From contig NZ_JAENJH010000003.1 of the NCBI RefSeq assembly GCF_016595675.1, forward strand, positions 62,001 to 126,000: DNA of 64,000 bases. The letters are read 5' to 3'. The DNA comes from Prauserella cavernicola. GTDB taxonomy: Bacteria > Actinomycetota > Actinomycetes > Mycobacteriales > Pseudonocardiaceae. Shown here in pieces: positions 1 through 64,000 of the stretch (its first letter is position 1; every line of letters starts with the position of its first letter). The translations under genes and the position numbers were made by a program. A model generated the notes under the pieces. The model was not told the DNA's origin and did not search any database. It saw only the letters and a list, made by a program, of their open reading frames with translations.

Positions 1-1767
<1,767 letters not shown>

Positions 1768-2295
1768 TCAGTGCGGCCGGAGCCCGTCGAGGATGATGTT
1801 GAGCGTGCGGCCCCGCAGCGAGACGTCGGCGGTCCACGTTGTCGCCTGTGTGGCGCCGATGAGCAGCGCGATCACCTCGTCGACGCCGACGTCGGAGCGC
1901 ACGGCTCCGGCGCGTTGAGCCCGGTCGAGCAGCACGCCCAGTGACCCGCGCACGTCCTGGTCGTCCGTGGCCGACGCCGCGAGAGCCTCGGTGAGCGCCT
2001 GGTTCGGCCCCGATGTTCCGGCGAGCAGCTCGAAGAACTCGTGGAACGCGGCGCCGGCGTCGGTGTTGTCCGCCAGCCGGGAGGCTTCCTCCCCGACCCG
2101 GCGCAGTCGTTCCGCGTAGACGGCGTCCCGCAGCGCCTCCTTGGTGGGGAAGTGGCGGAACACCGTGCCGACGCCGACGCCCGCCCTGCGTGCGACCTCT
2201 TCGGTGGAGGCGGTGCTGCCGTGCTCGACGAAGACCTCGTCGGCGGCGGCGAGCACCCTGGCGCGGTTGCGGAGGGCGTCCGCGCGCGGGCTCAT
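1768..2295 (-). CDS. TetR/AcrR family transcriptional regulator
   Basis: A 175-residue protein of normal TetR length. The N-terminal 50 residues carry the helix-turn-helix (STEEVARRAGVGVGTVFRHFPTKEAL), the best conserved part of the family, and the remaining helical domain would bind a ligand. It starts at the ATG complementary to 2293-2295 and stops directly against the stop codon of the kinase. Two perfect 16-bp palindromes lie 20-65 bp upstream, which fits autorepression. No intact divergent target gene follows, so the regulated function cannot be named from this window. Confidence 0.93.
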   Translation of the reverse strand: MSPRADALRNRARVLAAADEVFVEHGSTASTEEVARRAGVGVGTVFRHFPTKEALRDAVYAERLRRVGEEASRLADNTDAGAAFHEFFELLAGTSGPNQALTEALAASATDDQDVRGSLGVLLDRAQRAGAVRSDVGVDEVIALLIGATQATTWTADVSLRGRTLNIILDGLRPH

Positions 2296-2315
2296 CGCGG
2301 CACCTCGTTGACAAG

Positions 2316-2358
2316 CGGAGTGATCACTCCGTATTCTCTAAGCGGAGTCATGACTCCG
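2316..2358. promoter_or_regulatory. Twin palindromic operators of the TetR regulator
   Basis: Two perfect 16-bp palindromes sit side by side: CGGAGTGATCACTCCG at 2316-2331 and CGGAGTCATGACTCCG at 2343-2358. They share the CGGAGT half-site and their centres are 27 bp apart. The location upstream of the TetR start supports an operator role; binding by this regulator is inferred. Confidence 0.85.
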
Positions 2359-2402
2359 ATACTAGGGGGAGATCGACGATGATCGGGATCAGGGACAGCA
2401 AA

Positions 2403-2454
2403 AGAGCTCGCGACCGCGTCAGGCGCAGTGCCTGGACGAGCGGTCGCGAGCTCT
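2403..2454 (-). terminator. Hairpin terminator of the ABC importer operon
   Basis: A perfect 15-bp inverted repeat (AGAGCTCGCGACCGC at 2403-2417, partner at 2440-2454) encloses a small inner stem (AGGC/GCCT). It lies 17 bp past the stop of the ATPase gene on the minus strand. No U-tract is visible. Confidence 0.75.
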
Positions 2455-2471
2455 CCGCGAGGGAACTGATC

Positions 2472-3365
2472 TCAGTGGCTGGTCTCCTTGGCGGAGCCGG
2501 CGTTCTCGGTCGCGGCCTCCTCGGTCGCCGTCCACTCGGCGGCGTCCGCCGTGGCGACGTCCTCGTCGGCCTGCTGCTCCGGTGCGGCCTGCTTGGCGGG
2601 AACGGTCTGCAGCAGCCGGGCGACCTCTCCGCGCAGCGCCACGAACTTCGCGGACTCCCTCGTGGCGATCTGGTCCCGGTCGGCGGGCAGGTCCACGGGC
2701 AGGTCGGCGACGATCGTGGCAGGCGACTTCGACAGCACCAGCACGCGGTCGCCGAGGTAGACGCTCTCGTCGATATCGTGCGTGACGAGCAGGATGGTGG
2801 TCCGCTGCTCGCGCTGGACCCTGCGCAGCAGGTCCTCCAGCTCGAACCGCGTCTGCGCGTCCACCGAGGCGAACGGCTCGTCCATGATCAGCAGGGCAGG
2901 CTTGCTCGCCAGCGCACGCGCGATCGAGACCCGCTGCTGCATACCGCCCGACAGCTGCCACGGAAACTTCCTGCCCACGCCAGAAAGGCCCACCGCGTCG
3001 AGGGCCTCCTGCGCGCGCTCCGCCCGCTCCTGCTTGCCCAGCTTGCGCCAGCGCAGAGGGAACTCCACATTGCGCGCCACCGTGAGCCACGGGAAGAGCG
3101 AGCGGCTGTAGTCCTGGAACACCACCGCGAGGTCGTCGGGAACGCCGTTGACCGCGTCGCCGTGCAGGCTCACCGAACCATCGGTCGGCGGGATCAGCCC
3201 GGCGATGCACCGCAGCAGCGTCGACTTCCCGCAGCCGGACGGGCCGACGATGCAGGCGAGCTGACCCGCGTCGACGGAGAACGACAGATCCTTCACGGCC
3301 ACGTGAGCGCCGTCGCCCGAGCCGTAGCGGTGGTTGAGGCCGGTCACCTCGAGCATGGTCGGCAC
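2472..3365 (-). CDS. ABC transporter ATPase, nitrate/sulfonate/taurine import type
   Basis: The 297-residue protein energises the importer encoded just upstream. It has a Walker A motif (GPSGCGKST, about residue 42), an LSGGMQQR signature, Walker B (LLIMDEPFASVD) and an H-loop (LVTHDID), typical of the SsuB/TauB/NrtD group. After about residue 255 it carries an Ala/Glu-rich acidic tail that the family does not need. The GTG at 3365 is chosen because AGGAGG lies five bases upstream; an ATG three codons later is the alternative. It is the last gene of a four-gene minus-strand operon and is followed by a hairpin. The substrate cannot be fixed by eye; sulfonates, taurine, nitrate or pyrimidine precursors are all possible. 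Confidence 0.92.
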   Translation of the reverse strand: MPTMLEVTGLNHRYGSGDGAHVAVKDLSFSVDAGQLACIVGPSGCGKSTLLRCIAGLIPPTDGSVSLHGDAVNGVPDDLAVVFQDYSRSLFPWLTVARNVEFPLRWRKLGKQERAERAQEALDAVGLSGVGRKFPWQLSGGMQQRVSIARALASKPALLIMDEPFASVDAQTRFELEDLLRRVQREQRTTILLVTHDIDESVYLGDRVLVLSKSPATIVADLPVDLPADRDQIATRESAKFVALRGEVARLLQTVPAKQAAPEQQADEDVATADAAEWTATEEAATENAGSAKETSH

Positions 3366-3404
3366 GTCAGCCTCCTGTGGGTTGCGACGAAACGGAACAG
3401 GCGC

Positions 3405-4241
3405 TCAGCCATCGTTGTTCCGGTTGGGTTGCCAGCGAAGCACGCGGCGCTCAGCGGCGAGCAGCAACGAGTTCAGTCCGAATCCGAGAATTCCCAGCAG
3501 CACGATCCATGTCCACATCAGCGGGAACTCGAACGCGCGCTGGGCCGAGATCAGCTCGTGCCCGATTCCGTTCAGCGAACCGATCAGTTCGGACACAACC
3601 ATCAGGATCAGCGAGATCGACAGGCTCAGCCGCAACCCGGCGAAGATCTTCGGCAGCGCCGCGGGCAGCACCACCATGCCGATCCAGTAGGGAGTTGGCG
3701 TGCGGAACGAGCGGGCCGTGTCGACCTTCACCGAGTCCACCGCTCGCACACCGTCGACGGTGTTGAGCAGCACCGGCCAGATGGCACCGAAGATGATGGT
3801 CGCCACCTGCATGCCGGGGCCGAGGCCGAAGAGCACCATGAACACCGGGACGAGGGTCGGCGGCGGAATGGCGCGGAAGAACGCGAACAGCGGGCCGACG
3901 TAGTCCATGCCCGTGCGCGAACGGCCGAGTGCCGTTCCGAGGCCGACGCCCAGGATCACGGCGATGGCCCAGCCTGCGAGACACCTGCCCAGGCTCGGCA
4001 GGATGTGATCGAAGACGACGTCGGAAAGGAAGAGCTGCGAGGCCGGCCCCGAGAACCACAGCTGCAGTGCCGTGGACACGATCTCGGTGGGCGGCGGGAA
4101 GAAGACGCTCTCGGCGAGCCGGGTCGCCACCTCCCACACCACGACCGCCCCAATGAACACCAGCCAGGTGCGGGCGAAGCCGGAGAGGCCGGCGACGGCC
4201 TGGCTACGGAGGCGCGTGGCGCGCTCGGTCACCTGGGTCAC
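3405..4241 (-). CDS. ABC transporter permease, SsuC/TauC-like
   Basis: A 278-residue membrane protein with about six hydrophobic segments and the inner-membrane component motif around residues 170-200 (the stretch after FGAIWPVLLNT, containing the EAA-type loop that docks the ATPase). Its GTG start at 4241 overlaps the stop of the preceding permease (GTGA), so the two are translationally coupled. Two consecutive homologous permeases suggest a heterodimeric channel. It lies 39 bp before the ATPase gene on the minus strand. Confidence 0.9.
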   Translation of the reverse strand: MTQVTERATRLRSQAVAGLSGFARTWLVFIGAVVVWEVATRLAESVFFPPPTEIVSTALQLWFSGPASQLFLSDVVFDHILPSLGRCLAGWAIAVILGVGLGTALGRSRTGMDYVGPLFAFFRAIPPPTLVPVFMVLFGLGPGMQVATIIFGAIWPVLLNTVDGVRAVDSVKVDTARSFRTPTPYWIGMVVLPAALPKIFAGLRLSLSISLILMVVSELIGSLNGIGHELISAQRAFEFPLMWTWIVLLGILGFGLNSLLLAAERRVLRWQPNRNNDG

Positions 4242-5008
4242 TTCGCAGCCTCCCCCGCGACCTCGTTCCAGCGGAACGCGCGCTTGCCGATCCGCTCGAG
4301 GCCGTCATTGATGAGGTATCCGATCAAACCGGCCACCACGGTTCCCGCCAGAACCTCGTCCATATTGGACCCACCGGAACTGGCTTCGAGGATGAAGTTG
4401 CCGAGTCCGCTCGCCGCTCCGGCGACGTACTCGGTACTCACCACCAGGATCAGGGCGATGGCCGCGGACATCCGGACTCCGGTGAACACGAACGGCGCCG
4501 CGTGGGGAAGCGCGACGGACGTGAGCATGCGACCGCGGCTCGTACCGCAGGCGCGTGCCGTGTCCATCAGCACCGGATCGATCTCGGAGAGGGCGTAGAT
4601 CGTGTTGAACAGAATCGGCCACACCGCGGCGTACACGGCCAGCGTGATCTTGGCTTCCGGGCCGCCTCCGACGACCAGCAGCACCAACGGAATCAGCGCG
4701 ACCGAAGGGATCGGACGCAGGAACTCCACGATGACACGGGTCGCGTTGCGGAGCCACGGCACGCTGCCGAGCAGCAGTCCCGCGGGCACCGCGATGGCGA
4801 CCGAGATCAGCAGTGCGATGGCCCACGCCAGCACCGTGGCGATGACGTCGCGGATGAACGGCTCCTGGCCGAGCAGGCCGACGGTGGTCGCCAGCACCTC
4901 GGAAGGCGGTGGCACGAACAGTTCTGGCACCAGGCCGACCCTCACGGCTCCTTCCCAGAGAAGGAAGAAACCGATCAGGCCGACCAGGTTCCGGTACAGG
5001 GAACGCAC
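4238..5008 (-). CDS. ABC transporter permease, SsuC/TauC-like (second subunit)
   Basis: A 256-residue polytopic protein homologous to the next gene, with the same loop pattern (KITLAVYAAVWPILFNT). The GTG start at 5008 overlaps the TAG of the binding-protein gene by one base (TAGTG), and its own stop overlaps the next permease. This tight coupling indicates one transcription unit in the order binding protein, permease, permease, ATPase. Confidence 0.9.
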   Translation of the reverse strand: MRSLYRNLVGLIGFFLLWEGAVRVGLVPELFVPPPSEVLATTVGLLGQEPFIRDVIATVLAWAIALLISVAIAVPAGLLLGSVPWLRNATRVIVEFLRPIPSVALIPLVLLVVGGGPEAKITLAVYAAVWPILFNTIYALSEIDPVLMDTARACGTSRGRMLTSVALPHAAPFVFTGVRMSAAIALILVVSTEYVAGAASGLGNFILEASSGGSNMDEVLAGTVVAGLIGYLINDGLERIGKRAFRWNEVAGEAAK

Positions 5009-6033
5009 TAACTATCAGTCGCCGGCTGGGCGACCATCTTCGAGACGTCCAGGCGCTCCGGGATACCACCGAACTCGAGGAGCAGGTCCGGGACGCGCTG
5101 CAGACGCTGGGTGTCCAGCTTGGACTGGAAGGTCAGGAGGTTCGTCATCGACGCGATCTCCTTGTCCACCTTGGCGAACTCGACCATCAGCGGCTCGATC
5201 GTGCTGCGGTCGGCGGCCTCGCGCGTCGCCTTGTCGAGCGCACGCTGGAAGGCGGCGACGGCCTTGGGGTTCTCGTCGGCCCACTGGGCCTGGGAACCGT
5301 AGCCCGCCGTCGGGAAGTCCTTCGTCGGGCCGGTCGCGGTGTCGAACACCGGCACGGCGCCGACGGTCTTCGCCGCGGAGGTGATGAACGGCTCGGTCAT
5401 GAAGGCCGCGTCCACGTCACCACGCTGGAGCGCGGCAGCCATGTCCGGGAAGGGAATCGAAACCCACTGCACGCCGGAGAAGTCGGCGCCGTTGGTCTTC
5501 ATGACGGACTTGGTGAGCGTGTCACAAATGGTGTTCTCGCTCGTGATGGCAACGCGCTTGCCCTCGAGGGACTTCGCGTCCTTCACGTCCGAGTCCGGCA
5601 TGGCGACGATCATCGTGCTGTCGGGTCCGGCGGACGACGCGTCGGCCACGAACTTCAGTTCTGCCGCGCCCTTGCTCTGGGCGATGAAGAACGGCGTATA
5701 GCTGCCGTAGGCGACGTTCACTTCACCATTGATCAGTTTTGTCAGCGAAGCCTGGCCGCTCGGGGCGTTGACGACCTCGACATCGAGACCCTCGTCTTTG
5801 AAATAACCGTTCTGCATAGCGAGGTGGAACGGTGCGAGGTCGATCGTCGGCATGATGGACACCGAGATCTTGGAGGTCTCCAGATCGCCGTTGCCGCCCT
5901 CCGACGATTCATCGGATCCGCCCAGCATTCCGCAGCCACCGGTAGCGGCCAGCATCACGAACGCAGTGGCGAAGATGCCGGCTCTGGCGCGGCGTCTGGA
6001 GCCTCGTGCCAAGCGCAGGGTGTGTCGAAGCAA
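5008..6033 (-). CDS. Extracytoplasmic substrate-binding lipoprotein (NMT1/SsuA-like)
   Basis: First gene of the importer operon. The N-terminus has arginines, a hydrophobic stretch (FATAFVMLAATGG) and a cysteine, giving a probable though weak lipobox (TGGC), then an acidic linker and a periplasmic-binding fold of the NMT1/SsuA type (PTIDLAPFHLAMQNGYF; GEVNVAYG; LEGKRVAITS; RGDVDAAFMTEP). The TTG at 6033 is preferred over the in-frame TTG at 6039 because AGGAG at 6041-6045 would touch the latter directly but sits about six bases from 6033. Family members bind sulfonates, taurine, nitrate or thiamine precursors; the ligand here is not determinable by eye. Confidence 0.88.
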   Translation of the reverse strand: MLRHTLRLARGSRRRARAGIFATAFVMLAATGGCGMLGGSDESSEGGNGDLETSKISVSIMPTIDLAPFHLAMQNGYFKDEGLDVEVVNAPSGQASLTKLINGEVNVAYGSYTPFFIAQSKGAAELKFVADASSAGPDSTMIVAMPDSDVKDAKSLEGKRVAITSENTICDTLTKSVMKTNGADFSGVQWVSIPFPDMAAALQRGDVDAAFMTEPFITSAAKTVGAVPVFDTATGPTKDFPTAGYGSQAQWADENPKAVAAFQRALDKATREAADRSTIEPLMVEFAKVDKEIASMTNLLTFQSKLDTQRLQRVPDLLLEFGGIPERLDVSKMVAQPATDS

Positions 6034-6658
6034 GGCCAACTCCTAAGTAGCCAATGAGGTCACTGTTGTTGTGTACCGACAGGGATTGAGATGGTCCAAA
6101 CCTGAACCGTCCGCGTACGCGGTCACTCTAGAGAACTGACCGAACACATCACAATGGGTGTTCGCTGCCCTGGGTCAAGTGGCGCATGTCACTAAGTTGT
6201 TAGAGCCAATGGGTTAGAACTGCTACTTAGCGTGTTCGTCCAGCTCGACGTGAAGAAAATTGAGCCGGATGGCGGTAGGCCTGTTGGTGCTTCTGCCCAG
6301 CTCTCGCCTGTAAGGGTTACATGTTCACGAGGTCTTCGCTACTCTCTGCCCCTGCGAACTCGGTACGGACCACCACTTTAGTGAGAGAGTGCCTGTAATG
6401 GCTGAGCGGACGGGACGATTCCCGCAGGTCGGGGACACCGCAGGAAGTCGACGGCGAGCTACTGGCCGACCGGCCAGGTAGTCCGGTGAGCGGAACTGGG
6501 ACAAGGCCCGACACGATGCTTGCGCTGAATCGAATCCCGTCGCCCTTTCCCTGTGGTGCGGTCCCGCCGATGACAGGCCTTTCCACTGGTGGACGACGTC
6601 CGTACGAGCCGCGGATGTCCGAGGATCTGCTGGCTCGAGTCTTGGGAGTGTGCTCGTA
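6034..6658. other. Long intergenic region between importer operon and conservon
   Basis: About 620 bp without a supportable gene separates two divergent operons and should hold both promoters. It is less GC-rich than the flanking genes. I looked for a thiamine-pyrophosphate riboswitch upstream of the binding-protein gene and did not find its conserved blocks. An imperfect hairpin (CTACTGGCC / GGCCAGGTAG, 6459-6481) is present. No convincing promoter hexamer pair could be fixed. Confidence 0.5.
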
Positions 6659-9600
6659 GTGCTCGACCAGAACGCGGAGGAAGAACGCGCTGCGGCAGGC
6701 GCCGGCGCGGCCGCCGCGCCGGATACTCCCCAACCGGCCCCGGATGGTTCCGCAGAGCAGGAACGTGCCCGGCGCGGGTTGCGGAACTGGCGGGTGCGCT
6801 CGAAGCTCGCGCTGATCCTGATCATCCCGACGGTGACCGCACTGGTGCTCGGTGGTCTGCGCGGGTGGGACGCGCTCGACCGGGCCGACGAGTTCCAGCA
6901 GACGGCCGACCAGGTGGACCTTGCGATCAGCATCACCAGCGTCGTGCACGAGCTGCAGGCCGAACGAGCGCTGGCCGTGGCCACGATCGCCTCCAACGGC
7001 GACTCTCAGCGCCGGGGCGCGCTCGACGCCCAGATCCAAGAGGTCGACCGTGCGGTGAACGAGCTGCGAGGTGTCGCAGACGAGGTCGACACCGACGACG
7101 CGGCTGCACAGAGTCGATACGACCAGGGCATCCAGCGGCTCGACGCGCTGGCCCCCCTGCGCAACTCGATCAGCTCGTCGCCGTATTCGGATGTTTCCGC
7201 GTTGGCCACCTATTCGTCGATTTTGGACGAACTCGTGCGGCTGGGTCGCGAGGTGACCACCGCGGTCACCGACCGGGACCTGCTCCGCGAGGGCACCACG
7301 ATCCAGGCGGCCAGCGAGGCCAAGGAGTTCATCGCCCGTCAGGACGCCGTGCTGCAGATCGCGGGCCTGCGCAACGGGTTCCCCGCCGACCTGCTCAACG
7401 AGGCTCGCTCTGCGTTCGCCGGTGGTGAGGCGGCGGTCGAGACCTTCAACGCGTTCTCCACTCCAGAACAGCGGCAGCTCTTCTCCGACACGGTCAGCGG
7501 TCCCGAGGTCGACGGCCGCGAGCGGATCAGGGAGCAGTCGTTCGTCCGCGCCGAACTGGGCGAGCCGTTGTTCATCAACGGCAACGAGCTCTCCGGGAAC
7601 TCGACCGCGACGCTGGACCGGTACCGCACGGTCGAGTCGCAGTTGCTGGACGAGCTGCGGGCCCACGCGGGCGCCCTCGCCGACTCGGCGACCACGGCCG
7701 CGTGGCGTGACTCCGGCATCGTGCTCGCCGCACTGGCCGCGGCGCTGCTCCTGATGCTCGTCATCGCCCGGCTGATGCTGAGGCCGCTGCGTGTGCTGCG
7801 CAGCAGCGCGCTCGAGGTGGCCTACGTGCGGCTGCCGGAGACGGTGCGGCGCATCCTCGCCGACCCGAACCCGATCGAGGCGTCCCGCAATGCGATCGCC
7901 CCGGTGCCGGTCTACACCCGCGAGGAGATCGGCGAGGTCGCGCGTTCGTTCGACGTCGTGCACGAGCGGGCGATCCGGATGGCGGCCGAGCAGGCGCTCC
8001 TGCGCGAGAACGTCAACGGCATCTTCGTGAACCTCTCGCGGCGCAGCCAGCGGCTGGTGGAGCGCCAGCTGGGCGTGATCGACCAGCTGGAGGCCGACGA
8101 GCAGGACCCGGACCAGCTCGCGAGTCTGTTCGAGCTCGACCACCTGGCCACCCGGTTGCGGCGCAACGGTGAGAGCCTGCTGGTGCTCTCGGGCGCCGGA
8201 CTGGCGAAGTCGGTGTCCCGGCCCGTTCCGGCCGCCGACGTCGTGGGTGCCGCGGTGTCGGAGATCGAGCAGTACGCCCGCGTCGAGGTGGGCACGATCC
8301 CGGAGGTCGCGGTTCAGGGCCGTGCCATCCACGACCTCGTGCACCTGCTCGCGGAACTGCTCGACAACGCCACGTACTTCTCGGAGCCCGACACCAAGAT
8401 CAGCGTCAGGGCCGTGGTGACGAGGCGGCACGCGCTGGCGGTCCAGATCACCGACCGCGGTGTCGGCATGACCGAGCAGCAGCTGAACGAGGCCAACGAG
8501 CGGCTAGCCGACCCGCCGGACCTGGACGTGTCGGTGACCAGGCGAATGGGTCTGTACGTGGTCGCCCGCCTGGCGAAGCGTCACGGCATCGAGGTCCGGC
8601 TGCGCGAGAACGAGGACATCGAGGGCGGTGTGATCGCGCGCGTCGTCGTGCCGACCGAACTGCTCACCAGCCCGCCGCAGGTGGAGGAGCCGGCTCCGGC
8701 GCCGCGGATCAGCAGCCAGCGCAACGGTTCGCACGAGGACATCTCGTCGCCGTCGCTGCCGCCGATCACGAGCCTCGCGGACATGGGTGAGACGACTCAG
8801 TTCTCCTCCTCGGCGCAGGAGCAGGCGAGCCCGCAGTACACCCAGGACCAGCCGAGCTCGCAGTTCTCGCCCGCGCCGTCGGCGCCGTCGGCGAGCGAGC
8901 CTCAGCGCGACGCGAACGGACTGGTCCCTCTCGACCAGCCGATCAGCCTCGACGACCTGGTCGGCGGCGCGAACAAGGCCGCGGGCCCGTTCGTCAGCCC
9001 GGCCCGGCCGGAGCCTCGCGCCCCCGAACCGGAGCGGGAGCCCGAGCCGGAGTGGCCCGTCGAGCAGCCGGAGGCGGAGACGGGCAACGGCAGCGGTTCG
9101 GGTGAGCCCGACTACACGCTGGCGCTGCCGAAGCGGGAACCGCGCTACGTTCCGGTGACGCCGGAGCAGCCGGCCCACGCCGAAGCGGCAGGGGGTGACG
9201 GCAGCGCACTGGAGGACGATGTGCCGACCAGGAGGTTGCCGATCTATCAGTCCGTACTCTCCCGCTGGTTCAGTGAGGAAACAGAGCCGGAGCAGGAGCG
9301 ATCCGAACCGGAGCAGCAAGTGGAGCCGGACAGCCACGTCGAGGAACCGCCGGCCGAGGTCGAGCAGGAAGAGACCTGGCACAGTGTCTCCGACACCGGC
9401 TGGCAGGCGGCTCACGCCCTGCTGGACTCGAAAGACGAGGAGATCACAACCGCTGGGCTGCCCAAGAGAGTGCCCAACGCATACTTGGTGCCGGGCTCGA
9501 TCCGGTCCGCCGACGAGGGCGACGCGTTCAGGGACACCACGGTGGGCAAGCCTGGGCAGGGAGCGATCGCCAGGTCTGCGGATGCGGCGCGAAACCGCAT

Positions 9601-9733
9601 GATGAGCTTCCAGCGCGGGTTCCAGAGCGGCCGACATGCGCTCAAGGAGCCGGAGGCCGAAGAGACGCAGTTCGATTCTGTGACGTCGAGCGGCTCGGGC
9701 GACCGATCCACCGACAACGGGGCGAAGGAGTAA
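6659..9733 (+). CDS. Conservon sensor histidine kinase with nitrate/nitrite-sensor-like ectodomain (CvnA)
   Basis: A protein of about 1,024 residues and the complete paralogue of the truncated kinase at the left edge. After a disordered N-terminus and a membrane segment (LALILIIPTVTALVLGGL) comes a helical extracytoplasmic domain of some 270 residues resembling the NIT sensor, a second membrane segment (VLAALAAALLLMLVIA), a HAMP stretch, the helix with FELDHLATRLRRN, and a GHKL ATPase domain (ELLDNATYFS; DRGVGM). A Pro/Glu-rich tail of roughly 350 residues ends with RLPIYQSVLSRWF and a GRHA block. The GTG at 6659 is preferred over 6650 because GGGAG ends at 6648. By family it acts upstream of the roadblock, DUF742 and GTPase proteins encoded next. 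Confidence 0.92.
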   Translation: MLDQNAEEERAAAGAGAAAAPDTPQPAPDGSAEQERARRGLRNWRVRSKLALILIIPTVTALVLGGLRGWDALDRADEFQQTADQVDLAISITSVVHELQAERALAVATIASNGDSQRRGALDAQIQEVDRAVNELRGVADEVDTDDAAAQSRYDQGIQRLDALAPLRNSISSSPYSDVSALATYSSILDELVRLGREVTTAVTDRDLLREGTTIQAASEAKEFIARQDAVLQIAGLRNGFPADLLNEARSAFAGGEAAVETFNAFSTPEQRQLFSDTVSGPEVDGRERIREQSFVRAELGEPLFINGNELSGNSTATLDRYRTVESQLLDELRAHAGALADSATTAAWRDSGIVLAALAAALLLMLVIARLMLRPLRVLRSSALEVAYVRLPETVRRILADPNPIEASRNAIAPVPVYTREEIGEVARSFDVVHERAIRMAAEQALLRENVNGIFVNLSRRSQRLVERQLGVIDQLEADEQDPDQLASLFELDHLATRLRRNGESLLVLSGAGLAKSVSRPVPAADVVGAAVSEIEQYARVEVGTIPEVAVQGRAIHDLVHLLAELLDNATYFSEPDTKISVRAVVTRRHALAVQITDRGVGMTEQQLNEANERLADPPDLDVSVTRRMGLYVVARLAKRHGIEVRLRENEDIEGGVIARVVVPTELLTSPPQVEEPAPAPRISSQRNGSHEDISSPSLPPITSLADMGETTQFSSSAQEQASPQYTQDQPSSQFSPAPSAPSASEPQRDANGLVPLDQPISLDDLVGGANKAAGPFVSPARPEPRAPEPEREPEPEWPVEQPEAETGNGSGSGEPDYTLALPKREPRYVPVTPEQPAHAEAAGGDGSALEDDVPTRRLPIYQSVLSRWFSEETEPEQERSEPEQQVEPDSHVEEPPAEVEQEETWHSVSDTGWQAAHALLDSKDEEITTAGLPKRVPNAYLVPGSIRSADEGDAFRDTTVGKPGQGAIARSADAARNRMMSFQRGFQSGRHALKEPEAEETQFDSVTSSGSGDRSTDNGAKE

Positions 9734-9736
9734 GAG

Positions 9737-10195
9737 TTGACACGGGCTGGTGCAGCGCAGCCGGGGGCGCCGAAGCAGGGCGGCTCCGGCCAGAAGGGGA
9801 GCTTCGCTTGGCTCATCACGGACTTCGTGCACCGTGTGCCGGGCGCGGCCCACGCGGTCGTGGTCTCCGCGGACGGTCTGCTGCTCGCGTCGTCGCGGGG
9901 GCTGCCGAAGGACCGGGCCGACCAGCTCGCCGCCGTCGCCTCGGGGCTGACGAGCCTCGCGCGTGGTGCCGCGCAGGTGTTCGAGGGTGGCGCGGTCGCG
10001 CAGACCGTGGTCGAGATGGCCAACGGCTTCCTGTTCCTCATGTCGGTGTCCGACGGTTCGTGCCTCGCGGTGCTGGGCTCGCCGGACAGTGACATCGGAC
10101 TGGTGGTGTACGAGATGACCTTGCTGGTCGACCGGGTCGGCCAGCAGATGACGCCGGAGCTCCGGGCCCAGCTTCAGGGTTCGGTGCGGCGGTGA
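9737..10195 (+). CDS. Roadblock/LC7 domain protein (CvnB-like)
   Basis: A 152-residue protein with the dynein light-chain roadblock fold ([30 protein letters not shown], then [17 protein letters not shown]). By family these proteins bind small GTPases, often as dimers, and link conservon kinases to the GTPase. The start is TTG at 9737: AAGGAG at 9725-9730, inside the end of the kinase gene, is correctly spaced. Three bases separate it from the kinase stop. Confidence 0.92.
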
Positions 10196-10266
10196 GCCGG
10201 TGCACAGAGAGCGCGCGGCGACGACGTATCCGACAGGCAACGTGAGAGAGCGCTGAGGAGATCGCC

Positions 10267-11040
10267 GTGGATTCCGGGCACGCGCGAGGTGACCGTCGAC
10301 TCGACAGAGGCAAGCCGTCCGGCCGTTGGGCGGACGACTCGGACAGCGACGTCCCCTATCGCGATCAGGACGAGTGGCATGACCGCGATTGGCGCTCGTC
10401 GCGTTTCGACGGTCCGGTGACCGGAAGGTCGGATGACTCGGGGGAATGGCTGAGCCCCCTCGACACCGGCTCGCAGGGGCCTGCCGACTTCAGCGTGACC
10501 GACTACCGGCAGCGGCTGATGAGCGGTCCGGGGTCCGAGCTCTACGGCATGGGCGGCGGTGGCCTGGGCCAGCCCGACGAGTCGGCGGCGTTCTCGGCGT
10601 TCGCTGAGCGGTCGCTCGACGGCGGTCCGTCCTCACAGGACCTGGTGCCTTCGCCGGTGCCGAGGCAGGCGAGCCTCGAACCGGAGCAGCCCGCCGAGAC
10701 GACTTCCGGCCTGGTGAGGCCATACTTCAGGACCAGGGGCAGGACCAAGCCCGACTACGACCTCGCGATCGAGGCGCTGGTCTCCACCAGCGACCGCGGC
10801 CGCAAGCTCGACCGCGTTCGTGTGCCGGAACACCGCTCCATCTGCGGGCTTTGCCTGGACACGAGGTCGGTGGCGGAGGTGGCCGCGCACCTGCGGCTCC
10901 CGCTCGGCGTCGTGCGAGTCCTGGTTGGTGACGTTGCCGGTCTCGGACTGGTGCTCGTGCACTCCGCGACCGCCATGGTCGGGGACCGACCCAGTATCGA
11001 GTTCATGGAAAGGGTTCTCAGTGGCCTTCGGAGAATTTGA
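10267..11040 (+). CDS. DUF742 protein (CvnC-like)
   Basis: The 257-residue protein has a disordered acidic N-terminal half and the DUF742 domain from about residue 150 (LVRPYFRTRGRTKPDYDLAI, then the winged-helix-like HRSICGLCLDTRSVAEVAAHLRLPLGVVRVL). It is the third member of the conservon. GAGGAG at 10255-10260 supports the GTG start at 10267. Its 3' end overlaps the GTPase gene by 20 bp. Molecular function in the family is not well defined; a role as scaffold or effector between kinase and GTPase is inferred. Confidence 0.9.
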   Translation: MDSGHARGDRRLDRGKPSGRWADDSDSDVPYRDQDEWHDRDWRSSRFDGPVTGRSDDSGEWLSPLDTGSQGPADFSVTDYRQRLMSGPGSELYGMGGGGLGQPDESAAFSAFAERSLDGGPSSQDLVPSPVPRQASLEPEQPAETTSGLVRPYFRTRGRTKPDYDLAIEALVSTSDRGRKLDRVRVPEHRSICGLCLDTRSVAEVAAHLRLPLGVVRVLVGDVAGLGLVLVHSATAMVGDRPSIEFMERVLSGLRRI

Positions 11041-11629
11041 CTCCGACGCGAGCGCGCCCGCTGCGGCGGGCCCGACCTCGTCGGCCAAGATCGTGGTGGC
11101 CGGTGGCTTCGGCGTCGGCAAGACCACCCTGGTCGGTGCGGTGTCCGAGATCGCTCCGCTGACGACGGAAGCGGCGATGACCGAGGCGAGCGTCGCGGTC
11201 GACGACCTCTCCTCCACGCCGAACAAGATGACCACGACGGTCGCGATGGACTTCGGCCGGATCTCGCTCGACTCGGACCTGGTGCTCTACGTCTTCGGTA
11301 CGCCGGGGCAGCACCGGTTCTGGTTCATGTGGGACGACCTCGCTCTCGGTGCGATCGGCGCGGTGGTGCTCGTGGACACGCGGCGGCTGGCCGACGCGTT
11401 CCCGTCCATCGACTTCTTCGAGAACCGGAAGCTGCCTTACGTCGTGGCGATCAACTGCTTCGACCGGTTGCTCCACCACCAGATCGAGGACGTGCGGCAC
11501 GCGCTGACGATCTCGCCTTCGGTGCCGATCATGGCCTGCGACTGCAGGGACCGGGACTCGGCGAAGCAGGTGTTGATCTCCGTGGTCCAGCACGCGATCG
11601 CGCACGACAGCGCTCTGCAGGCCGGGTAG
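11021..11629 (+). CDS. Conservon GTPase (CvnD-like ATP/GTP-binding protein)
   Basis: A 202-residue small GTPase-like protein. It has a P-loop (GGFGVGKT, residues 28-35), a switch-type DXXG equivalent in FGTPGQHRFW, and an NKXD-like region where canonical NKLD is replaced by INCFD, as is usual in this family. The GTG at 11021 follows GGAAAGG and lies within the end of the DUF742 gene, so translation is coupled. It completes the kinase-roadblock-DUF742-GTPase operon. No P450 or pentapeptide-repeat gene, sometimes attached to such operons, follows. Confidence 0.92.
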   Translation: MAFGEFDSDASAPAAAGPTSSAKIVVAGGFGVGKTTLVGAVSEIAPLTTEAAMTEASVAVDDLSSTPNKMTTTVAMDFGRISLDSDLVLYVFGTPGQHRFWFMWDDLALGAIGAVVLVDTRRLADAFPSIDFFENRKLPYVVAINCFDRLLHHQIEDVRHALTISPSVPIMACDCRDRDSAKQVLISVVQHAIAHDSALQAG

Positions 11630-11755
11630 ATGCTCCCCGCGGTCGTGCCGCCGCCTGTGTGAACGGCACACGCGTACGGGGGACTTGTCCCCGGTGGGTT
11701 TGACCTGGCTAATAGTCTGACCGCTTAGACGCGCGTGCGCAGGCGAGGAGGGGCA

Positions 11756-12175
11756 GTGACGGCTTCGGCCCAGCAGGGCAGCTTCGGCTGGCTCATCACC
11801 GACTTCGTGCGCAGGGTTCCGGGAGCCGCGCACGCGGTGGTCGTCTCGGCGGACGGGTTGCAGCTGGCCGCGTCGGAAGGCCTGCCGAGAGATAGGGCAG
11901 ACCAGCTGTCCGCGGTGGCGTCGGGCCTGGTCTCGCTGACCATGGGCGCGGCGCGCTGCTTCGAAGCCGGCGCGGTGAACCAGACGGTGGTCGAGATGGA
12001 ACGGGGCTACCTGTTCCTGATGTCGATCAGCGACGGCTCCTGCCTGGCGGTGCTCGCCGCGCCGACCGCCGACATCGGCACGGTCGCCTACGAGATGACG
12101 CTGCTCGTCGACCGGGTCGGCGAGCAGCTCACGCCCGAACTGCGGGCGCAGCTCCAGGGCGGGGTGCGTGGGTAG
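11756..12175 (+). CDS. Second roadblock/LC7 domain protein (CvnB-like)
   Basis: A 139-residue paralogue of the roadblock gene at 9737, nearly identical through [19 protein letters not shown] and the [19 protein letters not shown] end. The GTG at 11756 is used rather than 11735 because the purine-rich GAGGAGGGG at 11745-11753 lies between them. It starts a two-gene unit with a second DUF742 gene three bases downstream. The 126-bp gap to the first conservon suggests its own promoter. Confidence 0.9.
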
Positions 12176-12178
12176 CGC

Positions 12179-12781
12179 GTGAACGACTGGGACGCTTTGA
12201 ACCAGGGAACCGGCCGCGAGGGTTTCGACTCGCCCGGCCGGTTCGATCTCACGGGCCTGCGGAAGCTGAGCCGCAGGGAGGCCGTTCGCCGCGAGCCCGC
12301 CCGACGGGAGCCTGCTAGGCGGGAGCCCGCCCTGCGCGAGCCTGCCCGGCGGGAAGCCGCTCGCCGGGAGCCGCCGCGTCGGGAGCAACCCCGTCGTGAG
12401 CCCGCTCGCCGGGAGTCCGCGCGCGGGCCCGCCCGGTTCGAGCACCGCTCGCTCGTGCGCCCGTACGCGCGCACAGGCGGCCGCACCCACCCCGGGCAGG
12501 ACCTGCAACTCGAGTCTCTGGTGCAGACCAGCGAGGGCGGCAGGCGTTATCTGGGGGCCGGCACGACCGTGCAGCGGTTCATCTGCGACTTGTGCGTCGA
12601 CGTGCGGTCGGTGGCCGAGGTCGCCGCGTACGCGAGGTTGCCGCTGAACGTGGTGAAGGTGATCGTGGACGATCTCGCCGCGGCAGGCGCGGTGGAGATC
12701 CAGCAGCGGGGCATGCTGCTGACCGACCGCAGCTCGCAGGACTTCATGACCCGAATCCTCGACGGACTCCGCGCGCTCTGA
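12179..12781 (+). CDS. Second DUF742 protein with Arg/Glu/Pro repeat linker (CvnC-like)
   Basis: The 200-residue protein ends in the DUF742 domain (LVRPYARTGGRTHPGQDLQLE, then FICDLCVDVRSVAEVAAYARLPLNVVKVIVDD). The N-terminal half holds about nine copies of a five-residue R-R-E-P-A type unit (residues 32-76). No kinase or GTPase gene accompanies this pair, so it must share partners with another conservon or with the orphan kinase at the left edge. The GTG start is three bases past the roadblock stop. The gene runs to within 11 bp of the convergent helicase-associated gene. Confidence 0.88.
   Translation: MNDWDALNQGTGREGFDSPGRFDLTGLRKLSRREAVRREPARREPARREPALREPARREAARREPPRREQPRREPARRESARGPARFEHRSLVRPYARTGGRTHPGQDLQLESLVQTSEGGRRYLGAGTTVQRFICDLCVDVRSVAEVAAYARLPLNVVKVIVDDLAAAGAVEIQQRGMLLTDRSSQDFMTRILDGLRAL
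12272..12430 (+). repeat. Tandem 15-nt coding repeat (Arg-Arg-Glu-Pro-Ala unit)
   Basis: Around ten degenerate 15-nt units built on cgg-gag-ccc-gcc-cgc encode a highly charged linker of alternating Arg and Glu. The units differ mostly at third positions, which indicates an old expansion under coding constraint. Confidence 0.8.
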
Positions 12782-12792
12782 CCGCGGCCTGC

Positions 12793-15027
12793 TCAGTCCT
12801 CGACGAGGGCGGCCGACGTGATCCGGTGCAGCGGGTAGCGCTCGTTCTCCGAGCTCTCCAGGATTCCGCCGCCGACGCGCACCGGAGTCACGACCCGCTG
12901 GCTCGCCGTGCCGTGGGAGTCGACGAAGCCGATCCACACCTCTCGCTGCTCGCGGGTGGCCTGTGCCAGTAGCGCCAGGGTCGCCGAGGTGTCCGATCCG
13001 CCGCCCGCGGGCAGCCGCACCGTGGCGCCGCGCCGAGTGGTCGCGGCCCGGTCGCCCGCGCGGATGTGCGTCAGCACCGCGCTCAGCTGTTCGGAGCTGA
13101 TCGGACTCGGCTGTGGCGGCGTGCTCCGCGTGCCGCGGCCGCGCGCGGGAATCCTGCGTCCACTCGGGCGCAGGTCGAGGATCCGGCCCGCCGCGTCCTC
13201 GGCCGCTGGTGCGAACCCGGCCGCACGCAGGCCGTCGAGCATCAACGCCAGCGGATGCGGGCTCACCAGTACCGTCGGGGCGATCTTGCGCAGCTCGTAC
13301 TCGCGGGCGACCTCGTGGCCGAGCACTTCCGCGAGCAGCACCTCGTCGTCGCAGCGCAGGAAGGCCGCGGCCGCCCCGCCGCGCAGCCTGCCGTGCCTGC
13401 GGGCGACGTCGTCGATCAGGTATGTCAGTGACTGCGGGACCGGAGTCGCCGAGCGAGTGCGGAACAGCTCCTGCAGCTCGTCGGCCGTCCGTCCACTGTC
13501 GAGTGCCCTGCGCACCGAGCCCTCGGTGACGCGATACACCGTCGCGTGTCCCGCCGACTCCACGTCGGCCACGGCGTTGATCGCCGTGGCCAGGTCGGGT
13601 TCGAGCGGACCGGGCGCGACCACGGTGAGATCGGCCTGCACCAGCACGTGGTCGACGGGCCGGGGCAGTGCGTCCGCCATCGCGCTCGCCGCACCGTGCG
13701 GATCGTCCTCGAGCAGCGCGCCCGCCGCCGACGTCAGCGCGCCCAGTGCCACGACGCCCAGCGCCGAACCCTCGGCCATCGTCCAGCGCACCAGCTCGTC
13801 GCGCAGGCGCCCGCCCCGCCGGGGAGCCCGCCACGACAACGCGGCCACGAGCTCGTCGACGCCCTTCACACCCGCGCCGGCGGGCAGCTCGGCGAGGACG
13901 CCCAGCACCCGGCGTCGCGCGCTCGGTGCCACCGGGCGGCGCAGCTCCTCCGACAGTGGCGCCAGCGCCTTGTCCTTCGCGTCCCGCGAGCCCGCGAGAC
14001 CGGGCAGCCTCGGCAGGTCCAGCCACGCCTGCGCGATGGTGAGCCAGCGCAAGGCGGGTGGTGAGGCCAGCCACGAGTCGGCGAGCGTGGTCGGTACCCA
14101 TTCCGGTGTGGAGTCGTCGCTGGCCGCGACCAGTCCCGAGCCGAGCGCTAGCTCGGCCAGCAGCGTGGCGCGGGTGTCGTCGACGTCGAGCTCCTTGCCG
14201 ATGCGGCGCAGCTCACGCACCCCGAGCCCACCGGACTTGAGCACCGGCGACGGCTGCGCCGACCACAGGTGCAGTAACGACTCCAGGTGGCGCAGGAACT
14301 CCATCGACTCGCCCGCCGCCGCCTGATCCACAGTGGATTGCTGATGCGGGTTCAGCGGGAGCTCGGGCTCGGTGAGCGCGTCTTCCGGATACACGAGCCC
14401 GCCGCGCAGTGCGAGCCCCACCTCACGCGGCAGCTCCACGGTCTGGTCGTCACGCCGGATCAGCAGCCCGCGCGCGAGCAGGCGCTGCACGGGCGTCTCC
14501 GCCTCGGCCAGCGTGACGTCGGTGGCTGCGTCGCGGGTGCGTCCGATCGGCGGCCCGACGGAGAGCTTGGTGACCAGCGCGCGCTCGTCGTCGCCGATCT
14601 CGGAGAGCAGCCCGTCCAGGTCGGGCACCGAACCGGCGGGAGCGCCCAGGCCGGCTGGGAACGGTCCGAACACCTCCCTGGCGGCGGGTGCGACGGAGAG
14701 CGCGTCGTCGTCGCCCCACACGAGGGCGAGCCCGCGAAGCTGGTCGAGCATTGTCTCGAGGTCACCGCGCAGCAGTGAGCCAAGGTGAGCGCGGCTCACG
14801 GGTTCGGCGTCGGCTCCGGCGGCCACGAGCGACTCCAGCACCGCGAGGGTGGCCGTGTCGAGGTGTTCGCAGGCGCGCGCGATCGACCCCGCCGTTCCGG
14901 CGCGCGTCGCGAGCACGCCCGAGTCGGCGGGGGGCGGCGTCGCGAGATCGCGCCGGGCGCGCAGGAGGTCTGCCACCGTGTCGTCGGACACCGAGCGCAG
15001 CCAGTCCGCGAGAGAGATGGCGGCCAT
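12793..15027 (-). CDS. Helicase-associated (XPB-type C-terminal) domain protein, Rv0862c-like
   Basis: A protein of about 744 residues beginning MAAISLADWL. It resembles the actinobacterial proteins encoded beside the XPB-type helicase ercc3 in mycobacteria; the C-terminal part (residues 560-740, with EYELRKIAPTVLVSPHPLALMLDGLRAAGFAPAAED) corresponds to the helicase-associated module. No Walker motifs are visible, so it is not itself an ATPase. The start is uncertain: ATG at 15027 and ATG at 15051 are both in frame, and neither has a well placed ribosome-binding site. It is divergent from the small gene at 15103. The helicase gene itself is not in the window. Confidence 0.8.
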   Translation of the reverse strand: MAAISLADWLRSVSDDTVADLLRARRDLATPPPADSGVLATRAGTAGSIARACEHLDTATLAVLESLVAAGADAEPVSRAHLGSLLRGDLETMLDQLRGLALVWGDDDALSVAPAAREVFGPFPAGLGAPAGSVPDLDGLLSEIGDDERALVTKLSVGPPIGRTRDAATDVTLAEAETPVQRLLARGLLIRRDDQTVELPREVGLALRGGLVYPEDALTEPELPLNPHQQSTVDQAAAGESMEFLRHLESLLHLWSAQPSPVLKSGGLGVRELRRIGKELDVDDTRATLLAELALGSGLVAASDDSTPEWVPTTLADSWLASPPALRWLTIAQAWLDLPRLPGLAGSRDAKDKALAPLSEELRRPVAPSARRRVLGVLAELPAGAGVKGVDELVAALSWRAPRRGGRLRDELVRWTMAEGSALGVVALGALTSAAGALLEDDPHGAASAMADALPRPVDHVLVQADLTVVAPGPLEPDLATAINAVADVESAGHATVYRVTEGSVRRALDSGRTADELQELFRTRSATPVPQSLTYLIDDVARRHGRLRGGAAAAFLRCDDEVLLAEVLGHEVAREYELRKIAPTVLVSPHPLALMLDGLRAAGFAPAAEDAAGRILDLRPSGRRIPARGRGTRSTPPQPSPISSEQLSAVLTHIRAGDRAATTRRGATVRLPAGGGSDTSATLALLAQATREQREVWIGFVDSHGTASQRVVTPVRVGGGILESSENERYPLHRITSAALVED

Positions 15028-15102
15028 CGCGGCCCACAATATCTCCTGCATCCGGGCATCGGGCACACTGAGGGCACCGTTGGTCGAGTTGTGGAGGACG
15101 AC

Positions 15103-15294
15103 GTGGCGAAGGCCGACAGCCGGAAGAGCAAGCGGATCGACCCGAGCTGGCCCGAGGCGCCGGATGGTGAGCACCCCGTTTCAGAGCTGGCCGCAGACCG
15201 GCAGGGCGCCCTCTCCCCGTACGGCGAGGTGACGTTCCCGCTCGAGGCGGTGCCCTACGAGCACCCCGAGACCGAGATCAACCGGAGCGCCTGA
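15103..15294 (+). CDS. Small conserved actinobacterial protein, Rv0863-like
   Basis: A 63-residue hydrophilic protein, Lys/Arg-rich at the N-terminus and acidic at the C-terminus, with no membrane segment. Its position between the helicase-associated gene and moaC matches Rv0863 in M. tuberculosis. The GTG at 15103 is chosen because GGAGG at 15093-15097 precedes it by five bases. Function unknown. Confidence 0.7.
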   Translation: MAKADSRKSKRIDPSWPEAPDGEHPVSELAADRQGALSPYGEVTFPLEAVPYEHPETEINRSA

Positions 15295-15415
15295 GGTCGT
15301 CCGCGACCTCGCCGTTTGTTACTCGCGGGTCACCGGTCCTGGCCGCTGGTGGCGCCCGTCACGGGGCTAGTGTTTCCTCCCGTACCCAGCTGAATTTCTC
15401 TACGGGGGTTGCGCG

Positions 15416-16816
15416 ATGCCCGTTCCCGGTCCTGGCTATTCGATCACCGTGCGCCTCGAGGCGCCGCCGTCCGCGAGTGCCGCCGGCGATCTGACCACCG
15501 CGGTCGGCCAGGCGGGAGGCGTGCTCACGGCGTTCGACGTGGTCGAGTCGCACTCCGACGCCATCGTCGTCGACATCACGGCGAACGTCTCGTCGGCCGA
15601 CCACGCCGAGGACCTCACGAAGGCGCTCAACGCGCTGCCGGGTGTCCAGGTGCGCAAGGTCTCCGACCGCACGTTCCTCATGCACCTCGGTGGCAAGCTC
15701 GAGGTCAGCCCCAAGGTCGCGCTCCGCAACCGTGACGATCTGTCCCGCGCCTACACGCCGGGTGTCGCCAGGGTGTGCCAGGCCATCGCCGCGAACCCCG
15801 AGGACGCGCGCAGGCTGACGATCAAGCGCAACACGGTCGCCGTGGTCACCGACGGCTCCGCCGTGCTCGGCCTCGGCAACATCGGGCCGTCGGCCGCGCT
15901 GCCCGTGATGGAGGGCAAAGCGGCGCTGTTCAAGAAGTTCGCGGGCGTCGACGCCTGGCCGGTGTGCCTGGACACCCAGGACACCGAGGAGATCATCCGG
16001 ATCGTGCGGGCGCTCGCGCCCGTGTACGCGGGCATCAACCTCGAGGACATCGCCGCGCCCCGCTGCTTCGAGATCGAGGCGCGCCTGCGTGAGCAGCTCG
16101 ACATCCCCGTCTTCCACGACGACCAGCACGGCACCGCGATCGTCGTGGTCGCCGCGCTGCGCAACGCGCTGCGGGTGGTCGGCAAGCCGATCGAGAAGTG
16201 CAAGATCGTGGTCAGCGGCGTCGGCGCGGCGGGCTCCGCGATCATCCGCCTGCTGCTGCGCAAGGCTCCCGCCGACATCGTCGCGGCCGACATCGACGGC
16301 ATCGTGCACAGCGGCAGGGGCAACCTGGACGACAACCTGAGCTGGGTCGCGAAGAACACCAACAAGGACAACGCCACCGGCACGCTGCACGACGCGCTCG
16401 TCGACGCCGACGTGTTCATCGGTGTCTCGGCACCCAACCTCTTCGGCGCCGAGCAGGTGGCGACCATGGCCGACAACGCCGTGGTGTTCGCCCTGGCCAA
16501 CCCCGACCCCGAGATCGACCCGCTCGAGGCGCAGAAGCACGCGGCGGTCGTGGCCACGGGCCGCAGCGACTACCCGAACCAGATCAACAACGTGCTCGCG
16601 TTCCCCGGCGTCTTCCGCGGGCTGCTCGACGCGCAGGCTCACCACATCGACGACGAGATGCTCCTGGCGGCGGCCGACGCCATCGCCGACGTGGTGGACG
16701 ACCGCCTCAACGCGTCGTTCATCGTCCCGAGCGTGTTCGACGCGGCCGTGGCGCCCGCCGTTGCCGAGGCCGTGAGGGCGGCGGCGAGGAAGGAAGAAGT
16801 AGCCTCGACGTCGTGA
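15416..16816 (+). CDS. NAD-dependent malic enzyme with N-terminal ACT domain
   Basis: A 466-residue enzyme that oxidatively decarboxylates malate to pyruvate. Residues 1-95 form an ACT-like regulatory domain (YSITVRLEAPP ... FLMHLGGKLEV). The malic domain follows with RAYTPGVARVC, the catalytic region VTDGSAVLGLGNIGP and metal-ligand region FHDDQHGTAIVV, then a Rossmann domain with VVSGVGAAGSAI. The ATG follows GGGGG at 15404-15408. It overlaps moaC by four bases, so a carbon-metabolism enzyme is coupled to molybdenum cofactor synthesis; as far as I recall mycobacteria lack it at this position. Confidence 0.95.
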   Translation: MPVPGPGYSITVRLEAPPSASAAGDLTTAVGQAGGVLTAFDVVESHSDAIVVDITANVSSADHAEDLTKALNALPGVQVRKVSDRTFLMHLGGKLEVSPKVALRNRDDLSRAYTPGVARVCQAIAANPEDARRLTIKRNTVAVVTDGSAVLGLGNIGPSAALPVMEGKAALFKKFAGVDAWPVCLDTQDTEEIIRIVRALAPVYAGINLEDIAAPRCFEIEARLREQLDIPVFHDDQHGTAIVVVAALRNALRVVGKPIEKCKIVVSGVGAAGSAIIRLLLRKAPADIVAADIDGIVHSGRGNLDDNLSWVAKNTNKDNATGTLHDALVDADVFIGVSAPNLFGAEQVATMADNAVVFALANPDPEIDPLEAQKHAAVVATGRSDYPNQINNVLAFPGVFRGLLDAQAHHIDDEMLLAAADAIADVVDDRLNASFIVPSVFDAAVAPAVAEAVRAAARKEEVASTS

Positions 16817-17292
16817 GTGAACTGAGCCACGTCGATGAGGCGGGCGCGGCCCGCATGGTCGACGTCTCCGGCAAAGCCGTCACCGCGCGCACGGCGGTCG
16901 CCAGCGGGCAGGTCCGCACCACGGCAGAGGTGATCGGTCTCCTCTCCGAGGGCGGACTGCCCAAGGGCGACGCGCTCGCCACAGCCCGCATCGCGGGCGT
17001 CATGGGCGCCAAGCGCACGTCCGAGCTCATTCCGCTGTGCCACCCGATCGCGCTGACGAAGGTGGACGTGAGCTTCGAGCTCGGCGCCGACAGCGTTCGC
17101 ATCGAGGCGCTGGCTCGCACGAGCGACCGCACCGGTGTGGAGATGGAGGCATTGACGGCCGTCGCCGTCGCCGGCCTCACCCTGCACGACATGATCAAGG
17201 CGGTCGATCCGGCCGCCACCCTCGACGGGGTACGGGTGGAGACCAAGGACGGCGGCAAGACCGGGAGCTGGCGCCGGGAGGAGAACCGATGA
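16813..17292 (+). CDS. moaC: Cyclic pyranopterin monophosphate synthase MoaC
   Basis: A 159-residue protein that completes cyclic pyranopterin monophosphate formation after MoaA. The family motifs are clear: SELIPLCHPIALTKVDV and GVEMEALTAVAVAGLTLHDMIKAVD, which hold the active-site histidine, glutamate and lysine. The GTG start overlaps the malic enzyme stop (GTGA) with GAAGGAAG upstream. It is followed, again with overlap, by the mogA-moaE fusion. Confidence 0.96.
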   Translation: MSELSHVDEAGAARMVDVSGKAVTARTAVASGQVRTTAEVIGLLSEGGLPKGDALATARIAGVMGAKRTSELIPLCHPIALTKVDVSFELGADSVRIEALARTSDRTGVEMEALTAVAVAGLTLHDMIKAVDPAATLDGVRVETKDGGKTGSWRREENR

Positions 17293-18263
17293 CACGCACG
17301 GCGAGGGTGATTGTCGCGTCGAACCGGGCCGCGACCGGGGTCTACGCGGACCAGACGGGCCCGATCATCGCCAAGTGGCTCTCCGAGCGGTCGTACGAGG
17401 TGCCCGAGCCGTTCGTCGTCGAGGACGGCGAGCCGGTGGCGCAGGCGCTGCGCGACTGCCTCGCCGACGGCGTCGACGTGGTGATCACCACCGGCGGCAC
17501 GGGCATCACGCCCACCGACCGGACGCCGGAGGCGACGGCGCCGCTGCTCGACTTCGAACTGCCTGGCCTCGCCGACGCCGTGCGGGCCGCTGGGCAGGAC
17601 AAGGTGCCCACCGCGGTCCTGTCGCGGGGACTCGCCGGGGTCGCGGGAGGCACGCTCGTGGTGAACCTGCCGGGTTCGCGCGGCGGCGTCAACGACGGGC
17701 TCGACGTGCTCGACGCGGTGCTGGACCACGCGGTGGACCAGGTGGGCGGCGGCGACCACCCCAGGCACGGGAGCGGCCACGTGGACGGCCACGTCCAGCA
17801 GGCGCCCGCACAGATTCTGGACGCCGACGCCGACGCACCGGCCCGCGTGGCGCTTGCGCAGGTGACCGAGACGGAGCTGTCCGTCGAGGAGCACGCCCAG
17901 CTCGTCCGGGACGCGGCCGCGGGTGCCGTGGTGACCTTCGGCGGCGTGGTGCGCGACCACGACGGCGGCCGTTCGGTGACCTCGCTCTTCTACGAGGGCC
18001 ACCCGACGGCGGGCGACGTGCTCGCGCGGGTCGTCGCCGAGGTGGCGGGCCGCCGGCCCGGACTGCGGGCCGTCGCGGTGAGCCACCGGCTCGGCGCGCT
18101 GGAGATCGGAGACGTGGCGCTCGCGTGCGCGGTCGCCGCCGACCACCGGGCAGAGGCCTTCGCCGCCTGCGCGGAGCTGGTGGACGAGGTCAAGGCCCGC
18201 CTGCCGGTCTGGAAGTACCAGAAGTTCACCGACGGTACCGACGAGTGGGTGAACTCGCCGTAG
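17289..18263 (+). CDS. Fused MogA/MoaB-type and MoaE protein (molybdenum cofactor synthesis)
   Basis: A 324-residue fusion. Residues 1-150 are a MogA/MoaB domain with the nucleotide-binding motif TTGGTGITPTDRTPEA (67-82) and NLPGSRGGV; this domain adenylates molybdopterin. Residues 185-324 are MoaE, the large subunit of molybdopterin synthase, with GGVVRDHDGGRSV, FYEGHP and the conserved lysine region PVWKYQKF (K309, K312). A linker of about 30 residues between them contains four histidines. The ATG overlaps the moaC stop. In M. tuberculosis the two functions are separate neighbouring genes. The small synthase subunit MoaD is encoded 2.2 kb away on the other strand. Confidence 0.93.
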   Translation: MTRTARVIVASNRAATGVYADQTGPIIAKWLSERSYEVPEPFVVEDGEPVAQALRDCLADGVDVVITTGGTGITPTDRTPEATAPLLDFELPGLADAVRAAGQDKVPTAVLSRGLAGVAGGTLVVNLPGSRGGVNDGLDVLDAVLDHAVDQVGGGDHPRHGSGHVDGHVQQAPAQILDADADAPARVALAQVTETELSVEEHAQLVRDAAAGAVVTFGGVVRDHDGGRSVTSLFYEGHPTAGDVLARVVAEVAGRRPGLRAVAVSHRLGALEIGDVALACAVAADHRAEAFAACAELVDEVKARLPVWKYQKFTDGTDEWVNSP

Positions 18264-18332
18264 CGCTCGCCGCTACCGCCGAGGCGGTCCCTGGTCAGGG
18301 ACACCTCGCGCCTGCCTGATCCCGAACGCACG

Positions 18333-18367
18333 AGAGCCCCACCATCCGGGGGACACGGTGGGGCTCT
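18333..18367. terminator. Terminator hairpin between the moa operon and rpf
   Basis: Perfect 11-bp stem AGAGCCCCACC / GGTGGGGCTCT with a 13-nt loop, between convergent genes. It can serve either strand. Confidence 0.8.
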
Positions 18368-18370
18368 GTG

Positions 18371-18412
18371 TGCTGGGTCCGGGCACCTTCGGGTAGGCAC
18401 CCGGACCCAGCA
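18371..18412. terminator. Second terminator hairpin before rpf
   Basis: Perfect 13-bp stem TGCTGGGTCCGGG / CCCGGACCCAGCA, three bases from the previous hairpin. Two stacked hairpins insulate the convergent moa and rpf transcripts. Confidence 0.75.
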
Positions 18413-18451
18413 TCCGCGCCGATTCGGGCGGACAGTGATCCTGCTAGCGGA

Positions 18452-19345
<894 letters not shown>

Positions 19346-19364
19346 GATCGGAAATTATGAGAGG

Positions 19365-19380
19365 CGTGACCTAGGTCACA
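19365..19380. promoter_or_regulatory. CRP/GlxR-type binding site upstream of rpf
   Basis: CGTGACCTAGGTCACA contains a perfect 14-bp palindrome and matches the CRP consensus TGTGA-N6-TCACA at nine of ten defined positions. It lies upstream of the structured leader. M. tuberculosis rpfA is a known target of the CRP-family regulator Rv3676, which makes conservation of this control likely. Confidence 0.72.
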
Positions 19381-19517
19381 GTAACAACAAGCAACCTCGA
19401 GCGATTCCGGCGTTATCGCTGGTCAGGTTGCCGTTACCTGGCCGTTTCCATCTCGAGATATTTCACCGTAAGTGAGGTCTGTGTCACGTGGATTGCGCGC
19501 GAATGCTCCGTTTGTGA

Positions 19518-20378
19518 CTACCACTTGGTGCGCAGGAACCGGGCCAAACCAGACAGGTCGTCGGTGTTGACGTGATCCACTCCGGCGTCCACCAGAGCCT
19601 TCCACAGCGCGGTCCGCGCAGGCCCCTCGGTGTCGGGCGTCGCCCAGAACCGGACCCGCTGACCGGCGCCGTGTGCTTTGTTCACCAGGCTCTCGAGCAG
19701 CTCCCGCTCGGCGGCGGGGAACTTGCCCTCGCCTGCCCACGTGAACAGCTTCGTCCAGTTCTCGGAGACCAGCGGCGTCAGGCGCGCGTCCGAGCCGGGG
19801 CCGAGGTCCGTCGGGTCGGCGATGCGGCCGTCGTAGAAGGCGAGCCGGTGGCGCTGGGCGCTCATCGTCGCCCTGGGCCGGTTGCCCGACACCACGACCG
19901 TCACCGGGCCGCGCCGGACCCTCGCGCGCGCGTACGCGGAAAAGAGGGGTGTGTAGCGCTGGTGACGCAGGAGCCGGTCCAGTGCGGCGTAAGTGCTCTC
20001 GCCCTCGGTCTTGATGTCGACGAGCAGCTGGAAGTCCGCTCTGCGCCCGTAGACGTGGCCGTGGTTGTCCAGCACTCGCCTGCGCAGCGGCTCCAGGTAC
20101 AGCGATTCCAGCGTGCGAGACGGTGTCAGGTCCTCGGGGTCGTGCCCGACGAGCAACCGGCCTTCCACCAGGTGGATGTCGGCCTCGACGCTCGTGAAGC
20201 CCTCGGCGAGCGCGTCGAACAGCGGGCGCGGGTGCTCGTAGTCGTTGTGCGCGTGAGCCTGGGCCAGCGGGCGGACACGAGGCCGTGGCCGGGCCTGAGC
20301 GACCGTGGGGGCACCGAGCAGGCCCGCGGTGGCCAGAGAGGCGGTCAGGACGCTGAACGAGCGGCGCGAGAGCGGCAT
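19518..20378 (-). CDS. Exported PI-PLC/glycerophosphodiesterase-like phosphodiesterase
   Basis: A 286-residue protein with a twin-arginine-type signal (SRRSFSVLTASLATAGLLG, cut near AQA). The mature part has the TIM-barrel start HAHNDYEHPRPLFDAL, ADIHLVEGRLLVGHDP and an acidic LLVDIKTEG, similar to the phosphatidylinositol phospholipase C/glycerophosphodiesterase superfamily and to AIM6-type proteins. Substrate unknown; glycerophosphodiesters or phosphatidylinositol are reasonable guesses. It is codirectional with moaA, moaD and rpf but separated from rpf by a 418-bp regulatory region. Confidence 0.8.
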   Translation of the reverse strand: MPLSRRSFSVLTASLATAGLLGAPTVAQARPRPRVRPLAQAHAHNDYEHPRPLFDALAEGFTSVEADIHLVEGRLLVGHDPEDLTPSRTLESLYLEPLRRRVLDNHGHVYGRRADFQLLVDIKTEGESTYAALDRLLRHQRYTPLFSAYARARVRRGPVTVVVSGNRPRATMSAQRHRLAFYDGRIADPTDLGPGSDARLTPLVSENWTKLFTWAGEGKFPAAERELLESLVNKAHGAGQRVRFWATPDTEGPARTALWKALVDAGVDHVNTDDLSGLARFLRTKW

Positions 20379-20459
20379 GGCGGCCAGCCTGTGCCGTCGC
20401 GGCTGCCGGGGAGTGAACGAACCGGCACCAGCCGGTCAAGAACGGGCGAAGTCCGAGCC

Positions 20460-20765
20460 TCAGCCGCCCGCGAACGGCGGCAGGACGTCCAGTTCGGCGC
20501 CGTCGGGCAGCTCCCGGGTGACGTCGCGGACGGCGATGCCGTCGAGCAGGAAGCTCGCGGCGTCGAGGATCCGCGGCAACTCGGCCGGATGCAGCTTGCG
20601 AAGCTCGTCGACGGCCTCGCTCACCGAGGCGCCCGCCCGCAGTCGGAGCACTTCCTCCTCGACGCCGCTGGCGGCCTTGGCCGAGGCGAAGTAGCGCACC
20701 AGCACCATCGTTGCGTGCCGGTGCCCTTCAGCGTCGGCGACCTGTTCCTGCGACACCGATCCCAC
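20460..20765 (-). CDS. moaD: Molybdopterin synthase small subunit MoaD
   Basis: A ubiquitin-like sulfur carrier ending in the essential Gly-Gly (PPFAGG). The core (MVLVRYFASAKAASGVEEE ... LPDGAELDVLPPFAGG) is 82 residues. The GTG at 20765 is favoured because GGAGG in the end of moaA lies eight bases upstream, while the ATG at 20708 has no visible site; this adds 19 hydrophilic N-terminal residues. It lies five bases behind moaA. Its partner MoaE is fused to MogA on the opposite strand. Confidence 0.93.
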   Translation of the reverse strand: MGSVSQEQVADAEGHRHATMVLVRYFASAKAASGVEEEVLRLRAGASVSEAVDELRKLHPAELPRILDAASFLLDGIAVRDVTRELPDGAELDVLPPFAGG

Positions 20766-20769
20766 TGCG

Positions 20770-21834
20770 TCAGCCTCCGATGGCGCTCATCGGCCGGATC
20801 GGCTGGGCGAAACCGGCCTCGTTGATCTCGTGACCTGCGAGCTTGCCCCACATCGTCGCGCGCCAGACGTCGGCGATCTGCTCGTCGCTCGCCTCGCCGC
20901 GCAGCAGGGCCCGCAGATCGGTCTCCTCGGTGCTGAACAGGCAGGAGCGGATCGCGCCGTCGGCGGTGAGCCGGGTGCGCTCGCACGCGGCACAGAACGG
21001 CCTGCTCACCGATGGGATCACGCCGACCTCGGCCGGCCCGCCGTCGACGAGCCAGCGCTCGGCGGGGGCTCCGCCTCGCTCGGCCGGGCTCGGCGTGAGC
21101 GTGAACTCGGCGCCGAGCAGCTCGAGGATCTCGTCGGCCGTGATCATCTCCTTGCGGTTCCAGCCGTGCTGGGCGTCGAGCGGCATCTGCTCGATGAACC
21201 GGAGGTGGTAGCCGTTGTCCAGCGCGAAGCGCAGCAGCGAGGTCGCCTCGTGCTCGTTGATCCCGCGCATCAGCACCGTGTTGATCTTCACGGGCTCGAG
21301 GCCCGCGTCGCGCGCCGCGGCCAGCGCGTCGAGCACATGCTTGAGCCGGTCGCGCCGGGTGATCCGCTCGAACGTCTCGGCGTCGACGGAGTCGAGCGAG
21401 ACGTTGATGCGGTCGAGGCCCGCTTCGGCGAACGCGGCGGCGCGCTTGGCGAAGCCGATGCCGTTGGTGGTCATGGACAACCGCGGCGCGGGGTCGAGGT
21501 CCTTGATCCTCGCGACGAGGTGCTCGAGTCGCGGCCGCAGCAGTGGTTCGCCGCCGGTCAGCCGGATGTCGGTGACGCCGAGCGGCCCGACGGCGATGCC
21601 CATGAGCCGCACCAGCTCGTCGTCGGTGAGCAGCTGCCCGCCCGGCATCCACTCCAGGCCCTCCGCGGGCATGCAGTACGTGCACCGGAGATTGCACTTG
21701 TCGGTCAGCGACACCCGGAGGTCGGTCGCGACCCGGCCGAACGTGTCGATCAGGGCGGGATCGTCCGGGCGCGGTGCACCGGACGTCGGGCGTGCGCCGG
21801 GCACCCGTGGGGTGCCGAGATCCACTGCTGTCAT
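20770..21834 (-). CDS. moaA: GTP 3',8-cyclase MoaA
   Basis: A 354-residue radical SAM enzyme for the first step of molybdenum cofactor synthesis. The N-terminal cluster motif CNLRCTYC is at residues 47-54 (Cys 47, 51, 54), the C-terminal second cluster is seen in FCAACERTRLTADGAIRSC, and the protein ends in the conserved Gly-Gly. ATG at 21834 is preferred over a GTG two codons upstream. It heads the moaA-moaD unit and is divergent from the molybdate regulator at 21939. Confidence 0.96.
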   Translation of the reverse strand: MTAVDLGTPRVPGARPTSGAPRPDDPALIDTFGRVATDLRVSLTDKCNLRCTYCMPAEGLEWMPGGQLLTDDELVRLMGIAVGPLGVTDIRLTGGEPLLRPRLEHLVARIKDLDPAPRLSMTTNGIGFAKRAAAFAEAGLDRINVSLDSVDAETFERITRRDRLKHVLDALAAARDAGLEPVKINTVLMRGINEHEATSLLRFALDNGYHLRFIEQMPLDAQHGWNRKEMITADEILELLGAEFTLTPSPAERGGAPAERWLVDGGPAEVGVIPSVSRPFCAACERTRLTADGAIRSCLFSTEETDLRALLRGEASDEQIADVWRATMWGKLAGHEINEAGFAQPIRPMSAIGG

Positions 21835-21938
21835 CCACACCAGCGTAATGCCGGAATCGGGGCGGTTGTGAGCTTGCTTGCATACCGAATCGGCAGCGCC
21901 ATAGCTATTTGCGCACCTGCGGCGATAATGTCTGCGTC

Positions 21939-22343
21939 ATGCCGCAATTTCGGTTCTCAGAAGCGGCTCGGCTGCTCGGTGTCAGCGACGACACAGTGCG
22001 CCGTTGGGTCAAGGCAGGCCAGTTGACGGCAGGCGAGGACTCCGCGGGGCGCAAGGTCATCGACGGTGCCGAGCTCGCCGGGTTCGCCAGGGCACAGGCC
22101 GCCGAGTCCCCCGATCCGACCGAGGTGGGCCGCTCGGCCCGCAATCGCTTCGTCGGACTGGTCACCGATGTCGTCGCCGACACGGTGATGGCCAAGGTCG
22201 AGATCCAGTGCGGGGCCCATCGCGTCGTGTCGCTCATGAGCTCGGAAGCCGTCGAGGAGCTGGGCCTTCGACCCGGTGCGCTCGCGGTCGCGGTCGTCAA
22301 GGCCACGCAGGTGATCGTCGAAACTCCAGGAGGTAACCGGTGA
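21939..22343 (+). CDS. Molybdate-responsive helix-turn-helix/TOBE protein
   Basis: A 134-residue protein. Residues 1-55 form a MerR/excisionase-like helix-turn-helix (FRFSEAARLLGVSDDTVRRWVKAGQL), and residues 68-130 a single TOBE/Mop molybdate-binding domain (SARNRFVGLVTDVVADTVMAKVEIQCG). This combination suggests a molybdate sensor that binds DNA. It overlaps modA by four bases and is the first gene of the molybdate transporter operon, consistent with self-control of uptake. Confidence 0.85.
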   Translation: MPQFRFSEAARLLGVSDDTVRRWVKAGQLTAGEDSAGRKVIDGAELAGFARAQAAESPDPTEVGRSARNRFVGLVTDVVADTVMAKVEIQCGAHRVVSLMSSEAVEELGLRPGALAVAVVKATQVIVETPGGNR

Positions 22344-23116
22344 GGTTGGTACTCGCGGGCGTGCTCAGCGTCGTGTTGGTCGTGTCCGCGTGCGGCGGGT
22401 CCGATGGTTCGTCGGACGAGGGTTCCGGTGGTGGAGACGGGAACCGGACGCTCAACGTCTTCGCGGCCGCGTCGCTCACCGAGGCGTTCGGGGAGCTGGA
22501 GAAGCAGTTCGAGGCCGAGCACGACGGCGTGGACGTGCGGCTGAACCTCGCCGGCTCGTCACAGCTCGCCAGTCAGATCAACGAGGGCGCTCCCGCCGAC
22601 GTGTTCGCCTCGGCCAACGAGAAGAACATGGACAAGGTCGTGGAGGCCGGCGGCGTCGAGGGGCAGCCGGAGACGTTCGCCACCAACAAGCTGACGATCG
22701 CCGTCCCGCCGGGAAACCCCAAGGGGATCACGAGCTTCGCCGACCTCGCGGGCGACGACCTCACCGTGGTGGTGTGCGCGTCGCAGGTGCCGTGCGGATC
22801 CGCCACCGAAGAGGTCGAGCAGGCCACCGGTGTGACGCTGTCGCCCGCGAGCGAGGAGCAGGACGTCAAGGCCGTGCTCACCAAGGTGGAGCTGGGCGAG
22901 GCCGACGCGGGTCTGGTCTACGTCACCGACGTGACCTCGGCGGGCGACAAGGTGGAGTCGGTGGAGTTCCCCGAGGCTGAGCAGGCCATCAACGACTACC
23001 CGATCGCCGTGCTCGCCGAGGCCGGCCAGTCCGAGCTGGCCCAGCAGTTCTACGACCTGGTGCTGGGCCGGTCCGGCCAGGAGGAACTGAGCAAGGTTGG
23101 TTTTGGCACGCCGTAA
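22340..23116 (+). CDS. modA: Molybdate ABC transporter substrate-binding lipoprotein ModA
   Basis: A 258-residue lipoprotein with a clear lipobox (VVSAC) after a short signal peptide, a Gly/Ser/Asp linker, and the ModA fold ([47 protein letters not shown]). It captures molybdate or tungstate outside the membrane. GTG start at 22340 overlaps the regulator stop, with AGGAGG at 22329-22334. Its end overlaps modB by 20 bp. Confidence 0.93.
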
Positions 23117-23897
23117 CCGTTCGATCCCGTGGGTGCTGTGGATCCCGGCGGGGCTGGCACTCGCGCTCGTGGTGCTGCCGGTCGTGGGCCTGCTCGCCCG
23201 CACGGACTACGCCCGGCTGCCCGAGCTGCTCACGTCGAGCGCGTCGCTGAACGCGTTGCAGCTCTCGCTGGTCACCGCCGTGCTGTCCACAGTGTTCTGT
23301 GTGCTGCTCGGGGTGCCGCTGGCCGTGGTGCTGGCGCGTTCGCGCAGCCGCGGCGTGCGGGTGCTGCGCGCGGTGGTGCTGCTGCCGTTGGTGCTGCCTC
23401 CGGTGGTGGGTGGGCTCGCGTTGCTGTTCCTGCTGGGGCGCAACGGCTTTCTCGGCTACCTGCTCGACGTCACGGCCGGGATCCGCATCCCGTTCACGAC
23501 CGCGGCCGTGGTGATCGCGCAGACGTTCGTCGCCATGCCTTTTCTCGTGGTGAGCCTCGAGGGTGCGCTGCGGGGCGCCGGTGACCGCTACGAGCTGGTC
23601 GCTTCCACCCTCGGGGCCCGCCCGTGGACGGTGTTTCGCCGGGTGACCGTTCCGTTGCTGCTGCCGGCGCTCGGGTCTGGTGCGGTGCTCAGTTTCGCGA
23701 GGGCGCTCGGCGAGTTCGGCGCCACGATCACGTTCGCGGGCAGTCTGGAAGGCGTGACGAGGACGCTGCCGCTGGAGGTCTACAACCAGGCCGAGGCCGA
23801 CGTGGACAGCGCCGTCGCACTGGCGCTGCTGCTGATCGTGGTCGCGGTGCTGGTGATCGCGGTGGCGCGGCCTCGCGCCGTGGAGGGCAGGCCATGA
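23097..23897 (+). CDS. modB: Molybdate ABC transporter permease ModB
   Basis: A 266-residue polytopic protein with the ModB permease signature ([30 protein letters not shown] and [17 protein letters not shown]). The TTG at 23097 is used; AGGAGG lies 12 bases upstream inside modA. It overlaps modC by four bases (ATGA). Confidence 0.92.
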
Positions 23898-24985
23898 CGC
23901 TGCACGCGGAGCTGGAACTGACGCGGGGCTCGTTCTCCCTGTCGGCGGAGTTCGACGTGCCCCCTGGCACCGTGCTCGCGGTGCTCGGGCCCAACGGTTC
24001 CGGCAAGTCGACGCTGCTGGGCTGCCTCGCCGGACTGTTCGTGCCGGACGACGGGGTGGTGACGCTGGGCGAGCGCACGCTCACGCGCACCCCACGCCTG
24101 CTCGTCCAGCCGCACGATCGCGGTGTCGGACTGCTGGCGCAGGACGCGCTGCTGTTCCCGCATCTGTCCGTGGTGGACAACGTGGCGTTCGCGCCGCGCT
24201 CCCGGGGTGCCTCGCGGGTGGCCTCGCGGGAGGCGGCGCGGCACTGGTTGTCCGAAGTGGATGCGGCCGAGCTGGCCGACCGCAAGCCTGCTCAGCTCTC
24301 CGGTGGGCAGGCGCAGCGGGTCGCGATCGCCCGCGCGCTGGCAGGGGAGCCGGACCTGTTGCTGCTCGACGAGCCGCTCGCGGCGCTGGACGTGGACGCC
24401 GCGCCCGCCATCAGAGGGCTGCTGCGCAGGGTGCTCCGTGCGGCCGGCAACCAGCGGGCGACGGTGCTGGTGACCCATGATCCGCTCGACGCGCTGGCGC
24501 TGGCCGACCACGTGCTGGTGCTCAGCCGCGGCCGGGTCGTGGAACGCGGCCTGACCCGGGACGTGCTCTCCGCGCCGAGGACCCCGTTCACGGCCCGCAT
24601 CGCCGGGCTCAACCTCGTCGTCGGCGTCGCCGAGGAACAGGGTCTGCGCACGGCAGGCGGGTTCATCAGTGGTATCCCCGCCCCCGACGTCGCGGCGGGG
24701 GAGCCCGCCGTCGCGGTGTTCTCGCCGGGATCGGTGGCGGTCTACCCCGAGGGCGAGCACTCGGCGGGCAGTCCGCGCAACACCGTCGCCGCGGTGGTGG
24801 GTGCCCTGGAACCACACGGCGCGGTGGTGCGGTTGCGCACCGTCGACGGAGACGGCTGGGCTGAGGGGCTCGCGGCCGATCTCACCCCTGCGGCGGTGGC
24901 GGAACTGGCGCTCGAACCGGGCACACCGGTCAGATTGGCCGTCAAGGCGGCCGCCGTGGCGATCCATCCGGCGTTCGGCCCATAG
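23894..24985 (+). CDS. modC: Molybdate ABC transporter ATPase ModC
   Basis: A 363-residue ATPase. Walker [10 protein letters not shown] is at residues 32-40, the signature LSGGQ at 135-139 and Walker B LLLLDE at 155-160, followed by the H-loop (VTHDP). The C-terminal 110 residues form a TOBE/Mop-like regulatory domain ([24 protein letters not shown]). GGAGGG precedes the ATG, which overlaps the modB stop. It is the last gene of the molybdate uptake operon. Confidence 0.93.
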
Positions 24986-24994
24986 GCTGAGGGC

Positions 24995-25789
24995 ATGAGC
25001 GATCAGCGGTGGAGCTACCTGACCGACATGGACGGCGTGCTGGTGCACGAGGAGCACCTCATCCCGGGAGCCGACGAGTTCCTCGCCGAGCTGCGAAACG
25101 GCGGCGCCTCGTTCCTCGTGCTGACCAACAACTCCATCTACACCCCGCGCGACCTGCGGGCGAGACTGCTGCACTCGGGCCTCGACGTGCCGGAGGAGGC
25201 GATCTGGACCTCGGCGCTGGCCACGGCCAAATTCCTGCAGGCGCAGCGTCCCAACGGTTCGGCGTACGTCATCGGCGAGGCCGGGCTCACCACCGCGCTG
25301 CACGAGGTGGGCTACGTGCTCACCGACAACGACCCGGACTACGTGGTGCTCGGCGAGACCCGCACCTACAGCTTCACCGCGATCACCAGGGCCATCCGGC
25401 TGATCGAGCGGGGCGCGCGCTTCATCGCGACCAACCCGGACCCCACCGGGCCGAGCCGCGAGGGCATCCTGCCCGCCACGGGTTCGATCGCCGCGCTCAT
25501 CGAACGCGCGACCGGCCGCTCTCCCTACTACGTGGGCAAGCCGAACCCGTTGATGATGCGGTCGGCTCTGCGGGCGCTGGGCGCGCACTCCGAGCACACG
25601 CTGATGATCGGCGACCGGATGGACACGGACGTGCACTCCGGAATCGAGGCCGGACTGCAGACCGTTCTGGTGCTCTCGGGCATCTCCACCAGGGAGTCGG
25701 CGGAGCGCTACCCGTTCCGGCCGACGCTCGTGGTGGACTCGATCGCCGACCTCGTCGGGCGTACCGAGGACCCGTTCGGGGCGGCCTGA
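24995..25789 (+). CDS. HAD-superfamily IIA phosphatase (NagD-like)
   Basis: A 264-residue protein with the HAD motif I variant DMDGVL, motif II LTNNS, a class IIA cap between, motif III lysine in YYVGKPNP and motif [11 protein letters not shown]. The family hydrolyses small sugar or nucleotide phosphates. It starts nine bases after modC but lacks a strong ribosome-binding site, so it may only share read-through transcription. Substrate unknown. Confidence 0.9.
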
Positions 25790-25826
25790 TCATCAGGGCT
25801 TCCCGCCAGGGCTTATCGTCGGAAAT

Positions 25827-26630
25827 GTGACGGACCATCCCACGTTCGTCGTCGGTGATGTCCACGGTTACCGCGACGAGCTCGCAGACGCACTGCGCGA
25901 CCACGAGCTCGTCGACGACTCCGACGACTGGGCGGGCGGCACGGCACACCTGTGGTTCCTCGGCGACTTCGTCGACAGGGGACCCGACGGTGTGGCCGCG
26001 ATCGAGCTCGTCAGGAAGCTGCAGGAACAGGCCGCCGAGGCGGGCGGGCTGGTGGAGACGCTGCTCGGCAACCACGAGATCCTGCTGCTCGGCATGTACC
26101 ACTTCGGCGACACGGCCGTGCCGTCCGACTTCGGCCCGCGCAGCTTCGCGCGCAGCTGGGAGATCAACGGCGGCCAGCTCTCCGACCAGGACGACCTCAC
26201 CGAGGAGCTCGTCACCTGGCTCAGCGAGCGGCCGCTGGTCACCGTGACCGCCGATCACCTGCTGATGCACTCCGACACGCTTGAGTACCTGGAGTGGGGC
26301 GAGACCGCCGAGGAGATCAACGAGGCGGTCCGCGAGGTGCTGACGGGCACCGATCGCGCGCAGTGGTGGGACGTCTGGCGACGGATGACCACGCGCTATG
26401 CCTTCCGCGGCCCGCACGGCCAGGACGCGGCCGAGACGTTGCTCGAGCAGCTCGGTGGCGAGCGCATCGTGCACGGGCACAGCGTCATCGCCGACCAGCT
26501 CGGCATCCACCCCGCGCAGATCGAGGCGCCGTTCCTGTACGCGGGCGGCAAGGCGCTCGGTATCGACGGCGGCCTGTTCGTCGGAGGGCCGTGCCTCGTC
26601 GTGGAGCTCCCGTGGGAGCCCCACGACTGA
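25827..26630 (+). CDS. Calcineurin-type metallophosphoesterase
   Basis: A 267-residue phosphoesterase with the metal-site motifs GDVHG (residue 10), GDFVDRG (about 48), GNHE (about 84) and a late HGH (VHGHS), typical of Ser/Thr phosphatase and diadenosine tetraphosphatase-like enzymes. GTG start at 25827. It is convergent with the next gene, only six bases apart. Substrate unknown. Confidence 0.9.
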   Translation: MTDHPTFVVGDVHGYRDELADALRDHELVDDSDDWAGGTAHLWFLGDFVDRGPDGVAAIELVRKLQEQAAEAGGLVETLLGNHEILLLGMYHFGDTAVPSDFGPRSFARSWEINGGQLSDQDDLTEELVTWLSERPLVTVTADHLLMHSDTLEYLEWGETAEEINEAVREVLTGTDRAQWWDVWRRMTTRYAFRGPHGQDAAETLLEQLGGERIVHGHSVIADQLGIHPAQIEAPFLYAGGKALGIDGGLFVGGPCLVVELPWEPHD

Positions 26631-26636
26631 CGGCGC

Positions 26637-27479
26637 TCAGGCCAGGATCGCCCTGACGCCCTCGGCGAGCGGCGTGGTGGGCCTGCCGAGGAGTCGCGAC
26701 AGCTCGCCCGTGGTTTCGGCGAGCAGGCCGTCGCGGGTGTTGGCGTCGAGTGCGACGACGAACCCGGCCATCGCCTCGGGCACCCCGGCCGCGAGCAGGG
26801 CCGACTGGTGCTCCTCGGGAGCCACGTCGGTGTAGGTGACGTCCTTGCCGGTCACCGTCGCGATGGCGGCCGCGAGGTCGGCGTAGGTGAACGCGACGTC
26901 GCCGCCGAGCTCGTAGACGCGGTTCTCGTGGCCCTCGCCGGTGAGTACGGCCGCGGCGCCGGCGGCGTAGTCGGCGCGGGTGGTGCCCGCGACCAGGCCC
27001 TCGCCCGCGCTGCCGAGGTAGACCCCGGTCTGGGCGGCCTGGCGGATGGCCCGCTCGAAGTTCTCGATGTACCAGTTGTTGCGCAAGATCGTGTACGGCA
27101 GCCCGGAAGCGCGGACGACCTCCTCGGTCGCCTTGTGCTCCGGCGCGAGGATCAGCGGGCTGGTGTCGGCCTTGGGCGCGCTGGTGTAGGCGAGCAGCGA
27201 GACGCCCGCCTGCGTGGCCGCCTCCACCACTGCGGTGTGCTGCGGCACCCGGCTGCCGACCTCGTTGCCCGAGATCAGCAGCACCTTGTCGGCGCCGTCG
27301 AGCGCCGTCTTCAGCGTCTCGGGGCGGTCGTAGTCGGCTTCGCGCACCTCGACTCCGAGGTCGGCGACCTTCTCGGGGCTGCGGGCGCCCGCCACGATCT
27401 GGTCGGCGGGGACGTGCTGCTTGAGGTTCTCGATCACCAGACGGCCGAGCTGGCCACCTGCTCCGGTCACGACGATCAC
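26637..27479 (-). CDS. NAD(P)H-dependent quinone oxidoreductase 2-like (QorB/NmrA-type)
   Basis: A 280-residue atypical short-chain dehydrogenase with the Rossmann start VVTGAGGQLG and the features of YtfG/QOR2 (LLAYTSAPKADTSPL, ILRNNWYIENF). It would reduce quinones with NADPH. The GTG start follows GAGGAG by ten bases. It is divergent from an HxlR-type regulator, and the shared 96-bp spacer contains a perfect 12-bp-arm palindrome. Confidence 0.88.
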   Translation of the reverse strand: MIVVTGAGGQLGRLVIENLKQHVPADQIVAGARSPEKVADLGVEVREADYDRPETLKTALDGADKVLLISGNEVGSRVPQHTAVVEAATQAGVSLLAYTSAPKADTSPLILAPEHKATEEVVRASGLPYTILRNNWYIENFERAIRQAAQTGVYLGSAGEGLVAGTTRADYAAGAAAVLTGEGHENRVYELGGDVAFTYADLAAAIATVTGKDVTYTDVAPEEHQSALLAAGVPEAMAGFVVALDANTRDGLLAETTGELSRLLGRPTTPLAEGVRAILA

Positions 27480-27526
27480 GTGGGGTTCACTCCTCGAACT
27501 CGTTGCTTGCTCACCTTTCAGTGTGT

Positions 27527-27560
27527 ACTAACTTTTGGAAAGTGCAACCCAAAAGTTAGT
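27527..27560. promoter_or_regulatory. Palindromic operator between qor2-like gene and HxlR regulator
   Basis: ACTAACTTTTGG (27527-27538) and CCAAAAGTTAGT (27549-27560) form a perfect inverted repeat with a 10-bp spacer. Its place between divergent genes, one encoding a DNA-binding protein, supports an operator for both promoters. Confidence 0.85.
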
Positions 27561-27575
27561 GCTATCTTGGGTGGC

Positions 27576-27992
27576 ATGGACGAGATCGACCGGCTGGTGC
27601 CCGATGTGTTCGCGCGCGCGTGCGCCTCGCGCGGCGTGCTGGAGCACGTGGCCAGCCGCTGGGGCGGCCTCGCGCTCGCCGCGTTGCACGAGGGTCCGTT
27701 GCGGTTCAACGCGCTGCGCCGCCGCGTCGACGGCGTGAGCGAGAAGATGCTCGCCCAGACCCTGCAGCGGTTGGAACGCGACGGGTTCGTGCACCGTGAC
27801 GCGCAGCCGAGCATCCCGCCGAGGGTGGAGTACAGCCTCACTCCGCTCGGCGTGAAGACGGCGGCGAAGCTGGTGGAGCTGATCGAGCTCGTCGAGTCGA
27901 GCCTGCCCGAGGTGTTCGGCGCGCAGGCCGCCTACGACACGGCTAGGGACTCAGCGAGTGGAAACGATCTCGCGGCCCAGCGGCACCAGTGA
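27576..27992 (+). CDS. HxlR/DUF24-family redox regulator (QorR/YodB-like)
   Basis: A 138-residue winged-helix protein (RWGGLALAALHEGPLRFNALRRRVDGVSEKMLAQTLQRLERDGFV). It has a single cysteine at residue 16, near the position of the redox-sensing Cys17 that I recall for C. glutamicum QorR, which represses a divergent qor2. Control of the neighbour by a thiol switch is therefore likely. The 3' end overlaps the convergent YccF gene by 42 bp. Confidence 0.88.
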   Translation: MDEIDRLVPDVFARACASRGVLEHVASRWGGLALAALHEGPLRFNALRRRVDGVSEKMLAQTLQRLERDGFVHRDAQPSIPPRVEYSLTPLGVKTAAKLVELIELVESSLPEVFGAQAAYDTARDSASGNDLAAQRHQ

Positions 27993-28325
27993 CACCGGGA
28001 TCATCTTGAGGTTCCCGATCCCGAGCGGGATCCCGATGATCGTGATGCACAGCAGGATGCCCGTGATCAGGTGCCCGAGCGCGAGCCACCAACCGGCGAA
28101 GATGATCCAGATGACGTTGCCGATCAGCGAGAACGTGCCCGCTTCCCTGCGGTCGACGAGCGTGCGGCCGAACGGCCAGAGTGCGTAGTTGGCCATGCGG
28201 AACGAGGCGAGCCCGAACGGGATCGTGATGATCAGGATGCAGCAGATGATGCCTGCCACCAGATAGCCGACGGCCATCCAGAAGCCCGCGAGCACCAGCC
28301 AGATCACGTTCAGCAACAACGTCAT
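27951..28325 (-). CDS. YccF-domain membrane protein
   Basis: A 124-residue protein with two copies of the YccF motif, each a hydrophobic pair around GFWMAVGYLVAGIICC and GWWLALGHLITGILLC, separated by a charged loop (GRTLVDRREAG). Four membrane segments are expected. Function unknown. Its last 14 codons overlap the 3' end of the HxlR gene on the other strand. Confidence 0.85.
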   Translation of the reverse strand: MTLLLNVIWLVLAGFWMAVGYLVAGIICCILIITIPFGLASFRMANYALWPFGRTLVDRREAGTFSLIGNVIWIIFAGWWLALGHLITGILLCITIIGIPLGIGNLKMIPVSLVPLGREIVSTR

Positions 28326-28387
28326 ACCGCCATTGTTCCTGAGTTCGGCTCGTCGGCGCCCGGCTGTCGTTCAACGATCTTGATGCG

Positions 28388-29146
28388 TCACACCAGCAGT
28401 TCGCCCTCGACCACCGTGACGGCGGAGCCGGAGAGGCGGACACGGTCGCCGTCCAGGGCGGTGTGGACGACGCCGCCGCGCGCCGACGCCTGCTCGCCGG
28501 TGAGCTCGGTGCGGCCCAGCCTCGCCGACCAGTACGGCGCGAGCGTGCAGTGGGCCGAGCCCGTGACCGGGTCCTCCGGCACCCCGACGGCGGGGCCGAA
28601 CACCCGGCTCACGAAGTCGGCGCCGGGGTGGTCGCCCGGCGCGGTGACGATCACGCAGCGCGCGTCCAGAGCGGCGAGCACGCCGAGATCCGGCCGCACC
28701 GTGCGGACCTCGCTCGCGTCGCCGAGCACCACGAGGATGTCGGACACACCCCTGGCGACGTGCTCGGCGACGACTCCAGGCAGTCCGGCTGAGACGTCGA
28801 CGTCAGCCGGTTGTGGTGGGTCGGCGGGAAACTCCATCGCGACGCGGCCGTTCTCCGCCGTGCAGCGCAGCTCGCCCGAGCGCGTGGTGAAGACCTGCTC
28901 GCCGCCGAGCACGTGCGCGGTGGCGAGCGTGGCGTGCCCGCAGAGGTCGACCTCGGTGGTGGGGGTGAACCAGCGCAGCGACTTCGGCTGCCCGCTCGGC
29001 ACCACGAACGCCGTCTCGGAGTGCTTGAGCTCGGCGGCCACCCGCTGCATCCACGCCTCGTCGGCTGGGGCGTCGAGCAGCACGACCCCGGCCGGGTTGC
29101 CCGCGAAGGCGGTGTCGGTGAACGCGTCGACGAGATACATCCGCAT
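28388..29146 (-). CDS. PhzF-family isomerase/epimerase
   Basis: A 252-residue protein starting MRMYLVDAFTDTAFAGNPAGVV, the hallmark of the PhzF fold (two diaminopimelate-epimerase-like halves), with the conserved catalytic glutamate in KHSETAFV and the closing DPVTGSAHC. Substrate unknown. ATG at 29146 is favoured; an ATG two codons later is possible. It is divergent from the acyl-CoA synthetase gene. Confidence 0.88.
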   Translation of the reverse strand: MRMYLVDAFTDTAFAGNPAGVVLLDAPADEAWMQRVAAELKHSETAFVVPSGQPKSLRWFTPTTEVDLCGHATLATAHVLGGEQVFTTRSGELRCTAENGRVAMEFPADPPQPADVDVSAGLPGVVAEHVARGVSDILVVLGDASEVRTVRPDLGVLAALDARCVIVTAPGDHPGADFVSRVFGPAVGVPEDPVTGSAHCTLAPYWSARLGRTELTGEQASARGGVVHTALDGDRVRLSGSAVTVVEGELLV

Positions 29147-29262
29147 CCGACCGACAGTAGCCGGATCCGCTCGCCTGCCCATCCATGTGCAGGTGGCCCG
29201 GACCGTTCGGCGTTCCTAGACTTACCGCCAAGCCGTCATCGTCGACGCGGAGGAGAGGCATC

Positions 29263-30921
29263 ATGCCGCACGCGCCCGCAGTTCCCAGCTACTCGTCGGG
29301 GATCTCCGACGTCCCGCTGCTCGGCGACACCATCGGCGACAATCTCGACCGCACCGTCGCCGCGTTCGGTGATCGCGACGCGCTCGTCGACAGGGCCAAG
29401 GGCGCGCGGTGGACCTACCGGGAACTGGCCGCCGAGGTCGACGCGCTCGCACTCGGCCTGCTGGCCAAGGGAATCCGCAAGGGCGACCGGGTGGGCATCT
29501 GGGCGCCGAACTGTGCCGAGTGGACCTTCACCCAGTACGCGACGGCGAAGATCGGCGCGATCCTGGTCAACATCAACCCCGCGTACCGCTCGCACGAGCT
29601 GGAGTACGTGCTCAACCAGGCGGGCATCCGGCTGCTCGTGGCTGCCGAGAAGTTCAAGACCTCCGACTACGCGAGCATGATCACCGAGGTGCGGCCGCGC
29701 TGCGAGGCGCTCACCGACGTGGTGCTGCTCGGCGGCGCCGACTGGACCTCGCTGCTGGAGACCGGCCGCAGCGCCGACCGCGCCCCGCTCGCCGACGCGC
29801 AGAGCGCGCTCAGCGCCGACGACCCGATCAACATCCAGTACACGTCGGGCACCACGGGGTTCCCGAAGGGCGCGACGCTGAGCCACCACAACATCCTCAA
29901 CAACGGCTTCTTCGTCGGCGAGCTCTGCAACTACACCGAAGCCGACCGCATCTGCATCCCGGTGCCCTTCTACCACTGCTTCGGGATGGTGATGGGCAAT
30001 CTCGCCGCCACCAGCCACGGCGCCTGCATGGTGATCCCGGCACCGGCGTTCGAGCCGAAGGCGACGCTGGAGGCCGTGCAGCAGGAGCGGTGCACCTCGC
30101 TCTACGGCGTGCCGACCATGTTCATCGCCGAGCTGGCCGAGCCGTCCTTCGACTCCTACGACCTCGCCAGCCTGCGCACCGGCATCATGGCGGGCTCGCC
30201 GTGCCCGGTCGAGGTGATGAAGCAGGTCATCGAGCGCATGGGCATGGCGGAGGTGTCGATCTGTTACGGCATGACCGAGACCTCGCCGGTGTCGACCCAG
30301 ACGAGGGCCGACGACTCCGTGGAGCGCAGGGTGTCCACCGTCGGCAGGGTCGGGCCGCACCTCGAGGTCAAGGTCGTGGACCCGGCGACGGGCCTCACCG
30401 CGCCCCGCGGCGAGCCGGGCGAGCTCTGCACGCGCGGGTACTCGGTGATGCTCGGGTACTGGGAGCAGGCCGACAAGACGGCCGAGGCCATCGACGCCGC
30501 GCGGTGGATGCACACCGGCGATCTCGCGGTGATGGACGACGAGGGCTACGTCAACATCACCGGCCGCATCAAGGACATGGTGATCCGCGGTGGCGAGAAC
30601 GTCTACCCGCGCGAGATCGAGGAGTTCCTCTACACCCACCCCGACATCCTCGACGCGCAGGTGATCGGCGTTCCCGACGCGAAGTACGGCGAGGAGCTGA
30701 TGGCGTGGGTGCGCATGCGCGAGGGCGCCGAGCCGCTGACCGAGCAGAGCCTGCGGGACTTCTGCTCCGGCAAGCTCGCGCACTACAAGGTGCCGCGCTA
30801 CGTGCACGTGGTGGAGGAGTTCCCCATGACGGTGACCGGCAAGGTGCGCAAGGTCGAGATGCGCGCGAAGTCGGTGGACCTGCTCGGCCTCGGCGACCTG
30901 GCCAAGACCAGGCACGCGTAG
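29263..30921 (+). CDS. Fatty-acyl-CoA synthetase (ANL superfamily, FadD-type)
   Basis: A 552-residue enzyme that activates a carboxylic acid with ATP and CoA. The AMP-binding motif [11 protein letters not shown] is at residues 193-203; YGMTETSPV, the hinge region ([23 protein letters not shown]) and the catalytic lysine in [10 protein letters not shown] follow. AGGAGAGG at 29251-29258 fixes the ATG at 29263. It resembles medium/long-chain FadD enzymes (FadD35-like). A strong hairpin separates it from the convergent R2lox gene. Confidence 0.93.
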
Positions 30922-30928
30922 TGCGCGC

Positions 30929-30958
30929 GATCCCCGGCCGTCACGGCGGCCGGGGATC
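30929..30958. terminator. Bidirectional terminator between fadD-type gene and R2lox
   Basis: Perfect 12-bp stem GATCCCCGGCCG / CGGCCGGGGATC with a six-base loop, between converging stop codons. Confidence 0.85.
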
Positions 30959-30967
30959 CGCGGCGGC

Positions 30968-31930
30968 TCAGCCAGCGTCGGCGAGGGCCCGCTCGTCCTC
31001 CTTGCCGAAGGTCTCCTCCAGCTGCTCGGGCGAGTAGTCGAGGTCGATGGCGGCCACGTCGGCTCCCCTCGCCGACTCGATCGCGCCGAGCCTGCGCTGC
31101 GCTCGGTCGGAGGCGTACTGCAGGTACTCGTCGTTGTCGATGCCGAACGGCGGCTCGTCGAACTGGGTGTTGACCCACTCGATCATGCCGAGCGCGTGGG
31201 GCAGCAGTTCGCCCATGCGCTGTTGCACGACCTCCCACAGGGAGTCGTCGGCCGCGATGTGCCTGCGGCACGTGAAGGTGCCCCACGCCATGTGCCTGCG
31301 CTCGTCGTCGCCGATACGGCGCACGAGTTCCTGCATGCCGGGCAGGATGCCGCGGCCGGTGCAGACCTTCTGCCACGCGTAGTAGCCGGTGAGCGCGAGG
31401 CAGCCCTCGATCACGTGGTTGTAGGTGACACTGGCGCGGATCTGGTTGGCAGGGCTGGGATCGGCGGACAGCACGTGCAGCGACTCTGGCAGCTCCTCGT
31501 AGAAGAGCTTGCGGTAGTGCGGGTTCTCGGCGACGTAGGGATGCAGGTCGTCGGTCAGGCCTACGGCGTCCATCCACCGCCGGAAGACCTCGGTGTGCTT
31601 GGCCTCCTCGAAGCAGAACTGCGTCAGGTACATCTCGTCGGCGAGCCTGCCCTCGGCGGCCATCGCCCGCATGAACGGCTGGATGTCCTCGGTCACGGCT
31701 TCCTCGCCCGCGATGAACTGCGCGCAGAGGAACGTCGACGAACGGCGCTCCTCGTCGTTGAGCGACTCCCAGTCGGCCCGGTCGGCGCTGAAGTCGATGT
31801 CGGCCGGGTTCCAGAACTTCTTGTTGCCCTTGACGAACAGGCGCAGCGGGAACGAGTCCCAGTTGAGCCCACCCCTGCGCAGTGACTGGAACCCTTCCCG
31901 GTGGGGATGCGGTGCGATGGTGCCGGTCAT
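30968..31930 (-). CDS. R2-like ligand-binding oxidase (R2lox)
   Basis: A 320-residue ferritin-like di-metal protein. All metal ligands of the M. tuberculosis enzyme Rv0233 appear with a constant +8 offset: Glu76, Glu109, His112, Glu175, Glu210 and His213. The two residues that form its tyrosine-valine ether cross-link are also present (Val79, Tyr170). It is therefore an Mn/Fe R2lox and not a ribonucleotide reductase subunit. AAAGGAAG precedes the ATG. It follows a TetR gene by 16 bp, the same pairing as Rv0232-Rv0233. The physiological substrate is unknown in the family, though a long-chain lipid ligand is bound. Confidence 0.95.
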
Positions 31931-31946
31931 GGTGCTTCCTTTCGTT

Positions 31947-32537
31947 TCACTCCCTTGTGGACGAACGGATCAGTGCCCCGATCACCGTGGCGACGCCGTC
32001 GGCCGCCTCGTGGGGCGAGTGCGACGGCAGCACCAGGTAGCTCAGCGTCAGCCGGGTCATGGTGTCGGCGACGAACGCCGCGTCGGTCAGCCCCGGCACG
32101 CGCTCGTGCAGGTACGACTCGGCCACCTCGTTGGCGGCCCGCAGGATCGGCCCGCCCCGCGTGGTCAGGTACGGCAGCAGGTCCTCGCCCTGTTCTGTGC
32201 CGAGCGCGGCGGCGACGAGCCGGTTGTGCCGCGCGTGCTCGATGGTGAACGTCGTGGCCTCGCGGATCCCGGTCAGTAGGTCGTCGGCGGAACAGAGCCG
32301 CTGCTGGACGCCGTCGACGAACTCGGCCATCGTGCGCAACGCCACGGCCTGTACGAGCGCGGCCTTGCCGCCGAACTCGTTGTAGACCGTCTGCCTGCTG
32401 ACTCCGACCTCGGCGGCGACGTCGGCCATCCGCAGGCGCGCGTACCCGCGCTCCGGCAGCAGGTCGGTGGCGGCGTCGAGCAGTTGCTCCCGCAGCGAGG
32501 CCTTGGTGCGCTCGGTGTAGGGCGTGATCTGGGACAC
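31947..32537 (-). CDS. TetR-family regulator of R2lox (Rv0232-like)
   Basis: A protein of 196 residues with helix-turn-helix at the N-terminus ([24 protein letters not shown]). GTG at 32537 is chosen because the longer in-frame ATG at 32588 would place the perfect palindrome at 32548-32572 inside the coding region. No good ribosome-binding site is visible, which allows a nearly leaderless transcript. It is cotranscribed with R2lox. Confidence 0.88.
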
Positions 32538-32547
32538 GCAAATCAGC

Positions 32548-32572
32548 TTGACACAAGTTGGTTTTGTGTCAA
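32548..32572. promoter_or_regulatory. Operator of the TetR-R2lox operon
   Basis: TTGACACAA and TTGTGTCAA form a perfect 9-bp inverted repeat with a 7-bp spacer, 11 bp upstream of the TetR start. Autoregulation is inferred from position. Confidence 0.82.
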
Positions 32573-32630
32573 GAAGCTCGACATCCACTGATCAGGTGTC
32601 AACATTGCGCGAGCGGCTACGGTGGTCGGC

Positions 32631-33269
32631 GTGGTGACACGAGTGGGGTGCGTCGGCTTCGACCTGGACATGACGTTGATCGACCCGAGGCCGGGCATGG
32701 TCGCGGCCATGGGTCAGCTCGCCGGTGAGACGGGCTACCCGCTGGACGGGGAGTACTTCGCGGCGAACCTCGGCCCGCCGCTCGACCACGTGCTGCGGGA
32801 GTTCGGGACACCGGAGGAGCGCATTCCGGAGCTCGTCGCGCGGTTCAGGGCGATCTACCCGGAGGTCGTCGTGCCGAGCACCGTCGCGCTCCCGGGCGCC
32901 ACCGCGGCGCTCGAGGCCGTGCACCGGCTCGGCGGCACGACTCTCGTTGTCACCGGCAAGTACGAGCCCAACGCGGCGTTGCACGTGAAGGCGCTGGAGT
33001 TCGGCGTGGACTCTCTCGTCGGCGACCTGTGGGCGGCCGGCAAGGCATCGGCGCTGCTCGAGCACGGCGCGATCGCCTACGTGGGCGACTACACCGGTGA
33101 CATGGTGGGCGCCAAGGCGGCCGGCGCGCTCGCCGTGGGCGTGGTCACCGGGCCGTGCAGCAGGCAGCAGTTGCTCGACGCGGGAGCCGACGTGGTGTTC
33201 GACTCGCTCGCCGAGTTCCCCGACTGGCTCACCGCTACCGCTGACGGTGCTCGCGAACCAGGGCGATGA
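32631..33269 (+). CDS. HAD-superfamily hydrolase
   Basis: A protein of about 212 residues with motif I FDLDMTLID, a small helical cap, motif II VVTGK, and motif IV YVGDYTGDM. It resembles phosphoglycolate-phosphatase-like HAD enzymes. Several GTG codons (32622, 32631, 32634) are possible starts; GGTGG five bases ahead favours 32631. The 3' end overlaps a convergent small membrane protein by 35 bp. Substrate unknown. Confidence 0.85.
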   Translation: MVTRVGCVGFDLDMTLIDPRPGMVAAMGQLAGETGYPLDGEYFAANLGPPLDHVLREFGTPEERIPELVARFRAIYPEVVVPSTVALPGATAALEAVHRLGGTTLVVTGKYEPNAALHVKALEFGVDSLVGDLWAAGKASALLEHGAIAYVGDYTGDMVGAKAAGALAVGVVTGPCSRQQLLDAGADVVFDSLAEFPDWLTATADGAREPGR

Positions 33270-33468
33270 GTCCCAGAAGGAGGCCGAGCGGTGTGACGAC
33301 GCCCGCGGCGGCCGAGAGCCACACCGGCAGGTCCTCGAGGCCGGAGGCGAACATGACGAACACGGCCACGACCGCGACCATGCCGATGGCGAACAGGCCG
33401 ATACCTGCCCGCATCAGCCAGGACTTGCGGGCAGCGGGCACGGCGGTCTCGCGGACGGCGGTCTCCAT
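33235..33468 (-). CDS. Small two-helix membrane protein
   Basis: A 77-residue protein with two predicted membrane segments (AGIGLFAIGMVAVVAVFVMFA and LSAAAGVVTPLGLLLGLIALV) and a basic C-terminus. It lies where M. tuberculosis has a membrane protein gene before cspB, but it is shorter and I cannot claim orthology. Function unknown. Confidence 0.72.
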   Translation of the reverse strand: METAVRETAVPAARKSWLMRAGIGLFAIGMVAVVAVFVMFASGLEDLPVWLSAAAGVVTPLGLLLGLIALVREHRQR

Positions 33469-33630
33469 ACCGACATCTTAAGGCGAACTATGTCCTTCTC
33501 CGTACGGTGTGTGGCGAGATAGGCTTGACCGATACGCGTCCTGGGTACGCACCTGGGGCGCGTTCGTCGTGCGGGGCCGGCCGAAGTCGGTAGGGCCCTG
33601 GCAGTTTCAGCGAAGGAACGGGTGAGGGCA

Positions 33631-34017
33631 GTGCCGACCGGCAAGGTCAAGTGGTACGACGCGGACAAGGGGTTCGGCTTCGTCACGCAGGATGGCGGAG
33701 AGGACGTCTACATCCGGAAGGCCGCGCTACCGCAGGGGGTAGAGGCACTCAAGGCAGGCCAGCGACTTGAGTTCGGCGTCGCCGACGGCAGGCGCGGCCC
33801 CCAGGCGCTCTCCGTCCGGCTCCTCGACCCGCCGCCCTCGGTCGCCGAGGCGCGCAGGCGCCCCGCCGAGGAGCTGCACGGACTCGTCGAGGACATGATC
33901 AAGCTGCTCGAGACGCGGGTGCAGCCCGATCTGCGCCGCGGCCGCTACCCGGATCGCAAGAACACCAAGCGGATCGCCGAGGTGATGCGCGCCGTCGCGC
34001 GCGACCTCGACCCGTAA
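33631..34017 (+). CDS. Cold-shock domain protein (CspB-like) with C-terminal helical extension
   Basis: The 128-residue protein begins with a cold-shock domain ([23 protein letters not shown]1 present; RNP2 is the variant DVYIRKAAL) of about 65 residues and adds a charged helical tail of 60 residues. It would bind single-stranded RNA or DNA. GTG at 33631 fits homologue length; GTG at 33622 is the alternative. It matches the place of cspB (Rv0871) in mycobacteria. Confidence 0.9.
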
Positions 34018-34037
34018 ACCCGCACCCGGTGCCGCAC

Positions 34038-34092
34038 TGCGGTGAAGGGCACCTTTACTGCGTTGAACGCAGTAAAGGTGCCCTTCACCGCA
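34038..34092. repeat. 55-nt perfect palindrome, copy 1 (intergenic, probable terminator)
   Basis: A 27-bp perfect inverted repeat around one central base, starting TGCGGTGAAGGGCACC, lies between convergent genes. A second copy with substitutions near the centre lies at 60792-60848. Recurrence of the same arms suggests a dispersed palindromic element that also works as a terminator. Confidence 0.85.
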
Positions 34093-34105
34093 CTTGAGCC
34101 TGGAA

Positions 34106-34603
34106 TCAGGTCGCTTCGTTTTGTAGCGACCAGACGCCCCTGGCCACCAGTTGTGGCTGGCCGTTCTCGTCGACGACCGGGTTGCCCTGCGGGTCGGCCG
34201 CGTAGGCCGCGCCGAGCTGCTGGATCTCCACGACCATGATCTGGTCGGACGGCGACTCGGGCTCCACCGTGTAGGCGTGTCGCTTGCCGTCGGTGAACGT
34301 GACGGGCTGCTGCAGGCGCAGTTCGCCGGACTCGGTGCGGTACTGGACGATCAGTGTCCACGGCGTGCTGGCGACCTCCTCGGGCACGGAGATCTGCACC
34401 GGCATGCCCTTGCGCACTGCGAGCGTCGCGCTCTCGCCGCCCTGCTCGCAGTCGCGCAGCAGCGCGTCGCAGTACTGGTCCAACGGCTCGGCGACCACCG
34501 TGTTGCCGTCGGCGTAGAAGGTGATCTCCGGGTTGGGCACGCCCGAACAACCGGCGAGCACCGCCGCCGCGGCGCCGAGAACCGCTACTACCGCACGTCG
34601 CAT
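34106..34603 (-). CDS. DUF2771-type lipoprotein (Rv0875c-like)
   Basis: A 165-residue exported lipoprotein: signal peptide with lipobox LAGC at about residue 18, then a beta-rich domain (ITFYADGNTVVAEPLDQYCDALLRDC). The assignment to DUF2771 and its pairing with the adjacent MFS gene follow the mycobacterial order Rv0875c-Rv0876c. Function unknown. It lies ten bases behind the MFS gene on the same strand. Confidence 0.8.
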   Translation of the reverse strand: MRRAVVAVLGAAAAVLAGCSGVPNPEITFYADGNTVVAEPLDQYCDALLRDCEQGGESATLAVRKGMPVQISVPEEVASTPWTLIVQYRTESGELRLQQPVTFTDGKRHAYTVEPESPSDQIMVVEIQQLGAAYAADPQGNPVVDENGQPQLVARGVWSLQNEAT

Positions 34604-34613
34604 GAACCGAACA

Positions 34614-36428
34614 TTACGGTCCCTGCCGCGCGCCCGCGGGATCGGGGCGCAGTGGCCGGTCGCCGCCGAAACCGGGGATGAGCGAGCTGCCCTTGCGCAC
34701 CAGGTAGGTCTGCAGGCAGCCGATCGCGAGCAGCACCGACACCACGAGGAAGCCGATCCAGTACGTCGGCGGCAGCAGCAGACCCACCGCGCCACCGAAC
34801 ACCCAGGCCAGCTGCAGCACCGTCTCCGAGCGGCCGAACGCGGACGCGCGCGACTCCTCGGGCAGGTCGTCCTGGATCACGGCGTCGAGGGTGTTCTTGG
34901 CGAGCGCGCTCGCCGTGGCACCGACGAGACCGACCACGGCCGCCGTGGCGAGCCCGGCCAGTATCGCGGCGAGCACCGTGGACGCCAGCGTCGCCGCCAC
35001 GCAGCCGAGCACCACCTGATCCGGCTTGCCGAACTGCATGCGCGAGCCGAGCGCGTTGCCGAGGAACCCACCAATGCCCGCAGCGGCACCGATGACGCCG
35101 AGCAGCAGCAGCTGCATGAACGGGCTGTAGCCGCCCTCTTCTGTCTGTGCCTTCACGGCGAACGCGGCGAACATCATCAGAAAGCCGGTGAGCAGCCGGA
35201 TCGTGCCGTTGCCCCACAGCCCGACCACGATGTGTCTGCCCATGGGCTGGCGTTTGCGCTTCTGCGGCATGCGCTGGCTCAGCGAGGCGGGCACCTCGCC
35301 CTCGGTGACCTCGACCCACGACGGGATCCGCATGGCCTGCACGGCGCCGACCACGCAGATGGCGGCCGTGAACCACAGCGCGCCCGCCGACCCGATGACC
35401 GAGTTGATCCCCGCGGCCACGGCGCCGAACGCGCCGCCCGCCGCCAGACCGAACACGGCGAGCCTGGCGTTGGTCTTCGACAGCGTGATCTCCGTCGGCA
35501 GCACGCGTGGTGTCACCGCGGCCTTGAGCACCATGAACGACTTCGAGAGCACCATCTTGCCGAGCGCGGCCGGATAGAGCACCCACGAGTCGAAGTTGAG
35601 CGCCATCAGCACGCACATCAGCGCCTGGCCCGCCGAGGCGACGCACATCGCGAGCCTGCGTCCCCGCTGGATTTTGTCGAGCGCGGGGCCGATCACGGGA
35701 GCCACGAGCGCGAACGGCGCGATGGTGATGAGCAGGTACAGCGCGACCTTGCCCCGGCTCTCGCCGCTGCTGGCCGCGAAGAACAGCGTGTTGGCCAGCG
35801 CGACGGCCATCGCGGCGTCGCTGGCGTAGTTGAGCATCACCGAGTACGTCAGCGACGTCAGCCCGGACTTCTCGGCGCCGTCGGCCTTGGTGGCCCTGCG
35901 GAAGGCGTCGACGGCCTGCCCGCTGAGCTGCCGGCTGCGCAGTGCGGCGACGCGCGTGACGGTGAGCTTCTTCGGTAGCCGGGGGTTGCCCTCGGCGCTC
36001 TCGAAGCCGTGCACGGTGCGGGTGCGGTCGGGGTCCTCGTCCGGTCCCTGGTCCGAATCGCCTGCCTCGCGCGGCTGGCCCGGCGCGTAGCCGCCCGTGT
36101 CGTAGCGCTCGTAGTCCCTCTGCGGAGGGGGCGGCTGCTGCTGGTTCCAGGGCCGCGGTGGAGGCGGCGGGTACTGCCGCGCGCCGCGGTGCGGGCCGGG
36201 CGGCTGGTGCGCCGCCGCGGGCGGGACGTGTCGAGTCTGCGCGCCCTGTGGGTCCTGCACCGGCATGGCGCCGGTCGGCGCTTCGTCAGCCGTCGGCGGC
36301 GGTGCCGGCTCCGGGCGATGGGCCCTGGTGGGCCGTGCGGGCGGGGTGACGCGGGTGCGTTCCTCGGGCGGCTGGTTCGCCCCGGGTTCGGGCGTCCACT
36401 TCCGCTTGCCCTTCCTGCTGGAACGCAT
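34614..36428 (-). CDS. MFS-type membrane protein with long disordered N-terminus (Rv0876c-like)
   Basis: A 604-residue protein. The first 150 residues are Pro/Arg-rich, low-complexity and cytoplasmic; the rest has about 12 membrane segments typical of the major facilitator superfamily (for example LYLLITIAPFALVAPVIGPALDKIQRGRRLA). Substrate unknown. It starts at the ATG complementary to 36426-36428 and is coupled to the DUF2771 lipoprotein, so the two may act together at the membrane. Confidence 0.88.
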   Translation of the reverse strand: MRSSRKGKRKWTPEPGANQPPEERTRVTPPARPTRAHRPEPAPPPTADEAPTGAMPVQDPQGAQTRHVPPAAAHQPPGPHRGARQYPPPPPRPWNQQQPPPPQRDYERYDTGGYAPGQPREAGDSDQGPDEDPDRTRTVHGFESAEGNPRLPKKLTVTRVAALRSRQLSGQAVDAFRRATKADGAEKSGLTSLTYSVMLNYASDAAMAVALANTLFFAASSGESRGKVALYLLITIAPFALVAPVIGPALDKIQRGRRLAMCVASAGQALMCVLMALNFDSWVLYPAALGKMVLSKSFMVLKAAVTPRVLPTEITLSKTNARLAVFGLAAGGAFGAVAAGINSVIGSAGALWFTAAICVVGAVQAMRIPSWVEVTEGEVPASLSQRMPQKRKRQPMGRHIVVGLWGNGTIRLLTGFLMMFAAFAVKAQTEEGGYSPFMQLLLLGVIGAAAGIGGFLGNALGSRMQFGKPDQVVLGCVAATLASTVLAAILAGLATAAVVGLVGATASALAKNTLDAVIQDDLPEESRASAFGRSETVLQLAWVFGGAVGLLLPPTYWIGFLVVSVLLAIGCLQTYLVRKGSSLIPGFGGDRPLRPDPAGARQGP

Positions 36429-36471
36429 GTGCCCAATCCTGCCGTACTCGGGGTGACCTGCGCTCGCGCGA

Positions 36472-37269
36472 TCAGGTCACCGGGACGAGATTCACCCTGA
36501 ACATCTTCGGCCACAGCTTCCCAGTGATCAGGAACTGGTCGGTCCCCGGATAGGCGGCGATGCCGTTGAGCACGTCGGCGCCGGCCTGCTCGTCGGTGTC
36601 GAGCAGGCCCGAGGCGTCGATGCGGGCGGTGACGGCGCCCGTGTCCGGGTCGATCCGCACGATGTCGTCGCTGTGCCAGATGTTGGCGTAGACCTCCTCG
36701 CCGACGCACTCGAGTTCGTTGAGCTCCTCCACCGGGGTGCCGTCCTCGGTGACCTGCACAGAGCCGGTCTCGGCGAAGGTGGCGGGGTCGCGGAAGGTCA
36801 GCGTCGACGAGCCGTCGCTCATCACCAGCCTGCCGGGTTCGGCCTGGTGGCACAGGCCCCAGCCCTCGCCGGAGTACTGGACGCGGCGTTGTTCGGTGAG
36901 CGTGTGCCGGTCGCGCTCGACGGCGACTCCGTCGCGCCAGGTCAGCTGCCACACCTTCTCGCCGACCACGGTGATGCCCTCGCCGAACAGCGGCTCGGGC
37001 AGCGCGACCGTGCGCGTCGGCTGCTCGCCCGCGGGTCCCGCGCGCAGTGTCGAGCGGCCGACCAGCCCGGTGCCCTCGTACAGGGTCTCGCCCGCGAACT
37101 CGAGGCCCTGGGTGAACGCCTCGGGATCGTGTGGCAGTTCCTCGACGACCTCCACCTGGAGGCGCTCGACGGACGAGGATTCGGGGTCCTGGTTCTCGGC
37201 CGCGGCCCCGCACGCCCCGACGGTGACGAGGGCGGCGCTGACGGTGACGACGCTCATGGCTCGCTTCAC
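36472..37269 (-). CDS. Glutaminyl-peptide cyclotransferase-like lipoprotein
   Basis: A 265-residue exported protein with lipobox VTVGAC near residue 17 and the beta-propeller of plant/bacterial glutamine cyclotransferases (HDPEAFTQGLEF; LTWRDGVAVERD; LNELECVGEEVYANIW; LNGIAAYPGTDQFLITGKLWPKMF). By family it converts N-terminal glutamine to pyroglutamate. GTG at 37269 is chosen; an ATG four codons later also precedes the signal peptide. It is divergent from the DUF3027 gene. Confidence 0.87.
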   Translation of the reverse strand: MKRAMSVVTVSAALVTVGACGAAAENQDPESSSVERLQVEVVEELPHDPEAFTQGLEFAGETLYEGTGLVGRSTLRAGPAGEQPTRTVALPEPLFGEGITVVGEKVWQLTWRDGVAVERDRHTLTEQRRVQYSGEGWGLCHQAEPGRLVMSDGSSTLTFRDPATFAETGSVQVTEDGTPVEELNELECVGEEVYANIWHSDDIVRIDPDTGAVTARIDASGLLDTDEQAGADVLNGIAAYPGTDQFLITGKLWPKMFRVNLVPVT

Positions 37270-37321
37270 GTCACCAGCCTGACACGAACGCGCTCGGTTA
37301 CGTGCTGCACAATTGGTGCTT

Positions 37322-38104
37322 ATGACACTGCTGCTCACCCTCGACGACGGCGCCACCAGGCAGAAGCTGGTCGAAGCGGTCGAGCTGGCGCGCGAGGCCG
37401 CCGTGCTCGACGCGGGAGCGGACACTGTCGGCAGTCACGTCGGCGTCGAGCACGAGGACGCCGTGTCTGCGACGCATCTGTTCGAATCCACGCTCGACGG
37501 CTACCGGGGCTGGCGCTGGTCGGTGACCGTCGCGACGGCCGGTGACGACGAGCCCGTGACCATCAGCGAGGTCGTGCTGCGTCCGGGACCGGACGCGCTC
37601 GTGGCTCCCCGCTGGGTGCCGTGGGAGCGCCGCGTGCGGCCGGGCGACCTCGGGGTCGGCGACATCTTCCCGACCGACGCGGACGACCTGCGCCTGGCGC
37701 CCGCCTATCTCGACACCGACGACCCGGAGGTCACCGAGACCGCGCACGAGCTCGGGCTCGGCCGGGTGCGCGTGCTGTCGCGCTACGGCAGGGAGGAGTC
37801 GGCGACCCGCTGGCATCGCGGCGAGTTCGGGCCGCGCTCCGACATGGCCCGCAGCGCTCCCGCGACGTGCGGCTCGTGCGGCTTCTACCTCCAGCTCGGT
37901 GGCTCGCTGCGCGCCGCGTTCGGCGTGTGCGGCAACGAGATCGCGCCCGCCGACGGCCACGTGGTGCACGCCGAGTACGGCTGTGGCGCGCACTCGGAGG
38001 TCGAGGTCGAGGTGACGTCCTCGGTGCCGGTGGCCGAGCTGGTCTACGACGACTCGCTGCTCGACATGGAACCGGCGGCCGGTGACCAGTCCGCCGAGGC
38101 CTGA
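37322..38104 (+). CDS. DUF3027 protein (Rv0877-like)
   Basis: A 260-residue actinobacterial protein. A cysteine-rich segment (CGSCGFYLQLGGSLRAAFGVC ending CGAHSE) near residues 182-223 may bind zinc. The position next to the MFS gene matches Rv0877. Function unknown. Its last 23 bases overlap the start of the large ATPase gene, so the two are translationally coupled. Confidence 0.85.
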   Translation: MTLLLTLDDGATRQKLVEAVELAREAAVLDAGADTVGSHVGVEHEDAVSATHLFESTLDGYRGWRWSVTVATAGDDEPVTISEVVLRPGPDALVAPRWVPWERRVRPGDLGVGDIFPTDADDLRLAPAYLDTDDPEVTETAHELGLGRVRVLSRYGREESATRWHRGEFGPRSDMARSAPATCGSCGFYLQLGGSLRAAFGVCGNEIAPADGHVVHAEYGCGAHSEVEVEVTSSVPVAELVYDDSLLDMEPAAGDQSAEA

Positions 38105-40904
38105 TCCCTTCGAGACCGAGGCGCTGCGTTCCGCGGTTCTGCGCGCCTGGCGGGACTCGCCGACCCGGTTCACCGAGGACACCAACGCCGAGCACGACCT
38201 GAGGGTCGGCGGCTATCGCGACCGGCTGTTCGTCGAGCTCGCGCAGAACGCCGCCGACGCGGCCGCGGCCACGGGCACACCCGGGCGGGTGCGGGTTTCC
38301 GTTGTGGACGGTGAGCTGCGTGTCGCCAACACCGGGGCGCAGCTGGACGCCGACGGCGTCGCGGCGCTGGCGTCGTTGCGGGCCTCGCGCAAGCGTGCGG
38401 GCGCGGTGGGCCGGTTCGGGGTCGGGTTCGCGGCGGTGCTCGCGGTCTCCCCGGCGCCGAGGGTGGTCTCGCGCGACGGCGGCGTGGCGTTCTCGGAGGA
38501 ACGAACCAGGAGCGAGTCCGGGCGCGACGGCGAGGTGCCGGTCCTGCGGCTGCCGTGGCCGGTTCCCGCCGACGAGCCGGGCATTCCGGACGGCTACGAC
38601 ACCGAGGTGCGGCTGCCGCTGCGCGACGGCGTGGAACCGGGTGAGCTGCTGGCGCGGATCTCGGCCGAGGTCGCTGATCTGTTGCTGGCGCTGCCGTGGC
38701 TCGCCGAGATCGCGGTCGAGGCCGCCACGTGGACCCGCGCGGCCGACGGCGACGTGGTCGCGCTGACCGCGCCGGACGGCACGCGAACGCGCTGGCTCAC
38801 CACCGCCGGTCCCGGCTGTGTCTGGGCGGTGCCGGTGGATGCCGAGTACGCGCCGCTGCCGGTGGAGCAGGACGTGCTGCACACCCCGACCCCCACCGAC
38901 GAACGGTTGTCGCTGCCCGCGCGCCTGCTCGCCTCTGTGCCGGTGGAGCCCTCGCGACGCCGAGTGCTCGCCGGAGCCGCCACTCGCGACGCGCTCGCCG
39001 CCGCGGCGAGCGCGTACCCGGGGCTCGTGCGGTCGCTGCCGCCCCGGCACCGCGGCGCACTGGTGCCGCGAGCGGGCTTTCCGCTGTCCGAAGTGGACAC
39101 GACGCTGCGCGAGCTCGTCACGCGGCGGCTCGCCGAGGACCCCTGGCTGCCCGCAGCGTCAGGGCCGGAGCTGCCCGGCGAGCGGGCGAGGGTGCTCGGT
39201 GTCGACTCACCGGAGCTGACCGAGCTGCTCGCCGATGTCGTGCCCGGCCTGCTCGCAGCGCCGCTGTGCGGAGCTGGCCCCGCGCGCGTGCTCGCCGCCG
39301 TGGGCGTGTCGACGGTGGGCGTCGCCGAGCTGGTGGAGGCCGTCACCGGTATCGACAGGGCTCCGTCGTGGTGGCTCGCGCTCTACGAGGCGCTGTTCGC
39401 GGCGGTGGAGCGGCGCGAGATCGCCACCACCGAACTCGGGGCGCTGCCCGTGCCGCTGGCCGACGGCCGCACCGTCCCCGGCCCGAGGGGCGCGCTGCTC
39501 GTGGCCGATCCCGAGCCACTCGGCGAGGCCGACGTCGTCGGCCTGCACGTGGTGCACCCCGGCGCCGCGCATCCGTTGCTCGAACGGCTCGGCGCCACCC
39601 GCGCGGGCCCCGCCGACCTGCTCGCCGCGCCCGCGCTGCGCGACGCGGTGGAACGCAGCGTCGACGACGCACTGTCCGGAGTGGACATCCTGCCGCTCGT
39701 GGAGACCGTGCTGCGCCTGGCGGGCGACTCGGGCGTCGAAGGCTTCGGGGCGCTCGCGCTGCCCGCACGTGAGGGCTGGCGGCGAGCCGACGAGCTGGTG
39801 CTGCCGAACGCGGAGCTGCTCGCCGTGCTCGACAGCGAGGCGCTCGGCGAACAGGGCCCGCTCGACGTGCTCGACGACGACTTCGCCCGGCGCTGGCCCG
39901 CCGAGGTGCTGACCGGCATCGGCGTGCTGGAGACGTTCGTGGTCGTCGACGACGAGGAACCCGCCGAACCCGACCACGACCTGCCCGGCGAGGACGAGTG
40001 GTGGGACTCCGTGCCGGAACCGCCCTCGCGCGTGCTCGCCGTGCGCGACCTGGACCTGGTCGCCGACGACGAGTGGCCCGCCGCGCTGCGGCTGCTCGCG
40101 GCGCGGCCGCAGACGTGGCGGGCACTGAGCGAACCCGCCGGTCACACGCGGTGGTGGCTGGCCGGATCGGCGCTGCTCGCGGGCCGCGCGCCCGCCGAGT
40201 GGCGGTTGCCTGAGGCCGAGCACCTCGCCGGGCTGTACGAGCCGGTGCCCGACCTCGGGTTACCGACCCGGCTGCTCGAGGCGTGCGGAGTGCGGCGCGA
40301 CCTCACCCCGGCGGGCTCCGACGACGCCGAGGACCTGTGCGAGCGCCTGGCCGATCCGGAACGGAGCGTGCCACCGGGGCTCGTGCTGAGGGCGCACGCG
40401 GCGCTCGCGACGTTGTCACCCGAGGACGTCGAGCCTCCCGTGCGGGTGCGCACGCTCGACGGTTCCGTCACCGACGCTGCCGACGCGGTGGTGCTGGACG
40501 CGCCGTGGCTGGCCGCGGCGTGGCCGGCGGACCGGCTCGTCGCGCTGCCCGGGTTCGACGCCGCTCCAGCGCTGGCCGAGCTCTTCGACCTGCCGCTGGC
40601 GGGCGACGAGACGACGGCCGAGGTGAGCGGCGAGGGCGAGTACGCGGCGTGGCGGGACCTGGCCGCGATCGGCGAGGTGGCCGAACTGCTCGGCATCGAC
40701 GTGCCGGACGGCGGTGTCATCGTGCACGAGAAGCTGCTGGTCGGAGACGTCCCGGTGCCGTGGTGGTTCGACGGAACCCTGCACGCGGCCGACACCTCGG
40801 CTGGCCTCGCGAGGGCGTTCGCGTGGGCCGTCGACGCCTGGGCCGAGCGCCGCGCGATCGAGGCGTTGCTCGACGATCCCGACCCGAGGACGTTGCTGGG
40901 CTAG
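38082..40904 (+). CDS. Large GHKL (Hsp90/sacsin-type) ATPase-domain protein
   Basis: A 940-residue soluble protein. The N-terminal 200 residues form an Hsp90-like GHKL ATPase fold resembling the sacsin N-terminal domain: N-box FVELAQNAADAA (Glu52, Asn56), a G1 box reduced to ANTGAQLD where Hsp90 has DxGxG, and G2 GRFGVGFAAVL (110-120). The remaining 700 residues are Leu/Ala/Glu-rich with no domain I recognise and an acidic patch near residue 630. GTG at 38082 overlaps DUF3027. A chaperone or nucleic-acid remodelling role is only inferred. Confidence 0.82.
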   Translation: MTSPPRPDPFETEALRSAVLRAWRDSPTRFTEDTNAEHDLRVGGYRDRLFVELAQNAADAAAATGTPGRVRVSVVDGELRVANTGAQLDADGVAALASLRASRKRAGAVGRFGVGFAAVLAVSPAPRVVSRDGGVAFSEERTRSESGRDGEVPVLRLPWPVPADEPGIPDGYDTEVRLPLRDGVEPGELLARISAEVADLLLALPWLAEIAVEAATWTRAADGDVVALTAPDGTRTRWLTTAGPGCVWAVPVDAEYAPLPVEQDVLHTPTPTDERLSLPARLLASVPVEPSRRRVLAGAATRDALAAAASAYPGLVRSLPPRHRGALVPRAGFPLSEVDTTLRELVTRRLAEDPWLPAASGPELPGERARVLGVDSPELTELLADVVPGLLAAPLCGAGPARVLAAVGVSTVGVAELVEAVTGIDRAPSWWLALYEALFAAVERREIATTELGALPVPLADGRTVPGPRGALLVADPEPLGEADVVGLHVVHPGAAHPLLERLGATRAGPADLLAAPALRDAVERSVDDALSGVDILPLVETVLRLAGDSGVEGFGALALPAREGWRRADELVLPNAELLAVLDSEALGEQGPLDVLDDDFARRWPAEVLTGIGVLETFVVVDDEEPAEPDHDLPGEDEWWDSVPEPPSRVLAVRDLDLVADDEWPAALRLLAARPQTWRALSEPAGHTRWWLAGSALLAGRAPAEWRLPEAEHLAGLYEPVPDLGLPTRLLEACGVRRDLTPAGSDDAEDLCERLADPERSVPPGLVLRAHAALATLSPEDVEPPVRVRTLDGSVTDAADAVVLDAPWLAAAWPADRLVALPGFDAAPALAELFDLPLAGDETTAEVSGEGEYAAWRDLAAIGEVAELLGIDVPDGGVIVHEKLLVGDVPVPWWFDGTLHAADTSAGLARAFAWAVDAWAERRAIEALLDDPDPRTLLG

Positions 40905-40911
40905 AGCCGGG

Positions 40912-41184
40912 CTAGAGGTCGCGCTGCGCGCCGCGCGACCCGCGTCGCGACGCCGCCGACTGCCAGGCGACGATGGCGCCACCGAGGCAGCCGAGCCCCG
41001 CACCGGCCACCGCCGTCCACACCCAGCCGCTGTCGGCGCCCGCGATCAACAGGACCACGAACGCGATGATCCAGATGGCCGTGCCTATGATGACCGGCGC
41101 CCACAGGCCCACCAGGGCCTTCGGCAGCTCCGGCGGCGGGCGAAACTGACCCGTAACACCCGGGGGATTGCTGGCTTCGTCCAC
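40912..41184 (-). CDS. DUF2530 membrane protein (Rv0879c-like)
   Basis: A 90-residue protein with two membrane segments (PVIIGTAIWIIAFVVLLIAG and WTAVAGAGLGCLGGAIVAW) and a basic tail. Family and position match Rv0879c. Function unknown. It converges on the ATPase gene and is divergent from the purine permease. Confidence 0.85.
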   Translation of the reverse strand: MDEASNPPGVTGQFRPPPELPKALVGLWAPVIIGTAIWIIAFVVLLIAGADSGWVWTAVAGAGLGCLGGAIVAWQSAASRRGSRGAQRDL

Positions 41185-41229
41185 GTAGGACAGGCTACCG
41201 CTGCCGGTACGACTGGAGGCAAGGCGACA

Positions 41230-42684
41230 ATGACAGAGACGAGCACCGAGAAGCGCTCGGCGTCACGGCTCGACCAGTTCTTCAAGATCAGCGAGCGCGG
41301 CTCGACGATGAGCAGGGAGCTGCGCGGCGGGCTGGTCACGTTCGTGACGATGGCCTACATCATCGTGCTCAACCCGTTGATCCTCGGCAGCTTCACCGAC
41401 GAGGGTCCTGGCGCGAAGACCGACTCCACCGGCGCGATCCTCAGCGTGCCGCAGGTCGCGGCCGTCACGGCGCTCGTCGCGGGCGTGCTCACGATCCTCA
41501 TGGGTGTGGTCGCCAACTACCCGTTCGCAATGGCGGCGGGGCTCGGCATCAACGCGCTCGTGGCGTTCACCCTCGCCCCGCAGATGACCTGGGCCGCCGC
41601 GATGGGGCTCGTGCTGGTCAACGGTCTCGTGGTGCTTCTGCTCGTGGTCACCGGCGTGCGCAGCATGGTGTTCAAGGCGGTGCCACAGCCGCTCAAGGTC
41701 GGCATCGCCGTGGGCATCGGCCTGTTCATCGCGCTCATCGGCCTCGTCGACGCGGGGTTCGTGACGCCTGGCTCCGGCACCCCGGTGCAGCTCGGGATCA
41801 ACGGCTCCATCGCGTCGTGGCCCACCGCCGTGTTCGTGGTGACGCTGGTGGTCATGGCGATACTGGTCGCCCGCAACGTCAAGGGCGCGATCCTGCTCGG
41901 CGTGCTGTTCGGCACCGTGCTCGCGATCGTGGTCGAGGCGATCGTCAACGCGGGCCCGTCCGGCGGCGAGATCGCCACCGGCTGGAACCTCGGCTATCCC
42001 GCCCTGCCCGACAACGTCTTCGGCATCCCCGACCTCTCGCTCGTCGGCGAGGTGAACTTCGAAGCCTGGGCGCAGATCCCCGCGATCACGGCGGCACTGC
42101 TCGTGTTCAGCCTGGTGCTCACCGACTTCTTCGACACCATCGGCACCATGACCGGACTCGGCCGCGAGGCCGGGCTCGCCGACAAGGACGGCCAGCTGCC
42201 CAACACCGGCAAGGCGCTGTTCATCGACTCGCTCGGTGCCGTCGCCGGCGGAGCGGCGTCGTCCAGCTCCAACACCGTCTACGTGGAGTCCGCCGCCGGG
42301 ATCGCCGAGGGCGCCCGCACCGGACTCGCCAACGTGATCACCGGTCTGCTGTTCCTCGCCGCGATGTTCTTCACGCCGCTCTACGAGGTGGTGCCGATCG
42401 AGGCGGCCGCGCCCGCGTTGGTGGTGGTCGGCGCGCTGATGATCCGGCAGATCACCGAGATCGACTTCCGCGACTTCACCGTCGCGCTGCCCGCGTTCCT
42501 GACGATCGTGGTCATGCCGTTCACGTACTCGATCGCCAACGGCATCGGCGCCGGATTCGTCAGCTACGTCGTGCTGCAGGCCGCCACCGGCAGGGCGCGC
42601 GGCGTGCACCCGCTGATGTGGATCGTGTCGGTCGCGTTCGTCGTCTACTTCGCGATCGGCCCGATCCAGGCCGTCTTCAGCTGA
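41230..42684 (+). CDS. NCS2 family permease, AzgA/PbuG type (purine uptake)
   Basis: A 484-residue protein with about 13 membrane segments. Family features include TFVTMAYIIVLNPLIL near the N-terminus, PFAMAAGLGINALVAFTL, and the substrate-site segment DFFDTIGTMTGLGREAGLAD followed by SSNTVYVESAAGIAEGARTG. The AzgA group imports adenine, guanine or hypoxanthine with protons. AAGG five bases before the ATG supports the start. It overlaps the convergent ArsR gene by eight bases. Confidence 0.93.
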   Translation: MTETSTEKRSASRLDQFFKISERGSTMSRELRGGLVTFVTMAYIIVLNPLILGSFTDEGPGAKTDSTGAILSVPQVAAVTALVAGVLTILMGVVANYPFAMAAGLGINALVAFTLAPQMTWAAAMGLVLVNGLVVLLLVVTGVRSMVFKAVPQPLKVGIAVGIGLFIALIGLVDAGFVTPGSGTPVQLGINGSIASWPTAVFVVTLVVMAILVARNVKGAILLGVLFGTVLAIVVEAIVNAGPSGGEIATGWNLGYPALPDNVFGIPDLSLVGEVNFEAWAQIPAITAALLVFSLVLTDFFDTIGTMTGLGREAGLADKDGQLPNTGKALFIDSLGAVAGGAASSSSNTVYVESAAGIAEGARTGLANVITGLLFLAAMFFTPLYEVVPIEAAAPALVVVGALMIRQITEIDFRDFTVALPAFLTIVVMPFTYSIANGIGAGFVSYVVLQAATGRARGVHPLMWIVSVAFVVYFAIGPIQAVFS

Positions 42685-43378
42685 GGCTCGCCGGGTCCAG
42701 GTCCAGCAGCAGGCGCAGTGCGTCGGTGCCCTCCGGGGTGACGGTCACCGCGCGCTGCGTCCCGATGCGCTTGACCCAGCCTCGCGCCAGCAGGCGTTCG
42801 CAGAGCCGCGCGCCCGCGAGGCCGGCCAGGTGGGAACGGCGTTCGGTCCAGTCGAGGCACTCCTTCGCGAGCGGCCTGCGGCCCCGCAGGTCCTCCGGCG
42901 CCACGGCGAGCGGGCCGGTCAGCCACTCGACACCGGCGGTGGTCAGCGCGAACCCCGCCGTGCGGTCGAGCAGTCCCCGGTCGGTGAGGGCGTCGGTGAG
43001 CGCGACCCCGAGCCTGCCCGCGAGGTGGTCGTAGCACGTGCGGCCGCGCGCGAGCGCCTCCGCGGCCCGCGACGTGCGCAGCGTCGCCGGGCGCTGCCCT
43101 CGCGGTTCGAGGTGCGCGACGAGACCCTCGATCAGCTCGGCCTCCCTGGGGCCTGCCAGCTGGACGTAGCGGTGCCTGCCCTGCCTGCGCTCCACCAGCA
43201 GCCCGCCGCCGATCAACCTGCCCAGGTGTTCGCTCGCTGTCGACGCGGCCACCGTCGCGTGCGCCGCCAGTTCGCTCGCCGTCCACGCGCGCCCGTCGAG
43301 CAGCGCCAGGCAGAACCGCGCGCGGGTGTCGTCGGCGAGCAGAGCGGCCAGCGCGGCGAGGTCGGAAGAGCGGGACAT
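42677..43378 (-). CDS. ArsR-family winged-helix regulator
   Basis: A 233-residue regulator. The N-terminal 80 residues are an ArsR winged helix (SELAAHATVAASTASEHLGRLIGGGLLVERRQGRHRYVQL), and the longer C-terminal part has a second winged-helix-like segment. No metal-binding cysteine pair is visible. It is divergent from the isocitrate-lyase-like gene, and a perfect palindrome lies in the 56-bp gap. Confidence 0.87.
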   Translation of the reverse strand: MSRSSDLAALAALLADDTRARFCLALLDGRAWTASELAAHATVAASTASEHLGRLIGGGLLVERRQGRHRYVQLAGPREAELIEGLVAHLEPRGQRPATLRTSRAAEALARGRTCYDHLAGRLGVALTDALTDRGLLDRTAGFALTTAGVEWLTGPLAVAPEDLRGRRPLAKECLDWTERRSHLAGLAGARLCERLLARGWVKRIGTQRAVTVTPEGTDALRLLLDLDPASLS

Positions 43379-43396
43379 GCCCCGATTCTTGCCCTT

Positions 43397-43424
43397 CGAC
43401 GCTTCGGTCGCCGCCGAAGCGTCG
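43397..43424. promoter_or_regulatory. Operator between ArsR regulator and PEP mutase/ICL-like gene
   Basis: CGACGCTTCGG and CCGAAGCGTCG form a perfect 11-bp inverted repeat with six-base spacer in a short divergent gap. Binding by the ArsR protein is inferred from position. Confidence 0.8.
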
Positions 43425-43434
43425 CGGACCTACC

Positions 43435-44220
43435 GTGACCGAGATGAGCACGTTCGCCGAGTTCCGCGACCTGCACCACCAGGCCGAACCGCTGCTGCTG
43501 CCTAACGCCTGGGACCACGGCAGTGCCGCGGCGCTCGCGGCCGCGGGGTTTCCCGCTGTCGGCACCACGAGCCTCGGCGTCGCCGCCGCGCACGGCATCC
43601 CCGACGGTGAGGGCCGCACGCGGGAGCAGACCGTGGCGCTCGCGCGGCTGCTCGCGCCCGTGCCGTGCCTGGTGACCGTCGACGTCGAGGGCGGCTTCAG
43701 CGACGATCCGGCCGAGGTGGCCGAGCTCGCCGCGGTGCTCGTCGCCGCGGGTGCCGTGGGCATCAACCTCGAGGACGGGCGTGCGGGCGACCGGCTCGCC
43801 GACCCCGGTGCGCAGGCGGAGACGATCGCGGCGATCAAGGAGCGAGTGCCGGAGCTGTTCGTCAACGCGAGGGTGGACACGTACTGGCTCGGGCTCGACT
43901 CGGCCGATCCCGGGCCGACGCTGGCCCGCGCCGGCCGCTACCAGGACGCGGGAGCCGACGGGATCTTCGTGCCCGGCGCCCTGCCGGACCTGCCCGCACT
44001 GGTCGACGGCATCGGACTTCCGCTCAACGTGCTCTACGTCGCGGGCGGCCCGAGCGTGCTCGAACTGGGGCGGCTGGGTGTGCGGCGGGTCAGCACCGGG
44101 TCGCTGCTCTACCGCGCCGCGCTGGGCTCCGCGGTGGCCGCCGCCACGGCTGTGCGCGACGGTTCGGAGCCGGCCGGGCCGGTGCCGGGCTACGCGGAAG
44201 TGCAGCGGCTGATCGGGTGA
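43435..44220 (+). CDS. Isocitrate lyase/PEP mutase superfamily protein
   Basis: A 261-residue TIM-barrel enzyme (LLPNAWDHGSAAALAAAGFPAVGTTS; VTVDVEGGFSDDPAEV; GINLEDGR; FVNARVDTYWLG). It lacks the KKCGH motif of true isocitrate lyase, so it more likely acts as a carboxyphosphonoenolpyruvate phosphonomutase-like or oxaloacetate/methylisocitrate-type C-C lyase. GTG at 43435 or ATG at 43444 can start it. Likely controlled by the divergent ArsR protein. Confidence 0.88.
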   Translation: MTEMSTFAEFRDLHHQAEPLLLPNAWDHGSAAALAAAGFPAVGTTSLGVAAAHGIPDGEGRTREQTVALARLLAPVPCLVTVDVEGGFSDDPAEVAELAAVLVAAGAVGINLEDGRAGDRLADPGAQAETIAAIKERVPELFVNARVDTYWLGLDSADPGPTLARAGRYQDAGADGIFVPGALPDLPALVDGIGLPLNVLYVAGGPSVLELGRLGVRRVSTGSLLYRAALGSAVAAATAVRDGSEPAGPVPGYAEVQRLIG

Positions 44221-44281
44221 AGGCGGTTGTCCCGCTCACCATCGTGGCTGGTCCTGGCCGGTCGTAAGGTATGCTAAGGAA

Positions 44282-44716
44282 GTGTCAGACCCTGCTCACG
44301 ACCGGTCGCTGGCTAGTCACCTGCGGCTCTCGGTGGTGCGTCTCAACCGCAGGCTCCGGGCACAGCGAACCAGCGAGGACCTCTCGCTGACCCAGATCTC
44401 CGCGCTGTCCACTTTGCACAAGTGTGGAGCGATGACCCCGGGTCAGCTCGCCGCAAAGGAAGGCGTGCAGCCCCCGTCGATGACGAGGGTGATCGCGGCG
44501 CTCGAGATGGTGGCCTACGTCGTGCGGAGTCCGCATCCGACCGATGGCCGCCAGGCGATCGTCACGATCACCGACAAGGGGCTCGCGTACGTGCACGCGA
44601 CGATCTCGGTGCGTGAGGCCTGGCTTGATGGAAAATTGGCGGAACTGAGCGGCGAGGAGCGCGAGGTGCTCTCCAGAGCCGCCGAGATCATCGACAGGAT
44701 GGCAGGCCAGGGCTGA
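44282..44716 (+). CDS. MarR-family regulator (Rv0880-like)
   Basis: A 144-residue protein with the MarR winged helix (MTPGQLAAKEGVQPPSMTRVIAALEMVAYVVRSPHPTDGRQ). The position between DUF2530 and the TrmH-type gene matches Rv0880. AAGGAA precedes the GTG, and a TATGCT hexamer lies a few bases upstream, so the transcript would have a very short leader. It is followed 37 bp later by an MFS exporter, a common regulator-target pairing. Confidence 0.9.
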   Translation: MSDPAHDRSLASHLRLSVVRLNRRLRAQRTSEDLSLTQISALSTLHKCGAMTPGQLAAKEGVQPPSMTRVIAALEMVAYVVRSPHPTDGRQAIVTITDKGLAYVHATISVREAWLDGKLAELSGEEREVLSRAAEIIDRMAGQG

Positions 44717-44753
44717 CGGCCCCCGTCCTCGACGCGGGAGGCGACAACACGGC

Positions 44754-46076
44754 GTGAGCATCACGGGTAGCGCAGCTCAGACACCAGGTTCCCCAGCCGT
44801 TGCCCCATCAGCCGTAGCCGACCCACCGGACCGAGCACGACACGGCATGTTCGCGTCCCTGCGCGTGCCCAACTACCGGCTGTTCTTCTCCGGCCAGGTC
44901 ATCTCCAACATCGGCACCTGGGTGCAGCGCATCGCCCAGGACTGGCTGGTGTTCAGCCTCAGCGGCAACAATCCCGTCGCACTCGGCATCGCCGTCGCGC
45001 TGCAGTTCACCCCCACGTTGCTGCTGTCGCTGTGGGCGGGCGTGCTCGCCGATCGCGTCGACAAGCGCAAGCTGCTGATCACGATCCAGTCGGGCACTCT
45101 CATACAGGCCGTGGTGCTCGGTGTGCTCGACGTGAGCGGGGTCGTGCTGCTGTGGCACGTCTATGTGCTGTGCTTCGCGTTCGGCTGCCTCTCGGCGATC
45201 GAGGTACCCACGCGGCAGTCGTTCGTCGCCGAGATGGTGGGCAAGGGCCAGGTTGCCAATGCCGTGGCGCTGAACTCGTCCATCTTCAACATGGCCAGGA
45301 TCATCGGCCCCGCCATCGCCGGGTTCGCGATCGTGGCGATCGGCACCGGCTGGCTGTTCATCGCCAACGCCGGCAGCACGCTGGCCGTCATCGCCGCGCT
45401 GGCACTGATGAAGCCCGACCGGCTGTTCCGCGGCCCCGCCGTCGTGCGCGGCAAGGGGCAGTTGCGCGAGGGCCTTCGCTACGTGCGCGGCCGCTCGGAC
45501 CTGATGGCGCTGATGGCGCTGGTGTTCTTCATCAGCACCTTCGGCATCACGTTTTTCATCTCGCTGGCAGTGGTGGCGGGCAACGTGTTCGGCACAGAGG
45601 CCGACGGCTACGGCTTGCTCTCGACGATGCTCGCCGTCGGCACGTTCACGGGCGCGCTGGCCTCGGCCAGGCGGGGGAGCAGGCGCGCTCCGAGCCTGCG
45701 GGTGCTGCTGCTCTCGGCATTCGCGCTGGGCGCGATCGAGTTCTGTACCGCCTTCATGCCCACGTACCTGGCGTTCGGCATCGCGCTCGTGCCGCTGGGA
45801 TTCGCGACGATCACGTTCCTCAACACGGCCAACGCGCTCGTGCAGACCTCGGTCAGCCCGCAGATGCGCGGCCGGGTGATGGGCCTCTACGTGCTGGTGT
45901 TGATGGGCGGCAACCCGGTGGGCGGGCCGCTCACCGGCTGGCTGGCCGAGACGTTCGGCGGACGCTCGCCGTTCTACCTGGGCGGGGCTGTCGCGATGCT
46001 CGCGGTGGTGGTGGCCGGGGTCGTCCTCTACCGTGCGCGGCAGACCCCCTTGCGCGACGCGCTGAGGTTAGGCTAA
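44754..46076 (+). CDS. MFS transporter (EntS/DHA3-type exporter)
   Basis: A 440-residue protein with 12 membrane segments, the DHA3/EntS-like start (FASLRVPNYRLFFSGQVISNIGTWVQRIAQDWLVF), motif A (GVLADRVDKRKLL) and YVLVLMGGNPVGGPLTGWLAE near the C-terminus. EntS-group exporters release siderophores or drugs; here substrate is unknown, but the stop codon lies inside an iron-box palindrome. GGGAGG about ten bases upstream supports the GTG at 44754. It is codirectional with the MarR gene. Confidence 0.9.
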   Translation: MSITGSAAQTPGSPAVAPSAVADPPDRARHGMFASLRVPNYRLFFSGQVISNIGTWVQRIAQDWLVFSLSGNNPVALGIAVALQFTPTLLLSLWAGVLADRVDKRKLLITIQSGTLIQAVVLGVLDVSGVVLLWHVYVLCFAFGCLSAIEVPTRQSFVAEMVGKGQVANAVALNSSIFNMARIIGPAIAGFAIVAIGTGWLFIANAGSTLAVIAALALMKPDRLFRGPAVVRGKGQLREGLRYVRGRSDLMALMALVFFISTFGITFFISLAVVAGNVFGTEADGYGLLSTMLAVGTFTGALASARRGSRRAPSLRVLLLSAFALGAIEFCTAFMPTYLAFGIALVPLGFATITFLNTANALVQTSVSPQMRGRVMGLYVLVLMGGNPVGGPLTGWLAETFGGRSPFYLGGAVAMLAVVVAGVVLYRARQTPLRDALRLG

Positions 46077-46081
46077 CCTCA
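46063..46081. promoter_or_regulatory. DtxR/IdeR iron box overlapping the MFS stop codon
   Basis: TGAGGTTAGGCTAACCTCA is a perfect 19-bp palindrome that matches the IdeR/DtxR consensus TTAGGTTAGGCTAACCTAA at 17 of 19 positions. It includes the stop codon of the MFS gene. No protein gene begins downstream on the plus strand before two terminators. Confidence 0.85.
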
Positions 46082-46161
46082 TACATGTCCGCTTCGTGGT
46101 GGGAGCGGCAGTCAGTTCGGGAACGGACGGGGCCCCGCACCGGCAACTCCGGTGCGGGGCC
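46082..46161 (+). ncRNA. Candidate iron-regulated small RNA
   Basis: Between the iron box and a strong hairpin there are about 80 bases without a stop-bounded small gene. A weak promoter (TTGCGC at 46050-46055, 18 bp, TAACCT at 46074-46079) overlaps the iron box, and the stem at 46131-46161 would end the transcript. Inference only. Confidence 0.3.
46131..46161 (+). terminator. Terminator after the MFS gene and iron box
   Basis: Perfect 13-bp stem GGCCCCGCACCGG / CCGGTGCGGGGCC with a five-base loop, followed by the pyrimidine-rich TCGTTCCTGTTC. Confidence 0.85.
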
Positions 46162-46188
46162 TCGTTCCTGTTCGGGGCCTTTTACCGG

Positions 46189-46233
46189 GCACGAAAAAGC
46201 CCCAAGGGCGCTGGGCCCCCGGGGCTTTCGTGC
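46189..46233 (-). terminator. Rho-independent terminator of the superoxide dismutase gene
   Basis: An outer stem GCACGAAA / TTTCGTGC and inner stem AGCCCC / GGGGCT surround a GC-rich loop; on the minus strand the hairpin is followed by five U residues. It is 19 bp past the sod stop. Confidence 0.85.
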
Positions 46234-46251
46234 TCGATGCCGAGACTGGCG

Positions 46252-46875
46252 TCAGGGCAGGAGCAGGCCATTGCGGCCGGCCTTGGCGTCCTCGAAACGC
46301 TTGCCGATCTCGGCCCAGTCGAAGACGTTCCACAGAGCGTTGACGTAATCCGGCTTCACGTTCTTGTACTGCAGGTAGAACGCGTGCTCCCAGACGTCGA
46401 CCAGCAGGATCGGCGTGGTCGGCAGGATCAGGTTGTTGTGGTGGTCGCGCAGCTGCTGGGTGATCAGCGTCTTGCCGATCGGGTCCCAGGACAGCGCGCC
46501 CCAGCCGTTGCCCTGAATCGTGGTGCAGACCGCGGTGAACTGCGCCTTGAACTTGTCGAAGGAGCCGAACGCCTCGTCGATCGCGGCGGCCAGCTCGCCG
46601 GTCGGCTTGTCTCCACCGTTCGGCGACAGGATCTTCCACCACACGACGTGGTTGGCGTGGCCGGCGAGGTTGAACGCCAGCGTCGTCTCGAGGCCGACGA
46701 TCGAGCCGAAGTCGTTCGCGTCCCTCGCCGCGGCGAGCTTCTCCAGGGTCTGGTTCGCGCCGTTCACGTACGTCTGGTGGTGCTTGCTGTGGTGCAGCTC
46801 GTTGATCTCACCCGAGATGTGCGGCTCGAGGGCGCCGTAGTCGTAGTCGAGATCGGGGAGCTCGTACGTGGGCAT
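46252..46875 (-). CDS. Superoxide dismutase, Fe/Mn family
   Basis: A 207-residue enzyme of normal length. Ligands are visible: His28 in [12 protein letters not shown], a second histidine in [13 protein letters not shown], and the Asp/His pair in [26 protein letters not shown] is the usual glycine-rich turn. Metal use (Fe, Mn or either) cannot be assigned safely by eye. AAGGAGG five bases upstream fixes the ATG. No signal peptide is present. Confidence 0.96.
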
Positions 46876-47029
46876 TAGCCCTCCTTATTCCATACTTTCG
46901 ACTCAAGTCCTTCGGTAGCAAACCTAGTAGCCGAGCGGATCGCTGGCGAACCGGGCCGCTACGAGTCGACCTTGCTACGTCGAGCTAACTAGAGGTCAAG
47001 GAGGGTGTTACGACGGCCACACCGGCGGT
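46876..47029. other. sod promoter region
   Basis: About 150 bp upstream of sod, AT-richer than the genes around it, must hold its promoter. I see no perfect palindrome of operator type here. Confidence 0.4.
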
Positions 47030-47686
47030 TCACGCCGCCCGGTGTTCCTCGACGCTGCCGGCGAGGTCCGCGAGCACGGCGATGTTGAGCTCGAACGCCG
47101 TCAGGGTCTCGTCGACCACGCGCTGCCGCTCCTCGGCACCCCACGGCGCCTCGTCCAACCGCGCGCGGTAGCGCTTGCGAAACGCCGACGGGCTGCCCAG
47201 CCGCTCGAAGTCGTAGAACAGCGCGCCGGCGCCCGTGACGCCGTAGGTGCGCTTGAGCAGCGAGCCGACCACCTGGCCGCCTGCCAGGTCGCCCAGGTAG
47301 CGGGTGTAGTGGTGGGCGACGTAGCCGCCGGGCCAGTCGAACGCGACCTCGCGCAGCCGCTGGACGTAGGTCTGGGTGGCGGGCACCGGCTCGATCTCGG
47401 ACTCCCAGTGCGGGCCCGCGAGGAACTCAAGGTCGGCCACCAGCGCGGGGGTGCGGCGCAGCTCGTCGATCACGAACGGCGTGCCCACCGGGTCGTCGGC
47501 CATCGCGTCGGATGCGGCTTCGAGGGTCGAGTAGATGAAGTAGTACTGCGCCGCGAGCTTGGTGTAGCCGGCGAGGCTCAGCGCCCCGTCCAGCAGGGCT
47601 GTCATGTAGGTGGAGCCGTGTGCGCGGTCGTGCACCTGCTTGGTCGACTCGCGCAGCGTCTGCGAGAACGCCGTCACCGTCATCAC
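47030..47686 (-). CDS. Heme oxygenase (biliverdin-producing, HmuO-type)
   Basis: A 218-residue helical enzyme that opens heme to release iron, CO and biliverdin. His19 (STKQVHDRAHGSTYM) aligns with the heme-ligand His20 of C. diphtheriae HmuO, and the distal helix glycines are in TRYLGDLAGGQVVGSLLKRTYG. AGGGAGGG precedes the ATG pair at 47686. It is the last gene of a GCL-TetR-heme oxygenase row, with its own iron-box-like sequence and a perfect palindrome in the 63-bp gap and the TetR end. Confidence 0.95.
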   Translation of the reverse strand: MMTVTAFSQTLRESTKQVHDRAHGSTYMTALLDGALSLAGYTKLAAQYYFIYSTLEAASDAMADDPVGTPFVIDELRRTPALVADLEFLAGPHWESEIEPVPATQTYVQRLREVAFDWPGGYVAHHYTRYLGDLAGGQVVGSLLKRTYGVTGAGALFYDFERLGSPSAFRKRYRARLDEAPWGAEERQRVVDETLTAFELNIAVLADLAGSVEEHRAA

Positions 47687-47696
47687 GCCCTCCCTG

Positions 47697-47715
47697 TTCT
47701 GACACCTTGTCAGAA
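47697..47715. promoter_or_regulatory. Palindromic operator upstream of heme oxygenase
   Basis: TTCTGACA and TGTCAGAA form a perfect 8-bp inverted repeat with three central bases, 11 bp upstream of the heme oxygenase start. A likely site for the adjacent TetR protein (inferred). Confidence 0.75.
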
Positions 47716-47733
47716 AGAGCGTAGGCGAATCTT

Positions 47734-47752
47734 CATAGTTAGGCTACCCTTA
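47734..47752. promoter_or_regulatory. Degenerate DtxR/IdeR box upstream of heme oxygenase
   Basis: CATAGTTAGGCTACCCTTA keeps the core GTTAGGCTA of the iron box and matches 13 of 19 consensus positions. hmuO is a known DtxR target in corynebacteria, which supports the call. It overlaps the end of the TetR gene by three bases. Confidence 0.6.
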
Positions 47753-48361
47753 TTTCGGGTAATCGCCCGTTTTTACTCCGACCGCGCGCAGGACGAACCG
47801 GACAGCCGACGCGATCGTGTCCTCGAGCTTGTCCGGCGGTACGTCCACGACCTGCCGCGCGCCGAGCGCAGCGGTGATCATGGGAACGACGATCGCCGGG
47901 TCCTCCTCGGCGATCCGCCCCGCACGGGTAGCCTCGGCGAGGATGTCGCGCAGCTGGTCGGTGATCGGATCGGCGTGCGCCGCGATCCTGCGGTACGACG
48001 ACGGCGCGAGCGCCGAGGCGAGCGTGCTGCCCGGCGGCAGGTGGTGCTCGGCCAGCGAGCGCAGCTGCAGGCGCACGAACGTCGCGAGCCTGGCCACCGG
48101 GTCCGGCTCGGCCTCCACGGCCTCGCGCAGCCGCTCCACGTAGAGCGCGGCCTCGCGCTCCACGAACGCGACGAGCAGGTGCTCCTTGTCGGGGAAGTGG
48201 TTGTAGATCGCCGTGCGCCCGACCCCGGCCTCCGCCGCGACGCCAGCCAGCGTGATGGCGTCGAACCCGCGCTCGTAGAGCTGGTTGCGCAGCGCGTCGA
48301 ACACCCTCGCGCGCACCTGCTCGCGATGCTCGTGCAGCGAACCACCGATGATCTTGGGCAC
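47750..48361 (-). CDS. TetR-family regulator, linked to heme oxygenase
   Basis: A 203-residue regulator with helix-turn-helix ITLAGVAAEAGVGRTAIYNHFPDKEHLL. GGGAGGT seven bases upstream supports the GTG at 48361. It lies between the glutamate-cysteine ligase-like gene and heme oxygenase on the same strand, so it probably controls that unit; heme or a thiol stress signal would be logical ligands but nothing in the sequence shows it. Confidence 0.88.
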   Translation of the reverse strand: MPKIIGGSLHEHREQVRARVFDALRNQLYERGFDAITLAGVAAEAGVGRTAIYNHFPDKEHLLVAFVEREAALYVERLREAVEAEPDPVARLATFVRLQLRSLAEHHLPPGSTLASALAPSSYRRIAAHADPITDQLRDILAEATRAGRIAEEDPAIVVPMITAALGARQVVDVPPDKLEDTIASAVRFVLRAVGVKTGDYPK

Positions 48362-48382
48362 CCGCGCACCTCCCGTGAGGAG

Positions 48383-49879
48383 TCAGGTTACCGGCCACGC
48401 GTGGACGGGCTCGCCCGCTTTCACCAGCTCCAGGTACTGCGCCAGCATCCCCGCCAGCGCCGAGTCGCGGTCCATGCCCCTGCGCTGGGCGTTCGCCACG
48501 GTCTGGCGCTGCCAGACGGCTCCCGTGCGCTTGGCGACACAGCGGCGCTCGATGACGCCGAGGTAGCGATCGGCCGCCGAATCCGACACGTCCGAGTTGC
48601 GCAGGCCCTCCCTGGCCAGCGGGATCAGCACGCGCAGCGCCAGCTCGTCCGGAGGCAGCCAGCCGATGCCCGGCCAGTAGAGCTGCGCGTCGAAACCGTT
48701 GCGGGCGCCCGCGTACAGGTTCTCCTCGGCCGCCTGGAACGACATCTGGGTCCACAGCGGGCGTTCCTGCTCGGCCAGTGCCCGCTGCGCGCCGTAGAAG
48801 AACATCGCGTTGGCCATCATGTCGAGCACCGTCGGCCCCGCCGGCAGCACGCGGTTCTCCACCCGCAGGTGCGGCTTGCCGTCCACGACGTCGTACACGG
48901 GGCGGTTCCAGCGCCACACGGTGCCGTTGTGCAGCCGCAGCTCGGTCAGCTTCGGCGCGAGCCCCGACTCGAGCGCCTCCATCGGCTCCTCGTCGTCGGT
49001 CTCCGGCAACAGCCCGGGGAAGTAGCGGACGTTCTCCTCGAACAGGTCGAAGATCGAGGTGATCCAGCGCTCGCCGAACCAGACCCTCGGCCGCACGCCC
49101 TGGTTCTTCAGCTCCTCCGGCCGGGTGTCGGTCGCCTGGAGGAACAGCGGGATGCGCGTCTCGTGCCACAGGCCCTTGCCGAGCAGGAAGGGAGAGTTCC
49201 CTCCGAGCGCCACCTGGACGCCGGCCAGGCACTGCGCCGCGTTCCAATGCGCCGCGAACTCCTCGGGAGCCACCTGCAGATGCAGCTGCACCGACGTGCA
49301 CGCGGCCTCGGGCAGGATCGACTCCGCGTAGGAGTGCAGCCGCTCAGGGGGCTGACCGGGCAGGCCCGATCCCTCCAGCGACAGCAGCGTGTGCTCACCG
49401 CGCGCCGCGAGGATCCGGTCGTTGAGCAACGAGTAGCGCGGGTTGTTGGTGAGCCACTTCTGGTCGAAGTGCTCGCTCTGCAGCGTCGGCAGGATGCCGA
49501 TCACTGCGAGGTGCGCGCCGGCCCGCTCGGCCTTCGCGCTCGCCGTGCCGAGGTAGGCGTTCAGATCGTTCTCGAGCTGCTGTGCCGAGTCGCCGTCCAG
49601 CGGCCGGGGTGGCACGTTGAGCTCGAGGTTGTGCTGCGAGAGCTCCGTCGTGAACGACGGGTCGTCCAGTGCCTCGAGCACCGCGGCGTTCGACATCGAC
49701 GGCCGCATGGCCTCGTCGACGAGGTTCAGCTCCACCTCGAGCCCGATGTGCTTGCGCGGGAAGGAGAAACTGCCTTCCGCGAGCATCCGCGCGAGCGTGT
49801 CCAGACAACGCTGCATCTTTCGGCGATATCGCCCCCTGTCCCGTGGGTTGAAGGAGTCCGGTGACACGTCCTTGCCCAT
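48383..49879 (-). CDS. Glutamate-cysteine ligase family 2-like protein
   Basis: A 498-residue protein of the GCS2 ATP-grasp-like family (IGLEVELNLVDEAMRPSM; ELSQHNLELNVPP; TSVQLHLQVAPEEF; RVENRVLPAGPTVLDMMANAMFF). Actinobacteria generally make mycothiol and not glutathione, so the amine acceptor may differ from cysteine. AAAGGGA precedes the ATG at 49879. It heads the row GCL-like, TetR, heme oxygenase. Confidence 0.85.
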   Translation of the reverse strand: MGKDVSPDSFNPRDRGRYRRKMQRCLDTLARMLAEGSFSFPRKHIGLEVELNLVDEAMRPSMSNAAVLEALDDPSFTTELSQHNLELNVPPRPLDGDSAQQLENDLNAYLGTASAKAERAGAHLAVIGILPTLQSEHFDQKWLTNNPRYSLLNDRILAARGEHTLLSLEGSGLPGQPPERLHSYAESILPEAACTSVQLHLQVAPEEFAAHWNAAQCLAGVQVALGGNSPFLLGKGLWHETRIPLFLQATDTRPEELKNQGVRPRVWFGERWITSIFDLFEENVRYFPGLLPETDDEEPMEALESGLAPKLTELRLHNGTVWRWNRPVYDVVDGKPHLRVENRVLPAGPTVLDMMANAMFFYGAQRALAEQERPLWTQMSFQAAEENLYAGARNGFDAQLYWPGIGWLPPDELALRVLIPLAREGLRNSDVSDSAADRYLGVIERRCVAKRTGAVWQRQTVANAQRRGMDRDSALAGMLAQYLELVKAGEPVHAWPVT

Positions 49880-50103
49880 GGCGCATCCCTTTTCAACCTC
49901 GGCCACGGCTCCCCGAAACGCCCCGGCGTTGTTCCTGCCCGGCGGAAACGTTGACATATCAAGGGGGCCGGAGCTAGCGGCCAAACTGGTGCCGTCCGTC
50001 ACCTCCTACTAACGGAGCGCAAGCAACGACTGTTCGCAGCAGAGAGGTACCCAGCATTCGGAGCACCGACGCCCCGGCGAGCGGCGGATGGGAGGATCGG
50101 CAG
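49880..50103. other. Divergent intergenic region
   Basis: About 220 bp between the GCL-like gene and the methyltransferase gene. It should contain both promoters; I see no convincing gene, palindrome or hexamer pair. Confidence 0.4.
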
Positions 50104-50916
50104 GTGGCGCCGTTGATCTACACCGATGACGCGGCCGACGAGCGGCTCGACGACTTCCGGAACCTCACCACCGCCGACCGCAGACCGGACCGGCCTGGGG
50201 GCAGGGGTTTCGTGATCGCCGAGGGGACGGTCGTGGTGCGCAGGCTGATCGAGTCGCGGTACTCGCTGCGGGCGCTGCTCGGGGTCGAGCGCCGCTTCGC
50301 CGAGCTCGCCGACGACCTCGCCGACGTCACCGTGCCCGCCTACGTCACCTCGGCCGACGTGATGTCCGAGGTCGTGGGTTTCCACCTGAACCGGGGTGTG
50401 CTGGCCGTCGCCGACCGCGCGCCGCAGCCCTCGCCGGAGACGATCCTCGGGCACGCCCGCGTGCTCGCCGTGCTGGAGGGAGTCGGCGACCACGAGAACC
50501 TCGGGGCGCTGTTCCGCAACGCCGCGGCGCTGGGCGTGGACGGCGTGCTGCTGGGACCCGGCTGCGCCGACCCGCTGTACCGGCGCAGCGTGCGCGTCTC
50601 GATGGGACACGTGCTGCGGGTGCCCTTCGCGAGGCTCGACGACTGGCCCGGCGCGCTGGCAGGCCTGCGCGCACACGGTTTCCGCGTGGCGGCGCTCACC
50701 CCGCGAGCCGATGCGGTGGACCTCACTAAACTACCGAGCGAGGCTCCTCATGAGCGCGTGGCGCTGATGCTCGGCTCCGAGGGACACGGTCTCTCGGACG
50801 AGGCGCTCGCCGCCGCGGATCTGGCCGTTCGGATCCCGATGGCGAGCGGGGTGGACTCGCTCAACATCGCCACCGCTGCGGCCGTGGCTTTCTACGAGGT
50901 GACGAGGCGGGGTTGA
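50104..50916 (+). CDS. TrmH/SpoU-family RNA 2'-O-methyltransferase (Rv0881-like)
   Basis: A 270-residue enzyme with an N-terminal substrate-binding domain and the SPOUT knot: motif 1 DHENLGALFRNAAALG, motif 2 LMLGSEGHGLS, motif 3 IPMASGVDSLNIATAAAVAFYE. It should methylate rRNA or tRNA ribose with S-adenosylmethionine. GTG at 50104 follows GGGAGG. The following DUF2537 gene is almost contiguous, as in mycobacteria. Confidence 0.93.
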   Translation: MAPLIYTDDAADERLDDFRNLTTADRRPDRPGGRGFVIAEGTVVVRRLIESRYSLRALLGVERRFAELADDLADVTVPAYVTSADVMSEVVGFHLNRGVLAVADRAPQPSPETILGHARVLAVLEGVGDHENLGALFRNAAALGVDGVLLGPGCADPLYRRSVRVSMGHVLRVPFARLDDWPGALAGLRAHGFRVAALTPRADAVDLTKLPSEAPHERVALMLGSEGHGLSDEALAAADLAVRIPMASGVDSLNIATAAAVAFYEVTRRG

Positions 50917-50917
50917 G

Positions 50918-51553
50918 GTGGTGGCGGGCGCCGAGGTCGAGCTCCGGCTGTGTGGTGAGCGGGCCGTGCTCGCGGCGAGCGAGAACGGTCAGGAGGCCGA
51001 TCCGCGTTCGCTCGCGCTCGACTCCGAACTCGCCGACGCGCTGCACGAGTGGGCGCGGGTGGCCGCGGCACTGCGGCGAACGGACAGCGGAGAGGGCGCC
51101 GACGTGGTGGCCCGCAGGGGCAGGCAGCTCGCGGGGAGGGTCGCGGAGTCGCTGGGGCTCTCGGTGAGCTTCTGGGATCCGGCGACCGAACGGACGCTCG
51201 TGGTGACCCCGCCGCCGAGGCCACAGAGTTCACAGGGACCGCCGAGTGCGTCGCGCGCCACGCGGCTCATGGGCTCGCGACCGAGCGTCGACGAGCGGAC
51301 GCCGTGGGCCACGGGCCTCATCGTGGCTCTGTTCATGGCCGTGTTCGTGATCGTGGCCATGCTCGCGCTCGTGAACACGCTCGCCACCGAGACCTCGGCG
51401 TGGGTGGCGGTCGCCGCGGCCGTGGTGGTGAGTGCGGGCCTCGCGCCGTCGCTGTGGCTCGCGCGCAGGCTGCCGATCCTGCGCTGGGTGGTGCTCGGTG
51501 TGGCCGCCGGAGTGGTGCTGTCCTGGATCGGCGTGCTGGTGGTTGTCCTCTAG
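50918..51553 (+). CDS. DUF2537 membrane protein (Rv0882-like)
   Basis: A 211-residue protein: a soluble N-terminal 125 residues, then three hydrophobic segments (GLIVALFMAVFVIVAMLAL, WVAVAAAVVVSAGLAP, WVVLGVAAGVVLSWIGVLVVVL). Position after the methyltransferase matches Rv0882; the soluble part is longer than I recall there. Function unknown. Confidence 0.82.
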   Translation: MVAGAEVELRLCGERAVLAASENGQEADPRSLALDSELADALHEWARVAAALRRTDSGEGADVVARRGRQLAGRVAESLGLSVSFWDPATERTLVVTPPPRPQSSQGPPSASRATRLMGSRPSVDERTPWATGLIVALFMAVFVIVAMLALVNTLATETSAWVAVAAAVVVSAGLAPSLWLARRLPILRWVVLGVAAGVVLSWIGVLVVVL

Positions 51554-51578
51554 TACTGCCCGCGCGGACAATCCCGGC

Positions 51579-51938
51579 ATGGCGGAAGACCCACTGGCGC
51601 GGCTGCGCGAGTTCTGCCTCGCACTCCCCGAGACCACGGAGCGCGTGAGCCACGGCGAGCCGACGTGGTTCGTCCGCGACAAGAAGACGTTCGTCACGTA
51701 CGCCGACCATCACCACGACGACCGCGTGGCCTTCTGGTGCGCCGCGGCGCCGGGCACCCAGGAGGCGCTCGTCGCCGAGGATCCGGAGCGGTTCTTCCGC
51801 CCGCCCTACGTCGGCCACCGCGGCTGGCTGGGGGTGTGGCTCGACGTCGCGGTCGACTGGCAGGAGGTGGCCGAGCTCGTCACCGACGCGTTCCGGATGG
51901 TCGCGCCGAAGCGACTCGCCGCCGAACTGGACGGATAA
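51579..51938 (+). CDS. MmcQ/YjbR-family protein
   Basis: A 119-residue protein (REFCLALPETTERVSHGEPTWFVRDKKTFVTY ... GWLGVWLDVAVDWQEVAELVTDAFRMVAPKRL) typical of the small YjbR/CyaY-like double-wing DNA-binding fold. Function not established. ATG at 51579 is chosen from homologue length. Confidence 0.85.
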   Translation: MAEDPLARLREFCLALPETTERVSHGEPTWFVRDKKTFVTYADHHHDDRVAFWCAAAPGTQEALVAEDPERFFRPPYVGHRGWLGVWLDVAVDWQEVAELVTDAFRMVAPKRLAAELDG

Positions 51939-52014
51939 CAGAGATGGCCAGGTCGACGGAGTAATATGGAACACCCTGAAAGGCTCCATTCGGGCGACAG
52001 GTAGTTTGACCGCC

Positions 52015-52959
52015 ATGGTTTCGTCGAACGCAGTAGACGTATCCAATGTCGTGGTTACGGGGGGCAGCGGATTCATCGGCCGGGCGGTGGTCGCGGCACT
52101 GCGTCAGCAGGGTGCACGCGTCACGGTGGTCGACCGCGAACCAATCACGGTGCAGGACGAAGGGGTCACCGGTATCCAGGGTGATCTCGCGGATCCCGCT
52201 GTGCGGGAACGCGCCATCCTGCCCGGTACCGACGGCATCATCCACCTCGCCGCGATCACCTCGGTGCTTCGTTCGGTGGAGATGCCTGCCAAGACGTACT
52301 CGGAGAACGTCGCGATCACACACGAGCTGCTCGAGCTCGCGCGGATGCACGGAGTGCCGAGGTTCGTCCTGGCCTCGACCAATGCCGTCGTCGGCGACGT
52401 CGGCACCAACACCATCAACGAACACCTCCCGCTGGCGCCGCTCACGCCGTACGGCGCCACGAAGGCCGCCTGCGAGATGCTGATGTCCGGCTACGCGGGC
52501 GCCTATGGCATGACCACGTGTGCGTTGCGCTTCACCAACGTGTACGGGCCCGGAATGTCCCACAAGGACAGTTTCGTGCCCCGCCTGATGCGTGCGGCAC
52601 TGACCGACTCGGGTGTGAAGGTCTACGGCACCGGCGAACAGCGTCGCGACCTGGTGTTCCTCGACGACGTGGTGCGGGCCATCCTGCTCGCGCTCGGCTC
52701 CGGCCACGTCGGCAGGGCCATCGTCGGCGCGGGCCGCTCGGTGTCCGTGCTCGACCTGATCGAGACGGTGCGAGAGGTGACCGGGAATCCGATCCCGGTC
52801 GAGCACGTCCCGGCGCCCGGTGGCGAGATGCCCGCCGTCGTCGTGGACATCTCGCGCAGCGCCGAGACCATCGGCTACACGCCGGCCTACGACCTCAAGG
52901 CCGGACTCGCTGCCACCTGGCAGTACTTCCTAGACCACGACAGGCAGAAAGTGCGCTGA
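52015..52959 (+). CDS. NAD-dependent sugar-nucleotide epimerase/dehydratase
   Basis: A 314-residue extended short-chain dehydrogenase: NAD site VTGGSGFIG (about 16), a Ser-Thr substitution for the usual catalytic Ser/Thr in LASTNAVVGD, YGATK for the catalytic Tyr-Lys (about 145), and RDLVFLDDVVRAI. It resembles UDP-glucose 4-epimerases and related enzymes. ATG at 52015; an in-frame TTG three codons upstream is possible. The stop is directly followed by the GTG of the glycosyltransferase fusion, so both act in one pathway. Confidence 0.9.
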   Translation: MVSSNAVDVSNVVVTGGSGFIGRAVVAALRQQGARVTVVDREPITVQDEGVTGIQGDLADPAVRERAILPGTDGIIHLAAITSVLRSVEMPAKTYSENVAITHELLELARMHGVPRFVLASTNAVVGDVGTNTINEHLPLAPLTPYGATKAACEMLMSGYAGAYGMTTCALRFTNVYGPGMSHKDSFVPRLMRAALTDSGVKVYGTGEQRRDLVFLDDVVRAILLALGSGHVGRAIVGAGRSVSVLDLIETVREVTGNPIPVEHVPAPGGEMPAVVVDISRSAETIGYTPAYDLKAGLAATWQYFLDHDRQKVR

Positions 52960-55242
52960 GTGACCGGGTTCCTACGCCGCCACTGGCTTCTGCTCATCCT
53001 GCTCGCGGCAGGTGTCACCCTCCGCGTGCTGACCTGGCTCGCGTACCAGCCCGCCCTGCTCTACATCGACACCTTCCGCTACCTCAGCAATCTGGACCAG
53101 CTGAGGCCGACCGACCTGAACCCGCTCGGCTACACGGTGGTCCTCAAGGGACTGCTCGGGCTCGGCGGGTTCGGTTTCGTGGCGGCGGTGCAGCACCTCG
53201 TCGGGCTGCTCATCGCACTGGCCGTGTACCGGCTCGTCCTGCGCTACACGACACGGACCTGGCTCGCCGCCCTGGCGACGGCGCCCCTGCTGCTGGACGC
53301 CTACCAGCTGCAGATCGAAGAGAACATCATGTCGGAGGTCTGGTTCCAGGCCTTGCTGATGGGTGCGCTCTGGGCGCTGCTGGCGAAGGGCGCGCCGAAC
53401 TGGCGCAGGGCGGCGCTTGCGGGAGTGCTGATCGCGGCCGCCGTGCTCACCAGGACGATCGGCATCACCCTAGTCGTCCCGTTCGCGCTGTACCTGATCA
53501 TGGCGGGTGGTGCGTGGCGAACCCGCGCCGGCTGGAAGCGGATCGGCATCAGGGGGCTCGCGGGGCTGCTCGGCGTGGTGATTCCGCTCGTGGCCTACTC
53601 CGGGTACTTCGCTTCACAGGCGGGCCGGTGGGGGCTCACCGGCGCGCAGAGCAACGTCCTCTACGGCCGCACCGCGGCGATCGCCGACTGCAGCCAGCTG
53701 CCGTCCGGTGACGCGGGCCTGCTGATCTTCTGCCCGCCCGAGCCGATGGACGACCGGCTCGGCATCGACTACTACACGCACTTCCGCTACGGCAATCCGG
53801 ACTGGCCCTTCGTCCCGCTGCCCGACGGCCGGACCAAGGAACAGCTGGCCAACGAGTTCGCGTGGACGGTCATCGGGAACCAGCCCTTCACCTTCGCGGG
53901 GGCGATCCTCGAGGACTTCGCGAAGAACTTCTCGCCGCTCAAGATCACCTTCCCCAACGACGTGCCGGTGGAGCGATGGCAGTTCCAGACCGTCTACCCG
54001 TTCCACGACATCGGGGCCGAGAGCGTGCAGGTGTACAACGGGACCACGCTCGCGAGGGACGGCGTGCTGCCCGGCGTCGACCTCGAACTGGCGTCCTTCC
54101 TGCGTAACTACCAGCTCCACGGCGGGTACACGTGGGGTCCCCTGCTCGCCATCGCCAGCCTGGCCGGTCTGCTTGGGGCACTCGGTGTCGGCCGGGCCAG
54201 ACGCTCGGGTCTACGCTCTGCCGCATTCCTCGCCACGGGAAGTGGCCTGATTCTTCTGCTCGGCTCCGCCGCGTTCGAGTTCTCCTGGAGGTACCAGTTG
54301 CCCGCGCTCCTCTTGCTGCCGCTCGGAGGTGCGCTCGGCGCCGCCGCGATGTTCGGCCTCGCCAAGCGTGATCCCGGGTCTGGCGGCCGTCGCCCGAACA
54401 TGGCCGACTATCCGGACGAGGTCGACGACGGTGCCGTCGCCGGCTTCAGCGCCCGCTACGGCGACGGCAGGCTCACGCCGATCGTCGTGGTGATCGCCGC
54501 CTACAACGAGGCCAAGGGCATCGGCGCGGTGCTGCGGAACATGCCCACGCACTGCGGCGACCTGCCGGTCTCGACGCTCGTCGTCGTGGACGGTGCCACC
54601 GACAACACGGCCGAGATCGCCGCGGAGAACGGCGCGTACGTGTGCGTGGCTCCGAGCAACCGCGGTCAGGGTGGCGCGCTGCGGCTCGGTTACCACCTGG
54701 CCGCCCAGTACGGCGCCGAGTACATCGTCACCACCGACGCCGACGGTCAGTACGACAACGCCGAGATGCCGATGCTCGTCAAGCCGCTGCTGGACGGCAC
54801 CGCGGACTTCGTGACGGGTTCGCGCAGGCTCGGCACCGGTCAGTACGACAGCAAGGTGCGCTGGCTCGGCGTCCGCGTTTTCGCAGTTCTGGCCACAATT
54901 CTCACAAATCGGAAGATAACGGACACGTCATTCGGTTTTCGGGCGATGAAAGCAGAATTGGCAACTTCCGTAACTCTGCGTGAACCGCAGTATCAATCGT
55001 CCGAGTTGTTGCTCGGAGTAATGGCTCAGGGCGCCAGGGTGCTCGAGGTGCCGATGACGATGCACCTGCGCAACAACGGCCAGAGCAAGAAGGGCCGCAG
55101 CCTCAAGTACGGCGCCAACTACGCCCGCGTCATGACCGGGACCTGGCTGCGCGAGTACGTGCTGCGGGGCGGCAAGCGCAAGCAGCGGGCGGCGCGCGCC
55201 GAGCGCCTGGCTGCGGCAACGAACGCACGAGAGACCGCCTGA
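52960..55242 (+). CDS. Fusion of GT-C-like membrane glycosyltransferase and DPM1-type GT2
   Basis: A 760-residue fusion. Residues 1-475 have about ten membrane segments and a first extracytoplasmic loop with an aspartate (LLYIDTFRYL, Asp37), the pattern of lipid-linked-sugar GT-C enzymes. Residues 505-740 are a GT-A domain of the dolichyl-phosphate mannosyltransferase type: VVIAAYNEAKGIGAVL, VVVDGATDNT, catalytic TTDADGQYDN (about 590), GFRAM and a basic C-terminal tail. The GT2 half could load a sugar on polyprenyl phosphate and the membrane half could use it outside. Around 54880-55025 codon use turns AT-rich. Sugar and acceptor unknown. Confidence 0.88.
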   Translation: MTGFLRRHWLLLILLAAGVTLRVLTWLAYQPALLYIDTFRYLSNLDQLRPTDLNPLGYTVVLKGLLGLGGFGFVAAVQHLVGLLIALAVYRLVLRYTTRTWLAALATAPLLLDAYQLQIEENIMSEVWFQALLMGALWALLAKGAPNWRRAALAGVLIAAAVLTRTIGITLVVPFALYLIMAGGAWRTRAGWKRIGIRGLAGLLGVVIPLVAYSGYFASQAGRWGLTGAQSNVLYGRTAAIADCSQLPSGDAGLLIFCPPEPMDDRLGIDYYTHFRYGNPDWPFVPLPDGRTKEQLANEFAWTVIGNQPFTFAGAILEDFAKNFSPLKITFPNDVPVERWQFQTVYPFHDIGAESVQVYNGTTLARDGVLPGVDLELASFLRNYQLHGGYTWGPLLAIASLAGLLGALGVGRARRSGLRSAAFLATGSGLILLLGSAAFEFSWRYQLPALLLLPLGGALGAAAMFGLAKRDPGSGGRRPNMADYPDEVDDGAVAGFSARYGDGRLTPIVVVIAAYNEAKGIGAVLRNMPTHCGDLPVSTLVVVDGATDNTAEIAAENGAYVCVAPSNRGQGGALRLGYHLAAQYGAEYIVTTDADGQYDNAEMPMLVKPLLDGTADFVTGSRRLGTGQYDSKVRWLGVRVFAVLATILTNRKITDTSFGFRAMKAELATSVTLREPQYQSSELLLGVMAQGARVLEVPMTMHLRNNGQSKKGRSLKYGANYARVMTGTWLREYVLRGGKRKQRAARAERLAAATNARETA

Positions 55243-55265
55243 GCGCTCCACCGACAAGGGCTGTC

Positions 55266-55314
55266 AACGAGAACGGTCCCGACCACCGGACTGGTGGTCG
55301 GGACCGTTCTCGTT
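55266..55314. terminator. Bidirectional terminator between the GT fusion and gtrA-like gene
   Basis: A perfect 22-bp stem (AACGAGAACGGTCCCGACCA and two more bases) with a five-base loop separates converging genes. Confidence 0.9.
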
Positions 55315-55346
55315 GGTTTGAGCAGGCCTCTCGGGCTGCTGAAATT

Positions 55347-55850
55347 TCAGGGCTTCGGCGTGGGCGGGGGGATGCTGCCCCGGCGGTACACGAGCCGGTC
55401 GAGCAGCGCGAACTTGAAGACGAAGACGATCGCGTAGCTGCTCAGGAACGCCGCATCCAGCACGAGGATGCGGGCGAGGCCGGAGATCTCGAGCGGCTCG
55501 GTGATCATGCCCGCGACGGTGGTCAGACCCACCGACGCGACGGCCCCGAGCCCGATGACGGCCAGGTAGGGCAGCAGTTCCCGCTTGAAGTCGGGCTTGC
55601 CCTTGCGTCCCCAGGCCCAGCGCCTGGCGACGAAATAATTAGGGATCGCGCCCGCCACGAAGGCGACCGCGCTGGCTGCTGTGGGGCTCGAACCCCACCA
55701 CAACAGACCGATCAGGGCGACCTGGCTCGTGGCCGTGGCCAGAACCGAGCTGGCACCTGCCCTGACCAGGCGAGCGAAAAGCCGCGGCTGGCCGGCATGC
55801 GGCTGCTGCGGCGTCGGCAAGCTAGCGGTTACGGCGCTCACATCCCCCAT
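55347..55850 (-). CDS. GtrA-family membrane protein (candidate lipid-linked sugar flippase)
   Basis: A 167-residue protein with four membrane segments and the GtrA pattern (FARLVRAGASSVLATATSQVALIG; SAVAFVAGAIPNYFVARRWAWG). By family, GtrA proteins are thought to move polyprenyl-phosphate sugars across the membrane. It lies between the GT fusion and the sulfoquinovose-synthase-like gene, so it fits a flipping step between the two halves of the fusion. Confidence 0.88.
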   Translation of the reverse strand: MGDVSAVTASLPTPQQPHAGQPRLFARLVRAGASSVLATATSQVALIGLLWWGSSPTAASAVAFVAGAIPNYFVARRWAWGRKGKPDFKRELLPYLAVIGLGAVASVGLTTVAGMITEPLEISGLARILVLDAAFLSSYAIVFVFKFALLDRLVYRRGSIPPPTPKP

Positions 55851-56009
55851 TGTGCCAACCGCCTTTCGGGTGGTCGCAACAGCGTCCCTATTCTTACCGC
55901 GGGTTGATGTCAGCCCGTTATTAAGACAAGGTGGACCGGACAAGGGACCAGCGCATCCGAAGATCAATCTCGGTGCACGGTCAGGTAACGATCTGGAGGA
56001 AGTCGAGTC
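55851..56009. other. Divergent promoter region of gtrA-like and sqdB-like genes
   Basis: About 160 bp, AT-richer than its surroundings (with a TTATTAAG stretch). It should drive both genes. GGAGGA at 55995-56000 is the ribosome-binding site of the plus-strand gene. No palindrome of operator quality seen. Confidence 0.45.
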
Positions 56010-57164
56010 GTGCGAGTCCTCGTACTCGGTGGTGACGGATATCTGGGGTGGCCGACAGCGCTTCACCTCTCGGACCGTGGCCACGAGGTTGCAGTGGCGG
56101 ACAACTTCGCCCGCAGGAAGTATGACGAAGAGCTTGGCTCCCAGAGCCTGGTGGCCATCGAGGACCTGAGCGTCAGAGTGGCCGCGTGGAAGGAAGTTTC
56201 CGGCAAGGACATGCCCCTGTATGAGGGCGACCTCGTCGATGCCGACTTCGTGTACCAGATGGTCAGGGAGTTCCAGCCCGACTCGATCATCCACTTTGCT
56301 GAGCAGCGCGCTGCTCCGTACTCGATGATCGACCGCGAACACGCGGTGTACACCCAGTACAACAACGTTGTCGGCAACCTCAACGTGATGTACGCGATCG
56401 CCGAGATCAACCCGGACATCCACCTGGTGAAGCTCGGCACGCTCGGCGAGTACGGCACGCCGAACATCGACATCGAAGAGGGCTGGATCGAGATCGAGCA
56501 CAACGGTCGCAAGGACCGGATGCTCTTCCCGAAGAAGCCGGGCTCCTTCTACCACCTGTCGAAGGTGCACGACTCGCACAACATCGAGTTCGGCTGCCGG
56601 ATCTGGGGCATGCGCGCCACCGACCTGAACCAGGGCGTGGTGTACGGGCAGCAGACCGAGCAGACGGTCCGCGACCCGCGCCTGGCGACCCGGCTCGACT
56701 ACGACGCGGTATTCGGCACCGTGCTGAACCGCTTCGTGATCCAGGCCGTGCTGGGCCAGCCGCTGTCGGTGTACGGCAAGGGCGGCCAGACCCGCGGCAT
56801 GCTGGACATCCGCGACACGGTGGAGTGCCTGCGCCTGGCCGTCGAGAACCCGGCCGACCGTGGCGAGTTCCGGGTGTTCAACCAGATCACCGAGAGCTAC
56901 TCGGTGAAGCAGGTGGCCGAGCTGGTGTCCGAGACCTTCCCGGGTCCGGTTCAGATCGACTACCTGGACAACCCGCGCTGGGAGCTGGCGGAGCACTACT
57001 ACAACGTCAAGCACAGCGGCCTGCTCGAGCTGGGTCTGCAGCCGCACCTGCTCTCCGACACCCTGATCGAGTCGCTGTTCCCCATCGTCGAGGAGAACAA
57101 GCACCGGGTGAACATGGAGAACATGCTGCCCAAGGTCAAGTGGGCGAGCCCGAAGAACAGCTGA
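56010..57164 (+). CDS. UDP-sulfoquinovose synthase-like enzyme (SQD1/SqdB type)
   Basis: A 384-residue enzyme strikingly like plant SQD1: NAD site GGDGYLGW (7-14), EQRAAPYSMIDREHAVYTQYNNV, KLGTLGEYGTPNIDIEEGW, SFYHLSKVHDSHNI, ATDLNQGVVYG, RLDYDAVFGTVLNRFVIQA, YGKGGQTRGMLDIRDTVEC. Thr144, Tyr181 and Lys185 line up with the catalytic Thr145, Tyr182 and Lys186 of the Arabidopsis enzyme. The expected reaction is UDP-glucose plus sulfite to UDP-sulfoquinovose. GTG at 56010 follows GGAGGA. No SqdX/SQD2 lipid transferase is next to it, so the product may enter another glycan. Confidence 0.9.
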   Translation: MRVLVLGGDGYLGWPTALHLSDRGHEVAVADNFARRKYDEELGSQSLVAIEDLSVRVAAWKEVSGKDMPLYEGDLVDADFVYQMVREFQPDSIIHFAEQRAAPYSMIDREHAVYTQYNNVVGNLNVMYAIAEINPDIHLVKLGTLGEYGTPNIDIEEGWIEIEHNGRKDRMLFPKKPGSFYHLSKVHDSHNIEFGCRIWGMRATDLNQGVVYGQQTEQTVRDPRLATRLDYDAVFGTVLNRFVIQAVLGQPLSVYGKGGQTRGMLDIRDTVECLRLAVENPADRGEFRVFNQITESYSVKQVAELVSETFPGPVQIDYLDNPRWELAEHYYNVKHSGLLELGLQPHLLSDTLIESLFPIVEENKHRVNMENMLPKVKWASPKNS

Positions 57165-57171
57165 GTCCCTG

Positions 57172-57224
57172 ACGAACGAGGGCGCCTCGACCGCGAAGCT
57201 CGCGGTCGAGGCGCCCTCGTTCGT
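57172..57224. terminator. Bidirectional terminator between sqdB-like gene and sepH
   Basis: A perfect 25-bp stem with a three-base loop, one arm starting ACGAACGAGGGCGCCTCGAC, in the 72-bp gap of convergent genes. Confidence 0.92.
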
Positions 57225-57236
57225 GTGAGGCGTGAG

Positions 57237-58091
57237 CTATCCCCGCTGGCTGCGGACGCCGAGCAGGACGTCCTCCCAGGCGGGCACGGCGGGGTGGTTC
57301 TTGCGCTTGGGCTTGGGCTTCGCCTGGCGCGCGCCCTCCGGCTCCGGCATGAGCGCCCCGTCGTCCTCGGCTCGCACCCTCGGCAGTTCCGTGGTGTCGT
57401 CCTCGACGGGCTCCGGGATGGGCGCCTCGATGACCTTCGCGCCCGTGCTGACGCCGTAGTCGAACATCGGCTGCTCGTCGTCGGGCCGCTCCACGGCCCT
57501 CGGGGTGCGGTAGGAGTTCGGGTCGAGCAGCGCCTCGGCGAGCTCGTCGATCGCGGCGATGGTGCCACCGTGCGCTCCGGGCGAGAACGCCCAGTGCGCG
57601 CGGTTCTCCGACCGCCCTGCCATCCAGTGCAGCCCGACGATCCACCGGCCGTCCTCGCCGCGCCACGCGTCCCAGCTCGCCTGCGAGTAGTCCTGGCCGC
57701 GGGCGCCGAACGAGTACGCGACGACCTCGCCGAGCGTCTGCACGTCGGGGCCGTCCTCGCGCACCGGGTGCGCCTGCTGGGCGAGCTCGGCGGTGCGGGA
57801 GCGCTCGAGCAGAACGGGGTAGGCGAACCGCTCGACGCGCTGGATCGGCACGCCGGCCGCCGTGGCGACCTGCTCGACCGACTCGCCCGCCCTGATCCGG
57901 GTCTGAATTTCGCGTGGTCGCATCTGGCTCTCCAGCTCGATCTCGATCTGGCCGAGGCGGGTGGCGTCGCCCCGGGCGGCCGCGCGCAGCCGTTCGTCCG
58001 CGGGCAGCAGGAAACGCTCGCGGCGCGCCGGGTCCTCGCACACGATGGACTTGCCGTCCTCGTGCAGCCCGACCACCCTTAGCGTTCGCAT
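57237..58091 (-). CDS. sepH: Septation protein SepH (DUF3071)
   Basis: A 284-residue cell-division protein. The N-terminal DUF3071 (MRTLRVVGLHEDGKSIVCEDP ... RPREIQTRIRAGESVEQVATAAGVPIQRVERFAYPVLLERSRTAELA compressed here to its key blocks) includes the helix-turn-helix known from Streptomyces SepH, which binds and assembles FtsZ. The C-terminal third is acidic then basic and low-complexity. GGGAGGCGGG precedes the ATG. Position before serC matches Rv0883c. Confidence 0.93.
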   Translation of the reverse strand: MRTLRVVGLHEDGKSIVCEDPARRERFLLPADERLRAAARGDATRLGQIEIELESQMRPREIQTRIRAGESVEQVATAAGVPIQRVERFAYPVLLERSRTAELAQQAHPVREDGPDVQTLGEVVAYSFGARGQDYSQASWDAWRGEDGRWIVGLHWMAGRSENRAHWAFSPGAHGGTIAAIDELAEALLDPNSYRTPRAVERPDDEQPMFDYGVSTGAKVIEAPIPEPVEDDTTELPRVRAEDDGALMPEPEGARQAKPKPKRKNHPAVPAWEDVLLGVRSQRG

Positions 58092-58217
58092 CCCGCCTCC
58101 CAAAGCGCGTTCACCGTAGTGGGTGTTAACCGTAGAACGGCGCGTCGCCTTGACCGGCGAGGCGCGCCGAGTCAACGGCACATCCGTCTCGGTGATTTTC
58201 CCGCGTACCAACATGGT

Positions 58218-58262
58218 GAGGGCCGCCTTCCCCCGCGGTGCAAGCGGAAAAAGGCGGCCCTC
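58218..58262 (-). terminator. Terminator of serC
   Basis: Perfect 12-bp stem GAGGGCCGCCTT / AAGGCGGCCCTC, 16 bp past the serC stop, with an inner CCGC/GCGG pair. Confidence 0.82.
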
Positions 58263-58278
58263 GCCGCAAAACGGGAAA

Positions 58279-60781
<2,503 letters not shown>

Positions 60782-60791
60782 CGTAGGCGAG

Positions 60792-60848
60792 CTGCGGTGA
60801 AGGGCACCTTTACCGCGTTGGATGCAGTAAAGGTGCCCTTCACCGCAG
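60792..60848. repeat. Intergenic palindrome, copy 2
   Basis: A 22-bp perfect inverted repeat (starting CTGCGGTGAAGGGCACC) with a 13-base centre. It shares its arms with 34038-34092 but differs at central positions. It lies between two minus-strand genes, downstream of the response regulator, so it probably ends that operon. Confidence 0.85.
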
Positions 60849-60866
60849 TTGTTCGCGGCCGTGAGA

Positions 60867-61487
60867 TCAGGGGAGGAGGCCTCGGTCCATCGCCGTGGTC
60901 ACGGCCGCCGTTCGGTCGGACACGTCGAGCTTGTTGAACACGCGCAGCAGGTGCGTCTTGACCGTCGCCTCGCTGATGTGCAGCGCCTTGCCGATGTCGG
61001 CGTTGGTGCTGCCCTTCGCCACCAGCCGCAGCACCTCCGTCTCCCTGGGGGAGAGCGCGGGACCCGCGGGTGCCCGGACCTGGCTGACGAGCCGCCCCGC
61101 GACCGACGGCGCGAGCACGGTCTCACCCCTGGCCGCGGCCCGCACGGCGTCGGCCAGCTCGGACCGGGAGGCGTCCTTCAGCAGGTAGCCGCCCGCGCCG
61201 GCCTCGACGGCGCGCAGGATGTCGGCGTCGGTCTCGTACGTCGTGAGCACCACGATCCGCCGCGCCGGCGTCTCGGCGAGGATCTCGCGGGTCGCTCCGA
61301 CGCCGTCGAGGCCGGGCATGCGCAGGTCCATGAGGATCACGTCGGGATCCTCGGAGCGGCTCAGCGCCACGGCCTCCGCGCCGGAGCCCGCCTCGCCGAC
61401 GACGCTCAGGTCGGGCTCTGCCTCCAGCATCCCGCGCAAGCCCTCGCGGACCACGGGGTGGTCGTCCACGAGCATGATCCGGATCAC
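60867..61487 (-). CDS. NarL/LuxR-type response regulator
   Basis: A 206-residue regulator: receiver domain with the phosphoacceptor Asp54 (VILMDLRMPG), Thr/Lys conserved positions (VVLTTYE; YLLKDA), then a LuxR helix-turn-helix (LSPRETEVLRLVAKGSTNADIGKALHISEATVKTHLLRVFNKL). The GTG start overlaps the kinase stop (GTGA). Last gene of the exporter-kinase-regulator operon. Confidence 0.95.
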   Translation of the reverse strand: MIRIMLVDDHPVVREGLRGMLEAEPDLSVVGEAGSGAEAVALSRSEDPDVILMDLRMPGLDGVGATREILAETPARRIVVLTTYETDADILRAVEAGAGGYLLKDASRSELADAVRAAARGETVLAPSVAGRLVSQVRAPAGPALSPRETEVLRLVAKGSTNADIGKALHISEATVKTHLLRVFNKLDVSDRTAAVTTAMDRGLLP

Positions 61488-62647
61488 GCGGGTACCTCCA
61501 GGCTCACCGTCGTTCCCTCTCCTGGTCCACTGTGGATGTCCAGCGTGCCGCCCGCCTCCTCGGCCCGCGACCGCATGCCGTGCAGACCGAAGCCGGTCGC
61601 CGCGTCGACGACGAAGCCCGCGCCGTCGTCGGTCACCTCGAGTCTGGCTTCGGTGTCCACGACGGACAGGCGCACGGTCACGGCCGTGGCCCGCGCGTGC
61701 TTGCGCACGTTCGCCAGCGCCTCCTGCGTCGCCCGCAGCAGCACCACCTCGGCGGCGGTGCGCAGCTTCGGCAATGCCTCGATCTCGCACGTGGTGGCGG
61801 TGCCGGTCTCCTCGGCGAAGCGGTAGGCCTGGCGGCGGACGGCGTCGGCGAGCGAACCCGCGTCGAGTGCCGAGGGCGTCAGCGCGTTCACCATCGCGCG
61901 GGCCTCGGCCAGGTTCTCCCTCGCCGTGGTCGTGGCCAGCGCCAGGTGCCTGCGCGCGGTCGGCGGGTCGGTGTCCAGTTCGGACTCCGCGGCCTGGGTG
62001 AGCGCGACGATGCTCGTGAAGCCCTGCGCCAGAGTGTCGTGGATCTCCCTGGCCAGCCGGTCGCGCTCGGCCGACGTGCCCGCCTCGTGCGAGAGCCTGG
62101 CCACCTCGGCGCGGCTGGCCTCCAGTGAGGCGATGAGCTCGGCCTGCCGGTCGATGTGCTCGCCCAGCTTGGCGATGAAGTAGCCCAGCAGCAGGCCCAG
62201 CGCACAGAACAACGTCGCCGAGGGGCCGAGATTGCTCACCACCGTGCCGAGGTCGTCCCTGCTCAGCAGCGCATCCCGCAGCACCGGCGCGAAGCTCAGC
62301 GCCACCACGGTCGGCGCGGCCAGCCGCGACGGCAGCAGCCAGAACGCCTGCGAGATCAGGGCCGGAGTCACCCACGCCGCGTCGCCGACGAACGCGATCG
62401 CGCCGAGGAAGAGCGCGAGCATCACGGCCAGCCAGCGCACTGCGACGGGCCTCGGGAGCGCGGGGTCGGCCTCGACGCTGGGCCGGTGCGCGAGGTACCA
62501 GCCACCCGTGGCCAGCACCAGCGCCGTCGAACTCGCCCGCGCCCACACCGGATCGTCGGTCTGCAGCCACACGGTGACGAGCGCGGCGGCGAACGTGACG
62601 AGGTAGAACGCCTCCCAGTACCAGAGCAGACTGCGGCTCGGCGTCAC
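61484..62647 (-). CDS. Sensor histidine kinase (HisKA_3/LiaS-DesK-like)
   Basis: A 387-residue kinase. The N-terminus has about five to six membrane segments with very short loops, typical of intramembrane sensing. The dimerisation domain carries the phosphoacceptor His203 (AREIHDTLAQGF), and the ATPase domain shows QEALANVRKHARA and DDGAGF. GTG at 62647 overlaps the stop of the ABC permease. By context it responds to membrane stress or a compound exported by the linked transporter. Confidence 0.93.
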   Translation of the reverse strand: MTPSRSLLWYWEAFYLVTFAAALVTVWLQTDDPVWARASSTALVLATGGWYLAHRPSVEADPALPRPVAVRWLAVMLALFLGAIAFVGDAAWVTPALISQAFWLLPSRLAAPTVVALSFAPVLRDALLSRDDLGTVVSNLGPSATLFCALGLLLGYFIAKLGEHIDRQAELIASLEASRAEVARLSHEAGTSAERDRLAREIHDTLAQGFTSIVALTQAAESELDTDPPTARRHLALATTTARENLAEARAMVNALTPSALDAGSLADAVRRQAYRFAEETGTATTCEIEALPKLRTAAEVVLLRATQEALANVRKHARATAVTVRLSVVDTEARLEVTDDGAGFVVDAATGFGLHGMRSRAEEAGGTLDIHSGPGEGTTVSLEVPA

Positions 62648-63459
62648 TCCCTGTTGTTGGTCCACCGGAACACCAGCCTGCACAGCAGCAGGCCCGCCAC
62701 GCACCACGCGCTCAGCACCAGCGCGGTCAGCCCCAGTTCCCATTGCCCCGCCATCTCGTATCGGGCCGCTTCCTCCGGCAGGAACACCGAGCGAAGCCCC
62801 TGGCACATCCACTTGACCGGGAAGAACGACGACACGTTCACCATAACGTCGGGCAGTGCGGTGATGGGCGTGACGAGCACGCCCGAGGCGAACTGCAGCG
62901 CGAGGAAGACGATGTTGGTGCCGGCCGCGGCGCCGTTGACCGAGCGCGCTAGCGAGCTCGCCGCCACTCCCAGCGCCGCACAGCCGGTGACCCCGAGCGC
63001 GAACACCCACGCGAACGTCAGCCATTTCTCTGGACTCGTCGGCACGGTCAGCCCGAACATCAGGCTCGCGATCGTCAGCATGATGGCGGCCTGCGCGAGG
63101 CTCGACACGGCGACGAGCACGATCTTGCCGATGAAGTACGACGTCGCGGGCATCGGCGTGCCGCGAAGACGTTTCAGCGTGCCGTTCTCGCGGTCGAGCG
63201 CGACGCCGATGCCCATGCTCACGAACGAGGTGGAGATGATCCCCGCGCCGATCATGCCCGCGGCGAAGAGCTGGCTCGCCTCCAGCCCGGTGTCGGGGTA
63301 GACGTCGCCGAACACCGAGCCGAGCAGCACCATCAGCAGCACCGGCAGGGAGAACGTGAAGACCACGGTCTCCTTCTGCCGGAAGAACTGCCTGAGCTCG
63401 AAAGCCCCACGCGCGAGCCCGATGCTCAGCGTGCCGGGCCGGGAGACGAGGGCGGTCAT
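62644..63459 (-). CDS. ABC-2 type exporter permease
   Basis: A 271-residue membrane protein with six segments and the ABC-2 pattern (FFRQKETVVFTFSLPVLLMVLLGSVFG; GVALDRENGTLKRLRGTPMPATSYFIGK; FLALQFASGVLVTPITALPDVM). It overlaps the ATPase stop (ATGA) and the kinase start, forming a tightly coupled four-gene operon. Substrate unknown; drugs or cell-envelope lipids are usual. Confidence 0.92.
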   Translation of the reverse strand: MTALVSRPGTLSIGLARGAFELRQFFRQKETVVFTFSLPVLLMVLLGSVFGDVYPDTGLEASQLFAAGMIGAGIISTSFVSMGIGVALDRENGTLKRLRGTPMPATSYFIGKIVLVAVSSLAQAAIMLTIASLMFGLTVPTSPEKWLTFAWVFALGVTGCAALGVAASSLARSVNGAAAGTNIVFLALQFASGVLVTPITALPDVMVNVSSFFPVKWMCQGLRSVFLPEEAARYEMAGQWELGLTALVLSAWCVAGLLLCRLVFRWTNNRE

Positions 63460-64000
63460 CGGCGTTCTCCGATCAGGTCAAGGTAGGTGTCCTCGAGGCT
63501 CGGCCTGGTGACCGTCAGCCCGCCGAGCTCCCCACCCCCAGCGGAGAGCTCGTTCACGAGCGACGTCGGCCGGGGAGTGCGGCGTTCGTGCGCGCCGCGC
63601 GCGTCGGTCCAGCGCACGGTGGCCTCCGCGTTGGCCCGGCCGCCGAGGGTGGCCGGGGTGCCCTCGGCCACCACCCGGCCGCCCGCGAGCACCGCGACGC
63701 GGTCGGCGAGCGCCTCGGCCTCGTCGAGGTAGTGGGTGGTGAGCAGGATCGTGGTGCCCTCGGCGGCGAGCAGCTCGATGAGCGTCCAGAACTTGCGCCG
63801 CACCTCGGGGTCGAAGCCGGTGGTCGGCTCGTCGAGGAACAGCAGCTCCGGCCTGCCGATGATGCCGAGCGCCACGTCGAGTCTGCGCCGCTGACCACCC
63901 GAGAGCGTTTGCACCCGCGCGTTGCGCTTCTCCTCCAGCCCGACGAGCCGGACGACCTCCTCCGGGTCGCGGGGGTCGGGGTAGTAGCGGGCGAAGTGCC
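63456..64000 (-). CDS. ABC-2 exporter ATPase, 5' part beyond window edge
   Basis: The frame is open to the last base, so only the C-terminal 181 residues are visible: signature LSGGQRRRLDVALG, Walker B LLFLDEPTTGFD, H-loop TTHYLDEAE, and a C-terminal domain ending in LEDTYLDLIGERR. The Walker A motif is outside the window. It matches the drug/lipid-export DrrA/CcmA group and is coupled to the permease gene. Confidence 0.92.
   Translation of the reverse strand, partial: HFARYYPDPRDPEEVVRLVGLEEKRNARVQTLSGGQRRRLDVALGIIGRPELLFLDEPTTGFDPEVRRKFWTLIELLAAEGTTILLTTHYLDEAEALADRVAVLAGGRVVAEGTPATLGGRANAEATVRWTDARGAHERRTPRPTSLVNELSAGGGELGGLTVTRPSLEDTYLDLIGERR

Follow-up and report, generated by a model that had tools for sequence, protein, structure and literature searches.

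The window (the whole 64,000-nt stretch of Prauserella cavernicola DNA that was analysed) contains, at 52006-57164, a four-gene locus that probably encodes a three-component extracytoplasmic glycosylation system of the GtrA/GtrB/GT-C type, with sulfoquinovose or a derivative of it as the donor sugar. Sulfoquinovose is the head group of the photosynthetic sulfolipid, and the known product of plant SQD1 and of the cyanobacterial and alphaproteobacterial SqdB enzymes is SQDG, made with partners of the SqdX/SQD2 or SqdD type. An SQD1-like enzyme, an epimerase, a GtrA protein and a membrane/GT2 fusion had been placed together at one locus by the initial annotation, and all four genes, encoding EPI, the GT-C-like/GT2 fusion, GtrA and the SQD1-like protein, were confirmed. 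The features are as follows:

52006..52959, + strand: EPI, an SDR (NAD-dependent epimerase-like) protein, closest solved relative by profile MoeE5; starts at ATG 52015 or, as a longer alternative, at TTG 52006
52381..52383, + strand: codon of EPI Asn126, at the presumed SDR catalytic Ser/Thr place, by alignment to ASSSSVYG of MoeE5
52564..52566, + strand: codon of EPI Lys187 in the loop GM-x-H-K-D-S, by alignment to MoeE5
52960-55242, + strand: fusion gene, 760 residues
52960..54399, + strand: N-terminal part (about aa 1-480) of the fusion, its membrane half; GT-C/PMT-like according to weak matches
54481..55119, + strand: C-terminal part (aa 508-720) of the fusion, its GT2 half, in the DPMS/ArnC class of polyprenyl-phosphate glycosyltransferases
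55268..55312, no strand: terminator-like perfect hairpin (z -9.5 for 55255-55330)
55347..55850, - strand: small membrane protein of the GtrA family (Pfam), candidate flippase of a lipid-linked sugar
56010..57164, + strand: SQD1-like UDP-sulfoquinovose synthase, "A-type", by matches to solved SQD1 and NCBIfam
56442..56444, + strand: codon of Leu145 of the SQD1-like protein, in KLGTLGEYG, by alignment

The EPI and fusion genes directly abut, the fusion and GtrA genes are convergent with the perfect hairpin between them, and the GtrA and SQD1-like genes are divergent. In the proposed pathway, whose enzyme activities, direction of flow, epimerase step and acceptor are all predicted from the sequences, the SQD1-like enzyme would form UDP-sulfoquinovose from UDP-glucose and sulfite, and EPI would probably modify it; the simplest role for EPI would be that of a 4-epimerase acting on an acidic UDP-hexose. 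The sugar would then be loaded onto polyprenyl phosphate by the GT2 half of the fusion, in the cytoplasm, and GtrA would flip it in lipid-linked form to the other side of the membrane. There the outward membrane (GT-C-like) half would pass it on to an acceptor at the cell surface (wall polymer, lipoglycan or protein). The gene content, the conserved linkage, the co-occurrence and the in-place exchange of SQD1 types were observed in the genomes. The last three (the exchange in seven genomes) support, as a prediction, the lipid-linked pathway of sulfoquinovose type put forward in the initial annotation, which had given no role to the epimerase, the near-exclusive partner of SQD1.

The SQD1-like protein matched the solved Arabidopsis SQD1 (1qrr/1i24) with 516 bits over residues 2-379, and is thus SQD1-like over its whole length. 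Against the NCBIfam model NF041015 (UDP-sulfoquinovose synthase) it scored 473.9 bits, below the equivalog cut-off of 575; since four other actinobacterial SQD1 proteins scored 312-475 bits, the model was possibly built for a narrower branch. The protein is the sole match of its kind in the window genome at E≤0.001, and its gene shows purifying selection (dN 0.024, dS 0.287, against one same-genus genome). When 122 proteins were aligned (plant SQD1, the window protein, 76 of the 80 close loci described below and 44 others), the active-site Thr, Tyr and Lys were conserved in the window protein, as had been claimed for the three catalytic residues, and the His, Arg, Glu and Tyr important in Agl3 were retained. 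The Thr says little, and a Met-to-Leu change beside it had been overlooked. According to the portions of PMC4388408 used here, Ala at His95, Arg101, Met145, Tyr182 or Lys186 gave an inactive Agl3 protein, while T144A kept activity, so conservation of Thr/Tyr/Lys is a weak test. At the place of Agl3 Met145, next to the Thr, the window protein has Leu145. Met stands there in plant SQD1 and in all 76 aligned close loci, leaving the window as the only Leu in 78 rows, and also in three same-genus genomes and in 41 of the 44 other aligned proteins; Leu was found as well in L150, a plasmid-borne and more distant Pseudonocardia relative. On the simplest reading, this is a conservative change that may slow the enzyme or be harmless to it, and it is a caveat for the window strain, not for the locus. 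SQD1 activity of the 56010-57164 product is judged more probable than the pathway as a whole. The tree of UDP-sulfoquinovose synthases in PMC4388408, in the portion used, includes SACE_5690, by its name a Saccharopolyspora erythraea gene, so the enzyme family had already been noted in this group.

The GT2 domain of the fusion was recognized by Pfam (57.6 bits, aa 510-667), and the nearest solved structures of this half were dolichol-phosphate mannose synthase (DPMS) and ArnC. The GT2 half matched the PpgS and DPMS/ArnC families, with all NCBIfam scores far below the equivalog cut-offs, and differs from them by its fusion to a membrane GT. Asp593 and Asp595 of its DAD motif were invariant in 49/49 orthologues. 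The membrane half gave a sub-threshold match to PMT_2 in the window (21.7 bits; cut-off 26.1), a split homologue of it passed (26.5 against 26.1 bits), and weak matches at E≤0.01 were obtained for PMT_2 in 24 and for PMT in 19 of the 49 fusion orthologues. By a simple hydropathy scan this half has eight hydrophobic segments, a ninth peak lying inside the GT2 domain. Asp37, in the loop after the first segment, was invariant in 49/49, and one large loop was seen, whose inside or outside assignment is a prediction. The membrane half may be GT-C-like and is predicted to face outward. The GtrA protein exceeded the Pfam cut-off (PF04138), which was also matched by 77 of the 78 members of the GtrA alignment at E≤0.001, and it is a candidate flippase of the lipid-linked sugar.

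To describe the locus in close relatives, the best 80 of at least 555 genome-contig matches (73-91% identical; not all SQD1 genes) were taken, and neighbour genes were scored by tblastn at E≤1e-5 within 6.5 kb. The genes are kept together, the point on which the initial annotation had made its reading depend: the layout EPI+ GTC+ GT2+ GtrA- SQD1+ was found with the same order and strands in 69 of these best 80, and 60 of the 150 family genomes surveyed below carry EPI, the GT pair and SQD1 jointly. Among the best 80 of at least 555, GT2 was present in 80, EPI in 78, GtrA in 77 and GTC in 75; the 11 exceptions comprised three loci without a GtrA match, three with the membrane GT behind SQD1, three without a membrane GT and two cut short at a contig end. 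The hosts of the best-80 loci were Pseudonocardiaceae, Kribbella, Microlunatus, Actinopolyspora, a Streptosporangiaceae MAG and others, and among the matches listed were Amycolatopsis orientalis, A. rifamycinica, Saccharopolyspora spinosa and many Kribbella and Saccharomonospora. The layout of the locus is far beyond chance. When gene calls from 121 stretches, some of them from the same genomes, were clustered, SQD1 was found in 115, EPI in 91 and the fusion in 90, and non-core families in at most 27; the same gene caller detected the short GtrA in only 27 of the 121, so GtrA is better counted by tblastn. At the 66 SQD1 places in the family, the GT-C-like and GT2 parts within 6 kb were fused in 40, separate neighbours in 13, represented by GT2 alone in three and both missing in 10. 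The core genes are kept together while the flanking genes differ between genera. A neighbourhood due to mere shared ancestry was rejected, given this core amid changing flanks and given that the SQD1 types are exchanged at a single place, which inertia would hardly explain.

Other surroundings of SQD1 were also found. SQD1 lies beside HlyD-like, GT2 and glucoamylase-like genes in L133 (by Pfam) and L129 (by cluster). An LPG_synthase_TM protein is near SQD1 in L115, L119 and L122, above the Pfam cut-off only in L115, and PMT_2 proteins above the cut-off were found in L117 and L119. In other families, GT2, PMT_2-type or LPG_synthase_TM-type genes occur near SQD1, with only parts of the sets passing the cut-offs.

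Co-occurrence was surveyed in 150 genomes of the family, with thresholds of E≤1e-80 for SQD1, E≤1e-70 for EPI and at least 44% identity for the fusion or its halves. SQD1 was found in 65/150, the GT pair in 62/150 and EPI in 62/150; at E≤1e-40 the fusion or its halves numbered 64/150, the two dropped ones being 32-34% matches. The EPI and GT sets were identical (the same 62 genomes), and 60 of them also carried SQD1. SQD1 without EPI and GT was found in five genomes (G082, and four that belong to a single genus), and EPI with GT but without SQD1 in two. One of these two, G103, has pieces of an A-type SQD1 at two contig ends, that is, an assembly gap; the other, G120 (90% complete), has EPI and GT with SQD1 undetected and remains an exception. 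Four genomes had no SQD1 within several kb of EPI-GT-GtrA, and the gene was located about 200 kb away on the same contig (G018) or on other contigs of drafts (G056, G002 and G048). The class-wide survey covered 394 genomes, with SQD1 and EPI at E≤1e-60 and the best 4 or 5 candidates scored per genome. SQD1 was found in 19/394 and EPI in 8/394. All eight EPI genomes had SQD1 within about 4 kb, the one in G279 being a B-type fragment cut off where the contig ends; 12 of the 19 SQD1 genomes were without EPI above the threshold, one of which, G289, holds fragments of both EPI and SQD1. Fisher tests of co-occurrence gave very small values, and both tests and counts ignore kinship.

The strongest evidence that the locus needs UDP-sulfoquinovose, and the best short of chemistry, comes from the exchange of SQD1 in seven genomes. 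Two SQD1 types, 43-45% identical to each other, were distinguished: the A-type of the window (KLGT-GEYG, the plant SQD1 motif) and a B-type (HLGTMGVYG). In the tree, the B-type proteins joined those from S. meliloti and Palleronia plasmids in a starred 19-row clade, a grouping with alphaproteobacterial proteins; the long branch of plant SQD1 came out between the two types, with a long-branch warning from the program and in a tree without cyanobacterial SqdB. The record of the S. meliloti protein annotates only "epimerase family"; we take S. meliloti sqdB to be a sulfolipid gene. The B-type stands at the chromosomal place of the A-type in seven genomes of two genera (G033, G067, G095, G115, G132 and G148 in one genus, G041 in another). 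All seven keep EPI (77-86% identical), the fusion and GtrA, and the flanks of the window at 50104-51553 and 57237-60781, presumably genes for an rRNA methyltransferase, SepH, SerC and a beta-lactamase-like protein, follow in the same order; the orientation of SQD1 is reversed in G041. Since two SQD1 types serve one locus, the locus would need a product shared by both, most likely UDP-sulfoquinovose.

Owing to its near-exclusive co-occurrence with SQD1, EPI is a likely step of the pathway. By profile it was closer to MoeE5 (207 bits) than to UDP-glucose 4-epimerase (189 bits), and by single sequence the order was reversed (137 and 138 bits, respectively). MoeE5 is a UDP-glucuronate 4-epimerase, and the Arg of its RPDM loop reads the carboxylate. 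Tyr149 and Lys153 of EPI were present in 89/89 EPI proteins, and so was Asn126, which the alignment to MoeE5 puts at what we take to be the catalytic Ser/Thr place of SDR proteins. With this Ser/Thr replaced by Asn, "epimerase" is a family name for EPI and the activity is putative. The EPI loop GM-x-H-K-D-S stands at the RPDM loop of MoeE5, its His aligning with the Arg; the Lys, Asp and Ser were found in 89/89 proteins and the His in 80/89. Such a cationic loop would fit an acidic C6, as in UDP-sulfoquinovose. We judge the chances to be about even that EPI acts on UDP-sulfoquinovose. A more specific and rather doubtful proposal is that EPI converts UDP-sulfoquinovose to its C4 epimer (6-sulfo-6-deoxygalactose) or to another derivative through a non-standard active site, which would give an undescribed sulfonated surface sugar delivered by the fused GT-C/GT2 protein.

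The classical role of SQD1 and SqdB is in sulfolipid synthesis, and the SQD1-like protein might supply an unlinked lipid glycosyltransferase in ordinary SQDG synthesis, with the neighbouring GTs doing something else. Some actinobacterial SQD1 genes do adjoin a GT4 gene (L114 and L118 by Pfam, L123 by cluster), and several GT4 genes occur in the window genome, the best match being 34% identical to the GT4 of L118. The window genome yielded no near relative of the GT4 linked to SQD1, in a weak test where the GT4 query matched many GT4 genes, and a GT8 query gave no match there in a search without a positive control. Against sulfolipid synthesis stand the partners at the locus, which are a GT2 of polyprenyl-phosphate type, a membrane GT and GtrA, and the joint presence of EPI and the GT pair with SQD1 in 60 genomes. 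The GT4 arrangement is, moreover, mostly separate: both were found in L135, where the EPI-fusion set is accompanied by an SQD1-adjacent GT4 of the same cluster as the GT4 paired with SQD1 elsewhere. This explanation is quite improbable, and the partner genes were the ground for rejecting sulfolipid synthesis alone as the main reading.

It could also be proposed that an ordinary sugar is the cargo of the three-component system, for instance galactose or a uronic acid that EPI makes, and that SQD1 is linked to it for another cause. The nearest matches of EPI, UDP-glucose 4-epimerase in the single-sequence comparison and MoeE5 in the profile comparison, would agree with this, as would the described three-component systems, which carry Glc, Gal, GlcNAc or ribofuranose in the parts of PMC11127046 and PMC7389260 considered. 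EPI nevertheless occurs almost only with SQD1 (8/8 genomes over the threshold class-wide, 60 or 61 of the 62 family genomes), and SQD1 of either type is kept with it; an ordinary sugar is unlikely. Least probable of all is that the SQD1-like enzyme adds a nucleophile other than sulfite to the 5,6-ene and makes another C6-modified sugar, although the NCBIfam score lies under the equivalog cut-off and Agl3 forms UDP-glucose-5,6-ene without sulfite (PMC4388408, portion used); the high similarity to SQD1 over the whole length and the exchange with a second SQD1 type in seven genomes both speak against it.

The preferred reading, a three-component system with sulfoquinovose or a derivative as donor, resembles the GtrA/GtrB/Gtr(type) and GtcA/CsbB/YfhO systems, which, in the parts of PMC11127046 and PMC7389260 considered, likewise combine a GT2 polyprenyl-phosphate GT, a GtrA-family candidate flippase and an outside-acting membrane GT; flipping by the GtrA proteins is there a proposed function. 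The present locus differs from both in that a single polypeptide combines the GT2 with the membrane GT and in that the set includes a UDP-sulfoquinovose synthase with a partner SDR. The initial annotation knew of no described actinobacterial system of this layout, and none was found in a literature search of open-licence PMC papers. As to precedent in a wider sense, the use of UDP-sulfoquinovose in glycoconjugates is already known: sulfoquinovose is a sugar of Sulfolobus glycoconjugates, and Agl3 of Sulfolobus acidocaldarius is, like the enzyme proposed here, a UDP-sulfoquinovose synthase serving glycoconjugates (PMC4388408, portion used). Agl3 belongs to an archaeal pathway and, by the clusters of that paper, to another branch of the family, and it lies outside the present alignment. 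The portion of PMC4388408 used describes neither a GtrA/GT fusion locus for the Agl3 pathway nor an EPI-fusion-GtrA-SQD1 locus.

If the proposed reading is true, heterotrophic actinobacteria would display a sulfonated sugar on their envelope, and an unseen cell-surface component of industrial strains would get a name. It would also add further sulfoquinovose producers outside photosynthesis, and would provide enzymes for loading sulfonated sugars on polyprenyl carriers.

Two types of the SQD1 gene, which encodes a predicted UDP-sulfoquinovose synthase, were found on actinobacterial plasmids: the window's own (A), and the B-type, which groups with alphaproteobacterial proteins. An SQD1-like gene was also located on a haloarchaeal plasmid.

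L150:6663-12939, SQD1 of the A-type, Pseudonocardia autotrophica plasmid
L151:3430-14945, B-type SQD1 locus, Rhodococcus qingshengii plasmid
L153:8001-12934, SQD1-like locus, Natrinema versiforme plasmid

The P. autotrophica SQD1, whose neighbours are a GT2 gene and one of the cysteine synthase family, carries Leu at the Met place next to the active-site Thr, as in the window, and Lys at the Glu place. On the Rhodococcus plasmid, the B-type SQD1 is accompanied by a SulP transporter, a glycosyltransferase, a protein with an alkyl sulfatase domain and a BcsB-like protein (a weak match, below the cut-off). Downstream of the Natrinema SQD1-like gene lie two genes of the epimerase family and genes encoding a DUF2304 protein and a methyltransferase.

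The record titled Candidatus Melainabacteria (L074, genome G541) shares the contig number and coordinates of its SQD1 with G011, which genome taxonomy placed in Pseudonocardiaceae, the window's own family; the name on this record thus seems to be wrong.

GtrA, the candidate flippase, has six places in the window's genome, including a further domain within a 763-residue open frame. Around three other SQD1 genes, LPG_synthase_TM proteins were found.

G000:C22:400190-400546, further GtrA domain, window's genome
L115:6412-7425, LPG_synthase_TM protein, match above the cut-off (L115 only, among the three)
L119:8321-9277, LPG_synthase_TM protein
L122:14734-15723, LPG_synthase_TM protein

No GtrA match was detected in L115, L119 and L122, where the LPG_synthase_TM protein may take the place of GtrA as flippase.

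In another genus of Pseudonocardiaceae, an HlyD-like protein, a GT2 synthase and a glucoamylase-like protein adjoin the B-type SQD1 (Pfam assignments of such neighbours are from the scan of L133), an arrangement that is possibly a sulfonated exopolysaccharide locus.

L129:4559-10558, B-type SQD1 neighbourhood, genome G141
L133:9355-15363, B-type SQD1 neighbourhood, genome G057

In the loci inspected, which are L040, L050, L110, L112, L113 and L127, a methyltransferase adjoins SQD1 or GtrA.

L112:8628-9383, methyltransferase (sequence cluster with members in 12 of the 121 stretches)

Such a neighbour may give rise to a methylated form of the locus sugar.
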